From positions 1-56,456 of the forward strand of contig JALGSS010000001.1 in assembly GCA_029821745.1 (NCBI GenBank): a stretch of 56,456 nucleotides of DNA. Reading direction: 5' to 3'. The notes under the pieces were generated by a model. That model was not told where the DNA came from, did not search any database, and worked only from the letters and a program-made list of their open reading frames with translations. Position numbers and translations under genes: made by a program. Source of the DNA: Candidatus Zipacnadia bacterium. GTDB lineage: Bacteria; Armatimonadota; Zipacnadia; Zipacnadales; JABUFB01. This document shows positions 1-56,456 of the stretch, piece by piece. The number at the start of each line of letters is the position of its first letter. Within the stretch, counting starts at the first letter, position 1.

Positions 1-130
1 TCGCCTGTTTTATCCCTGCCGGTGGCGCCAAAGCGACAAATCCCCGTGCCGTGGCACGGTCGTTCCGTTGTCCACGCCGTGATCGGCCGTGTCCCGGTAC
101 ACTTTCGGGAGAAGGGCCTTTTTTGTCTGA

Positions 131-217
131 GCCCCGTCGGGGCGTCTGGAGATAGCCACGGGCGCGAGCCCGTGGGAACCGGGGCGTTCCGACTCCCCCG
201 TGGAGCCCCGGCGGGGC
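131..217. repeat. Cluster of GC-rich stem-loops (GCCCCGTCGGGGC; CCACGGG-CGCGAG-CCCGTGG; GCCCCGGCGGGGC), REP-like intergenic repeat
   Basis: Three perfect short inverted repeats read directly at 131-143, 156-175 and 205-217. Confidence 0.5.
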
Positions 218-263
218 GACTGACTTGCGCCGCGAGTCGAGTTCGTGGTGAGGGAGGATCAGA

Positions 264-473
264 ATGTCCTTCATAAGGCCGGTTGCGATTGCCCTCATGG
301 GAATCGGCGTGTTCCTTGCTGTCTTCGAGGCCCTCCATGTGAAAAGGAAAGAGGTGGGCACGGGTCTTGATACGCCATGCAAGCGAATCAGTCTGTATGT
401 TGCGGTTGGCATCGGATTGTTCTTCGTGTTGGGCGGACTGATCCTGCTATTCAGTAGTTTCGATGTTTTTTGA
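264..473 (+). CDS. Small two-helix membrane protein
   Basis: 69-aa ORF with two hydrophobic segments (PVAIALMGIGVFLAVFEAL; ISLYVAVGIGLFFVLGGLILLF). Confidence 0.5.
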   Translation: MSFIRPVAIALMGIGVFLAVFEALHVKRKEVGTGLDTPCKRISLYVAVGIGLFFVLGGLILLFSSFDVF

Positions 474-594
474 CAAGTAGGGAGGCTTCCCGCATCATTT
501 TGGTGTAGCGGGCGGGCGGCGGCAAACGCGGCGGCTGAGTCGGTCCGGAACGCGCCGAGATGAACTCGGCGGCCAACGGGACTGAGCCCATGCA

Positions 595-623
595 CGAGGG
601 GCGGGTCGATGACCCGCCCCTCG
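595..623 (-). terminator. Perfect 13-bp stem inverted repeat, candidate terminator of the A2M gene
   Basis: CGAGGGGCGGGTC-GAT-GACCCGCCCCTCG, 19 nt past the minus-strand stop at 642; no T-tract. Confidence 0.5.
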
Positions 624-641
624 CGTTGATGCGGTCGGCCG

Positions 642-3600
642 TCAATCCACGATCTTGATGACGTGCTCGTCGCTGTTGGCGCGGAGTTCGGGGACGTACA
701 TGCCGTAAAGGACCGACGGCAGGGCGTGGAAGATGCCGGGGACCTCGGCGCGGAGGCGATAGCGGAGCAGGTGCGCGCCCTGGCCGAGGCTCCGGACGAA
801 GAAGACCACCTTCTCGTCGCGGAGTTCCATGTAGGAGGTGAAGCCCTCCTGGCCCTTGGCGCCGCTGGTGACCTGGGTGGGCTCGCAGCCGGCGGGCTTC
901 ATGTCCTCGAAGCACAGATACGTGTAGTCGTTGTCGCTCTTGACGCGGAGTTCCACCTGGATGACGTCGCCGCTCTTGAGCGTATCGCCGTCGTTGACGG
1001 GCACGCGCTTGTAGCGGAGCCGCTTCTCGATGAGTTTCTGGCCGTCCGATCCCTCGACTTCGACCTCGTAGGGAATCTGGACGAGTTTGAAGTACGTCCG
1101 GTCAACCTTCAGTTCGTGCCCGGCGGCGGTGATGTGTTCCTCCTTGCTGAAGTAGCGGAGGTAGGTGTTGAAGTAGAGCGCGCCGGGGCCGTCCTTGGTG
1201 ATCTTCAAGGTGTGCTTGCCGCCGGAGAGCGCAACGCCCTGAAGGATGAACCGGTTGTCGAAGGTGAAGAAGTTGTCCTTGTTGATCTTGACGGTCTTCA
1301 CCACGGCGCCGTTGTCGAAGTTCAAGGTGAGGGTGTAGTCGGGTTTGCCCTCACCGGACTTGACGACGAAGTCGCTCATGGCGGCGAGGCACATCGTGGT
1401 ATCGCGCGTGGAGCGCCAGTAGTAGCCGTTGCGGCGGTTGTTGAGGAGCCACTTGACGAGTTTCGGCGCCACGTCGCTCTTCGGCTCGAGCCGGACGATG
1501 GCCCGGAGCACCATCGCGTTGGTCTCGATGTCGGAGTTCCACCAGTACCACCAGCCGCCGCGCGGCGTCCGGAACCAGGCGACCTCGGTCTCCTTGTTCT
1601 CCTCCTTGTACTGCATGATGTTGCGCAGGACGATGCGCGCGCGTTCGGTGTCGTCGAGGTTGGCCTGCGCCATGGCCAGGAGCGCCTTGCCGTAGAGGCC
1701 GAGTTTGTCGCGGTCGGTGTAGAGGCGTTCGATGAGATCGCCGGGCCGTTTGTCGCCCTTGGCCGGTTTGATGACCGCTCTCTTCTTGCTGAGCGAGAGG
1801 ACGTAGGCGACGTAGGCGTGTGAGGCGTGGACGGACCAGTGCTTGTCGCGCATCCGCCCCTCCTCCCAGCGCTTGAGGAAGTTCATCCCGCGGTTGATCA
1901 TTTGCTGGTCCACCGCGACATCGCACTGCGAGGCGGTCACAAGCGCCCAGAGGACGTAACTGGTCATGTAGCCGCTCGACTGGCCGCTGGTCCACCAGCC
2001 CCAGCCGCCGTCACCGTGCTGCATGTTGCGGATGCGCGCGAGGCCCCGCTTGACCATCTTGTCGAGTTCGCCGGAATCGAAGATCGGGTGGTTCCAGTAG
2101 ATGGACAGGTTCTCGCCCTTCTCGATGCGTCGGATCTCCTGCATACGCCCGCGGATCTTGCGGACGTCGTCGAGGTTGATGCCCATGTTCTGAAGGGTCT
2201 TGAGCGTGAGGACGCACGAGACGAATCGGCTCATCGTCTGCTCGGTGCAGCCGTACGGGTAGTGGATGACGTAGGGCAGGGCATCCATCATCGCGCCCAC
2301 GAGGCTCGGCGCGTACTGGACCTCGAGGCGGGTCAGTTCGGGCCGGCGCTTTTCGGGGACGTTCAGTTCCACCGTGACGGTCTTCTTCTGTTCGTCCGGC
2401 CGCATCGAGCCGGTGGTGGCCACCTGCTTGGTGATGCCGTGGACGAGGACGGGGAAGACCATCGCCATCGCGTCGGATTCCTCGTCGGTGAGGGCCTTGA
2501 CGGTGAGTTTCGCGGTGCCCTCCTTCAGGACCTTGACGCGCCAATCGACGCGCGTCTCGCCGCCGGCGGCGACCTTCACATCGACGGTGGCCGCCGTCGT
2601 GCCGATCATCTTGAGCAGGTCGGCCGGCACGTCGAGGCTCACCCGCGCGGTCTTCTCGGTCTTCAGATAGTTGTGGACGTTGGCGCTGATGACAACCTCG
2701 TCGTACTCCATGAAGAACCGCGGCGCCTGGAGCCGGACGAGGAGGTTCTTCGTGGTGATAGCCAACGTGTCGGCCTGGCCGACCTTGGTCGCCTTCGTCA
2801 TGCCGAAGGCGTTGACCTTCCAGGTGGTGAGGTTCTCGGGCATCTGGAAGGAGGCCTTCGCCGTGCCGTCGGGACCGGTGGTAAGGGTGGTGAGCCAGAG
2901 GGCGGTATCGGCGAACTTCTGGCGGACCTCGGCCTCGACGAAGTCGGGCCCGGTGCCGGGCGCGCCGCCCTGCTTCTTATCGGCAAGCGACCGCCGCGCC
3001 CGGCCCCTCTCCATCGGCGCCGCACCCGGGAGCGCGGCTGCCGCAACTGCCCCGTCGGCCATGGCGTACGACGCATTCTGCTCCAACCCCAACCGCTTGC
3101 CGGATTTCCGCAGCGCGCCGTCCTTGTCCCAGCCGTACGACCAGCCCTTCAGTTCCTCGTCGCCGACGGTCCGCCAGTCGCCGACGGCAGCCCCCCAGAT
3201 ACCCCACCACGACGCCGGGTACGGATGCAACTGCTGGAACGGCCGTTGGACGTAGCCCCAGGCGCTGAACTGATCCGCGAGGTTCGTCCTCATCTGCGCG
3301 TAGTGATGCCGCACGTTGCCGTGGAAGAACTTCGCAATCGGCGGCGTGTACTCGCTCTGGATGTAGAGGACGGACTTGTCGAAGGCGCTCAGGACCACCT
3401 GGGCGTCCCTGGCCGGTTCGCCCTTCAGCGTCTTCGCGGTGACGGTCACGGTGGCCTTCTCGCCGGGCTTGTACTCGGCCTTGTCGGTCGTGACGGAGAC
3501 CTTGACGATCCCCTCGGCCGGCGGGACGCAGATGCGCTTGGACTGCTGGTGGACGCGCGTGGCCGCCACGGTGGTCGCCTCGACGAAGAAGTTCGGCTGA

Positions 3601-6600
3601 TGCTGCCGCTTGATGGGCACGTCCACGACCGTGTGGCGCGTCGGCAGGTGCAGCAGCCGATACGAGAGGAGATGGTTGTCGTCCACGTCGTCGCCGAAGA
3701 GGACGTAGGCGTTGTCGTGTTTGGCGTTGATCATGACGTGGGCGACTTCGCCGGGCTTGTAGGTCCGCTTGTCGGTGATGAGTTCGAGGTTGTTGAAGCG
3801 GTAGAGCCGGCCGTCGAAGTCGCGGCCGCACACCCAGACGAGGCCGTAGCCGGTGACCACGCCGCCCCAGGCGTCGGGCGCCTCGAAGGTGATCTTGAGT
3901 TGCCCGCTCTTCTCGTGGCGGAGGCGGAACTCGAGGAGGCCGCGCTCGTCGGTCGCCGCCTTCCAGCGCTTCAGTTCCGTCTCGTCGATGCGGGCGTTGT
4001 CCGGCCCACCGAAGACCACCTCCGAGACGGTGACGAGGCCCTCGGTCCGGACGGGCTTGTTGTCGGGGGTGAGGCAGCGGACGCGGATGACCATCTCCTC
4101 GCCCGGCCGGGCGTAGCCGCGGTCCGACTGGATGAAGGCGTAGTAGGCCTGTCGCGTGACCTTGACGGCGCCGGAGCCGGTGATGACGCGCCGGCTGGCG
4201 TCGCGCACCTCCGCCTCAATGACGTAGCGGTGGTCGCGATCGGGGTGGTCGCGCAGCGCGGCCTTCGTGTCGATCTCGACCTTGACGGTGCCGTCCTTCC
4301 CGATGTGGGTCTCGCCCTGCTGGACGAGTTCACGCACCGGGTTCGGCGCGCTCCCGCCATACCAGCGCCACCACCACGGCGGCGGCGCCCAGCAGCACTT
4401 CACCCGACCCCACCACGGGAACCACGGATGCGAATACCAGCCCCAGCCGTAGCCCTGGCCGTACAACCAGTCCCACTCGCCCGGGAAGTAGTACCGATGC
4501 GTGTACTCCTCGCGGAAGACCTTGTACTTGACGCTCGCCTCGGTGACCGGGCCGCCGAAGTAGTAGGTGGCCTTGATGACGGCGGTCACCGTATCGCCCA
4601 ACTTCGTGTGGGTCTTGCCCGGCTCGACGGTGACCTCGAACTCGGGCTTCTTGTACTCCTCGACGCGGAAGTTCTGCCCGCCGGCGTAGGTGCGGCCGTG
4701 GATGGTGATGCGATAGACGCCCAGCGGCGGCTCGGCGCCGAGCGTGAACGCGCCGTCGATCCCGCCGTACTGGTCGGCGTGCTTCGAGGCGGCGGCGACC
4801 TTGTTCCCACGCGGGTCGTAGATCGTCAGCGACACGTTCCGCCCCGGCACGTTCTGCAGGATGCCGTTCTGCATCTGCCGGAGCCAGACCTTGTACTTGA
4901 CCGTCTGCAGCGGGCGGTACACCGGCCGGTCGGTGATGCAGTAGGCGAAGAGCCCCTCGCGCATCCGTGAGGGTGAGTAAACGTCCCAGTAACTCATCCC
5001 GCTCCACGCGAGCCGCTGCGCGCCGGCATCCACGAGGACGTGCAGGCTGCCGCGGTCCTTCTTCGGATACGCCAGGAGCGCCATCCCCTCCTTGTCCGTG
5101 ACGAGGTGGTGCATCTCCTTGTAGTAGGTGCTCTTGCGCTTCGTGCGGTCCCAGACGCTCCAGACGCGGACGACGTCCACCTTCGCCTCCGGGACGGGCG
5201 CGCCGGTCGTTGCGTCGGCGATGAAGTAGAGGTTGCCCTGCTTGACCTTCTTCTCGACGAGCGCCAGGTCGGTGAGGACGAACACGGCTCGGCTGTCGCC
5301 GATCTTCAAGAGGGCCGTTCCCGCCTTGTCGCTGTGGGCGATCGGCGGCTCCTTGAGATACGCATAGACGAGATAGCCGCCCCGCCCCTTGAGCGGCGTC
5401 TGCAGCATCGCCTGCGCGTAGCGATGGGTGCCGTCGTTCTTGACCTCGTCCGACCACCGCGCGACCTCCCGGCCGACGTACTTCGCCGCGAGGCCCTGGA
5501 GCCAGTTCCTGGGGTGATAGGGCTGCACGAAGTAGTTGTGCCAGTAACTCAGGCTGCCGAAGCCCTTGAGCCCCTTGTACTTGTCGATCTTCTGGTTGCG
5601 GATGTGATTCATGAAACCGACGTGGTCGATCTGGCGGGCGACGAACCAGACCTTCGAGGTGTTGCGGTAACTGACCTGGAGTTTGGCCGGCTCGCCGGGC
5701 AGTTGGACGCCCGTCTGGCTGATGCGGACCTGCGGCTGTCTGATGCGCTTGATCTGCTCGTTGGCTGCCTTAATCCGCTTGCTCTTTGCGAATTGCCTCT
5801 TGAGAACGCCGTACTGCGCGAGCGCCGTGAGGTACTGCTGCCGGCTCTGGTGGTAGAGGCCGACGGCGTACTGCGCCTCGTCCGCCACGCCGCTGGTGGC
5901 GTAGTCGCCGACGACCAGCCGCAGGAGCCCCAGGACGTTCCACTGCCTCGGCAGCGTGACCTTGCGGATCTGCCCACCGACCAGCACGATCGCCTCGCCG
6001 TCCTTCAACTCCCACGGGTTGTACGCCTCCAACGCCTCTTTAAGCGGATACGTGCCGCCCCAGTAGTACATCCCCGCGTACGAGTTGAGGCGATCCATCC
6101 CGAAGCGCGACCGGGCGAGCATCGCCTGGCGGTACCAACTCAGGCCCACGTACTGCCGGTTCTCCGTCGTGTCGAGGTCGCGCGCTTCCTTCAGCAGGGA
6201 GAGGATCTTCTGGTCAACCGAGAGGGTCGCGGCGTACGCCTTCGGCGCGGTGGGGAAGATGGGCTTGCCGTCCGGGCCGACGCGCAGACCGATGGGGCGC
6301 TTGCGGCGCTGTTGCCAGTAACTGTGGTACTCGCTGAAGTCCTTTTCGCCGGCCGTCTCGGCCAGGAATTCGTCCCGCTCGCCCCAGAAGGCGTGCCAGA
6401 ACTGGTACGAGTTCTCGTAGATGCCGAACCGCGCGCAGACGCCCGCCAAGTCGAAGAGGCACTCGACGCGTTCATTGTGCCAGTTCGCCCGCTCCTTCTC
6501 GGGCAGGACGGCGAGGGCGTCTTTCGTCGTATCGTAGTGGGCGTACAGATCGCGCGCGCGCTCGAGGTGTGCGACGGCGTGCCGCTTGTCGTACTGATAC

Positions 6601-7019
6601 GACCGGACCCGGATGCCCTGTTTCCACTGGGCCCGATGGAATGTGCCGCCCGCTCGCGTGCCCCAGTGGGGTATCATCATGTAGAGGTTGCCGGCCAGGC
6701 GTTCCGCTCGCGCCTCGTAGGGCGTCGCCTTGCAGCGCTTGATGTAGGCCTGCGCCGCCTCGATGGCCGGGTCGAACAGTTGCAGCCGCAGTCTGCAGAT
6801 GATGACCCGCTCGCTGGCGTGGCGCCATTTCGCGTGTTTCGGCGCCTTTGCCAGCAGCCGCTGATAGGCCGCCGCCGCCTCCTTGTAGTTCTTCTCCTCG
6901 AAGAGCGTGTCCGCCCTCTTGAGGATCGTCGCGGGGTCCGGATCGGCCGCCCCGACCACTACCGGCACCATCAGCACCGCCAGACACACCCCACACAGCG
7001 CGATTCGCCTGCCCACCAT
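642..7019 (-). CDS. Alpha-2-macroglobulin family protein (MG domains, thioester motif)
   Basis: Signal-like N-terminus MVGRRIALCGVCLAVLMVPVVVGAADP; TPR-like N-terminal region; MG2-like repeats; thioester motif YPYGCTEQTMSRF; A2M-like WTTGQSSGYMTSYVLWAL region. ORF track extends upstream to 7940, but a start at 7019 fits the signal peptide. Confidence 0.9.
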   Translation of the reverse strand: MVGRRIALCGVCLAVLMVPVVVGAADPDPATILKRADTLFEEKNYKEAAAAYQRLLAKAPKHAKWRHASERVIICRLRLQLFDPAIEAAQAYIKRCKATPYEARAERLAGNLYMMIPHWGTRAGGTFHRAQWKQGIRVRSYQYDKRHAVAHLERARDLYAHYDTTKDALAVLPEKERANWHNERVECLFDLAGVCARFGIYENSYQFWHAFWGERDEFLAETAGEKDFSEYHSYWQQRRKRPIGLRVGPDGKPIFPTAPKAYAATLSVDQKILSLLKEARDLDTTENRQYVGLSWYRQAMLARSRFGMDRLNSYAGMYYWGGTYPLKEALEAYNPWELKDGEAIVLVGGQIRKVTLPRQWNVLGLLRLVVGDYATSGVADEAQYAVGLYHQSRQQYLTALAQYGVLKRQFAKSKRIKAANEQIKRIRQPQVRISQTGVQLPGEPAKLQVSYRNTSKVWFVARQIDHVGFMNHIRNQKIDKYKGLKGFGSLSYWHNYFVQPYHPRNWLQGLAAKYVGREVARWSDEVKNDGTHRYAQAMLQTPLKGRGGYLVYAYLKEPPIAHSDKAGTALLKIGDSRAVFVLTDLALVEKKVKQGNLYFIADATTGAPVPEAKVDVVRVWSVWDRTKRKSTYYKEMHHLVTDKEGMALLAYPKKDRGSLHVLVDAGAQRLAWSGMSYWDVYSPSRMREGLFAYCITDRPVYRPLQTVKYKVWLRQMQNGILQNVPGRNVSLTIYDPRGNKVAAASKHADQYGGIDGAFTLGAEPPLGVYRITIHGRTYAGGQNFRVEEYKKPEFEVTVEPGKTHTKLGDTVTAVIKATYYFGGPVTEASVKYKVFREEYTHRYYFPGEWDWLYGQGYGWGWYSHPWFPWWGRVKCCWAPPPWWWRWYGGSAPNPVRELVQQGETHIGKDGTVKVEIDTKAALRDHPDRDHRYVIEAEVRDASRRVITGSGAVKVTRQAYYAFIQSDRGYARPGEEMVIRVRCLTPDNKPVRTEGLVTVSEVVFGGPDNARIDETELKRWKAATDERGLLEFRLRHEKSGQLKITFEAPDAWGGVVTGYGLVWVCGRDFDGRLYRFNNLELITDKRTYKPGEVAHVMINAKHDNAYVLFGDDVDDNHLLSYRLLHLPTRHTVVDVPIKRQHQPNFFVEATTVAATRVHQQSKRICVPPAEGIVKVSVTTDKAEYKPGEKATVTVTAKTLKGEPARDAQVVLSAFDKSVLYIQSEYTPPIAKFFHGNVRHHYAQMRTNLADQFSAWGYVQRPFQQLHPYPASWWGIWGAAVGDWRTVGDEELKGWSYGWDKDGALRKSGKRLGLEQNASYAMADGAVAAAALPGAAPMERGRARRSLADKKQGGAPGTGPDFVEAEVRQKFADTALWLTTLTTGPDGTAKASFQMPENLTTWKVNAFGMTKATKVGQADTLAITTKNLLVRLQAPRFFMEYDEVVISANVHNYLKTEKTARVSLDVPADLLKMIGTTAATVDVKVAAGGETRVDWRVKVLKEGTAKLTVKALTDEESDAMAMVFPVLVHGITKQVATTGSMRPDEQKKTVTVELNVPEKRRPELTRLEVQYAPSLVGAMMDALPYVIHYPYGCTEQTMSRFVSCVLTLKTLQNMGINLDDVRKIRGRMQEIRRIEKGENLSIYWNHPIFDSGELDKMVKRGLARIRNMQHGDGGWGWWTSGQSSGYMTSYVLWALVTASQCDVAVDQQMINRGMNFLKRWEEGRMRDKHWSVHASHAYVAYVLSLSKKRAVIKPAKGDKRPGDLIERLYTDRDKLGLYGKALLAMAQANLDDTERARIVLRNIMQYKEENKETEVAWFRTPRGGWWYWWNSDIETNAMVLRAIVRLEPKSDVAPKLVKWLLNNRRNGYYWRSTRDTTMCLAAMSDFVVKSGEGKPDYTLTLNFDNGAVVKTVKINKDNFFTFDNRFILQGVALSGGKHTLKITKDGPGALYFNTYLRYFSKEEHITAAGHELKVDRTYFKLVQIPYEVEVEGSDGQKLIEKRLRYKRVPVNDGDTLKSGDVIQVELRVKSDNDYTYLCFEDMKPAGCEPTQVTSGAKGQEGFTSYMELRDEKVVFFVRSLGQGAHLLRYRLRAEVPGIFHALPSVLYGMYVPELRANSDEHVIKIVD

Positions 7020-7481
7020 TCGCCTTCTCCCTCGTGACAGACCATGCCCGGCCGGCCCCGGCCGGCGGCGCGTTTCGCTCTCGTACTGCTTCAATAGACG
7101 CCCCGCCCGGCCGCGGGTTCCCGTGAAAATCCACTTGCCCTCGAAACGCCGGGACCGCCTGGAGACGCCCCCGTACCCAAGCCCTGCCGCCTGCGGCGGG
7201 GACCGCACGGCCGGGCAAGACCGGCCGTGGTACAGGGAACCCAAGCCCCGCCGCCTGCCGTTCGGCCCCGAGCACCCTTCGGGTCTGAGCCTCAGGGTCG
7301 AAGACACGGCCGAGGGGCGGCGGGGACAGCGTGTCGGCACCGTGCGGAGACGAGTTCCCCCTGCACCGGACGAAGGCGTTCGAGGCGCACGGCCCCCTCC
7401 CCCCCCGCGAAACGGACTTGACTCGCACCCGCCGGGGGAGTAGATTCCCCACGACCGAGACAGTCCTCCTCGATACCCGGC

Positions 7482-7887
<406 letters not shown>

Positions 7888-7965
7888 GGCCGGCTGCCAG
7901 AATCCCCAGGAAAGCGCTTGGCTGGCCCCTGGACGAACACGGACCAGCCCCCCGCCTCTTGTGTG

Positions 7966-7985
7966 GCCCCCCCCGCGGGGGGGGC
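7966..7985. terminator. 20-bp perfect GC palindrome, candidate terminator/hairpin
   Basis: GCCCCCCCCGCGGGGGGGGC, about 80 nt downstream of the left-end ORF stop. Confidence 0.45.
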
Positions 7986-9037
7986 TGCTCGGCTTTCGGG
8001 CTGGCCGACCTCAGCATCACATGCACGGTGTCTTGAGGATTGTTCGGCCCTTCTTGCCCCGCCATCGGCACCTGAGCGAACCTATCCAACTGAGGTCGGG
8101 GGCCCCCCGAAGGCGTTGCCAGCGGTGGACCCGTAGCGGCGTGACATGATTCGAGAGCGATCGTCGGGCCGTGAAGGGCGACAGTGAGACGGTGCGGACG
8201 CGCAAGGGCATCTGCCTCAGCATCAAGCGGCTGCTTGATATGTCGACTGCCGAGGCCGAGGCCCGGCGCCGTCTCGACCGTGCGTGCGAAGCCTGACGCA
8301 GGCGCCGACGAGTACCCTCCTTCCCTGCTTCCCTGCTTCGGCCGTTGAGCGTCTGAGCAATGCTCCCAGAGCATGCTGCGGCGTGCGAACCCGCCGAGGT
8401 GTGCTCCAGGTACGGGATCGAGTGCCACCGGTCCGCGCCCCGTCGTATCGCGGCGACTTGCACGCACGGAGGCTATCCGTGTGACGCCGGCCGACGCGGT
8501 CCAATGGGACCCACAGCGGCTGACGTTTGAGCCACGCCCCCGGGGTCGCGATGGGTCCCGCTGCAGAGTTACCCCTCGCCTCCACGTGGGGTTTTCTGAG
8601 GCTGAACCCGCCAGTTCCGCAATCGCTTCTGGATGACTTCGCTTCGGCGGCAAACGGCCGCCCGACCCTCTCTTGATGGTGTCGCAACGGGGTGCCGGCA
8701 TCGTGTTTTGGCTGGTGGGGGCGAGGTGCGATGTCCGTTGTTCGTGGAGCCCACCAGAAGACGCCCTGACGCACGCGAGGGGGCACGTACGTGCTTGGCG
8801 GCCATGCGGGGGCGCTCGCGTGGTTGTGAGGGGCGCCCACGGCCCTGAAACGAGTCCTCCTGGGGCCGGCCTGGGCCTGTCCGACCTCACGACACAGGTT
8901 TCCGAGCGGCAGCGATGGCCGACGGGGCTTGACGGACCCTCCCCCGATTAGGCATAATGGCGTCTCTTGGCCGCCGCTCAGATGGTTGTGACGCGCACTG
9001 GCCCCGACAGGCGGGGAATGGGGTGCGGGCCGTGCCG

Positions 9038-9703
9038 ATGACGGAAGCGGATACCTGCCGGACGTACGTCCTGCCCAAGCTGTACGCCGCCGGCTGGACG
9101 GATGACCAGATCCGTGAGCAGCGCACGTTCACGGACGGGTGCATCGTGGCCGCTGGCAAGAAGGTCCGCAGGCGGAAGCAGAAGCGGGCGGACTACCTCC
9201 CCTACTAGCGACCGGACTTCAAGACCGCCGTCGTGGAGGCGAAGGCGGCGTACAAGAACGCCGGTGACGGCCTCCAGCAAGCGAAGGACTGCGCGCAGAT
9301 CCTGGGTCTCACCTTCTGCTACGCCACCAACGGCACCGGCATCATCGAATTCGACTTCACGACCGGCACCGAGCGGGAGATCGACCGATTCCCGGAGCCA
9401 GAGGAGCTCTGGCGGCGCTACCGACAGAAGCAGGCCATCGAGGACGACGAGCAGGCGGAGCGGCTCCGCAAGGAGAAGACAGACTTCTTCGACGAGTACG
9501 GTCCAGGGGCTCGGGAGATCCTCGGCGAACTGCTGGAGAAGTACGCCGAACACGGCGACGCGCAGTTCAAGATCCCCGACGTGCTGGAGGTGCCGCCGAT
9601 CAGTCGGCACGGTGACGTTATCGAGATCATCGACATGTTCGGCGGTGCCGACCGGCTCCGTAAGGCCGTGACGGAGTTGCAGGCGCTGCTGTACGCCGCT
9701 TAG
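9038..9703 (+). pseudogene. hsdR: HsdR (Type I restriction R subunit) remnant: N-terminal nuclease domain joined to C-terminal domain, helicase deleted, in-frame TAG
   Basis: HSDR_N-like MTEADTCRTYVLPKLYAAGW...DFKTAVVEAKA and C-terminal FFDEYGPGAREILGELLEKYAEHG...VEVPP-like...GGADRLRKAVTELQALLYAA; stop TAG at 9206-9208; no helicase motifs between. Confidence 0.75.
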
Positions 9704-9713
9704 GAGGGCCACC

Positions 9714-10613
9714 ATGGCGAAGATGCCTATCGAGCGCATCGGCCAGATAGTGAAAGCCGTTCTCGTCGAACTGCGCGACCTCGAGGAGCCAACGAGACTG
9801 AGAGTCCTTCTGGAACTGGCGGAACCGAAACTGAGCCTCACGGACCACGAGAAGGCAACGCTTGAGGTCTCTGGCTACATCCGTTGGCACACGATTGTTC
9901 ACTTCTACTCGATAGACTGCGTGAAGGCCGGATACCTCACGAAATCGGGCGGAAGGTGGAGCCTTACGGATCAGGGAAAGGCAGCGTTGGAGGCGCCCGC
10001 GGGCGACTTCATCCGCTCCGCTCAAGCCAAGTACCGAGCCTGGCGACGTGCTCACCCGAGGAAGAAGTCGGATTCGAGCGAGGAGGAAGACGAGGAGAAC
10101 GCCGAAGAGATCGTGCGCCAGATCTCCTACGATCAGGCGGTGGAGCATGCCGGAGAGGGAATCGAGGCCCACGTCTTCTCCCTTGGACCGTACGACTTCC
10201 AGAAACTCGTGGCCGAACTCCTGCGCGGCATGGGCTATCACGTGCGCTTCGTGGCGCCACCCGGACCGGATGGCGGCATCGACATCGCCGCCTATAGCGA
10301 CCCTCTCGGCACCACCTCACCCCGAATCCGCGCCCAGGTGAAGCACCGTCGTGACAACAAGGTCACTGTCAAGGAGGTGCGAGAGCTGGAGGGGGTCCTG
10401 CGAAAGGCCGACGACATCGGCCTGATCGTCTCCTCGGGTGGGTTCTCCTCGGAAGCCTTGCGGGAGATCCAGGTCTCAACGAAGCACATCGAGACAATGG
10501 ACCTGGACCGGTTGATCACGCTCTGGCAGCAGCACTACGACGAGATCAGGGAGCAGGGCAAAGCGCTCTTGCCGCTGGTCAAGGTGCACTTCCTGGCACC
10601 GGCTGAGGAGTAG
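9714..10613 (+). CDS. mrr: Mrr-type restriction endonuclease (Mrr N-terminal winged helix + Mrr catalytic domain)
   Basis: FQKLVAELLRGMGYHVRFVAPPGPDGGIDIAAYSDPLGTTSPRIRAQVKHR...(D...QVK motif). Confidence 0.85.
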   Translation: MAKMPIERIGQIVKAVLVELRDLEEPTRLRVLLELAEPKLSLTDHEKATLEVSGYIRWHTIVHFYSIDCVKAGYLTKSGGRWSLTDQGKAALEAPAGDFIRSAQAKYRAWRRAHPRKKSDSSEEEDEENAEEIVRQISYDQAVEHAGEGIEAHVFSLGPYDFQKLVAELLRGMGYHVRFVAPPGPDGGIDIAAYSDPLGTTSPRIRAQVKHRRDNKVTVKEVRELEGVLRKADDIGLIVSSGGFSSEALREIQVSTKHIETMDLDRLITLWQQHYDEIREQGKALLPLVKVHFLAPAEE

Positions 10614-10659
10614 ACCATCGTTCTGGTGGCCAATGCCGCCACAAGGGGGAGCAGCGCGA

Positions 10660-11568
10660 ATGAAGCGGCGATTGACCAAAGCGAAGCTGGAACGCATTCT
10701 CAGGAACCCGACTCTACATCCGGAAGCACTTCTTGCCGACGAAGCCGGCCCCGACTTCCCATGGCACAAGGATGCGGACAAGGAGCACTCGTCCCAAGTC
10801 TTCTGCCTGAGTGCTTTCGGCACGCTTCGGCATCTCAGGCGTCGAGACCGTGTCGTCGCCGACTTTCTGTCCGAGCCCTTTCCCAAGACGCGCACGCGAC
10901 GACAACCCAGGAAGTGGCATGTCTTCCCCGAACAAGAGCAACCGGACCTACTCAACGAGTGTGGGAGGGGGCAGTCCACAAGCATCGACGCGCTTCTGGT
11001 TTCCAACCAGGAAGTCATATCCGTCGAGGCGAAGTTCAAGACAGATGCGAACCAGGGGTTCGGAACGTGCAGCCAGGTTGCGCGCAAGCAGGGCAGGCCC
11101 CCGGCGTGCCAAGGCTTCTACGGTCCCGGTTCCGACCGCCGCAAGAAGACGAAGGCGTGGTGTCGCCTGGAAAACTGGGACGGCACGCGGTCTCCTCGGC
11201 TGTACTGGTCCCTGGGAAAGGCTTTCTTTCAGCCGGACATCTTCCAGCAGCAGCAGCGAGGCGACGTCTGTCCCTTCAACGGGCCAAACTATCAGTTGAT
11301 GCGGAACTTCCTTTTCGCTGCCGCCTACGCCCAGAGAAACGGGAAAGGGTTCTTCGGGGTGCTGGCCATCTGCCCCGAGGCCACCTCGGACAAGGTCAAA
11401 CAGCAGATCGAGGATTTCCGCAGGAACGTCCTTCTCCCTCCCTTTCAGAGTCGGCTGAAGTTCGTCACCTACGAGAGGTACATCGAGGTTCTGCGATCCT
11501 GGGATCCCAAAGATGCGCGGGAATTGGCCGGCTTCTTGGAGGAACGGATCAGGACATTGATTGGTTGA
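10660..11568 (+). CDS. Putative PD-(D/E)XK endonuclease (PGN_0703-like restriction endonuclease)
   Basis: SIDALLVSNQEVISVEAKFKTD (D..EXK-like); position between nuclease genes; family name from memory. Confidence 0.5.
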   Translation: MKRRLTKAKLERILRNPTLHPEALLADEAGPDFPWHKDADKEHSSQVFCLSAFGTLRHLRRRDRVVADFLSEPFPKTRTRRQPRKWHVFPEQEQPDLLNECGRGQSTSIDALLVSNQEVISVEAKFKTDANQGFGTCSQVARKQGRPPACQGFYGPGSDRRKKTKAWCRLENWDGTRSPRLYWSLGKAFFQPDIFQQQQRGDVCPFNGPNYQLMRNFLFAAAYAQRNGKGFFGVLAICPEATSDKVKQQIEDFRRNVLLPPFQSRLKFVTYERYIEVLRSWDPKDARELAGFLEERIRTLIG

Positions 11569-11595
11569 CGGTTCACGGATATTCAGGAGGCCACG

Positions 11596-12662
11596 ATGGA
11601 CGATATCTACCTCGTTGATCCGGCGACGAAGGCGCTGACGCGTGTTCGCCCCGTGTCGCTGGCGGAGATCGGCCTTCGCGAGCGACAGGACCTCGAAGAA
11701 TGGGTCCGGGACCACCCGGAGATCCTGGGCGAGGAACTGCTCACGATCAGCACCGAGTACAGCGGTTTCGACAGGAGTAACCGTCGCCTCGACGTTCTCA
11801 TGCTCGACAGGAACGGACTCCTCGTCGTGGTGGAACTGAAGCTGGCCCTGGACAGAACGTTCGCCGACCAGCAGGCGATCCGGTACGCGGCGTTCTGCGA
11901 AACGATGACGATGGACCACTTGGTGACGGAGCTCGCGCACTCCGGGGAGTGCTCACAGGAGGAGGCGAGCGCCAGGATCTGCGAGTTCTTGAACAAAGAA
12001 GAACTGCCCAAACTGGACCAGGAGCTGACCGGCACGGTCCTGTGGCTCCGCAAGTTCGGCGTGGACATCACGTGCGTCGAACTCAGGCCATACAAGGTCG
12101 TCGAGGAGAACCGCCTGATCCTCGTTCCCCGCACGATCATTCCGCTGCCCCAGACCCGAAACTACGTCGTCGGGGTGGAGCAGAAAGCTGTCAGAGAACG
12201 CCAGGTGTCGAAGCCATGGGGGCGGAACGCCGCCCTATGGCGAGCCGTGGCCGACGAGTTCAATGCCCTTGGCACAGGCTTCCGGTCCTCCGGCAGGGCG
12301 CGAGGGTCTTCATGCTGGTCGGGGTCGGGCACCCACACGTCCACTACGAATGGCTTTGGCGGAAGACGGACGCCCGACTCGATGTGTCCCTGCACTTCGA
12401 GTGGCCGGACCTGGAGCGGAACCTGCGATGCGCTGAGCGTGTGCGGACGCAGGAACGCTCGATCCGCGAAGGAATGGACCTGGCATTCGAGGTTGGCAAG
12501 TACGGCAAGAGATGGGCCGAGGCACGCTTCCGAATCCCGTACGATGAGACGACGCCTGATGCCGAAATCGCGCCCGTCGCCGCCCGCACGATGAAGACGC
12601 TCATCGACCGGACCTTGCCCATCGTCCGGCAAATCATCGAGGAAGACAGGAATGCCCCGTAA
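11596..12662 (+). pseudogene. NucS/DUF91-like endonuclease with C-terminal DUF4268-like domain, frameshifted
   Basis: Frame 11596: RRLDVLMLDRNGLLVVVELKLALD; coding continues from about 12290 in the 11949 frame (VFMLVGVGHPHVHYEWLWRKTDARLDVSLHFEWPDLERN...). Confidence 0.65.
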
Positions 12663-13444
12663 GCGAAAGAAGAAGACCAAGCAGCTACTCACCACGGCTC
12701 AGCAACTCGGCAGCCTCATCAAGTCGGCCCGCGACATCATGCGGAAGGACAAGGGCCTGAGCGCCGACCTGGCCCGGCGCCGATGCTCACCTGGGTCATG
12801 TTCCTCAAGTTCCTCGACGACATGGAGCAGATCCGCGAACAGAAGGCGGAACTGGCCGGCGAGCGGTTCAAGCCGGCCATCGAGCCGCCGTACAGCTGGC
12901 GGGATTGGGCGGCCAAAGAGGACGGCATCACCGGCGACGAACTGATCGCTTTCGTCAACCAGGAGAAGGCCGTCCGGCCGGACGGGACCAAGGGCGCGGG
13001 CCTCTTCGCCTGCCTGCGGGGCCTGCGTGGCGCCGACGGCGGCGACCGCCGCGACGTAATCGCCACCGTCTTCCAGGGCGTCGTCAACCGCATGATCAAC
13101 GGCTACCTCCTGCGCGACGTGATCAACAAGGTCAATGGCATCCACTTCACGTCGTCCGACGAGGTCCACCCCCTGAGCGCCTTCTACGAGACGATGCTCC
13201 GCGAGATGCGGGACGCCGCCGGACAGAACGGCGAGTTCTACACGCCCCGCCCCGTCGTGCGGTTCATGGTCGAGGTGACGGACCCCAAACTGGGCGAGAC
13301 CGTCCTTGACCCCGCCTGTGGCACCGGTGGGTTCCTGGTCGAGACGTACAACCACCTCGAAGCGCCGTGCAGGACCGTTGAGGACCGGCGCGTCCTCCAG
13401 GAGGAGAGCATCGTCGGCGGCGAGGCCAAGCCGGGCCGACCCGA
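12652..13444 (+). pseudogene. hsdM: HsdM (Type I methyltransferase) N-terminal remnant, frameshifted and truncated at tRNA-Asn
   Basis: TTAQQLGSLIKSARDIMRKDKGLSADLA | frameshift near 12780 | MLTWVMFLKFLDDMEQ...GEFYTPRPVVRFMVEV...VLDPACGTGGFLVETYNHL...VLQEESIVGGEAKP, ends at the tRNA. Confidence 0.85.
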
Positions 13445-13520
13445 TCCCCGATAGCTCAACTGGTAGAGCGAGCGGCTGTTAACCGCTAGGTTGGAGGTTC
13501 GAGTCCTCCTCGGGGAGCCA
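13445..13520 (+). tRNA. tRNA-Asn (anticodon GTT), CCA encoded
   Basis: TCCCCGA...TCGGGGA acceptor stem, CTGTTAA anticodon loop, GGTTCGAGTCC T-arm, G-CCA. Confidence 0.95.
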
Positions 13521-13640
13521 CCGCTACTTGCGAGCCGGTATCTCACGGGATACCGGCTCTTTCTTTGCCTCCGCAGGCCCGCCGAAATCGCGCGTCTAAC
13601 CTACTGAAACCAAGCAGGTTGCGGCAGACGTCCGCGCCCC
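13509..13640 (+). repeat. tRNA-Asn 3' end + terminator + flank; diverged copy at about 43369-43500
   Basis: Shared CTCGGGGAGCCA, AGCCGG...CCGGCT hairpin and GCGCGTCTAACCTAYTGAAAYCAAGCAGGTT. Confidence 0.75.
13532..13566 (+). terminator. Rho-independent terminator after tRNA-Asn
   Basis: GAGCCGGTATC-TCACGG-GATACCGGCTC followed by TTTCTTT. Confidence 0.85.
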
Positions 13641-13958
13641 GGTCGCCGTCCTGCTCTTCCCCAGTGAACCGCCTCACGCCCCGCCCCCGCCTCTCGGCCC
13701 AGGACTCTCACCCTCTCGCCTGTCGAACCGGGTCCGGGTTAACAACCACGATTGGAGAGAGCCTCCGCGAGCCACACGGGTCTTCCAGAAGGCCTGAGGG
13801 CCGAGGAGCCCTCTACGCTCCGAAGATAAGCATGCCCGCGTGAAAGGCCTTGCCACAAGAGGCGCCCAATGGTACTCTACTTGGGGACTATCCAGCGCCC
13901 GAGCAGCAGCCATCATAGCGCGGTCACCGAGTGTAAGAAGACGCGCAAAGGCTTACCC

Positions 13959-14272
13959 ATGTGGGTGGAAGACCCGGACGTGAACCGCGAACGCCCAGCC
14001 GAGGTCTGCCAGCGCTACGACGTGGCTCGGCTGGAGGTCTTCGGCAGCCTCGCCCGTGGGGATGCCGATGCAGGCAGCGACCTCGGCATCCTGGTGACCT
14101 TCAAGCCCGGTGCCTTGGTAGGCCTGGACTTCATCTCCTTTGGCCGCAGTTGGATGCCCTGTTCGGCCGTCCCGTGGACCTGCTCATGCGCCGCGCCGTT
14201 GAGCGCTCCCCGAACAAGTACTTCCGCCGCTTCGCCCTCAGACGGACGGAACCGATCTATGAGCGAGCTTGA
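13959..14272 (+). pseudogene. MNT-type nucleotidyltransferase, frameshifted
   Basis: CQRYDVARLEVFGSLARGDADAGSDLGILVTFKPG... then in the 13961 frame QLDALFGRPVDLLMRRAVERSPNKYFRR. Confidence 0.7.
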
Positions 14273-14427
14273 GCCACGCCAGCGCGAGCCGGTCACCCGC
14301 GATTGGACGAGGCGCCCAATCCAGGCCAAGAAGCCCTTGTCATGGCAGCAGTGCGGTGGTCGTCCATGGGCGCATTCTCTGCCACAACCGTATGTCCGTC
14401 ACTGCTCGGGTCATAGAGCGCACGATC

Positions 14428-15420
14428 ATGGGCCAATCTGAATCGGCAGCGCGCGATGAGCTTCTTTCTCTGCTTAGGGAGAAGCGTGCCGTTCTGATGG
14501 TTGGCGCCGGCAGCAGCCGGTTTGTCGGTTACCCCTCTTGGGACGAGCTGGTCTCTAAGCTAAACGAGCTTGCACCCGGCTTGCGGAGGTCACCCAACAC
14601 CGATAGGGCTGCTTTCGTCGAGGACATCAAACAACAACTGAGGCGCGAGCGGCGCCTCGATGATTACTACAACCTGTTAGAGCGGACGTTCTCTCCACGC
14701 GATTCGGCTCCAACCCACGCGCCACTTCACTGCGCACTCGTGCAACTCGGCTTCGCCGGCATCGTGACCACCAACTACGACCCCGTGCTGGAATGGGCGA
14801 TAGGTGAAGCCTTCTCCCGCGACGTCCACCACGTCTGCCGACCCATTGACCTGTGCCAGAAGAGATGTTACCGGGTCTTTGATTTCCTTCGCTCCCTGTC
14901 ACGAGGGTCTCGCCATGATTTCGTGTTGCACCTGCACGGGTGGCACGAGAACCCCACAAACATCATTCTCACGCGGGACGACTACCAGATAAGGTACGGG
15001 GAACGACGACCCGCTACCTCTTCAGAACCAGTCCCCCGCATTCTCGACACAATCCACCGAAAGGTCATCTGGTCCCTGATGGCGATGCATTCAGTCGTGT
15101 TCGTGGGTTTCAGTATGGATGATGATTTCTTCATGGACATGGTCGACATCGTGCAGCAGGACTTTCGGCTCGGTTCCGATCCAGTGCATTTCGCCATCAT
15201 TGGCTATACGACTGATGAGGAGAAGGGCAAGATGGCGCACCATTTGAGGCGCCGGGGGATCGCGCCCGTCTTCTACCAGATGCTGGACCTCGCGGATGAT
15301 GGACCCTCGTCCCGTCACCGCCTCTTCGAAGACCTGATCCTCAATCTGGCGCGTTCGTTAGACGTGACTGTCCCACTGGGTGGACTGGATGCAGCGACGC
15401 GAAAGATGTTGGAGCGCTAG
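14428..15420 (+). CDS. SIR2-like domain protein
   Basis: VLMVGAGSSRF, IVTTNYDPVLEWA, VLHLHGWHENP, VVFVGFSMDDDFF motifs. Confidence 0.85.
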   Translation: MGQSESAARDELLSLLREKRAVLMVGAGSSRFVGYPSWDELVSKLNELAPGLRRSPNTDRAAFVEDIKQQLRRERRLDDYYNLLERTFSPRDSAPTHAPLHCALVQLGFAGIVTTNYDPVLEWAIGEAFSRDVHHVCRPIDLCQKRCYRVFDFLRSLSRGSRHDFVLHLHGWHENPTNIILTRDDYQIRYGERRPATSSEPVPRILDTIHRKVIWSLMAMHSVVFVGFSMDDDFFMDMVDIVQQDFRLGSDPVHFAIIGYTTDEEKGKMAHHLRRRGIAPVFYQMLDLADDGPSSRHRLFEDLILNLARSLDVTVPLGGLDAATRKMLER

Positions 15421-15424
15421 AGAA

Positions 15425-18400
15425 ATGGAAGTACCGCGCGACGCTCTGCTGTCCGCTCTACGGCGTTTCTGCTTCGATGGCAGTGGTGTCGTGGTCGGAG
15501 CCCCCGGCATCGGCAAGACCGTTGCCCTGAAGCGATTGCACGCGTTCCTTGAGTCGCAGCGCATCCCGCTGCTCTACTTACCCATCGACAAACTGGCAGT
15601 ACAAACGCAACACGATCTCGTTGCGGAGCTCGGGCTCACGGGGGATCTCCTTGACCACCTTCGTGCGGTGGTCGCCGATCGTGGAGATCAGTGTGGGGTC
15701 CTGATCGTTGATGCGTTCGACGCGGCACGCTCCGAGGAGAAGCGGCAGTTCTTCCTCAGTCTAATCAGGCGGGTCTTGAATCAGATGGGCGACACCTGGC
15801 ATGTGCTTGCCAGTGTCAGGACGTTTGACGCCCGAAAGTCCGAGGACTTGACGGACCTGTTCCCTCCGTCCACGCTGAACGCGGCGCCGGAGCCGTTCCA
15901 TTCTGCGGCGTTCGTGTGCCGCCATTTCGTTATCCCGCCCTTCACCGACGAGGAGGTCCGCAGTGTCGCCGAATCCGTCCCGGGGTTGCTGGGCGTCTAC
16001 GAAGGTGCGACGCCCGAATTCCGCGAACTCCTGCACGTTCCGTTCAACCTTTGGCTCTTGCGGAAGCTCCTGGATCGGACCCCGAATCTCCCGGAACTTA
16101 CGTCGGTGACCTCAGAGGTAGAACTGCTTAGCCTGTTCTGGAAGCAGCGGGTAACAGACGGGCCTCTGGGCGAAGCGAGGCGCGCGGTGCTTTCTGACGT
16201 CTGCCACGCGATGGTCCAAGCGCGCGGACTCTCCGTGCGTAAGGACCGGGCCTATGATCCAGTTACTGATGACGCGTGGCGAGATCTTCTGAGCGCCGAG
16301 GTGCTTGAGGAGGTGGGCACCTCGCAACAACGCGTTAGTTTCTCGCACAACATACTCTTCGACTACGCCGTGAGCGTCCTCCTGATTGAAGACGAACCAG
16401 AAAGGGTGGTTGAATTCGTCGGTGAAGACCCTTCGCGTCCTCTCTTCCTGCGTCCAAGTCTCGACTACTACTTCACGCGCCAGTGGCATGAATCGCCGGC
16501 CACGTTCTGGCGAGGCTTCTGGTACCTTCTGGCCCAGGAAGACATCAATATCCGCCTTGTGGGACGGCTCCTGCCACCGACGGTGGCGGTCCGCGAATCG
16601 AGGCAAGTCGATGATCTCTCGCCACTCCTTGATGCCCTCAGACAGGGCTGGCCAGGGGGCGCCAAAGGGGTGTTGCGCGTCTTACAGGCTCTTCGGGCAC
16701 TCGACGTGAAGAGGGACGCCCTTTGGTGCCGGTTCCTTGAGAGCATCACGCCGCACGTGGAGCCAGATTGGGCGTGGGACTTGGCCGTAATAGCGTCTGA
16801 AATCCTCGACCGGGCTGAGTCGGCAGGGAACGATCAGACGATCGGAGCGTGCGGCAATGTTGGGCGCCTGCTCCTCGGGTGGGTGTGGAGGCAACGGGAG
16901 CACGGCAGCGGGGAGTCTCTGGACCGGCTCGGCGCCTTTTGGGCCGTTCCGCTGGTAGCACGGACCTTTTGCTCCGATACCCAGGAGTCACGACGGATTC
17001 TGGAGCCAATACTTTCTCTCCCGGAGCAGCCGGACTTCCCCATAAACTACCTGTATCGCATGGTCCACCACCTCGACAGCATCTGGCCATTTGACCCTGA
17101 GTTCGCTGCGGCGGTCTACGAGACGGTGTTCGCCCATGAGGAGGAGAGCCAGGAACCCACGCCAATGGGAGGCTACGTTCTCCCGATGTCGAGCAACCGG
17201 CGGCAAGATTACGAAATGTGCAAGTACATGCTTGTCGAGCATTTTCCTGCCTTTGTGCGCGCTGCTCCAGCGCCAGCAACGAAGGCCTGCATTCGCTCGT
17301 TGAATGAGTACGTCATTAGGCGTCACGTGCAACCGTATCTGAGGCCTGGCGTGTCGCTGGAAGATCTTCCAGAGCGCTTCCCCTTCCGTGGCGGAGAGGC
17401 GGTCTACTTCCCAGATCTCAGTTACATATGGGATGAAAGCGAGCATCCTGACGAACCAGTCAAGCTTGCAGATCACCTGTTCATATACGTGGCCGAGGTC
17501 GCGTCGCGGAGCGACGGCCTGGCCACACTCGGCCAACTCCTGGATATCTTCCGTGATGAGGTCAGGGCAGCCGTCTTCTGGCGTAGACTGCTGCGGATAG
17601 GGGCCCGAAACCCCTTCGTCTTTGCTTCCCTGGTCTCGGAGCTGTGCGTCGCTCGTCCTGTGCTCAGGGGACCTGAATGTCGGTACGAACTCGGACTGTT
17701 CCTCGAGGCGGCGGCGTCCGAGTTCTCGAATGAGCTCTTAGGGGCGATAGAGACAATGATTCTCGCTCTGCCGCCGTCAGAGGAATCGCTGGAAGCGCGG
17801 CAATATGCCTCCCAACTCCAGGACCGCTTGTTGGCGAGGCTACCTCAAGATCGTCTCCAGACGGAGGAAGCACGAGCGCGTCGCCGAGAGATGCAGAAAA
17901 CACGATCAGCGCCTCCCAATGAACCTCCTGTGAGCACCAGATTCACCTGGGAGCCTTTTTCCGAAGAGGACTGGTTCGCAGAGCAGGGAGTGGATGTGAC
18001 GCGCGAGCCGAATCAGCGGCTCATGGCTTTCTTTGGAAAGCTGGACTCATTCATCGATTCGTGGCTGAATGAACAGCCCGACCCAGGGGCACTGGACGCC
18101 ATTCTCCCGGTGATCTCTGACGCGCATGAAGCCTGTACAGCCGAGAACGATGCCGATCTCCCTATCTCCACGGCGGCGTGGACGAAGACAGCCCAGTGCG
18201 CGGAGATAGTGGCGCGAGCACGTATGCGCGACAGTCCGGACAGCCCAGATTTCTTCCTTTGTCGGGAGATCCTGCTTCGGTGCGCAAATCACGGATCGCC
18301 CGAACCGGACCCCGAGCGCGATGCGCACTATGACCTTCCGTCATGGTCTCCGGCGCCCCGCAACGAGGCCGCTCAAGGCCTGTTCTGGCTGGTCGTCCGC

Positions 18401-19474
18401 AGGGCGGACAAGGAGCTCCTGGCCGCCATAGAGAAGCTGGCCAACGATCCTGTGCCTTCTGTGCGCTTCCTCTCCACCCGGAATCTCTGGTGTCTCAGGC
18501 CGTGCGCAACTGAGTTGATGTGGCGGGTGGTGGACCATCTTGCGCGGAACGAGGCAAACCACACTATCCTTCATGCTCTCTGTCGGACCCTTGGCCGTTT
18601 GGCCGCGGGGAACGAAGAAGCAGTCGTCAAGACGCTGAGGGTTCTCGCCGACCGCGCATTGGCTGGTCCGGGCGATTCGGCGTTTGTGGAAGCCTTTCTG
18701 GGCCTGCTCTTGTGGCTAGTGTTCGTTCGCGACAATGGCTGGGCGAAGCGCGCCGTAGCTGAGTTGCTGAGGCAGCCCACTGAACGAGCCGACGTCCTTT
18801 CGAGAGCAGCTTTCGAGGCATTGACGTATGTGACGCCGAGGAAGATGCTGGACTCGTCGAGCTCCACTGCTGCTGAGCGCGCGGTTGCTTGGCTGCGCGA
18901 AGCGATCGGTGCCGCTGTGGGCGGGATCGCTGAGATTCGCAGGATCCCTGAATCGGAATGGTCTGACCTGAATAGAGCCCAACTGAAGGGAACTTACAGT
19001 GTCCTCGATCATGTTGTGATGCGGCTGTTCTTCTCCTCGGGTCTTGGCCCGACACAGCGCGCGGACACGGAACGCGTATCAGACAAAGAACGGAGGGCCT
19101 TCTACTTCGCCGTCAAGCCACTGCTTGAGCAGATTCTGAGTTTCACCCTGGATGAGCAGAGCGGAGTGCTCTTCGCCCCCACAGCCCACCATTTCATGGA
19201 GTTGTTGAACGGTGTCCTCAGATACGACCCGAGAGGTGTCCTGCACATGGCGGCCGGCGTCGCCAAGTCGAGCAGCCGCTACGGATACAACCTTGACTCA
19301 TTGGCTATCCGGGAGACTGTGAAGCTCACCGAGGCTGTCCTGGCCGACTACCGGCACGAGGTCCGCGAGGGTGAGCCCCTGAGAGACCTGCTGACGCTGT
19401 TGGACGTGTTCGCCGAGGCCGGATGGCCGGACGCGCTGCGTCTCATCTGGCGTCTCGATGAGGTCTACAGATAG
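15425..19474 (+). CDS. Large P-loop ATPase (STAND-like) with long helical-repeat C-terminus, paired with SIR2
   Basis: Walker A GAPGIGKTVAL, Walker B CGVLIVDAFDAA, winged-helix-like FSHNILFDYAVSVLLI; starts 4 nt after the SIR2 stop. Confidence 0.75.
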   Translation: MEVPRDALLSALRRFCFDGSGVVVGAPGIGKTVALKRLHAFLESQRIPLLYLPIDKLAVQTQHDLVAELGLTGDLLDHLRAVVADRGDQCGVLIVDAFDAARSEEKRQFFLSLIRRVLNQMGDTWHVLASVRTFDARKSEDLTDLFPPSTLNAAPEPFHSAAFVCRHFVIPPFTDEEVRSVAESVPGLLGVYEGATPEFRELLHVPFNLWLLRKLLDRTPNLPELTSVTSEVELLSLFWKQRVTDGPLGEARRAVLSDVCHAMVQARGLSVRKDRAYDPVTDDAWRDLLSAEVLEEVGTSQQRVSFSHNILFDYAVSVLLIEDEPERVVEFVGEDPSRPLFLRPSLDYYFTRQWHESPATFWRGFWYLLAQEDINIRLVGRLLPPTVAVRESRQVDDLSPLLDALRQGWPGGAKGVLRVLQALRALDVKRDALWCRFLESITPHVEPDWAWDLAVIASEILDRAESAGNDQTIGACGNVGRLLLGWVWRQREHGSGESLDRLGAFWAVPLVARTFCSDTQESRRILEPILSLPEQPDFPINYLYRMVHHLDSIWPFDPEFAAAVYETVFAHEEESQEPTPMGGYVLPMSSNRRQDYEMCKYMLVEHFPAFVRAAPAPATKACIRSLNEYVIRRHVQPYLRPGVSLEDLPERFPFRGGEAVYFPDLSYIWDESEHPDEPVKLADHLFIYVAEVASRSDGLATLGQLLDIFRDEVRAAVFWRRLLRIGARNPFVFASLVSELCVARPVLRGPECRYELGLFLEAAASEFSNELLGAIETMILALPPSEESLEARQYASQLQDRLLARLPQDRLQTEEARARRREMQKTRSAPPNEPPVSTRFTWEPFSEEDWFAEQGVDVTREPNQRLMAFFGKLDSFIDSWLNEQPDPGALDAILPVISDAHEACTAENDADLPISTAAWTKTAQCAEIVARARMRDSPDSPDFFLCREILLRCANHGSPEPDPERDAHYDLPSWSPAPRNEAAQGLFWLVVRRADKELLAAIEKLANDPVPSVRFLSTRNLWCLRPCATELMWRVVDHLARNEANHTILHALCRTLGRLAAGNEEAVVKTLRVLADRALAGPGDSAFVEAFLGLLLWLVFVRDNGWAKRAVAELLRQPTERADVLSRAAFEALTYVTPRKMLDSSSSTAAERAVAWLREAIGAAVGGIAEIRRIPESEWSDLNRAQLKGTYSVLDHVVMRLFFSSGLGPTQRADTERVSDKERRAFYFAVKPLLEQILSFTLDEQSGVLFAPTAHHFMELLNGVLRYDPRGVLHMAAGVAKSSSRYGYNLDSLAIRETVKLTEAVLADYRHEVREGEPLRDLLTLLDVFAEAGWPDALRLIWRLDEVYR

Positions 19475-20055
19475 GCCCTAACCGCGTTCGTTTTGAATGC
19501 CCAGCCCCACGTTTCGGACCTCCGCCGGGTGAGAAAAGCAGACGGGATTCCTGTGAGCAAGGCCAGACACCGCGTCGGTCTCCCGGCGAAAGCCCTTGGA
19601 CTTCGCATCGTGCTTCGCGGCCTCCGGGTGGCGTGCGGCCGCGACCGCCGGTTGCGCGTCTGGCCGCCCGCGACAGCCCAGCCCCTTCCTCTGACCCCCG
19701 GACAGAATCCCGGTTGACCACCCCGATTTCCGCGGGGTAGGGTGACGAATTCGCTCCAGGCGCAGATATAGAGGTCGGGAGACATCCGGCCAATCTGCGA
19801 AGGAGCGCGCCCACGCCCCGACGGAGCCGAACTGCCCCGCCCCGCCTCTCGCCGGCCCAGCGCCGGCGCGAGATCATCGACATCATCGCCACGGGCCTCG
19901 CCAGGATGCCTCTGGCGCTGGCCATCCCGTCAGGACAGGCGATGCCACGCGCCGGCGAAAAACTCTCAAGAAGGCCGCAGAAAGCCCTTGAGGTGTGCGC
20001 CGCGTGATGGCTCAGTGTCCACCGGGCGGTTAACGCGCCGAGAAAGGATGGCGAG

Positions 20056-20580
20056 ATGGGTAAGCGCAAGATCGACATCCCGAGGGAACTGACGGCAATG
20101 AAGAACATGAGCGCCGGCGACCTCCGGGGCAAGTACGCCGAGTTGTACGGCGAGGCGTCGCGGAGCGGCAACCGACAGTGGCTGTTTCGCCGGTGCGCGT
20201 GGCGGCTGCAGTCGTTGGCTGAGGGCGGCCTGTCCGAGCGGGCCCGACGCCGGGCCAAGGAACTGGCCCGGGACGCCGACATCCGGGTGATCCCGCCAGC
20301 CGACCTGGTGAGGCCCGCACCCGACCGGCCTGGGCACCGGAGACAGCCGGCCCGGAAGTACCTCCGCGCCAACCATGATCCTCGGCTCCCGATGCCGGGG
20401 ACCCGCATCCCCCGCCCGTACAAGGGCCATACCTGCGTGGTCGAGGTCCTGTCCAACGGGTTCGCCTACGACGGCGAGTTCTACCGATCCCTGTCGGCCG
20501 TGGCCCACGCCATCACAGGCAGCCACTGGAACGGCTACTTGTTCTTTGGAATCCAGGACCCACGTAAGGGAGACGAATGA
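20056..20580 (+). CDS. DUF2924-like protein, recombinase-associated
   Basis: [56 protein letters not shown] overlap with the recombinase gene. Confidence 0.85.
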
Positions 20581-22154
20581 CTGCCGAAGCCAAGCGAGAG
20601 CGTGTGCGGTGCGCCATCTACACCCGGAAGAGCACCGACGAGAACCTCGGCCTGGACTTCAACTCCCTCGACGCGCAGAGGGAGGCGGCCGAGGCGCACA
20701 TCGCCAGCCAGCGCGGCGAAGGCTGACAGTGCCTGCCCGAGCGCTACGACGACGGCGGGTTCTCCGGCGGGAACACAGACCGGCCGGCCTTCCAGCGCCT
20801 GATGGCCGACGTGGAGCAGGGCCGGGTGGACTGCATGGTGGTCTACAAGATCGACCGGCTCTCCCGTAGTCTCATGGACTTCGCCAAGATCATGGAGGTG
20901 TTTGAGCAGCACGACGTCGCGCTGGTCAGCGTCACCCAGCAGTTCAACACCAGTACGTCAATGGGCCGGTTGACTCTGAACATCCTGCTTTCCTTCGCCC
21001 AATTCGAGCGTGAGATCATCTCCGAGCGGACCCGTGACAAGATGGCCGCTGCCCGCCGCAAGGGCAAGTGGACGGGTGGGCCGCCGGTCCTGGGATACGA
21101 TCTGGAGAGAGACCAACGTGGCAGCCGCCTCGTGGTCAACCCGGACGAGGCCGAGCGCGTCCGCGCCATCTTTCGGACGTACATCGAACAGGGCTCGACG
21201 CTGCCGACGCTCCAGGCCATTAGGGCGCAAGGCTGGCGGACGAAGCGGTTCCAAACGGTCAAGGGTGCCTGGCGCGGTGGGGCGGAATTCAGCAAGTCGG
21301 CCTTCAGGAAGATGCTCACGAACGTCATCTACCTCGGCAAGGTGTGCTACAAGGGCGAGGTGTTCGAGGGAGAGCACGAGGCCATCGTCGGCGAGGACTT
21401 GTTCGGCCGGGCTCAGGGGCTGATGCGGCGCAACCGCAATACCGGCGGAAAGCGCGTCCGCAACAAGCACGGTGCCCTGCTCAAGGGTCTCGTCACCTGC
21501 GGACACTCCGGCTGCCGGATGAGCCACCACTTCGCCTCGAAAGGCAACAGGCGATATCGCTACTACGTCTGCGCTCACGCCCAGAAGAACGGGTGGGACG
21601 CGTGCCCGTTCCCGTCGCTGCCGGCGGGGGAACTGGAGGCCTTCGTAATCGACCAGATCAGGGACGTGGGCAAGGACCCGGCGGCGCTTGCGGAGTGCCT
21701 CACGGCCACGCAGGCACACCTGGAGGCCGACATCGACGCGCTGGAGGGCCGGCGGGCCGAGGTCGAGATGCGCATTCGTTCATTGGGCCGGGAGGTGGGA
21801 GAGATCGCGCCGCGGGCAGGCTTCGATGAGTGGGCCAGCCGCCAGTGCGATCACCTTCAAGGCAAGATGCGGGACGAGCAGTTGGAGGTCAACCGGATCA
21901 ACGAGCGGATCGAAAAGGTCCGCCGCCGGATGCTCAACTCGGACGAGTTAGCCGGGGTCGTGGAGGCCTTCGACCCTCTGTGGGACTCCCTGTCGCCGAC
22001 GTACAAGGCCAGGCTGGTCCACCTGCTGGTGGGCCGCGTCAAGTATGACGGGGCGAATGAGACCCTCTCGATCACCTTCCACCCGACGGGCATCGGTGCC
22101 AGTGCCGAGGGCAGTCAAGGGGAGGAGGCGGAGACAGCATGCGCCAGAAGTTGA
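20577..22154 (+). pseudogene. Large serine recombinase with in-frame TGA
   Basis: [40 protein letters not shown][TGA 20724-20726]QCLPERYDDGGFSGG...YKIDRLSRSLMDF...SFAQFEREIISERTRDK; zinc-ribbon and coiled-coil regions intact. Confidence 0.85.
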
Positions 22155-22405
22155 CGGTAACGAAGAGAATTCACTTCTCGATGGCCGACAGCAGTCTCCG
22201 CCAGGCCGCCGTCGCCAACACGATGGAGAACTTCGGCTACGTCTTCCGCAAGGCGCTGGAGGGCCTGTTCATCGACCGCATGGACCAGAACGAGGAGATC
22301 ACCGCCACGTTCATGAACGAGGACCAGTTCCGTGAGCCGGTGAGCCAGCACCTGCTCAAGGACGTCTACGAGCAGATAAGGGCTCAAGAGGTGGCACAGC
22401 CGTGA
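22139..22405 (+). CDS. Small protein resembling the extreme C-terminus of an HsdR subunit, possibly a remnant
   Basis: MENFGYVFRKALEGLFIDRMDQNEEITATFMNEDQFREPVSQHLLKDVYEQI pattern. Confidence 0.45.
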   Translation: MRQKLTVTKRIHFSMADSSLRQAAVANTMENFGYVFRKALEGLFIDRMDQNEEITATFMNEDQFREPVSQHLLKDVYEQIRAQEVAQP

Positions 22406-22454
22406 GAGGACTTAGGCTATGACCCCAGAGATTTCGATGCAATGCGACGACGGT

Positions 22455-23000
22455 CTACTCGTGGGGTGGCAGGAAGATGTGACGCCTGCTCAAGCGGAGA
22501 CCGCCACTGTCCCCAAGTAACCGCAGAAAGGTCTTGAATCTTCGCGCCGGGATGTCAAGGCCGTTCTCCCCACACATTTCGGCGTGTAGCTCCTCAGCGG
22601 TGGGCAGAACTACCTTACTCCGCCGCAGCATTTCAACCGACACAGCCGCGAGTCGCCCCACGGGACAGCCCAGTTGTTGCAGGCGTGAACGCAGTCTGCG
22701 GCGAAGCAATGAGTCGTAACGCGCAGGATCAGCAGCAGCCTTCCCGGCCCCTGTAAGAGCACCCGTCTCCCCGTTGATCAAGCCCAGTTCCGCCGCCAGC
22801 CGGAATGCTCTTCGTATAGCTCGCTCCGAGCATACGGGTACATCCTCCTCGCGTTCCGGATCCCATCGGTGATAGACGAAGTTAGGAGGACTCCTCCGCT
22901 TGATCCGACCAATCAAGTCCTCAGCGGATCGAGACTCCCTCTCCCCCGCCAAGTTCAACATCTCCTGGATACGAGAGTAGTAGGTCGTCTTGCCTGGCAC
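22455..23000 (-). CDS. Unassigned protein with winged-helix-like composition, last gene of the six-gene operon
   Basis: GTG start in VPGKTTYYSRIQEML...; CSERAIRRAFRLAAELGLINGETGALTGAGKAAA looks wHTH-like; 16 nt after the upstream gene. Confidence 0.6.
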   Translation of the reverse strand: MPGKTTYYSRIQEMLNLAGERESRSAEDLIGRIKRRSPPNFVYHRWDPEREEDVPVCSERAIRRAFRLAAELGLINGETGALTGAGKAAADPARYDSLLRRRLRSRLQQLGCPVGRLAAVSVEMLRRSKVVLPTAEELHAEMCGENGLDIPARRFKTFLRLLGDSGGLRLSRRHIFLPPHE

Positions 23001-23016
23001 GCGTGCACCTCCCTCA

Positions 23017-24225
23017 TCAGGTTTCTCGGAAGCCCGCGGCACGCCGCCGATACCTATCGTGGTACGCAGTCTGCCCTGGCAGTCCGTCGAAGACGGAGAG
23101 AATCGCTTTGCGCAGCCCAGCCCAGTCGAATTCGCCTGCACGCGCCTTCTCGTACCGTGGCAGCGTAACGGGGAACTTGGCCTCAAGACGCTCGATGGCG
23201 CTCCTGGCCTCGCTTTCCTCCGTTCGCAGGCGCTCATTTACTTTCCGCCGTTCGTCCGCCTCTTCCGGCACGTCGCGCGGACGGCGCGCGTTCCGGAGCG
23301 CCTTCAGATACGCCCCCAGATCTGTCAAATCGTCCGCGTACTTCCGCCACGCCGTGACACTGGCGTCCCAGATCGCGTCAGGACCCTCGAAACTCTCGAT
23401 CACAATCCGTGCAGCACTATTGCCTCCAGCGGCGAGGTGTTCAATCTTGCCCAACCCAGTCGTGTAGGCAGATCTGTTCCTTTCGGCCTTCTTCTTGACC
23501 TCCTCTATGGCCTGCCTCAGCGAGGGGAACTCAGAGCCGCCAGGGCGCCTCCCCGTCCTCTTGCGCCTCGGTGTTCGCCCCTCCAGTTCGTCGATCTCCT
23601 TCATGAAGCGCCAAAAGACATGAATGAAGACATTGTATTCGATAGCTTCGACGGTCCCCGAGTGGTTCTGATGCGTACCAAGCGCCACCACTTCTCGCTG
23701 GGTGAGATTCGAGACGCACGCACAAAGCGCTTTGACGTGCGCATGATCGCTCGCCTGAAACGCCGATGGAACAGCATCCGACAGGTGGACCGGAAGGTAT
23801 GTTCTCTCCCTGCCCGCACGTACGCTGTATTGCCTCTTGCCAGCGTAGTGACGCCGAGCGAGGTCGAAAAGAAAGACGTCAGGATTGTCCTTGAGCGCGT
23901 CTTGAATGTGCCAAATGGCGTCGAGGGCAAAGATATGCCTGTCGCGCCGCTCACGCGTCGGAATCGCGCAGCCAGGCCCATGCACACCCATCGCAGTTTG
24001 GTACAGGGACGGCACCGACACAAGGCGTTTGCGGGCGAGCGTCATCCAGATGACATTCACGAGATGCGCAAGTTTGTCGAAAGCGATGCCGGGCCAAGGT
24101 CCTGACCTGCGACCCGGCCGCGTATTCTTTGTTTGCCACGCCTCGAAAACCGTCAGCCAGAGTGCATGCGCGCACCAGAGCGCCCTCCCGTTGGAGCGTC
24201 GTCGCGGGATTATGGGGCTAGGCAT
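23017..24225 (-). CDS. Unassigned 402-aa protein, fifth gene of the operon
   Basis: Open frame overlapping the upstream gene by 8 nt; no family recognised. Confidence 0.7.
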   Translation of the reverse strand: MPSPIIPRRRSNGRALWCAHALWLTVFEAWQTKNTRPGRRSGPWPGIAFDKLAHLVNVIWMTLARKRLVSVPSLYQTAMGVHGPGCAIPTRERRDRHIFALDAIWHIQDALKDNPDVFLFDLARRHYAGKRQYSVRAGRERTYLPVHLSDAVPSAFQASDHAHVKALCACVSNLTQREVVALGTHQNHSGTVEAIEYNVFIHVFWRFMKEIDELEGRTPRRKRTGRRPGGSEFPSLRQAIEEVKKKAERNRSAYTTGLGKIEHLAAGGNSAARIVIESFEGPDAIWDASVTAWRKYADDLTDLGAYLKALRNARRPRDVPEEADERRKVNERLRTEESEARSAIERLEAKFPVTLPRYEKARAGEFDWAGLRKAILSVFDGLPGQTAYHDRYRRRAAGFRET

Positions 24226-25771
24226 TGAACACAACCTCTTCGGCCCCGAACGCCATATGTTCGAGGGCTTCTTCCGCGAACTCACTGTCGGGCTGATACG
24301 CGCGCACAATGAAGCGGCGGCCATTGCGCGCTAGAATTACCTGTGTGGTCTTCAGTACAGCACTATCGATTGCCGTATCCATAATGATGGAACGTACGGG
24401 TTCCGCGATCTGGAGCTCCGCGCCGACTTGCCAGTATTCATCCCAGGTGAACGGGGCGATTCGAGACCTATATCGCTCCGGCTCATCGTCGTCAAACCAG
24501 TCGTCGCCTACACTGAAACGCCAACGCCTGCGAACAATCTCCACCAACAGCTCTCTGGCCTTAGCGACGCGCGTGTCGGCACCAACGACCTCCGCAGTGT
24601 CCGTCATCACTGCTTGGCCCCGAGCCGCCTTAGCCGTCTGACGGGCTAGGCGTGCCGACAACGCTCGGTCATGGTGTGCCGAAACCGCTCCGGCCATGAG
24701 AGCCTCTAGCTCGCCGAAGTCGAGGAGCGGGTAGAGGGCGCGCAGGTGACCGAGTGGCGAGTCGCGTCCAACGGAACCGTGAAGCAAATCAGGGGCGAGG
24801 CCCTTACCGATGAGCGGGGCCAAGCTCGCCCAGACGCCGCGCAGGAGCTCTATTCCCGCAATCAGACTGGAAAGGTGGAAGGCGAGCTCGACTCGTTTTT
24901 TGGGCGGGCACGTGGCGAGCGCCGGGGCCGCGAAGGCAGGACAACCTTCCCATCCTTCCGCCGCGATGTCTGCGTCTGCTGGCACTGAAGGATACCAAAT
25001 GGCGATAAAGGCAAACTGGCTGGGTCCGCGCCTTACCAGTCTGACTTTCCGTGGACCGGTTCCGTCGAGGTCCGCTCCCGGCGGCAGTGAAGCACGCACT
25101 CTGGCGAGATCCGGAACAACGGGGTTGCGAATCGTGATACCCGGGAACCCCCGTGACACATCGTCCTCGTACTCCACCGGAGCTCCAAGCCGCCTCAACC
25201 CCTCAAGAAACCGGCGGACCGGCATCGTCAAGCGGAACGTGCTCTCGGGATGCTCCGTGTCGAGCAGGAGCGCTCCTTTGCTGCGAAGGCTTTGAATCAG
25301 TCGCTCGCGGATGACCCCATAGAGTGCGGCCGACACATCTCGCTTGACCGCGTGGTCAGGGGACTGCGCGGCAGGATCATCTCTGAAGTCCTGCGTGCGC
25401 CAACAGCCACGCCGTGCGAATTCCTCGTGGACGGCGTACGCCGCGGTCTCGATTCCCTTCTCCTCGCCTCGCGTGTTTTCCCTTATTGCCGCCAACGCAT
25501 CCTTCGTGCTCTGACCTCGATGGATCATCTCGTTAAACACAAGGATTCGTTGCCCGGACAGATGTCTCTCAGCAAGATACGGGATCGCTTCGGACGAGAG
25601 GACCCTTCCCCAATCCCACTCACAAGATCTCTCCGGCAGCAAGTCCAACAGGGCTCGAAGGATTGCAGTCGCCTTCCTCTCGACCGTGACTATAACGTCA
25701 AACCTCTCGCGGTCCAGGAGCGCTGCCAGCCACGAGAAAAGACTGTCTTCCTCAAGAGACAAGGAGTTCAT
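24218..25771 (-). CDS. 517-aa protein with phosphoribosyltransferase-like N-terminus
   Basis: FDVIVTVERKATAILRALLDLL ... GQRILVFNEMIHRGQSTKDALAAI resembles a degenerate PRPP loop; start overlaps the SIR2 stop (TAATG). Confidence 0.65.
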   Translation of the reverse strand: MNSLSLEEDSLFSWLAALLDRERFDVIVTVERKATAILRALLDLLPERSCEWDWGRVLSSEAIPYLAERHLSGQRILVFNEMIHRGQSTKDALAAIRENTRGEEKGIETAAYAVHEEFARRGCWRTQDFRDDPAAQSPDHAVKRDVSAALYGVIRERLIQSLRSKGALLLDTEHPESTFRLTMPVRRFLEGLRRLGAPVEYEDDVSRGFPGITIRNPVVPDLARVRASLPPGADLDGTGPRKVRLVRRGPSQFAFIAIWYPSVPADADIAAEGWEGCPAFAAPALATCPPKKRVELAFHLSSLIAGIELLRGVWASLAPLIGKGLAPDLLHGSVGRDSPLGHLRALYPLLDFGELEALMAGAVSAHHDRALSARLARQTAKAARGQAVMTDTAEVVGADTRVAKARELLVEIVRRRWRFSVGDDWFDDDEPERYRSRIAPFTWDEYWQVGAELQIAEPVRSIIMDTAIDSAVLKTTQVILARNGRRFIVRAYQPDSEFAEEALEHMAFGAEEVVFNA

Positions 25772-26847
25772 TACTGCGTGTCCTCGAAGGGTGTGAGCGC
25801 GTAGTGCAAGTAGAGGAGCAAATCATCCGCGCAAATGACCCCGAAGGGGTCAGTTGCGGTTTCAAGCATGCTTTGAAGCGTTCTCTCGTCCTTGCCCAAA
25901 GCAGAGGCAACTTGACGCCCCATGCGTGCTAGTACGACGTTGTCAACCGTGTCAAAGAGAGTGGAGAAGAAATCGCCTGCCCCAGCGGCGATATGCTCGA
26001 TGTGGCGTTGCTCCCAGATGTCACGAGCAATCGTCCATTCGCTTCGGGCATTACGCGGGCCACCCTCGGCTGGCGAAACCGCAAACGTTCGCTTCTTCAA
26101 GCCGCTCCGCGTTTTCGCGATCCGTTGTATGTCGAAAAACACTCGTCGCAGATCGGTGTCCCGCATCGAATAGCCGACGAGAACGAAGATATCGGTTGCC
26201 AGCGCAGCGCGCAGAAGGTCGTAGATCGGACCTTCGAGTGTCGCCTGGACCTGCTCCCCGGCGACAATGGAATCTGAATACTCGACGCAACCGTGCAAGT
26301 GACAGACAACGACTTGCCTCTTCTCCCTCGCGTCAGGCAGATCGCTTATGTTGGCGGACGTAAGGCAGCGGGCCAGCGGGTTAGCTGGGTCGCGGTCTCG
26401 GTTAAACGCCTTCTCTATGAGGCTGTCGAAGTTCGTCGTGAAGAGGGTCCTTGGGAATTGGTGCGGCTGAAGATCGTAGAGCTCGCGGAGTTTGAGATGA
26501 GCGCCCGCGGGCTGGGCGTTCTCGAGCGGGGCTTTCGCGAGCAGCCACCGAGAAAGGTCGTGGTACTGCAACCTGCTTGCTAACAGCTGCAGGATGGCTT
26601 CGAACGGATATGAAGCCGCGAGCGCGTCAAGGGCACAGTGATCTACGTTGTCCTCCTGATCCTCTCCAAGCACCGCGCGGCGCATCATGCGCCGGGCCAA
26701 TGCGTCACCAGCAGGCACGGTGCTCTCGGTCGACATGCCAGCACCGATCAGCAGGCCGAGTTGAGCGCGAGTGAGACTGGCAGCGATGGCCCGGTATGCC
26801 TCGTCATAGTAGTTGGCGTCCGGAGCCTGAGACGCGTCCACATTCAT
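25771..26847 (-). CDS. SIR2-like domain protein (second in window)
   Basis: LGLLIGAGMSTES, TLFTTNFDSLIEKAF, VVVCHLHGCVEYS, IFVLVGYSMRDTDLRRVF. Confidence 0.85.
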   Translation of the reverse strand: MNVDASQAPDANYYDEAYRAIAASLTRAQLGLLIGAGMSTESTVPAGDALARRMMRRAVLGEDQEDNVDHCALDALAASYPFEAILQLLASRLQYHDLSRWLLAKAPLENAQPAGAHLKLRELYDLQPHQFPRTLFTTNFDSLIEKAFNRDRDPANPLARCLTSANISDLPDAREKRQVVVCHLHGCVEYSDSIVAGEQVQATLEGPIYDLLRAALATDIFVLVGYSMRDTDLRRVFFDIQRIAKTRSGLKKRTFAVSPAEGGPRNARSEWTIARDIWEQRHIEHIAAGAGDFFSTLFDTVDNVVLARMGRQVASALGKDERTLQSMLETATDPFGVICADDLLLYLHYALTPFEDTQ

Positions 26848-26896
26848 TGTCTAACCCCCGAACAGTGGGCACCGCGACGGCAGACGCTGGGCGCCG

Positions 26897-27577
26897 TTAG
26901 GGCACATATGGGAGGCCACGAGCAGCGTGCCAGGAGGCGGGAGAAGACAAGTACTCCTGGACGGAGTTCATAGCTCCCGCTGCAAGAGTGCCAGAGAGCT
27001 TTGCCTCGGCCAGCGCAACGTCCATGTCCGTTGTTGAGTGCAGCCGTACGCCCACGTCGGCAAGTGCTTGCCTTCCTCCCTGCAGGCGGTCAAAGGCAAC
27101 CAGAACGTTTTCCACCTGGCCACCGGCATCTTCAATGGCGTGGACAAACGCAAGCTTACTACCGGCATCTGTAATGAGATCCTCGACAAGGAGGACGGAG
27201 GCGTCGTGCGGCAACACGCCCTCGATGATGGACCTGGTTCCGTGTTCCTTACTCCTCTTACGGACATAGATCATAGGGGCCCCAAACGCGCGGGCAAGGA
27301 ACGCAGCGAACGGGATGCCTGCGGTCTCGCCACCGGCAAGGAGGTCGAATTCGATGTGGTGGCGGTCGCAGATGAGTCTAGCGCCGGCCACAAACAGATC
27401 AACGAACGCGGGCGACGAAATTAGCTGGCGACAATTGATGTAGATTGGGCTGTAGTTGCCGGACACGAGCCTAAATGGCTCTGGCACATTCACCTTGATG
27501 GCGCCGACGCGCCACAGTTCCAACGCGATGAGCCTTCGCATCAGCGCGAGCATGTGGTCGCTTGTGGAAGCGGTCAT
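26897..27577 (-). CDS. pyrE: Orotate phosphoribosyltransferase
   Basis: SGNYSPIYINCRQLISSP, LAGGETAGIPFAAFLA, MIYVRKRSKEHGTRSIIEG, VLLVEDLITDAGSK. Confidence 0.88.
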   Translation of the reverse strand: MTASTSDHMLALMRRLIALELWRVGAIKVNVPEPFRLVSGNYSPIYINCRQLISSPAFVDLFVAGARLICDRHHIEFDLLAGGETAGIPFAAFLARAFGAPMIYVRKRSKEHGTRSIIEGVLPHDASVLLVEDLITDAGSKLAFVHAIEDAGGQVENVLVAFDRLQGGRQALADVGVRLHSTTDMDVALAEAKLSGTLAAGAMNSVQEYLSSPASWHAARGLPYVP

Positions 27578-28293
27578 GCTTTGATCTCCTCGGCGAACGC
27601 TACAAGCGCTGCCTGCGGGTCAGATGCCCGGTAGACAGCGGAGCCAATAATCGCGAACCGCCGGTGGGGCGCAGCAGCCGCAAAGGCCGCCGAGATCGCG
27701 CCTCCCTGCGATCCGATTCCTGGCATCATGATCGCAGCTGAAGGGCACGACGCCAATGGTGCACTTGCGAAGCGGCGGATGATGTCCGGTTTGGTGCCAG
27801 GAAGGACGAATGTCGTGACACCGAGGTCTAGGGCCGCTTGGCAAATGAGATCGGGCGCATCATCCACGATGTAGCCACCCTCTGAGCGGAGATACGCCCG
27901 GTGGGTCATTACTAGCCCAACGATCGGAATGACCTCGTGGTCCAGCGCCGCAGAGACGAAGCCTTTTAGAGTCTCAGGTCCTGCCTGTGGGAAAAGAATC
28001 ACGCCGCACACGCTGGCGCTCCGGCAGATCGCAGCAAAGCGCTCGCCCATCTGCGGAATGTCCGTACCGGCCTTCTGGTGGTCGTAGATCACCGGAAGGT
28101 CAGATACGTTACGGACCGCGCGAACAACCGGACCCAGTCCATGATGCAGGGCCAGCGAGAATCCCACCTTTACTCCCACGACTTCCGGTACGTGAGAGGC
28201 CGCCCGGAGCAGCGCACTCAGTTCGGACAAACTGGTCACGTCAGCGGCAAGGATGATGCCACGATCATGAGTTGACGCAAACGTCGGTGGCAT
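27574..28293 (-). CDS. pyrF: Orotidine 5'-phosphate decarboxylase / HUMPS family protein
   Basis: GIILAADV..., VVGVKVGFSLAL, LPVIYDHQKAGTDIPQMGERFA, MPGIGSQGG, FAIIGSAVYRASDP; ATGA overlap with pyrE. Confidence 0.82.
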   Translation of the reverse strand: MPPTFASTHDRGIILAADVTSLSELSALLRAASHVPEVVGVKVGFSLALHHGLGPVVRAVRNVSDLPVIYDHQKAGTDIPQMGERFAAICRSASVCGVILFPQAGPETLKGFVSAALDHEVIPIVGLVMTHRAYLRSEGGYIVDDAPDLICQAALDLGVTTFVLPGTKPDIIRRFASAPLASCPSAAIMMPGIGSQGGAISAAFAAAAPHRRFAIIGSAVYRASDPQAALVAFAEEIKA

Positions 28294-28734
28294 AGCGGTA
28301 CCCACACACAGCCCGGTCCTTTCCGGCCAATCGCCCGTCCGTGGGAACACCAGCTTCACCTGCCGGAGAGAGGGTGTTGCGCGCGTCCTTGATCGCACCA
28401 ACCCGTGATGATACCAACGCGGGCGATGTCAAGCAAATTCCCGCCCCAAGGCCGCCACAGGCAGCGCGTTGGCGAGGCGCAAGAGGGCCGGGACAAGAGC
28501 AAGTGTGGACGAGAGCCGTTCTACATGTTGTGCTGAGCGGGACGCGCAAGTCGATATGCAGGATTGGTTCAATTCTATCAGAGATGGCGGCCGGACAGGA
28601 TCACCAATCGGCGTCGTGCGTGGTGGCGCGTACACACGCCAGCCAACGGGCGCAGGAACCGAGCCGGGGCTACGGCCGGGAGGTCCCCCTGCCTGCGCCA
28701 GGTTGGGCTACATCTGGCGGATGTGCCGATCCCG

Positions 28735-28945
28735 GCCAACAGGTTCGGGTCAACGCGCGGAGACGACGCGCCACCGAGACGATCACCCGCACGCGGCGGG
28801 GAGCACCGTCTACGACCACCTGCGCCGGCGCGACGACAACCCGTGCGTGGTGATCCCCACAGCCGGCGGAAAGACGGCGGTAATGGGGCGGATGTGGCGC
28901 TCGCGGATCGGGGGACGGCGACCGTCACGTCTTCACCGGCGCTAG
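28735..28945 (+). pseudogene. Fragment of a DEAD/DEAH-type helicase N-terminus
   Basis: STVYDHLRRRDDNPCVVIPTAGGKTAVMGRM (motif I), truncated both sides. Confidence 0.5.
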
Positions 28946-29050
28946 CCGATGCAGAACGAACAGATCATCACCGGTTGTCCTGTGGACTTGGCGTCCGCCT
29001 TCGCTTGCCGGGAAGTCTCGAAAGGTCCGCGCCATCGACCAAGCCGGCCA

Positions 29051-29320
29051 TCAACCATTCCCTTTCGCCGTCGGCGCATGGTCTTCGCTGGCCTGCTCGA
29101 CGGCATTCCACAAGCGCTCTCCGCATCGCGGGCATTTCTTCGGCGTCTCAGGCTCATCGTTCACCATGTCCCAGAGGACCTCAACCTCTCTGGAACAGTT
29201 GGCGCATCGCATGAAGCGGATCCTGCTCCGGCCGGTGGCGCGCCGCCAGAATAGATGACAGAGAATGACCATTATGGCCACACCGAAAAACAGAACGATT
29301 GCGGTGCACAGGAAGCCCAC
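29051..29320 (-). CDS. Small membrane protein with zinc-ribbon
   Basis: FLCTAIVLFFGVAIMVILCHLF TM segment, CANC...CPRC. Confidence 0.5.
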   Translation of the reverse strand: MGFLCTAIVLFFGVAIMVILCHLFWRRATGRSRIRFMRCANCSREVEVLWDMVNDEPETPKKCPRCGERLWNAVEQASEDHAPTAKGNG

Positions 29321-29358
29321 AGTCTTCTGCCTCGTGCCAAACGATACGGATGCCTCAT

Positions 29359-30190
29359 CTACTGCACCTGCCCGCGGCGCAACGAAGCCACGGCCTCGTC
29401 GATCTCGCGGCCCTTGGCCTCGATCAAGTCGAGGAGTTCCTCCGGCGTGCGCGTGTCCTCCTCGGCGACGGCATTGGGGTTGACGGCCTTCAAGTCGTAA
29501 ACGGCGTTGTCGATGGCCTCGGCGCGTCGAAGGAGGTCACGGGCCTCCTTTCGGATGTCCTTGATCCGGCCGTTGACCTCGTCGATCTTGGCCTGGTCGC
29601 GCGGTTTGGCCTTCTTCAGTTTGGCCAGTTCTTCCTTCCAGCGCGCCGCTTCCTGCTCCTTGGCGTTGGCCTCGCGCTTGATCGGCGCCGATTCCTCGGC
29701 CGCCCGGCGCTTCCGTTCGGCGATGTCCACCGTCCACGACCGGTCGCTGTCGGCCCGGTCGGGCAGCAGTCGGAAGAACTCGTCGAACCGGTCGATGGTG
29801 AAGGGCTGGCGCTTGCCGACCTTCACGTCGGAGAGGTCGTAGTGCCAGATCCGCTCCGTCGGCCCGCCTTCCTGAAGAAGACGAGGTTGGTCTTGACGCC
29901 CGCCCCGGCGCTCACGAACACGCCGCCCGGCAGGCTCACGATGCAGAACACGTCGCAGTCGTCGAGGAATTTGCGCTTGGTCTGGACGAACGCCTTCTCG
30001 TTGATCCTGAACAGTGCGCCTTCGTCCATGACGATGCCGCACCGCCCGCTGGGGTTTAGGGCGTCGATTACATGCTGGCGGAAGAGCATCTGCGTCGCCC
30101 CGGTCTTGAAGGCGAACCGCGACCGGGCCTCCTTCCCCTCCTTGCCACCGAAGGGCGGATTGGTGAGGACCACGTCGAAGAGCGCCGGCG
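29359..30190 (-). pseudogene. hsdM: HsdM C-terminal half remnant (different subfamily from 12652), frameshifted
   Basis: FDVVLTNPPFGGKEGKEARSRFAFKTGATQMLFRQHVIDALNPSGRCGIVMDEGALF... | frameshift near 29870 | GPTERIWHYDLSDVKVGKRQPFTIDRFDEFFRLLPDRADSDRSWTVDI... Confidence 0.8.
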
Positions 30191-30391
30191 CGCCAACGGC
30201 TGCGGCGACGGGGCCTGGGGTGAGGTGAACTTCACCACGCGGAACGCGGGCGGTCAGGGGCCGAGGTTCGAGTTCAACTACGGCGGCGTCATCTACGCGA
30301 TCCTGCCGGACATCGAGTACGGCGCCGTGCCGTAGCGGCGCAGAACGTGGCGGTCGAGGAGCGGCCGCCCGGACGTGAGAGGAGGGAGCCG

Positions 30392-30790
30392 ATGAGACGA
30401 GTGGTGATGGTGATGCTGGCGGCGGTCCTGGTGCCGGTTTCCGGCTGCGGCCAGACGGCGCTCCAGCGGGTGAAGATCGTGGGGCTCACCGCCAAGCAGA
30501 CGGCCGAGACGGCCTATCTCACCGTGCGGATCAAGTGGGAACTGGGTCATGTGGACGAGCGCACGATGGACCGGACCCGGTCGCTCTACGCACGGTTCGA
30601 GCTGGCCAAGAAGGCCTACGTGGCCGCGCTGGAATTGTGGGAGACCGGCGCGCCGCAGCCGGACCGGGAAACGCTGCGCGAACAGGTCACGTTGCTTGCC
30701 GCGGCGCTTCACGCGCTGGCGCTTGAGGTGAAGTCCGAGTGGCCGCCGGTTACTGCGCGGCCAGTCGGAAAGGAGGTGGACCGTGTCTGA
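30392..30790 (+). CDS. Small lipoprotein
   Basis: MRRVVMVMLAAVLVPVSGCGQ lipobox; GGAGGGAG upstream. Confidence 0.55.
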   Translation: MRRVVMVMLAAVLVPVSGCGQTALQRVKIVGLTAKQTAETAYLTVRIKWELGHVDERTMDRTRSLYARFELAKKAYVAALELWETGAPQPDRETLREQVTLLAAALHALALEVKSEWPPVTARPVGKEVDRV

Positions 30791-31157
30791 ACCGGTGGAC
30801 TCCACCAGCCTTATGCTGACGATGTTTATGGTGGCGAACCCTGCGCCTTGTCGACGCGATGCTCGCCCTCCAGGCCGGTCTCCCCATCGACAGTCTGCGC
30901 CTGCGCAGCCTCGCCGACCTCGACGAGGAGGCCCGGCAGTACGTCGACGAGATCCTCGTCGCCCGCAGCTGAGCGGAAGGCCCGTAACCCCGCTTCCGTG
31001 CAGCCACATATCACATGCGGCGATCGCCGAGCGGGCGCTCCGGCCGATTGTCCAGCTGCAGGACCGCGCAGACCAGGAGACGCGATTCGGTGAGATCGTC
31101 GGACGACCGGGCAAGTCGTAGCGCCCGGCAAGCAGGTTCATTCTGCCCGCAGACCGT

Positions 31158-34100
31158 TCAGCAAACGCAAGTCTCTATCAAACGGGCTATCCTTCTGGTG
31201 TCGAGGGCGCCGCCCGGCTCGTCTCGGGTTTCGATCAGCGTTCCAGCCTCTCCTTCGCCATCCTGCCAGGGGGAAATGCCCGCCTCTATGTACTCCGCCC
31301 GCTTTTTCTCCCAGCGGGCCCGGTATCTCGGGTCGTCGAGCAAGCCGAGATGCTCCCAGTAGAAGGTCACGCCGCGAGCGTGGTCGGCTATGGTGAAGTC
31401 CGGGTAACGGACGCGGCCACCCGGCAACACGAGCGGCTGTTCGTAGGCGTACTCGATCCTACGGGCATGGAGCATGTTGGCGATGACCAGCTCGGATTTC
31501 GAGCGCACGAGGCCCCCTCGCTCGGTGCGATGAATGAGCCAGTCCTCCAGGAAGCGCGACTGGGCTCCGATTGTGACTTCCCGTGGCAAGGGGTCGCTGA
31601 AGAGATTGGTCACGCGCCGCGCAATCTCGGAGTACTCGTCCCCGGAATACCGCCGGTATGCTGCCAAGGGACCCTGGTGGAGGATGACCAAGCGATCCTG
31701 ATGGCGCGTGAGGGCCGTATACAGTAGCTCACGCGAAAGGAGCCAGCAGGGGTTCGTCAAGACGACGAAGGTCAGGCCGAACTCACTGCCCTGGGTCTTG
31801 TGCACGGTGAGGCAGTAGGCAAGCTCCAAAGGGTTGCTTCCTTCGTCACCGAACTCGCCACGGTAGAAGCCGTACTTGTGACCGAGCTGGCCGGCAAACT
31901 CCACCTCAAGCTTCCACGGCAGTCCTCTGAGCTTCTTTGTCTTGTACTGGCCGACCACAACCCCGATGTCGCCGTTCGCGATGTAGGCCTCGCCGTCGGG
32001 ACTTGGCCACACATCCCGGCGTCGTTGGTTGATGACGTTTATCACCTTGTCGCCGTAGAGGAGGGCCTGGCGGCCCACGGGCGGCGGCACCTTGCGTCGC
32101 CAGCCTTTCGTTTGGGCGAGCTCCCGGACCTTCCGGCGGAAGCGATCCTGGATCATGCGATTCAGGGCGTCGACGCCGACGAGCCCAGCCCTGACGGGTG
32201 ACAGCATCTGCCACGTCTCGGCCTTGGCGGCCGCCCCTGGCTTCTCGCCGAACCTGCTCCAGAAGAAGGCCCACGGAATGTCACCGTAACGCTCGCCGCC
32301 CAGCGACTCCTCGAAGCCCAGCTCGTCTTCCGGTCCCTCGAGCTTCAGCGCCCGCACCAGCTCCTCCACGATCTTCTCGTGAAGATCTTGTGGGTGGTCC
32401 CACTGGATGATCCCCAGCCGACCGGTGTCTCCTTCAGCCAATGCATCCCACACCGTGTCTGCCCCGGGATCGAGCGGCCGCCCGCTGAAGTGCGAGGAAA
32501 GCAGCATGTCCTCGCGTGCCTCGCCCTGCTGGCGACGCGGGATCGTGAGCTCGGCGTAGCACGGCCCGCAGCGCGGGAACGCGGTCTCAATGTTCTCCGG
32601 GGTCAGCTCGTTCACAATGTCCACGAACGGACGTCCCGCACCGATGGGTGGCAGTTGGTGCGGGTCACCCACCAGCACTAACCGTTCCACGTTCGTGAGC
32701 GAGTCAATCAACGCCGCGAGCTGCTCCTCGGTCAGCATCGAGGATTCGTCCACGATCACTGTGCGGTAGTCGCCACACCGGGCCGCCTTGCGGTTCGGGA
32801 AGTAGGCACCGGTGTCGCCGTTGTAGCGCTGAAAGCGGTTCAGGAACTGGGCGAGCGTGAGCCCCGAGCCGCGCAGCCCCGTCTGTTCCTCGAGGCGCAC
32901 GCGCGCCTTGCCCGTGGGCGCGAGGAGCAGGAGGCCCCGCGCCGCCACCTCCTCCAGTGCGCACAGCATCCGAAGCAGTGTCGTCTTGCCCGTTCCCGCA
33001 GCCCCGACCAGCACCGACAGCCGAGAGCGGTAGATCTGTTCGAGCGCCTTGGCCTTCTCCCGTCGAGCGCGCTCTTCGAGCTCCCGCTCCACTGCATCCC
33101 TTGGGAGGGGCTGGTCCAGGCCCCGGTCCACGAGCGCGCGCCAATCGTAATCCGCGGCATGTGGCCTTCCCTTCTTCCGGCCCATAGCCTCGCGGCGGAT
33201 GATCGCCCGGCACTCCGCGAGCCGAGCCACCTGATACGCAGGTTCCCCCGCCCGTGTGGCCGCCCGCTCGATGACGGTTCCGAAGCTCTCCTCCGTGGCG
33301 TCGAGCACGTTCTCGCCGAGCGGGCACGGCGGCTGCAGCGCCCGCTCCCGAGCTCTGCGGATGACCCAGCTCCGCGGCAGGAGTGTATGCCCCTGGAGCG
33401 CGGCCTCCTCCAGCAGATCCACGACCAAGGCGCGGACGCGCCGCGGGTCGGCCGGGTCCTCCACTTGGCTCGGCAGCGGCACCGGGAACTCCCTGCGCAC
33501 CGACTCGTCTGGGAAGAGCCCACGGTCAACGGCACCAAAGGCAATGGGATCGACGGCGCGCCGATCACGCTCGAAGAGCAGGTAGGGGTTGGCAAGGAAC
33601 TGGTCGTCAGTCTCGTCGATACCCGCGTCGGCCCGCTCCGTCGGGTCGTAGACGCGAAGCGCCTGGTCCTCGGAGATGGCGCAGCGGCTCAGAAGCTCCA
33701 GCAGCGCGCGCCGCTCGGCCGACATCCGCTTCCACCCGCGCCGCAAACTCGCAAAGAGCAGCTTGGCGGTGGGGCCGCCCAGCTTCGCCGGATCCTCCAT
33801 CACGGCGTCCGCTAGCGCCCAGGGGCTGCCGCCGCCCTCGCGCTCGCGCAGCAGCTCGATCTCGTAGGCGAGCAGGCTCCCGTGCTGGAAGCCCCACTCG
33901 TAGCCGAAGGCCGAGAGCGCCGAGCCCAGGCCGGGGAACGCGCCGCGTGCCTGCCAGAGCCGGTTGAGCTGCGTGTCGATCCACGCAAGGGCCTTGTCCC
34001 ACGGCCCCTCGATCCGCCCTCGGATGCGGTGCAGCGCTCCGGCACAGGCGATGAGCGACGCCACCGCACCGTCATGGGTCAGGAGCTCCGAGCCGTAAGA

Positions 34101-34973
34101 GAAGGCGTCGAAGTGCTCATCCGGGGCGAAGGCGACAAACTCTTCGGGATCGACCCCCTCCCGGTCTGCCAGCGCGAGCGCTTCCTTGTACGGGAACAGA
34201 AAGCCGTCGTCGAAGCCCGGTCGGATCGAGTGCCCTACGTTTCGCTCCCAAAGCACGCAACGCAGTGGCGGCTTCTTCGTGGCATACTTGTACTCGGTCG
34301 CGACGCCGACTGACAGCACACGCCCCACGCCGATGATCACGCGCCGCGACTGCTCCGAGAGCGGCGTGCGCTTGGCGTAGAAGAAGCAGAGCGACTCCTC
34401 GGGCCGCAGCGCGCCGAAAAAGGTGTCGAGCAGCACGAGTTGGTTTTCGCGCTCCTGCACCCAGTCCGTCCTTACCTCCTTCCCGCTCTGGTTGTGGATT
34501 TCGGGTTCGCGATCAGGGACCCAGTCGAGTTGCAGCCGCTCTGCGAGTCCGATTTCGCCATTCTTCCCGTTCCCTTCGACACATTCCCTCAGCATCCACC
34601 GGAAAGGGATGCACGCGGCCGAATAAGGCGGGTGAACGAAAGGCGTGGGCGCAAAGTGACCGTGCGTCTCTGGGTAGAATTCCACGTAGGGATGGTCGAT
34701 TGTGCGGCGCAACTCGAAGGGGGCCATGAACTGCGCATGCTCGCTCACGCACGGCGGCAGATCATCGGAGTTGAGTTCGTCGAACCGCTTGGCGGCGCAG
34801 CGGACCTCGTTTTCATCCTTCCTGTTTTCGCCGATGCGCCGCAGGATGAGGCAACTCGTGTTCTCCTGCGGCCGGTCGCAGACGGTGCCTTCCCAGCCGG
34901 CGTCGTGCCAGGGGACGCGGACAGTGATGTGGTGAGTGGGTAGGCGGCGGGCGCCAGAGGCGAGCGCGTTCAT
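31158..34973 (-). CDS. RecD-like superfamily 1 helicase with C-terminal nuclease-like region
   Basis: LVGAAGTGKTTLLRML, VIVDESSMLTEEQLAALID, LVLVGDPHQLPPIGAG, LAYCLTVHKTQGSEF, LYTALTRHQDRL; C-term SELVIANMLHARRIEYAYEQPLVLPGGRVRYPDFTI. Confidence 0.85.
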   Translation of the reverse strand: MNALASGARRLPTHHITVRVPWHDAGWEGTVCDRPQENTSCLILRRIGENRKDENEVRCAAKRFDELNSDDLPPCVSEHAQFMAPFELRRTIDHPYVEFYPETHGHFAPTPFVHPPYSAACIPFRWMLRECVEGNGKNGEIGLAERLQLDWVPDREPEIHNQSGKEVRTDWVQERENQLVLLDTFFGALRPEESLCFFYAKRTPLSEQSRRVIIGVGRVLSVGVATEYKYATKKPPLRCVLWERNVGHSIRPGFDDGFLFPYKEALALADREGVDPEEFVAFAPDEHFDAFSYGSELLTHDGAVASLIACAGALHRIRGRIEGPWDKALAWIDTQLNRLWQARGAFPGLGSALSAFGYEWGFQHGSLLAYEIELLREREGGGSPWALADAVMEDPAKLGGPTAKLLFASLRRGWKRMSAERRALLELLSRCAISEDQALRVYDPTERADAGIDETDDQFLANPYLLFERDRRAVDPIAFGAVDRGLFPDESVRREFPVPLPSQVEDPADPRRVRALVVDLLEEAALQGHTLLPRSWVIRRARERALQPPCPLGENVLDATEESFGTVIERAATRAGEPAYQVARLAECRAIIRREAMGRKKGRPHAADYDWRALVDRGLDQPLPRDAVERELEERARREKAKALEQIYRSRLSVLVGAAGTGKTTLLRMLCALEEVAARGLLLLAPTGKARVRLEEQTGLRGSGLTLAQFLNRFQRYNGDTGAYFPNRKAARCGDYRTVIVDESSMLTEEQLAALIDSLTNVERLVLVGDPHQLPPIGAGRPFVDIVNELTPENIETAFPRCGPCYAELTIPRRQQGEAREDMLLSSHFSGRPLDPGADTVWDALAEGDTGRLGIIQWDHPQDLHEKIVEELVRALKLEGPEDELGFEESLGGERYGDIPWAFFWSRFGEKPGAAAKAETWQMLSPVRAGLVGVDALNRMIQDRFRRKVRELAQTKGWRRKVPPPVGRQALLYGDKVINVINQRRRDVWPSPDGEAYIANGDIGVVVGQYKTKKLRGLPWKLEVEFAGQLGHKYGFYRGEFGDEGSNPLELAYCLTVHKTQGSEFGLTFVVLTNPCWLLSRELLYTALTRHQDRLVILHQGPLAAYRRYSGDEYSEIARRVTNLFSDPLPREVTIGAQSRFLEDWLIHRTERGGLVRSKSELVIANMLHARRIEYAYEQPLVLPGGRVRYPDFTIADHARGVTFYWEHLGLLDDPRYRARWEKKRAEYIEAGISPWQDGEGEAGTLIETRDEPGGALDTRRIARLIETCVC

Positions 34974-35007
34974 CGTTTCTTCTTCCCCTTGTGTGCCCCT
35001 CTTCGTG

Positions 35008-35661
35008 TCAGCCGTGCTGGCGCTCCGTCAGTCGGTCAAGGATCTGCTCCAGACCGAGAGGGATGGCGCCCAGTTGGACCAGATTGTCGTTCCTGTCCCC
35101 CTGGAACGTCAAGACCGGTCTGCCCCAGCCAAGAATCTCACGGGCCAGGCGCTCGGTCTTGCCGCGCGGTGAGGCGTACGGGATGAAGACCTGGTCAGCC
35201 AAGGCCGCGACAAATCGGTTGCGCTTCTCCGACAGGGCGACGGTCGGCCGGCGGCGCTTCTCTTCGAAGGGGGAGAGGACGAGGAGCCGTCCTTCCTCGA
35301 TGGGGCCGCGCCAGGCCGCCGGCACGCGCATGCGCTGAATGCCCCGTGCGGGGCACACGATGACCGGCTGTTCGCCCCGCAGCAGAAGTCTGAGGCACTC
35401 CTTCTCCATCGGCGAGTGGAAGCCGCCGATGACGAGGGCCTGAGCATTCCGGAGGGCGCAGACGAGATCGTAGGTCTTCAGGATGATGTTGCCGGGGCAG
35501 CGAACCGAGCAGAACAGCGCGAGCATCGGATGGCGAAGGATGCTTGCGTTACCCAGAGCCCAGAGGGTGTCAGGAGCGCCAACCCCGGGGCGCTCCGCCA
35601 GTTGTGTGGGGTAGGCCCAGTGTTCGACAGTCATCTCAACAATAGGCGGCGGTTCAACCAC
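35008..35661 (-). CDS. DprA/Smf-like Rossmann-fold protein
   Basis: LWALGNASILRHPMLALFCSVRCPGNIILKTYDLVCALRNAQALVIGGFHSPMEKECLRLLLRGEQPVIVCPARG. Confidence 0.7.
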   Translation of the reverse strand: MVEPPPIVEMTVEHWAYPTQLAERPGVGAPDTLWALGNASILRHPMLALFCSVRCPGNIILKTYDLVCALRNAQALVIGGFHSPMEKECLRLLLRGEQPVIVCPARGIQRMRVPAAWRGPIEEGRLLVLSPFEEKRRRPTVALSEKRNRFVAALADQVFIPYASPRGKTERLAREILGWGRPVLTFQGDRNDNLVQLGAIPLGLEQILDRLTERQHG

Positions 35662-35726
35662 GCACGTGATCCCCTAGCGTCGGAATCTCTCCGGCGGGGA
35701 GCTGCGGCCGCCCACACCCCGTGCCG

Positions 35727-36143
35727 TCACCCGCGAACGAGAGTCACGATGAGCATGACCAGCGCGACCAGAGCAGAGACAACGGAGATGCGGATGGCCA
35801 GATTGGCTTGGTGCTTGGCGCTCTTGAACGCTGCGAGGCGCAGTTCACGGTCATCGCGCTCACGGGCCATCTCCTCGCGTTGTCGGTGCAGTACCACTTC
35901 TCCTCGCCAAGACCTATCGTACTTGTCGCCGGCGTCTTCTCCGCTCTTCGGCGTCCGGACCAAATGGGTCGAGAGCATGTACGTCAGCCGGTTCCCGACC
36001 TCGTCCTCGTTCGCGCCAAGCTCCTGTGCGAGCTCCTCGGGCGACTTGAAGCCCTTCGTTCGTGGGCAAAGCGCGCCGAGAACCTTGAGGCCAAGATTGT
36101 CGAGAGCGAGTGGCTCGAAGACTACGACCTCTGGTAGAGGCAT
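35727..36143 (-). CDS. Small wHTH + C-terminal TM protein
   Basis: KSPEELAQELGANEDEVGNRLTYMLSTHLV wHTH-like; AIRISVVSALVALVMLIVTLV TM. Confidence 0.55.
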   Translation of the reverse strand: MPLPEVVVFEPLALDNLGLKVLGALCPRTKGFKSPEELAQELGANEDEVGNRLTYMLSTHLVRTPKSGEDAGDKYDRSWRGEVVLHRQREEMARERDDRELRLAAFKSAKHQANLAIRISVVSALVALVMLIVTLVRG

Positions 36144-36429
36144 TGGAATCCTCCTCCACTTGCAGCGTTCGCCATTGGCCGGTGCAACCAGCAGAGACGC
36201 CGAATGCGGGCCGATCAGTCCCCGCTTGTATTGCCGCCGGTCGCTCCCCCAAGATGGGACTTCCCACCCTTGCCACCTGAGAAGGCCCGGCGCTTGCGCC
36301 GAAGGTCAAGGTCCGCCTGTCTCAGCCCCGCCGCCCCAGGCATCGGCCCCACGGACCGTTCGCCGCCCCACTCATGAGACCACGGCGTTCACCAGCAGGT
36401 GCCGGCATTGCCGCCGATGGCGTTTATGC

Positions 36430-39400
36430 TCACGAGTTCTGGCCCATGCGGTACTTGATGTCGTAGTTCGTGATGAAGTCCAGTTCCTCCTCCGTGAAGC
36501 CATAGTGTGGAGCAAGCGCCCTGTCGATTTCGTCAATCAACGGCTTCGACGCCTGTACTTTGAAACACTGCGTCTCTGTCTTTCCCGTCTGTTTCTGCCT
36601 GCGCGTCAGCATGAAACTGTTACGAGACAGGTCTTCGAGATAGCGTCTTCCGAGGGCAGACAGCTTCTTGTCGGTCAACGCCGCCTCTGGCACCGGAAAG
36701 CCCTGAAGGTCGCTCGGGTTCAGGTCTCGGCCATTCGACGTAACTGTATACCACCACCAGAACAGGTCACTGCTCAAGATCGCTATGACCGGATGGACCA
36801 TCGCGTCGTCGGGGACAGAAAAGGTCGTTTCGCGCGTCGAGTGCCCCGCCCGGCCGTTCACCCTGAAGGCTGGCGGGAAGTCTGTAAACACCTTCCAGTA
36901 CAGTCCACCTGTGGTGCGGTAATAGATCGTGGGCCCCTGCCTCACAATGAAGTAGCCAAGCGCCTTTCCAAAACCCACACATTTCTCAAGCAGCCCGATC
37001 TCGGAGGCACACCCGACCTTGGGAACCCACCACGCCCGCCTTTCCCGAGGGACGCGTGCGTAGCGCAACCTCGACATCAGAAGACTACGGCTGGACGAAG
37101 TCCACTTCTGGTAGCATGTGGAATAGGTACGCGCGTCTTCCGACGGCGTCACGACGAATATCGTGAGAGCACGATTGACCGTATCGAAGAGTTTTCCGGG
37201 GCGCCAAGAATAGTTCGCGTACCACACGGCACGCCCATCCGCCTCCAAGGTGTCCTGAACCAGTTTCATTCGCTGAGTTGAGACTATCGACAGTGGAACG
37301 ATCATGCTGGCGCAACCGGCGGGGCCAAGTAGATGAATGCCACGTTCAACAAACATGCCGTGCACGGTCCGCGCCTTATCGGTGGCGAAGCCGCGCGGTG
37401 CATATGAAATCTGTCCGAGTTCGAGGTACGGGGGGTTCCCGATGATGACGTCAAATCCGCCTGACGCCCCGATGTCATAAAACTCAACAAACCAGTGGAA
37501 AGGCTTGTGCGTGGCAAGCCAGCGCTCGAACTCCGCGCCGGCGTCGGCATCGACGCCGTACTCGCTCGACAGGTGGCGGTTCAATTCGTTTTCCAGTTTG
37601 TCAAGTCGGCCTCGAAGGGCTTCCTTGTCTTCAGGTGTCACTTCGCCGCCAAGTTCCGTCTGCTGTTGGCGGAAGAGAGAAAACAGTTCCGCCGCTTCCT
37701 GGGCCCGTCGCTCGATGCGCTCCGCGGCGTTGTCGAAGTCAAAGGTGCTCTCGACGGCGCGCTGCACCTGCTCGTACGTGGCATAGCCGACCAGGCTGTT
37801 GCCCGCCCGGATGTTGAAGTCGATGTCCGGGAGCGGTTCGATCTCCTCCACCCGCTGAATCTGGGCCACGAGTTTCAGGAAGAGCCGCAGTTTGCAGATC
37901 TCGACGGCTTCCTCCATAATGTCCACGCCGTACAGGTTGTTCACGATGATCGACTTGAAGACGAAGTAGTCGGCGTTCGGATGCTGGACGACGCGGGCGA
38001 GGGCCTCGCGAAAGTCCTTGAACTGCTGGGGGTGGTGGGGTTCGCCCAAGCGATCGAGGTCGCAGACGAACGCCTCCATCCGGCCGAGGCAGGCCTCGTA
38101 AAGGGGTTCCAGGATGTTGAGCGCCGCGAACAGGAACGCACCCGACCCACATGCCGGGTCCAGGACCGTGACTTCCTGGATCGCCCGCCAGAACGCTCGC
38201 AGCAGGTCGGGGCCCTCGCAGTTCTCGACCACGTCCTGGGCGAACTGGCAGATGTCGAGGTTCAGGGTGACCAGATCGTCTATCGACTGTACGTCGCCCT
38301 CGGCGAGTTTGTCCCGGACCTCCTGGTAGTGGCGGCGCCTCGCCACGACCTCGCGCCAGATCTCCGTGGGGAGCGCGTGTGTCTCTGGTGCCGGTTCATT
38401 CCACGATCCTCGCTGAGACACGTCGTGGACGCCCGCCTCGATCTCCGCCGGTAGGTCGAGGTCAGTCCCGTGACGCACGGCCGGGTAGATGTAGCGGTCG
38501 GGATCGTCTCGGAGCAGGCGCCAGACTGACTGCTCACCCTCGAACGCGATCCGGCACCGGTCGCGTGTCATGTCCATGATGCGCGGAATGATCGTGTTGC
38601 GGCTGATGTAGCCGGTGATGTCCTCTTTGGTGTAGTAGGCGCCCATCTGCTTCTGGTTGATGTACTTCTCGAAGATGTACCCGAGGACATCGGGGTTGAT
38701 CTCGTTGTCGTTTCGGAGCGGGCGTTCGTCGAGGTGCCACTGGTACTCGTCGAAGAAGCCAAACAGCCGCTTGAACGCCTTGTCAGGGATTCGGATGGTC
38801 TCGCCGTGCAGTTGCTCGACCTGGTGACGGGTGAAGATGCCGCCGTTCAGGTACGGTACCTGACCGAGAAGCGCGTTGGTCTCGGCACTGGGGTCGTCCG
38901 GCCGTCTTGCGAATCCCTCGAAGAACAGCGGGCAGAGGAAGTCCTTGTAGAACAGGTCTCGGCCACGCGCCCGGCTCGCCTGCAGGCGGTCGGCCAAGTA
39001 GTCGGAGTTCTCGTCGAGGAAGCCACGCTTCTGGATGAAGTAGATGAACATGAGGCGGTTGAGCATCACCGATGCATACCAGCGTTGCAGGTGCTCATCC
39101 GGGATGCCGCGTATGAAGCCCAGAAATCGGCCGTGCTCATCCTTGAACCGGTCGTAGAACCGCTTGGTCACGCGCTCCACGTTGAAGGCGGCCCGGACAC
39201 GGCTGGTCACGTCAACGATGCTGAGTCCTTCCTCCTCGTCGAGAAGGAAGGCGATGGCTTGGAGTTTCTCGATGAGCGATGTTCCCGGTTGAGCGCCGTG
39301 ATAGGGGTGCTCCCGGCAGGCGGTGGGTTTGCCGATCTCGCGCTTCGCCCACTGCCATATCTGGGTCTGGTTGTCCCGGTCCGCATAGACGATGAGATGC

Positions 39401-39657
39401 TCGTGATGGGCCTTGGCGACCTGCCGCTCGATCTTCCGCCGCGTGGCGTACTCTGGCACTTGACCGCCGGCCGGCACTTCGCACGCCAGGGCGACCATGC
39501 CTCGTTTCTCTGCGAAGGCGTTGAGATCGAACTCCTCCTCGCCCACCATCACGTGGACCGCCTGCGAGCATCGGTCCCAGCCGAGTTCCTCGACGAAGAG
39601 GGGCTCAAGGTCGAAGTTCCGAAGCAGTTCACGCGCTCGGGCGAAGTCTACCGGCAT
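36430..39657 (-). CDS. Class I SAM-dependent DNA methyltransferase (Eco57I/Type II R-M-like)
   Basis: VLDPACGSGAFLFAALNIL, GFDVIIGNPPYLELGQ, MGAYYTKEDITGYISRNTIIP. Confidence 0.85.
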   Translation of the reverse strand: MPVDFARARELLRNFDLEPLFVEELGWDRCSQAVHVMVGEEEFDLNAFAEKRGMVALACEVPAGGQVPEYATRRKIERQVAKAHHEHLIVYADRDNQTQIWQWAKREIGKPTACREHPYHGAQPGTSLIEKLQAIAFLLDEEEGLSIVDVTSRVRAAFNVERVTKRFYDRFKDEHGRFLGFIRGIPDEHLQRWYASVMLNRLMFIYFIQKRGFLDENSDYLADRLQASRARGRDLFYKDFLCPLFFEGFARRPDDPSAETNALLGQVPYLNGGIFTRHQVEQLHGETIRIPDKAFKRLFGFFDEYQWHLDERPLRNDNEINPDVLGYIFEKYINQKQMGAYYTKEDITGYISRNTIIPRIMDMTRDRCRIAFEGEQSVWRLLRDDPDRYIYPAVRHGTDLDLPAEIEAGVHDVSQRGSWNEPAPETHALPTEIWREVVARRRHYQEVRDKLAEGDVQSIDDLVTLNLDICQFAQDVVENCEGPDLLRAFWRAIQEVTVLDPACGSGAFLFAALNILEPLYEACLGRMEAFVCDLDRLGEPHHPQQFKDFREALARVVQHPNADYFVFKSIIVNNLYGVDIMEEAVEICKLRLFLKLVAQIQRVEEIEPLPDIDFNIRAGNSLVGYATYEQVQRAVESTFDFDNAAERIERRAQEAAELFSLFRQQQTELGGEVTPEDKEALRGRLDKLENELNRHLSSEYGVDADAGAEFERWLATHKPFHWFVEFYDIGASGGFDVIIGNPPYLELGQISYAPRGFATDKARTVHGMFVERGIHLLGPAGCASMIVPLSIVSTQRMKLVQDTLEADGRAVWYANYSWRPGKLFDTVNRALTIFVVTPSEDARTYSTCYQKWTSSSRSLLMSRLRYARVPRERRAWWVPKVGCASEIGLLEKCVGFGKALGYFIVRQGPTIYYRTTGGLYWKVFTDFPPAFRVNGRAGHSTRETTFSVPDDAMVHPVIAILSSDLFWWWYTVTSNGRDLNPSDLQGFPVPEAALTDKKLSALGRRYLEDLSRNSFMLTRRQKQTGKTETQCFKVQASKPLIDEIDRALAPHYGFTEEELDFITNYDIKYRMGQNS

Positions 39658-39661
39658 TTGG

Positions 39662-42600
39662 CTACCCACCTCCGCCACCTCTGGCCAGGCCGAGGGAGCA
39701 GATGATGCGGGGCTCCTCTGGCCGCTCTGCCTGGTCCTCAACGTGGCACAGCCGACCTTCCTCACGCAAAGTGAGAACGAGTTCGGCCAGCGCTTCGTCG
39801 GAGATGCCGCTGCGGAGTTGCCGATTCAATGCATCGGTCGCGACCGAACGCAGGGGAGACCGGTAGATATCGTCGATGGCCTTGCGGAGTTCCGGGGTGT
39901 CGAAGAGCGTCCCTCTCACCTCGCCCGAGTCCGCGAACCGCTTGAGCCGTTCATACGTGCGGAACCGGGCACCGGATGGCCGGCCAAGTGCACCACCGAC
40001 TGACTTCTCCTCCTCCACGACGAGTTCGACGGCCTTCTTCACGAGAGCGTGGTGGTCCTGCTGCCGCGGCAGGGCTTGGGTGTCCGGCTCGCATGCGGAG
40101 GCCTTGAGGATGGTGAACTGCGACTCGGTCACGCTCTCGCCATTCCGGTTGATCCAGGCAAGTGCATCCGTTCCTTCCGCTGTTCGGGCGTAAACCAGCG
40201 CACCCTCCGGCTCGGCGTCTGTGGGCTCGTGCGGCTTTGTGGAATAGACAACCGATGGCAAACGCGCGATTTCCTTTTCGAGATTCGGATCGCGCGTGAT
40301 GGCGTTCTTCCAGATCTGATAGGCGTAAGAGGCGAGGTCCACCTCCGTATCCGGATCATCGTCCAGGATGCCGGCCTTCTCGTGATACAGGTCCAGGATG
40401 GCTTGATCGTTCCGGTCATCTTCGAAGAACGTCTCGTCCGTGCCAACGACCTCGGCGTTCTCCGTCAGTCTGGTCCGCACGCGCCCTCGGAGGTGGATGA
40501 TCCGTTCAACGCCATCAGCCGGCAGGAACGAGTAACACAGGATGCCTTCCGCTCGCTGGCCAATTCTGTCCACGCGGCCGGCACGCTGGATAAGCCTGAT
40601 GATCGCCCAGGGCAAGTCATAGTTGACCACGATGAAGCAGTCCTGAAGGTTCTGGCCCTCGCTGAGTACGTCCGTGGCCACGAGGACGCGGAGTTCGTCT
40701 TCCGGCCGGATCGATTCGCGCTTCTCGTTGCTCTCGGGGCTGAAGCGCCAGGCGAGCCGGGTCGGGTCGGGTGAATCCCCGGTGACGCCTTCCAGCCGGT
40801 CCAGCCCGCGTTTCTTGAGTTGCTCCGCCAGGTAGCGCACGGTGTCAGCGAACTGCGTGAAGACGATGACCTTGTCGCGGGCGTGCTTCGCCGTCAGGAG
40901 TTGCTGAAGGGCTCGGAGCTTCGTGTCCCTTTCCGGACGCCAATCACCGTGCTCTTGCAGAATTCGAAGCAGGGCCAACGCGTCCTTCCGAAGGTCGGTC
41001 GCCAGGTCCTCGATGAAAAGATTCGCGCGGAGCCACCTGAACCGGTGCGTGTGAGTCGTCACATACTCCTGGTAGACCGCGGCGGCACGCTCCTCGAACT
41101 GAGATTCGCCGCGGAACGAGGCCGCAGGTTCCTCGCCCTGGGCAACCTCTTCGTCTTCCTCGAAGACGTCCCGCATGGAGACGTCCTCGTCGCAGTACCG
41201 GTCGTCAAGAAGACGCGCGTCCTGGGGGCCGATCGGGAGGTGCTGGCCGGTCTCAAGGGCGTGCAGGAAAACGTAGTTTCGCAGGATGTGGCGCTCAACG
41301 GACTGGAGGAAGGCGTGACCGCTGCTTTCCAGCCGCTTGAACAGATTCGTTCGGCAGAAGCCCTTGAGCCGTTTGCCCGCGCGCGACAGGTCGTCTATCG
41401 CTTTCACCTCGTTGGTCGTTGGTGGCTCGTGCGGCGTCGGGGCGAGGTAGTTGCCCAGACCGTATCTCGGCAGCCGTAGGTCCTCAATCGTGTGCACCAC
41501 GCCGGGAGAGTAGAGACGCGCGTACTGGTCCTCAGGATCGCGGTCGTCGATCTCGAACATGACCGTGCGTGGTACCCGGTTGGGGAAATATGAGCGCGTG
41601 CCATCCTCGAATGTGAGGAACTTGCGGCCGCTCTCGGGATCCGTCTCGGCGTAGTTCTCCTGGATGAACGTTCGCGTTCGGCGCACAAGGTAGAGCCGCA
41701 TGAGTTCGCGCCAATCGTCCGGATAGTCGCTGTGCTCGAAGGCCGCCAGGGATCGGAGCGAGGCTTGGTGGCGCCGGACGAACTCCGTCTCACCGATGTC
41801 GCGCAGGTAGCGTTCCGGGCGAATCCCCACGTCCTGGTCGTCGGGCACGAACAGGCGAAGCTGGTTCGACAGATCGAGGTACGTCTTGTTGTAGGGCGTG
41901 GCCGACAGCAGGATGCATCGGCTCTCGTTCTCGCGGATGTACTCTTGGATGGCCCGGTAGCGCTTGCCTTCGCGGTTCCGCAGGTTGTGGCTCTCATCGA
42001 TGATGATGAGCCGGAAGCGGCGCAGGTCTGGGAGTGCATTGATGACCCGCGAAATGGAGAGCACCTTCGCGCGCAGACGGTACCGGATGCGGTAGTCCTC
42101 CCACATGCCCACGAGGTTCTTCGGGCAGATGATGAGCGTCTCAAGGAAGTGATCGTCCTCGAAGATGCGCGCCACGGCCGTGGCCATCAGCGTCTTGCCG
42201 AGGCCCACGACATCGCCGATGAGGACGCCGCCCCGCTTGTTCAGATGGTGAGCGGCGATCTGAACCGCCGCCTTCTGGTACTCGAACAGCCGATTCCCGA
42301 AGTCCGCGGGGATCCGAAACTCCGAGAGTCCAGCCCGGGCCTCTTGAGACAGGTGGTAGGCCATCTTGACGTAGATGTGATACGGCGGAATCGGCGTCTC
42401 GCGGGCCCAGCTCTCGTCGATGATCGCGGCGAGTTCGTCAGAGATATCGATGCACCAGCGGTCGTTCCACCGGTCCTCGAACCACTTGGCCAACTTCTGG
42501 CAGGCATCCGCATCCAGGACGTCGACGTTCAGCTCGCCTTGGCTGACCAGGCCAGGGAGGGTCAGGTTGCTGCTGCCAAGGTATCCCACAATGGGGTTGA

Positions 42601-43051
42601 TGGGATCAGGGCGGAAGAGCAGATAGAGTTTCGCGTGAAGAGGATGCCGCAGGAAGAGCTTCACGACCACCTTCCTGGCCTTGATCTGCGCGGCCAGGCG
42701 CCGAAGCCCCGCCTCGTCCTCGTTGGTCGGGACGCCCACGGTGAGTTGCTCGCGGAACTCCTCGGCCAGCCGCCGCTTGAGACGGAGAGCGGTCTGGTTG
42801 TCCAGCCGTTCCTGGCCACGACCGAGGCGCAGGCCTTCGCGAAGATCCTCTTGAGGCAGACGCTGCATGCCGACCAGCACACGGCAACCGTGCCCTGGAC
42901 CACCGGACCACCCCTCGATGTGGGCATCCAGGCTCTTCCAACCCCGCAGGTTGAAGTACCCGACGCAGAAGTCAGCGCGATCTGAGAGCGCCAACGTCTC
43001 CCTGAGTGCCGGCAGCAGCTTCTGATCGATGTTGTCGAAGATGCGTGGCAT
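39662..43051 (-). CDS. PLD-like nuclease domain fused to SNF2-family helicase
   Basis: [11 protein letters not shown]...[69 protein letters not shown]. Confidence 0.88.
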
Positions 43052-43368
43052 AGTCCCCCTCGCCCCCTCGGTCGCTCCACCAGCGCCAACCAACCTGTGC
43101 GAAAGGATCTCGGCGGGTCACGTCGCCTTCTGTGCCCTCGTTTCTCGGTGGCCACCCGCGCAGTATACACAATCACGCCTCCGTCGGAAAGGGGCTGCCA
43201 GTTGCCTACCGGGAACTGTCCCTGGAACCACGTTCCTGCGCGCTGAGGCGTGGTCTTGTCCTGCCTTGGCGTCTGTCTGCGGGCGGGATAAGCGGGCTGG
43301 CGGTGCTGAAAGAGCCCTCGAAGGTTCCGCTGTCGCGCCCCCCCAGGGTTGAAACTCGTTCGGCTCGG

Positions 43369-43500
43369 GGAGCCAACGCCAAATCCAAGCCGGCATCTCA
43401 CCCGACACCGGCTTTTCTCATGCCGGCGCCGGGCCGCGAAAGCGCGCGTCTAACCTATTGAAATCAAGCAGGTTACGCCAAAGCGCCCCTGCCCGGCCGT
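43369..43500 (+). repeat. Diverged copy of tRNA-Asn 3' end + terminator + flank
   Basis: CTCGGGGAGCCA; AAGCCGG...CCGGCTTTTCT hairpin (43387-43417); GCGCGTCTAACCTATTGAAATCAAGCAGGTT. Confidence 0.75.
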
Positions 43501-44150
43501 CGCCTTCCTCTCCCCTCGTTAGCTGCCGCGCGCCTCTCTCCCGCCCCTCGGCCCTTTGCTCTCGAACTCCCCCCCCTCCCGACCGCCGCAGCCCGCGTGA
43601 CGCTGCTCGGGACGGACATTCCGGAGGGCATCTCGACGGCCTCGCGGGAAGGGGCCGTCGGCTCCGACGTAGTCTGGGGCACGAAGCGCCACAGGGTCCT
43701 CACCCGTGAAGGAGCTGCCCCTGGGCGCGCAGTGCGACGCCCGAGTGGGGCGCCTCTGTCTCTGGCCATCCATCCCAGGTCCAGACCACCTTACAGAATG
43801 CCCGAGAAGCCGCCCAGAATCGCCTCTCCGAGTCGCGGCCGACCAAGGGAGTAGGGAGGGACCACCCCCGCCAATCTGTGCACCTCTACGAGTCGCTGAG
43901 CGCGTCCTACGCACCGTTCAACGACACGCCACCCGCAGATACGGGCCGAAGGCATGCCTCGGGACATCAACGTGCGTTCTGCGACGACAGCAGGCCCCTC
44001 AGAGGCATCCATGGACCAATGTGTGAGGCCAGGGGGACCTGAAACGGAGTGGGGAAGTGCTCGAAGTGGTAGAAACCGGTGGCAGGCGGTAGAATGGAAG
44101 TGATGCGGCGTTCGCACCTGGCGCTTCGGTTCCGCTGGCCATTCCTGATG

Positions 44151-44192
44151 CACGCGCGCGCGCGACACGCGCGCGCGACACGCGCGCGCGAG
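44151..44192. repeat. Tandem CACGCGCGCGCG(CG)A units (CpG alternating tract)
   Basis: Three direct units CACGCGCGCGCGCGA / CACGCGCGCGCGA / CACGCGCGCGCGA. Confidence 0.8.
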
Positions 44193-44347
44193 TTCTCTCG
44201 GAATCTGCTGGCAGTTCCGGCCTGCGCAGCGTCCGCCTGTTGTGACAAGCCCGGCCAGGCCGTGCCACAACGCGCAGCGGATGAGTCAGTGCCCCTCCCA
44301 AGCAGGGCCCGAAGATATAGCAAGCGTCCGGACCGACTAGTTTTTTC

Positions 44348-44366
44348 CGTGCGCGCGCGCGCGCGA
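44348..44366. repeat. (GC)n tract GTGCGCGCGCGCGCGCG
   Basis: Read directly. Confidence 0.8.
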
Positions 44367-44672
44367 GGCACCGACGTGGGAGTGAAATCGGCGACACCAC
44401 CTCGGCGCAGTAACACCCCGTTCCGTTACGCACCGGTCTCGGCGACGCCGCGGACACACTTGCTCGAACGGTTCGGGCCCCGCCAGATCGCCCGAATCTG
44501 GCCCTCCAGGGCACGCTTGTGGCCCGAATCTCTGGGGGAGATCTGTGCCAGACTTGAAGACATGGGCCGTGGGGGTTAGTCTATTGCACAGCACTTGCAC
44601 GCTCCCGGCAGGGCAGACCCGCAGAGGGGGGCAGGGCGGTCGCTCTCGGGTCGAGATAGGGGAGGCAGTTAC

Positions 44673-46058
44673 ATGGGGTCAGACGCGACGGAACCGGACC
44701 AAGCACTTGATTTGACGACGCTATTCGACGCTTTCGACGGGCTACGACAGTGGCTCGATTTCACGATCTGGTTCCTGTCTGAGCATCCGCGCGGCCCGCA
44801 TGTGATGTTCGACTGGTTCGCTGAGGAGAATGATTACGAGTGGGTCCCCCGATGGCCCGACCCCCCCCACATCTCGAAGATGACCCCCCATTTTGGCCGG
44901 TTCGTAGGGGAGTTCCGTGCTTCGAATATTCCTGGCTCGCTGTGGGTGCACTGGCTCAACGAAGGCGAGATAGGGGGGTGCCGCACGGTGGACTTCCTTG
45001 CGTATCTGCACGAGGGCATTGCCACCTGGACTCGAAAGGTCCACCAAGTGGCGGGAACGCCGCCTCCCTGGCAGCCGCGTTCGGATCTCTTTCCTCAGGG
45101 TGGCACGTTGGGAGAAGTCCACGCCGACTATCTCGAGGTCCGGAAGCAGGTGATATCCTTCTACGCTGAAGTCGTCTCCAAGGCCAAGGTACCGGGAGCC
45201 GCCTTCGTTGATTTTCCTGAGCCTGTGCCCCCTCCCTCCGATGTGGACGCGCGCGACCACCAAATGGCGGCAGACGCCGGCCAGGTTTGCCCTGAGCCTC
45301 TGTCGCTGTGCACCAACGGGAACGCTACGGCGACGCTGTCCAAACTTGCCGAAGAGGATGCGGCAAAGCGGGCGCAGACCCCAGCAGAGCGGTCATTGGA
45401 CGAAGGACCATACGTCTTCCGGAAAGAATGTGACTACTGGATCATCCGCCACGAGGGACGCTACCTGCCGCAGGTGAAGGACTGCAAGGGCCTGTACTAC
45501 ATCGCCTACCTGCTGGCGCGGCCAGAAGAGAAGGTCCCCGCCCTTATACTCTCGGACGCCTACCAGGGGCAGCCTGTTTCTCCAGGGAATGGCCAGGAGG
45601 CAGACCTGTTGCGCGGGGACGACCAACGCAGAGAGCGCAGCGGCGTTCATGTCGATGCCATCGCGGACCAGGCAGACCTAGAGAGCCTGCGACGCAGGCT
45701 CAAGGAGATCGAGGCGCAATTCGAGGACGTGAGAGAGGATCGGACCCTGTCTGCCGTAGAGAGAGACGTGATGCTGGGGGAGCTGCAAACGAGATTGGGC
45801 CGAGACAAAGAGGGTATTCTCAAGACCATCGCCCAATCGACGGGTTTGGGCGGAAGACCTCGGTCATTCAGCACCCTCGCCGAGAGGGCGCGGAAGGCCG
45901 TAGGTGAAGCCATAAGGCGAGCCCAAGAGGCGATTCGCAAGAACGAGGAGGCAAGGTGGCCGGATACCCCGCTCTGGCAACACCTTGATACCGACCTACA
46001 CCTTGGCTCCTTCTGTTCCTACACTCCACGTTCTCCTATCCCCTGGTCACTTCGCTGA
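44673..46058 (+). CDS. Unassigned protein with a C-terminal domain of the type seen in bacterial regulators/ATPases
   Basis: RBS GGAGGCAG; C-term LKEIEAQFEDVRE...GGRPRSFSTLAERARKAVGEAIRRAQEAIRK...LDTDLHLGSFCSYTP; VFRKECDYWIIRHEGRYLPQVKDCKGLYYIAYLLARPEEKV. Confidence 0.7.
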   Translation: MGSDATEPDQALDLTTLFDAFDGLRQWLDFTIWFLSEHPRGPHVMFDWFAEENDYEWVPRWPDPPHISKMTPHFGRFVGEFRASNIPGSLWVHWLNEGEIGGCRTVDFLAYLHEGIATWTRKVHQVAGTPPPWQPRSDLFPQGGTLGEVHADYLEVRKQVISFYAEVVSKAKVPGAAFVDFPEPVPPPSDVDARDHQMAADAGQVCPEPLSLCTNGNATATLSKLAEEDAAKRAQTPAERSLDEGPYVFRKECDYWIIRHEGRYLPQVKDCKGLYYIAYLLARPEEKVPALILSDAYQGQPVSPGNGQEADLLRGDDQRRERSGVHVDAIADQADLESLRRRLKEIEAQFEDVREDRTLSAVERDVMLGELQTRLGRDKEGILKTIAQSTGLGGRPRSFSTLAERARKAVGEAIRRAQEAIRKNEEARWPDTPLWQHLDTDLHLGSFCSYTPRSPIPWSLR

Positions 46059-46072
46059 CCAAATTCCCATTT

Positions 46073-46110
46073 GCCACGCCAAATGTGGCGTCGCCACGCC
46101 TGATGTGGCG
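46073..46110. promoter_or_regulatory. Two tandem near-identical stem-loops, terminator or regulator binding sites
   Basis: GCCACGCCAAATGTGGCG T CGCCACGCCTGATGTGGCG. Confidence 0.55.
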
Positions 46111-46168
46111 CCATCCATTACGGGCGAGCGATGAGTGCTACGCGCCGTGGTAATGGAGGCCATTGATC

Positions 46169-46396
46169 ATGGTGGGAACGACGCAGGTACTTGAAGCGTT
46201 GCGCGGCGAGGGGTTCAAGGTCTCGCACAGTCACCTCGGGTGGCTGATCCGTGACCGCATCTTCATCCCCCAGCAGAAGGGGCCAAGAGGGGCGTGGTTC
46301 TGGGGGCCAGGGGACGCCGAAGGACCGCGCCATGTCTTGCGCCGCCGCGGCCGCGTACGGGTTGAAGCGGGCGCGGAAAGGAGGATCGGCCAATGA
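46169..46396 (+). CDS. Small HTH-like protein upstream of primase
   Basis: TTQVLEALRGEGFKVSHSHLGWLIRDRIF; ATGA overlap with primase gene. Confidence 0.5.
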   Translation: MVGTTQVLEALRGEGFKVSHSHLGWLIRDRIFIPQQKGPRGAWFWGPGDAEGPRHVLRRRGRVRVEAGAERRIGQ

Positions 46397-49128
46397 GTAA
46401 CATACCGATCGAGAGAGTGCTGGCCGGCCTGCTCGATGTGACCGGGTACGAGCCGCGCAGGCGCGGGAGGGAGTGGTCGGCCAAGTGCCCTGCACATGAG
46501 GATACGACTCCGTCCCTTTCCGTTGGTGTTGGCGAAGATGGACGTGTGCTTCTGTGCTGCCACGCGGGATGCACGGCGGCGGATGTGTGCCGGGCCATTG
46601 GCCTGACAGAAAAAGACCTCTTCCCGGCGAAGCGAGGGTCCCGCCGTAGGCGTGCGAAGCGCCGGATTGTCGCCACGTACGACTACCGTGAGCCTGAAGG
46701 CGCCCTTCTCTTCCAGGTGGTGCGCGACCGGCCCAAACGTTTCTGGCAGCGGCGGCCTGATGGGAAGGGCGGGTGGCACCATGACCTTGGTGGCGTCAAG
46801 CGGGTGCTCTACCGGCTCCCTGAACTCCAGGCCGCCGACCGCAATGAGTGGGTGTACGTCTGCGAGGGTGAGAAAGACGCGGACCACCTGAAGGACATCG
46901 GTCTCGTCGCGACGACGAGCCCCGGTGGGGCGGGCAAGTGGCGGCCGAAATACGGGGAATCTCTGCGCGGCCGACGCGTCGCCATTCTGCCGGACAATGA
47001 CCTGGCAGGCCACAATCACGGCGAGGCCGTGGCCCGAGCGCTTCACGAGGCTGCTGCGGATGTCCGTATCGTGCACCTGCCTGACCTCTCACAGAAAGGC
47101 GATGTCACCGACTGGCTGGAGGCCGGCGGTACCAGCGAGGCGCTGATAGACCTGGTCGAAGCGACGGGCGCTTACGTCCCCCCCGCGCAGGACGATTCCG
47201 CGCGGCCACGGGGCGAGAAGACCGACTGTTCCTACCGGGCGACGTCCGACGGACTGGTCTGGCTCAAGCCGACTCGTGAAGGGTCCGTGGACGTCCCGCT
47301 GACCAATTTCACTGCGCGAATCATCGGCGATATCGTGCGTGATGACGGGGTGGAGCATTCGCTGACCTTCGAGATCGAGGCCACCCAGAACAACCGGACC
47401 ATGACCTTCCAGGTCCCGGCCAGGCGCTTCGATTCGATGTCCTGGGCCACGCAGCACCTGGGCGCCTCGGCGGCCGTCCTACCCGGCTTCGGCCTCAAAG
47501 ACCGCGCGCGCTTTGCCATTCAAATCCTTTCGGGCCCAACGATTGAGCGGCGCCACGTGTTTCTCTGCACCGGCTGGCGTGACATCGGGGGCGTACCCGT
47601 ATTCGTGCACGGGGGCGGCGGGATCGGACCCGATGGCCCGGTACCCGGCATTGAGGTTGATCTGCCGCCGTCCCTTGCGCGGTTCGAGCTGCCCGCGCCG
47701 GCCACAGGCGAGGCCCTCCGCAAGGCCATACGCACAACGCTCGGGCTCCTGGATATCGGTCCGGACACCGTGACGGTCCCGCTGGTCTGTGCGGTGTGGC
47801 GAGCGGTCCACGGCCCTGCCGACTTCTCGCTTCACATCGCAGGCCCGACCGGTGCCGGGAAGACGGTCTTGGCGGCACTCATTCAGCAACACTTCGGGGC
47901 CGAACTCGGCGAACGGAACCTTCCAGCCAGTTGGACTTCAACAGCGAACAGCCTGGAGGAGCTGGCGTTCCTCGCCAAGGACGCCCTGATGGTCGTGGAT
48001 GACTTCGCTCCGGGAGGTACGGCACTCGACAGAGCCCGGCTACACGGGCAGGCGGACCGGCTACTGCGGTCGCAGGGGAACAGGTCCGGCCGGGCACGGA
48101 TGGCGCGCGACGCGTCGCTCCGCGCGGGCAGGCCACCGCGAGGGCTGCTGGTTTCCACCGGGGAGGATGTGCCGTTAGGCCAGTCGTTGCGTGCGCGGGT
48201 GCTCGTGCTTGAACTCGGGCCAACGGATCTGGACTGGCAGGCCGTCACCCAGTGTCAGCACGAGGCCGAGAGAGGCACTTACGCCGCGACGATGGCGGCG
48301 TTCCTGCGGTGGCTTGCTTCGCGGCGCGGCGGTGAGGGCAAGGAGGCCAAGTGCCTGCGCAACGAAGTGCGTCAGTTGCGCTCCGAGATTCGGCACTCCG
48401 GCTCGCACCGACGGACTGCCGAGATCATTGCCCATCTCGGGGTGGGATGGCGCCGGTTCCTCGCGTTCGCTGAAGCGGTAGGGGCGGTTTCGTCCTCGGA
48501 GCACGGTCGGCTTTGGGAGCGTGCATGGAAGGCCCTTGGCGCGGTTGCAGAAGCGCAGGCGGCTTTCCTGCGTTCAGCCGATCCCGTCGAGCGGTTCCGC
48601 GAACTCCTCGTGAGTGCGTTTCAGGCCGGGGCTGGACATGTGGCCGCTCGAAGCGGCGGGCCGCCGGCCGAGGAATACGAGTCTCCCGGCCGGTGGGGCT
48701 GGCGCCGAGATTTCCGCGACTTGTCCGATTCACGGTGGCAGCCAATGGGCGATCGCATCGGCTCCCTGGTTGCCGACGAGGTGTACCTGGACCCCGACGC
48801 TTCGTACCGGGTGGCGAACCGAATGGCCTCTGACGGCAGCGGCATACCAGTCGCGGCTCTGACACTGCGTAAGCGGCTGCACGAGGCCGGCGTACTCCAG
48901 AGGCGCGAGCGGGGCAAACTGACCACTTATCGCGTCGTCGATGGGGTCCGACAGAGGGTGCTGGTGCTGCCGAAGGCGTGGCTGACTGCTCTCATGTCGA
49001 ACATACCGGGGCATTCGGGGATTTCGGGGAGCGACCCACCTGGGAGGTCCGAGGAGGTGGGTTCGGCCTCCAAGTCCGTCCCCGGTCTTGCTTGCGGTGG
49101 TGGGCAGAGAACCGGGGACAGGTCGTGA
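46393..49128 (+). CDS. Phage/plasmid-type primase-helicase (CHC2 zinc finger, TOPRIM, DUF927-like ATPase)
   Basis: CPAHEDTTPSLSV...CCHAGC; VYVCEGEKDADHL...AILPDNDLAG; IAGPTGAGKTVLAALIQ. Confidence 0.88.
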   Translation: MSNIPIERVLAGLLDVTGYEPRRRGREWSAKCPAHEDTTPSLSVGVGEDGRVLLCCHAGCTAADVCRAIGLTEKDLFPAKRGSRRRRAKRRIVATYDYREPEGALLFQVVRDRPKRFWQRRPDGKGGWHHDLGGVKRVLYRLPELQAADRNEWVYVCEGEKDADHLKDIGLVATTSPGGAGKWRPKYGESLRGRRVAILPDNDLAGHNHGEAVARALHEAAADVRIVHLPDLSQKGDVTDWLEAGGTSEALIDLVEATGAYVPPAQDDSARPRGEKTDCSYRATSDGLVWLKPTREGSVDVPLTNFTARIIGDIVRDDGVEHSLTFEIEATQNNRTMTFQVPARRFDSMSWATQHLGASAAVLPGFGLKDRARFAIQILSGPTIERRHVFLCTGWRDIGGVPVFVHGGGGIGPDGPVPGIEVDLPPSLARFELPAPATGEALRKAIRTTLGLLDIGPDTVTVPLVCAVWRAVHGPADFSLHIAGPTGAGKTVLAALIQQHFGAELGERNLPASWTSTANSLEELAFLAKDALMVVDDFAPGGTALDRARLHGQADRLLRSQGNRSGRARMARDASLRAGRPPRGLLVSTGEDVPLGQSLRARVLVLELGPTDLDWQAVTQCQHEAERGTYAATMAAFLRWLASRRGGEGKEAKCLRNEVRQLRSEIRHSGSHRRTAEIIAHLGVGWRRFLAFAEAVGAVSSSEHGRLWERAWKALGAVAEAQAAFLRSADPVERFRELLVSAFQAGAGHVAARSGGPPAEEYESPGRWGWRRDFRDLSDSRWQPMGDRIGSLVADEVYLDPDASYRVANRMASDGSGIPVAALTLRKRLHEAGVLQRRERGKLTTYRVVDGVRQRVLVLPKAWLTALMSNIPGHSGISGSDPPGRSEEVGSASKSVPGLACGGGQRTGDRS

Positions 49129-49418
49129 TGGCGATTCGATACCGGGGGTCTTCGTCCCCGATGCCCTCCCCTGTTTCTATGCGAGCGGGGACGAAATGGA
49201 AGAAGAAGGCGACCTTGGCGGCCTACGAAGGCCCCTCATCCCCGATATCCCCGGTATCCCCTGCTCATCACGCATGTCATGAGGAGCCGGTCGGTGATGG
49301 AACTGTGAAGCAACGACGGCCGGGAAAGGCCGTGGGCGGCCCAAAGACGGGCGCAGGCAGGCGAAGTGGTGCGGCAACACCACAGGATCGTGCAGCGACA
49401 AGGAGCAAAGGGCGATGA
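49128..49418 (+). CDS. Small unassigned basic protein, translationally coupled to neighbours
   Basis: TGATG overlap upstream, ATGA overlap downstream. Confidence 0.4.
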   Translation: MAIRYRGSSSPMPSPVSMRAGTKWKKKATLAAYEGPSSPISPVSPAHHACHEEPVGDGTVKQRRPGKAVGGPKTGAGRRSGAATPQDRAATRSKGR

Positions 49419-49708
49419 ACGTGGCGCAAACGAAGGCGGCGAGGGGCGGGGCGCCTCGTGCGGATGGCCGTGAGCGCGGCCAGATGGCAGAGGCGCAGGT
49501 GACGACGACGGAGCCGGAGCCGTACCGGCTGCTGTCGGCTGACAGCGTGGCCGAGGCGCTGGGCGTGTCGAAGCGGCAGGTGTGGCGGCTGCGGTCGGCG
49601 GGACGGCTGCCGGAGCCGGTGCGGATCGGCCGGTGCGTCCGCTGGCGAGCCGCGGACTTGGCGGAGTGGGTCAGGGACGGATGCAGAAATCCTGAGAAAT
49701 TCAGTTGA
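49415..49708 (+). CDS. HTH_17/AlpA-like excisionase-type protein
   Basis: LLSADSVAEALGVSKRQVWRLRSAGRLPEPVRIGRCVRWRAADLAEWV. Confidence 0.8.
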   Translation: MNVAQTKAARGGAPRADGRERGQMAEAQVTTTEPEPYRLLSADSVAEALGVSKRQVWRLRSAGRLPEPVRIGRCVRWRAADLAEWVRDGCRNPEKFS

Positions 49709-49744
49709 CAGCAGGAATACCGTATAGTATATACTGTACGGTAT
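49705..49744 (+). promoter_or_regulatory. Promoter TTGACA-17-TATATA overlapped by a 28-bp near-palindrome at the Xre gene start
   Basis: TTGACA 49705-49710; TATATA 49728-49733; ATACCGTATAGTATATACTGTACGGTAT 49717-49744. Confidence 0.75.
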
Positions 49745-49967
49745 GAGCACCCGCAAGCGGACGTTGACTGAGATTCTGCGGCAGGCGGCGGAGGCCGACG
49801 AGCGGTCGATCTTCGCCTTGGCCCGAGACGCCAATGTCCCGTATCCCGTGCTCTACCGGTTCCTGAAGGGCGACGCGACCGGCAGAAAGCAGAGCCTGCA
49901 CCTGACGACGGCTGACAAACTGGCCGCCGCGTTGGGGCTCGAACTGAGGCCGAAACGGCGGAGGTGA
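49743..49967 (+). CDS. Xre-like HTH regulator
   Basis: SIFALARDANVPYPVLYRFLKGD...LHLTTADKLAAALGLELRP. Confidence 0.75.
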   Translation: MSTRKRTLTEILRQAAEADERSIFALARDANVPYPVLYRFLKGDATGRKQSLHLTTADKLAAALGLELRPKRRR

Positions 49968-49974
49968 ATGAGCC

Positions 49975-51885
49975 ATGGCCAGCATCTTCAAACCGACGTA
50001 CACGAAGCCGATCCCTGACAGCGCGAAGATCGTCAGGCGGGGCGGGCAGCGCTTCGCCAAGTTCCGCAGCGCCCGCGGGCAGATCGTCACTGCCCCGCTC
50101 ACACGAAAGGGCGACCGAATCCGGCTTGACTCGGAGACCTACCGAATCGAGTACCGGGACGCCGACGGCAAGACGAAGCGGAAGAAGGGATACACGGACC
50201 TGAAGGCCACGGAGCAACTAGCGGCCGAACTGGAGCGCGACGCCGAACACGTCCGCAGTGGGTACAAGCCGAAGGAACACGAGCATCTGGCGCGGGCCCT
50301 GAAGTGGCACCTGGAGGACTACCGGGCGTCCCTCGTTGACAAGGGGACGTCCGAGCAGCAGGCGCGACAGGTGCACAACCGCGTCAAGCGGCTGCTCGGG
50401 GCGTGCAGGTTCACTCTCTGGTCCGATATCGACGCGACGAAGGTGCAACGGCAACTGGCCGACTGGCGCGAGGGTCCGAAGGGCAAGCGGGGCATGTCTG
50501 CACAGACGAGCAACTGGTACCTTCAAGCGATCAAAGGCTTCTGTGCGTGGCTGGACCGCGAACGCCGGGCACCCGAGAACCCGGTGGCACACCTGGGCGG
50601 CGTGAACGTGCGCACCGACCGGCGACACGACCGCCGGGCGGTGACGGAGGACGAGTGCCGGGCGCTCCTGGCGGCGGCCGTGGCCGGCCCCGAGCACTTC
50701 GGAATGCCGGGACCGGATCGTGCCCTGCTTTACCGGACGGCGCTGGAGTCCGGACTGCGGGCGGGCGAACTCAGGACACTGACGTGCGGCAACTGCCTGC
50801 TCGACGACGACCCCCCGAGGCTGATCGTCAAGGCGGCCTACAGCAAGCACCGGCAGGACGATGAGCAGCCGATCCCGGCGGGACTGGCGGCGGCGCTACG
50901 GGCGCATATCGCCGGACGCACACCGGCGTCGGCCGTCTTCGACACACTACCTTCGAAGGACAAGATCGTCCGAATGCTGCGGAAGGATCTGACAGCGGCT
51001 GGCATCCCGTACGAGGACGGGGCGGGCCGCTTCGCGGACTTCCACGCGCTGAGACACACGTACATCTCGAACCTTGCACGAGCGGGCGTTCACCCGAAGG
51101 TGGCCATGGATCTCGCCCGGCACGGAAACATCAACCTGACGATGGCGCGGTATAGCCATACGGTGGTCGCGGATCGTGCGGCGGTTCTGTCCGATCTGCC
51201 CGACCTGACCGAGCAGTCCGAGCAGCGCCAGACCGCGAGGGCCACGGGCACCTACGGCAAGAGGACTGATGATGGCCATGGAACGGCAGGTTCCTGCAAG
51301 CGGGACTGCAAGCAAGCCGGAAAGACGACGCAAGAAACTGGCGCCAAAGCAGATACGTCAGCCGCCTCGCGGTTTGCTAAACCGTTGAGGGGGTATACGC
51401 CTCCTCCGCGGGTTCGAATCCCGCCCTCTCCGCCAGTTCGTGCCAGATTGTGCAGAACCGCGCCGATTGGCCGATTGGACGCCGTTTTCGGCATCCTCGC
51501 GATCCGCCGCTCCGCCGTTTCCCGACTGACCAGTTGCGACCGTTCGGGACGGTTCGGGAAGGTTAGTTGCTGTCGTATTTGCTGTCACCTCTCGGCCCGT
51601 CTCGTCGGCCGTCCCCGTCGCTCGCAGCGCTTCGCGCTTAGAGGCATCGGCTTCGACCGGGGGCAGCGCGTCAAACGCCTTACGCCGATCCACTACTTCG
51701 ACATGCGCGTATCGCCCGAAGGTCAGCGTCGGCGTCGAGTGCCGGGCCAGGTCTTGGGCCACCTTGACGTTCACACCGGCCTTGACCAGTCGCGTGATGA
51801 AGGTATGCCGGAGGGCGTGAAAGTCTGCTTTGCGCCCCGCCCCATCCTCATACTCAATGCCCGCCGCCGCCAGGTCCGCCCGTAG
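49975..51885 (+). CDS. int: Tyrosine recombinase/integrase; native part to 51435 (487 codons), then reads into the right flank
   Basis: ALLYRTALESGLRAGELRTL (R), HALRHTYISNLARAGVHPKVAMDLARHGNINLTMARYSH (HxxR...Y); frame crosses the attR core. Confidence 0.92.
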   Translation: MASIFKPTYTKPIPDSAKIVRRGGQRFAKFRSARGQIVTAPLTRKGDRIRLDSETYRIEYRDADGKTKRKKGYTDLKATEQLAAELERDAEHVRSGYKPKEHEHLARALKWHLEDYRASLVDKGTSEQQARQVHNRVKRLLGACRFTLWSDIDATKVQRQLADWREGPKGKRGMSAQTSNWYLQAIKGFCAWLDRERRAPENPVAHLGGVNVRTDRRHDRRAVTEDECRALLAAAVAGPEHFGMPGPDRALLYRTALESGLRAGELRTLTCGNCLLDDDPPRLIVKAAYSKHRQDDEQPIPAGLAAALRAHIAGRTPASAVFDTLPSKDKIVRMLRKDLTAAGIPYEDGAGRFADFHALRHTYISNLARAGVHPKVAMDLARHGNINLTMARYSHTVVADRAAVLSDLPDLTEQSEQRQTARATGTYGKRTDDGHGTAGSCKRDCKQAGKTTQETGAKADTSAASRFAKPLRGYTPPPRVRIPPSPPVRARLCRTAPIGRLDAVFGILAIRRSAVSRLTSCDRSGRFGKVSCCRICCHLSARLVGRPRRSQRFALRGIGFDRGQRVKRLTPIHYFDMRVSPEGQRRRRVPGQVLGHLDVHTGLDQSRDEGMPEGVKVCFAPRPILILNARRRQVRP

Positions 51886-52818
51886 CCTCTCGGCCGTCCG
51901 CTTGGGAACGCGAAACACCGGCCGCCCCGATCCGCGCCTCGCGAGGTACGGCCGCAAGAGGTCCACGAGGTCGGTGCGGATCGGTTGCACGTCTTCCCGC
52001 CGCCGCTTGCTGTACCCGGCCGTGACCCTTACCGTCGGCGGGTCGGCGTCGAGATCGAAGCATTCCGGAGTCAGGCTCCTCAGTTCATTCGCCCGGAATC
52101 CGGTCCCGAGGGCCACGCGATATAGCATCGCCCGGTCGGCCGGGGCGACGCCCAGCACCATCAGGGGCTCCGCGGTCCGCCTGCCCTCCTCGTCTATCGC
52201 ACCGCGTTCCGTGGCGTCCAGGAGCCGCGCCAGTTCATCGTCGCTCAGCGCCCGCCGGACGCCGGCTCCCACGCTGGCTGCATCCACGCCCGCCTCGGGC
52301 GCACGTTCGCCTTCCGCCTGGCGAACCAGGTGTATGATCAAGGCGAGCCGGGCCGCGAGTCCATCCTCGATGTGCTCAGATCCCAAGACGCGCGGCAAGA
52401 TGCCTGGCTGAATCCCGCCGCACACGCTCACGGCAGCGCGCCGCACGCGGATGATCCGCTGCTCGCCTGTCTTGCGGTCCACGAGGAGCCGACCCGCGTG
52501 GTGCATCTTCAGCCAATGCGCGGAATCGCCGCCCCGGCCCTGCCGGTACGCATCGAAGCCCTTGATCCACCCGGACAGTTCGTCCCGGGCAAGGAGCACC
52601 CCGCGAGGGTTCTCTTTGAGCACGGTCGCCAAGGCTTCCACCGTGCAGTCCGAGACGATCCGCCGGATGGCCGCTGGTTCCTCCGCTTCGCGGGCCTCGA
52701 TGAACTCCACGATGTCACCCTTGGGCGGGAACCGAGGTTCTGTCGCCGTCGCCACCGCCACAGAGGGCGACTCGATGCGTGTAGTGCCCCCCACACCTCC
52801 GCGTCGCTTGTGGGGCAT
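51358..52818 (-). pseudogene. Chimeric ORF: DUF3987-like fragment fused in frame to a tyrosine recombinase catalytic domain
   Basis: LARDELSGWIKGFDAYRQGRGGDSAHWLKMHHAG...CGGIQPGILPRVLG then ALSDDELARLLDATERG...MLYRVALGTGFRANELRSL...HALRHTFITRLVKAGVNVKVAQDLARHSTPTLTFGRYAH. Confidence 0.75.
51371..51435 (+). repeat. attR: tRNA-Ser 3' fragment
   Basis: 63/65 identical to 7511-7575. Confidence 0.9.
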
Positions 52819-53277
52819 CGGCCGCAGACGACTCCCTGAGGCGCGTCGGCGGGCGTGAAGGTACCCAAGGGGCCTCCGGCCGTCCGCGTCGCTCCTGGGA
52901 ACTGCTGGAGTCGTTCTCGGGGCTCCTGTGGCGTTGTCTCGGCGCGCCTGGGTGGCTACTGACCGCCCCCAGAGGCCACCGAGAAGCAAATGGCACTTGC
53001 GTGAGCCCCGTCTGTGGTGCACAATGATGTCACCGATCAGGAGCATGGGAACCGTCGAGGGGGACTTTCTGACTGGGAGGCGGAGGAGGGCAACCGGGCA
53101 GCAGTCTCGGTGGAACGGAGGCCCTGACTCGGCCCACTCTTGGCTTCGGCACAGGTCGTTGCAGCGCGACTCACACACCTCGACCTATGGCGGGAGTCCG
53201 TTGCTTGCCTGCCAGCCGTGCGTCAAGGCGGCCACCTCTGCCGGCCCACTTGAGATGTGACCTGAGGGAACACCGCA

Positions 53278-56456
<3,179 letters not shown>

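What the first reader, a model, noticed from the sequence alone, without database searches (positions are those of the whole stretch)
22455..28293. Six-gene operon: PyrF-like, PyrE, SIR2, PRTase-like and two orphan proteins - candidate undescribed defence or signalling system
Seen: six minus-strand genes packed with overlaps or tiny gaps (pyrF/pyrE ATGA overlap; SIR2/517-aa TAATG overlap; 517-aa/402-aa 8-nt overlap; 402-aa/181-aa 16 nt). Largest gap is about 50 nt. All lie inside a defence-rich island. Established: SIR2 domains in phage defence are commonly NAD+-degrading effectors; OPRTase and OMPDC make UMP from orotate and PRPP. Inference: pairing an NADase-type effector with pyrimidine/PRPP enzymes, plus a second PRTase-fold-like protein, could couple NAD+ or PRPP status to pyrimidine supply or make a modified-nucleotide signal. 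I know of no named system with this composition.
Basis: partly seen in the sequence, partly recalled or inferred. Interest (0 to 1): 0.88.

Follow-up and report, generated by a model that had tools for sequence, protein, structure and literature searches.

The report
UMP-making enzymes in a defence-like operon
Six neighbouring genes - two enzymes that make the RNA building block UMP, a probable NAD-destroying SIR2 enzyme, and three poorly known partners - recur in the same order in a bacterium of another phylum, so they form a real, undescribed gene system that probably defends against phages, though this has not been tested.

Summary
In detail: six packed minus-strand genes at 22455-28293 encode OMP decarboxylase, orotate PRTase, SIR2, a 517-aa PRTase-like protein, a 402-aa helical protein and a 181-aa wHTH-like protein. 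The grouping is not accidental. A Nitrospinota contig (L017) carries all six homologues in the same order (51, 47, 27-29, 27, 22 and 30% identity) between unrelated flanks. A bacterium of the window's own order (G281/L025) carries PyrF-PyrE-nitrilase-PRTase-like-571 aa beside a Lamassu-like pair and phage genes: the same core with a different effector in the SIR2 slot. The PyrF is an archaeal-type OMPDC; window, Nitrospinota and two further bacterial copies form a fully supported clade among archaeal copies. Conserved catalytic residues of PyrF, PyrE and SIR2 are intact; the window's PRTase-like protein has lost its PRPP-motif acids. No Pfam, PADLOC, NCBIfam or PHROG family names the three partner proteins, and no paper found describes the combination. 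Best reading: a rare, mobile, putative abortive-infection operon coupling a UMP-synthase/PRTase core to an exchangeable effector. Defence and the coupling mechanism are inferred. Second copies: PyrE in the window's genome and both genes in G281; no second PyrF was found in the window's incomplete assembly.

The parts
27574..28293 (-). PyrF: archaeal-type orotidine 5'-phosphate decarboxylase, 239 aa
   Evidence: PF00215 48.3 bits; of 46 positions at least 93% conserved in 76 relatives all charged and catalytic-loop positions are kept (D18, K42, D71-H72-Q73-K74, T77-D78, Q196-G-G)
26897..27577 (-). PyrE: orotate phosphoribosyltransferase, 226 aa
   Evidence: PF00156 33 bits; NF001729 183 bits, below the equivalog cut-off 245; RK..K.HG catalytic loop and EDLITDAGSK PRPP loop present
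25771..26847 (-). SIR2_2-type protein (probable NADase effector), 358 aa
   Evidence: PF13289 74.7 bits; best PADLOC model ThsA 2.6e-11; GAGMS, TTNFD, HLHG, GYS motifs
24218..25771 (-). 517-aa protein: PRTase-like N-terminal domain, middle region, possible C-terminal wHTH
   Evidence: L017 homologue 27%, E 1e-40; that homologue matches the 339-aa PRTase-like protein of G281 at E 5e-10, which passes the Pribosyltran cut-off. PRPP-motif DD..TG is NE..RG here
23017..24225 (-). 402-aa helical partner protein, no family
   Evidence: L017 homologue 22%, E 1.7e-5, alignment z 13.6; low-confidence all-helical model, pLDDT 46
22455..23000 (-). 181-aa wHTH-like protein
   Evidence: L017 homologue 30%, E 1.6e-24; that homologue weakly hits wHTH-PRTase_assc (E 0.048) and the wHTH end of PADLOC PRTase_III-A (E 0.0058)
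20802..22154 (+). Context: serine recombinase next to the operon (DUF2924 gene at 20056-20580)
   Evidence: Resolvase 2.5e-25, Recombinase 1.3e-12; DUF2924 8e-40

Best explanation
The six genes are one mobile functional unit, most likely an abortive-infection type anti-phage system. Shown: the unit recurs in the same order in another phylum; a related operon in the window's order has a nitrilase in the SIR2 slot; conserved catalytic residues of PyrF, PyrE and SIR2 are intact. Inferred: SIR2 is an NADase kept silent by a complex of the PRTase-like, helical and wHTH proteins, which sense infection. Inferred with less confidence: the PyrE-PyrF pair is catalytic and couples the switch to nucleotide supply. 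It turns orotate and PRPP irreversibly into UMP. This would either (a) drain PRPP, so that the host or a phage Nampt-type salvage enzyme cannot rebuild NAD+ after SIR2 destroys it, or (b) hold a metabolite level (PRPP, OMP or UMP) that the PRTase-like protein reads. In the window that protein has lost the PRPP-motif acids, so it is more likely a regulator or sensor than an enzyme. I favour (a) plus regulation by the PRTase-like complex. The confidence below is for the defence/NADase reading; the PRPP coupling alone I put near 0.2.
For: Six-gene order conserved between two phyla with unrelated flanks; SIR2 or nitrilase in the slot between PyrE and the PRTase-like gene, the nitrilase hitting defence RT-nitrilase models (E 1e-8); window and G281 loci lie among defence and mobile genes; shared low GC3; SIR2 keeps the N and H that PDB chain 9v12 replaces relative to 9v0g; PyrF and PyrE conserved sites kept; accessory status in G281, which has canonical pyrF beside pyrB and canonical pyrE; window-clade PyrF nested among archaeal copies. 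PRPP is the Nampt co-substrate, and NAD+ depletion is a defence that phages counter by rebuilding NAD+ (PMC12774641).
Against: No experiment. Only two complete six-gene loci and one variant found. The Nitrospinota locus lies near housekeeping genes (DEAD-box helicase, mraZ/mraW) plus a PIN gene rather than a clear defence island, its SIR2 is frameshifted, and its 1.8-Mb assembly shows no other PyrF or PyrE. The window assembly shows no second PyrF. In G281 the PyrF is not sister to the window clade, so the core may have been recruited twice, and its 571-aa protein is not related to the 402-aa one. UMP synthesis would also feed a phage, and Lactococcus lowers pyr expression on infection (PMC10986495), the opposite direction.
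Confidence: 0.45

Rival explanations
1. Signal model: PyrE, PyrF and the PRTase-like protein make a modified nucleotide (from an unusual base or orotate analogue) that activates an exchangeable effector, SIR2 or nitrilase, as in CBASS or Thoeris.
For: Effector slot differs while the PyrF-PyrE-PRTase core stays; the L017 and G281 PRTase-like proteins keep DD..TG.
Against: The window PRTase-like protein has NE..RG instead of DD..TG; PyrF and PyrE keep the conserved residues of ordinary relatives; SIR2 (358 aa) shows no added ligand-sensing domain in Pfam.
Confidence: 0.18
2. Guard or antidote model: PyrE/PyrF are decoys or protective enzymes; phage-induced collapse of pyrimidine or PRPP metabolism releases the SIR2 toxin.
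For: Infection strongly changes pyr expression in Lactococcus (PMC10986495); extra pyrF and pyrE copies in G281 and an extra pyrE in the window genome.
Against: Intact, strongly conserved active sites favour catalysis over a pure decoy.
Confidence: 0.15
3. Metabolic regulation: SIR2 is a protein deacylase that tunes PyrE, and the operon is an accessory UMP-synthesis unit, or a cargo that makes its island indispensable.
For: E. coli sirtuin CobB restores OPRTase activity by deacetylating K26 and K103 (PMC10087573); the lysine of the KxxxH-type loop is present; the Nitrospinota assembly and, for PyrF, the window assembly show no second copy.
Against: The SIR2 is ThsA/SIR2_2-like, with only marginal CobB-family scores; the position of E. 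coli K26 reads V in the window (own alignment by eye, from memory of the E. coli sequence); a nitrilase stands in the SIR2 slot in G281; defence context.
Confidence: 0.14
4. Accidental neighbours: a pyrF-pyrE pair that landed next to an unrelated SIR2 operon.
For: The archaeal-type pyrF-pyrE pair also exists without the other genes, e.g. Aerophobetes L028.
Against: All six genes keep their order in another phylum at 22-51% identity, and the nitrilase variant keeps the PyrF-PyrE-X-PRTase order.
Confidence: 0.05

Closest known systems
SIR2-effector defence systems (Thoeris ThsA, PDC-M54A and similar)
   Same: SIR2_2/ThsA-like domain with catalytic N and H; defence island setting
   Different: Stand-alone 358-aa SIR2 with no SLOG, AAA or Ago partner; paired with UMP-synthase genes and three orphan proteins
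Type III retrons (PRTase + winged-helix effector)
   Same: A PRTase-like protein with a wHTH companion; weak hits of the L017 174-aa homologue to wHTH-PRTase_assc and PRTase_III-A
   Different: No reverse transcriptase and no known ncRNA; 517-aa family gives no retron or PRTase-CE match above cut-off
ShosTA / PsyrTA
   Same: PRTase-domain protein in a defence-type operon
   Different: No DprA-like antitoxin here
Archaeal pyrF-pyrE housekeeping pairs (Methanophagales, Thermoplasmata, DPANN)
   Same: Same OMPDC subtype (YDHQK motif), gene pairing, often short overlaps
   Different: No SIR2/517/402/181 genes seen with those loci that were checked
Nitrilase effectors of defence systems (UG5 RT-nitrilase, CARF-nitrilase)
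   Same: Nitrilase-like protein fills the SIR2 slot in the G281 variant
   Different: No RT or CARF; coupled to PyrF-PyrE and a PRTase-like protein

Membership tests
OMP decarboxylase (PyrF) | PF00215 above cut-off and conserved catalytic residues | tested here: met
   48.3 vs 27 bits; conserved catalytic positions kept against 76 relatives
OMP decarboxylase (PyrF) | Decarboxylates OMP | not testable with these tools
   Enzyme assay needed; this subtype is the only PF00215 hit in G296 and G298, so it probably serves as their housekeeping OMPDC
Orotate phosphoribosyltransferase (PyrE) | Domain match with catalytic RK..K.H and PRPP loops | tested here: met
Orotate phosphoribosyltransferase (PyrE) | Equivalog cut-off TIGR00336 / NF001729 | tested here: inconclusive
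   Window copy just below (103.4 vs 106.8; 183 vs 245); L017 (132.9) and G281 (110.2) copies above TIGR00336
SIR2 NADase effector | SIR2_2 domain with catalytic N and H | tested here: met
SIR2 NADase effector | Hydrolyses NAD+ on infection | not testable with these tools
   Needs an assay
Type III retron | Reverse transcriptase and msr/msd ncRNA | tested here: not met
   No RT among the operon proteins or the flanking proteins scanned; no retron RNA in the Rfam scan
Type III retron | PRTase + wHTH effector pair | tested here: inconclusive
   Only weak hits of L017 homologues
PRTase-CE (PF24390) | Match above family cut-off | tested here: not met
   No match for the window; L017 E 0.13; hhalign against three genuine members 0.3% probability
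PRTase superfamily (517-aa protein) | PRPP-binding motif with acidic pair and TG | tested here: not met
   Window NE..RG; kept as DD..TG in L017 and G281 homologues. Homology itself met through them
ShosTA / PsyrTA | DprA-like antitoxin partner | tested here: not met
   No such domain in the six genes
Any PADLOC system | A named system model covering the set | tested here: not met
   Only generic SIR2 hits

The most novel reading that the evidence does not exclude
A previously unknown class of immunity in which a complete UMP-synthase pair, recruited from archaeal-type pyrF-pyrE genes and possibly recruited more than once, forms the metabolic core of a defence system with a swappable NADase or nitrilase effector, so that PRPP/pyrimidine metabolism itself is the trigger or the weapon.
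Probability: 0.3. Interest if true: 0.9.

Novelty: new variant of a known kind. Interest (0 to 1): 0.72.

Why it matters
No described defence system found here contains de novo pyrimidine enzymes. If the coupling is real, it links NAD+ destruction to PRPP/UMP flux and makes testable whether bacteria block NAD+ rebuilding, or read nucleotide metabolism, as part of immunity. It also defines three new protein families by conserved synteny.

Tried and rejected
Relatives of 517/402/SIR2/PyrF by tblastn in plasmids: nothing close. Viral contigs with 517, 402 and the 517-family alignment: none. The 517-family profile in 291 + 198 + 376 genomes found only the known loci; the remaining weak hits look like ordinary PRTases (one was read and is PurF; the rest were judged from size and match region only). 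The second PF00215 hit in the own genome, first taken as housekeeping PyrF, is an HPS-RraA fusion. PRTase-CE membership was tested by profile comparison and rejected. 402 against the 571-aa protein of G281: no homology. A wHTH shared between the 517 C-terminus and the 571/626-aa proteins is suggestive only (z 3.4 and 4.3 in two of four pairs; hhalign E 0.014). AlphaFold models of 402 and 517 had mean pLDDT 46 and 50; Foldseek of 517 gave nothing significant. The S. thermophilus paper with orotidine and SIR2 only describes island position. L016 (Nitrospirota) and L018 (Deltaproteobacteria) carry clade members, but L016 has no other system genes and L018 ends after pyrF.

Full report
Observation. 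Pfam identifies OMPdecase, Pribosyltran (OPRTase) and SIR2_2; the 517-, 402- and 181-aa proteins match no family in Pfam, PADLOC, NCBIfam or PHROGs. GC3 of the six genes is 65-70%, against 79-86% for the RecD-like helicase, the type IIG enzyme and the recombinase, suggesting joint acquisition. The neighbourhood holds a PDC-M54A-like pair, a type IIG restriction enzyme, a Snf2-family helicase, integrases, a DUF2924/serine-recombinase pair and a tRNA-Asn.

Recurrence. PyrF was the usable handle. One relative in the phylum (G281, 47% identity) gave an alignment, and a scan of 85,462 species genomes with it found L017, a Nitrospinota MAG contig. L017 carries PyrF, PyrE, SIR2, 487-aa, 408-aa and 174-aa genes in the same order: 51%, 47%, 27-29%, 27% (E 1e-40), 22% (E 1.7e-5) and 30% (E 1.6e-24) to the window proteins. 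The SIR2 reading frame of L017 is broken by a frameshift. Flanking genes are unrelated apart from one 52-aa match of a window helicase.

Variant. G281 (L015/L025, same order as the window's genome) has PyrF-PyrE (overlapping), then a 572-aa protein hitting defence RT-nitrilase models, then a 339-aa PRTase-like protein over the Pribosyltran cut-off, then a 571-aa protein. It stands directly downstream of a Lamassu-like LmuA/LmuB pair, with a second PRTase-like fusion (626 aa), a tyrosine recombinase and terminase/portal genes nearby (phage and recombinase genes named by eye). The L017 487-aa protein aligns to the 339-aa protein at E 5e-10, which makes the 517 family PRTase-like at its N-terminus. 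The effector slot between PyrE and the PRTase-like gene therefore holds SIR2 or nitrilase.

Origin of the core. The PyrF tree (92 rows) puts window, L016 (Nitrospirota), L017 (Nitrospinota) and L018 (Deltaproteobacteria) in a clade with 100/99 support, among archaeal copies; G281's PyrF groups with L020, L031 and L028 instead, so its core may have been recruited separately. In many of the archaeal loci this OMPDC lies beside a PyrE homologue, so the system probably took over a complete UMP-synthase pair. G281 (93% complete) has canonical pyrF beside pyrB and canonical pyrE; G291 and G293 also hold another PF00215 hit besides the clade copy. The window's assembly (88% complete) has a canonical pyrE, but its second PF00215 hit is an HPS-RraA fusion. 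The 1.8-Mb Nitrospinota assembly shows only the operon copies. Accessory status is thus shown for G281, half shown for the window, not shown for Nitrospinota.

Active sites. Of 46 PyrF positions at least 93% conserved in 76 relatives, the window differs at T32, Y41, G127 and Y151, none of them a charged residue; the D/K/DHQK/TD/QGG positions are all kept. PyrE keeps 17 of 18 conserved positions, with the RK..K.HG loop. SIR2 has GAGMS, TTNFD, HLHG and GYS; the N and H are those replaced in PDB chain 9v12 relative to 9v0g. The 517-aa PRPP motif reads VFNEMIHRG, against VFDDMLHTG in L017 and VLDDAIATG in G281: the window protein has probably lost PRPP chemistry.

Mechanism. Shown: conserved unit, different effector in the variant, competent-looking PyrF/PyrE/SIR2. 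Inferred: abortive infection through NAD+ loss, controlled by the PRTase-like/helical/wHTH proteins. Conjecture: PyrE-PyrF drain PRPP, the co-substrate of Nampt-type NAD+ salvage (PMC12774641), or set a metabolite level that the PRTase-like protein reads. Against the drain idea, Lactococcus lowers pyr expression on infection, read there as starving the phage (PMC10986495). A serious rival is regulation of PyrE by SIR2, because E. coli CobB reactivates acetylated OPRTase at K26 and K103 (PMC10087573); but this SIR2 is ThsA-like, V stands where E. coli has K26 (by eye), and a nitrilase stands in the slot in the variant.

Relation to known systems. Weak hits of the L017 174-aa protein to wHTH-PRTase_assc (E 0.048) and the wHTH end of retron PRTase_III-A (E 0.0058) recall the PRTase + wHTH effectors of type III retrons (PMC12548924), but there is no RT or retron RNA. 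PRTase-CE membership failed a profile test. PRTase proteins are known as likely effectors with DprA and in retrons (PMC9122126). Literature searches for pyrE/pyrF/orotate PRTase/orotidine with defence terms found no such system; the library holds only open-licence papers.

Limits. Two full loci and one variant; the scans depended on PyrF or on short exact peptides; the genome scan kept the best 80 of 269 relatives; structure models were poor. Defence is inferred from context and SIR2 type alone.

Noticed in passing
window 14269-19474 (+): SIR2 protein (383 aa) followed by a 1364-aa AAA/NACHT-like protein matching PADLOC candidate PDC-M54A (E 6.9e-224) from profile position 309 on: a candidate system that appears split into two genes, shortly downstream of tRNA-Asn.
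   Followed up: partly
window 22139-22405 (+), 28469-28945 (+), 29823-30173 (-): Fragments flanking the operon: an N6 DNA methylase piece (Pfam E 2.5e-18) and, by eye only, HsdR-like and helicase-like pieces; possible decayed restriction system.
   Followed up: partly
L015 15727-17607 (-) (G281): 626-aa protein: OloB-like N-terminus, HTH-like middle, PRTase-like C-terminus homologous to the operon's 339-aa protein (25%, E 2e-23), upstream of Lamassu-like LmuA/LmuB; possibly another use of the same PRTase module.
   Followed up: partly
L016 3828-4556 (+): Clade-member PyrF (52% to the window) alone in a Nitrospirota genome that holds another PF00215 gene; no system genes beside it.
   Followed up: partly
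L096-L106 (viral contigs): Archaeal-type PyrF homologues on putative viral contigs, ten of them forming one clade; pyrimidine synthesis genes carried by viruses.
   Followed up: no
window 130-175 (-): Rfam Acido-Lenti-1 RNA match (39.8 bits).
   Followed up: no
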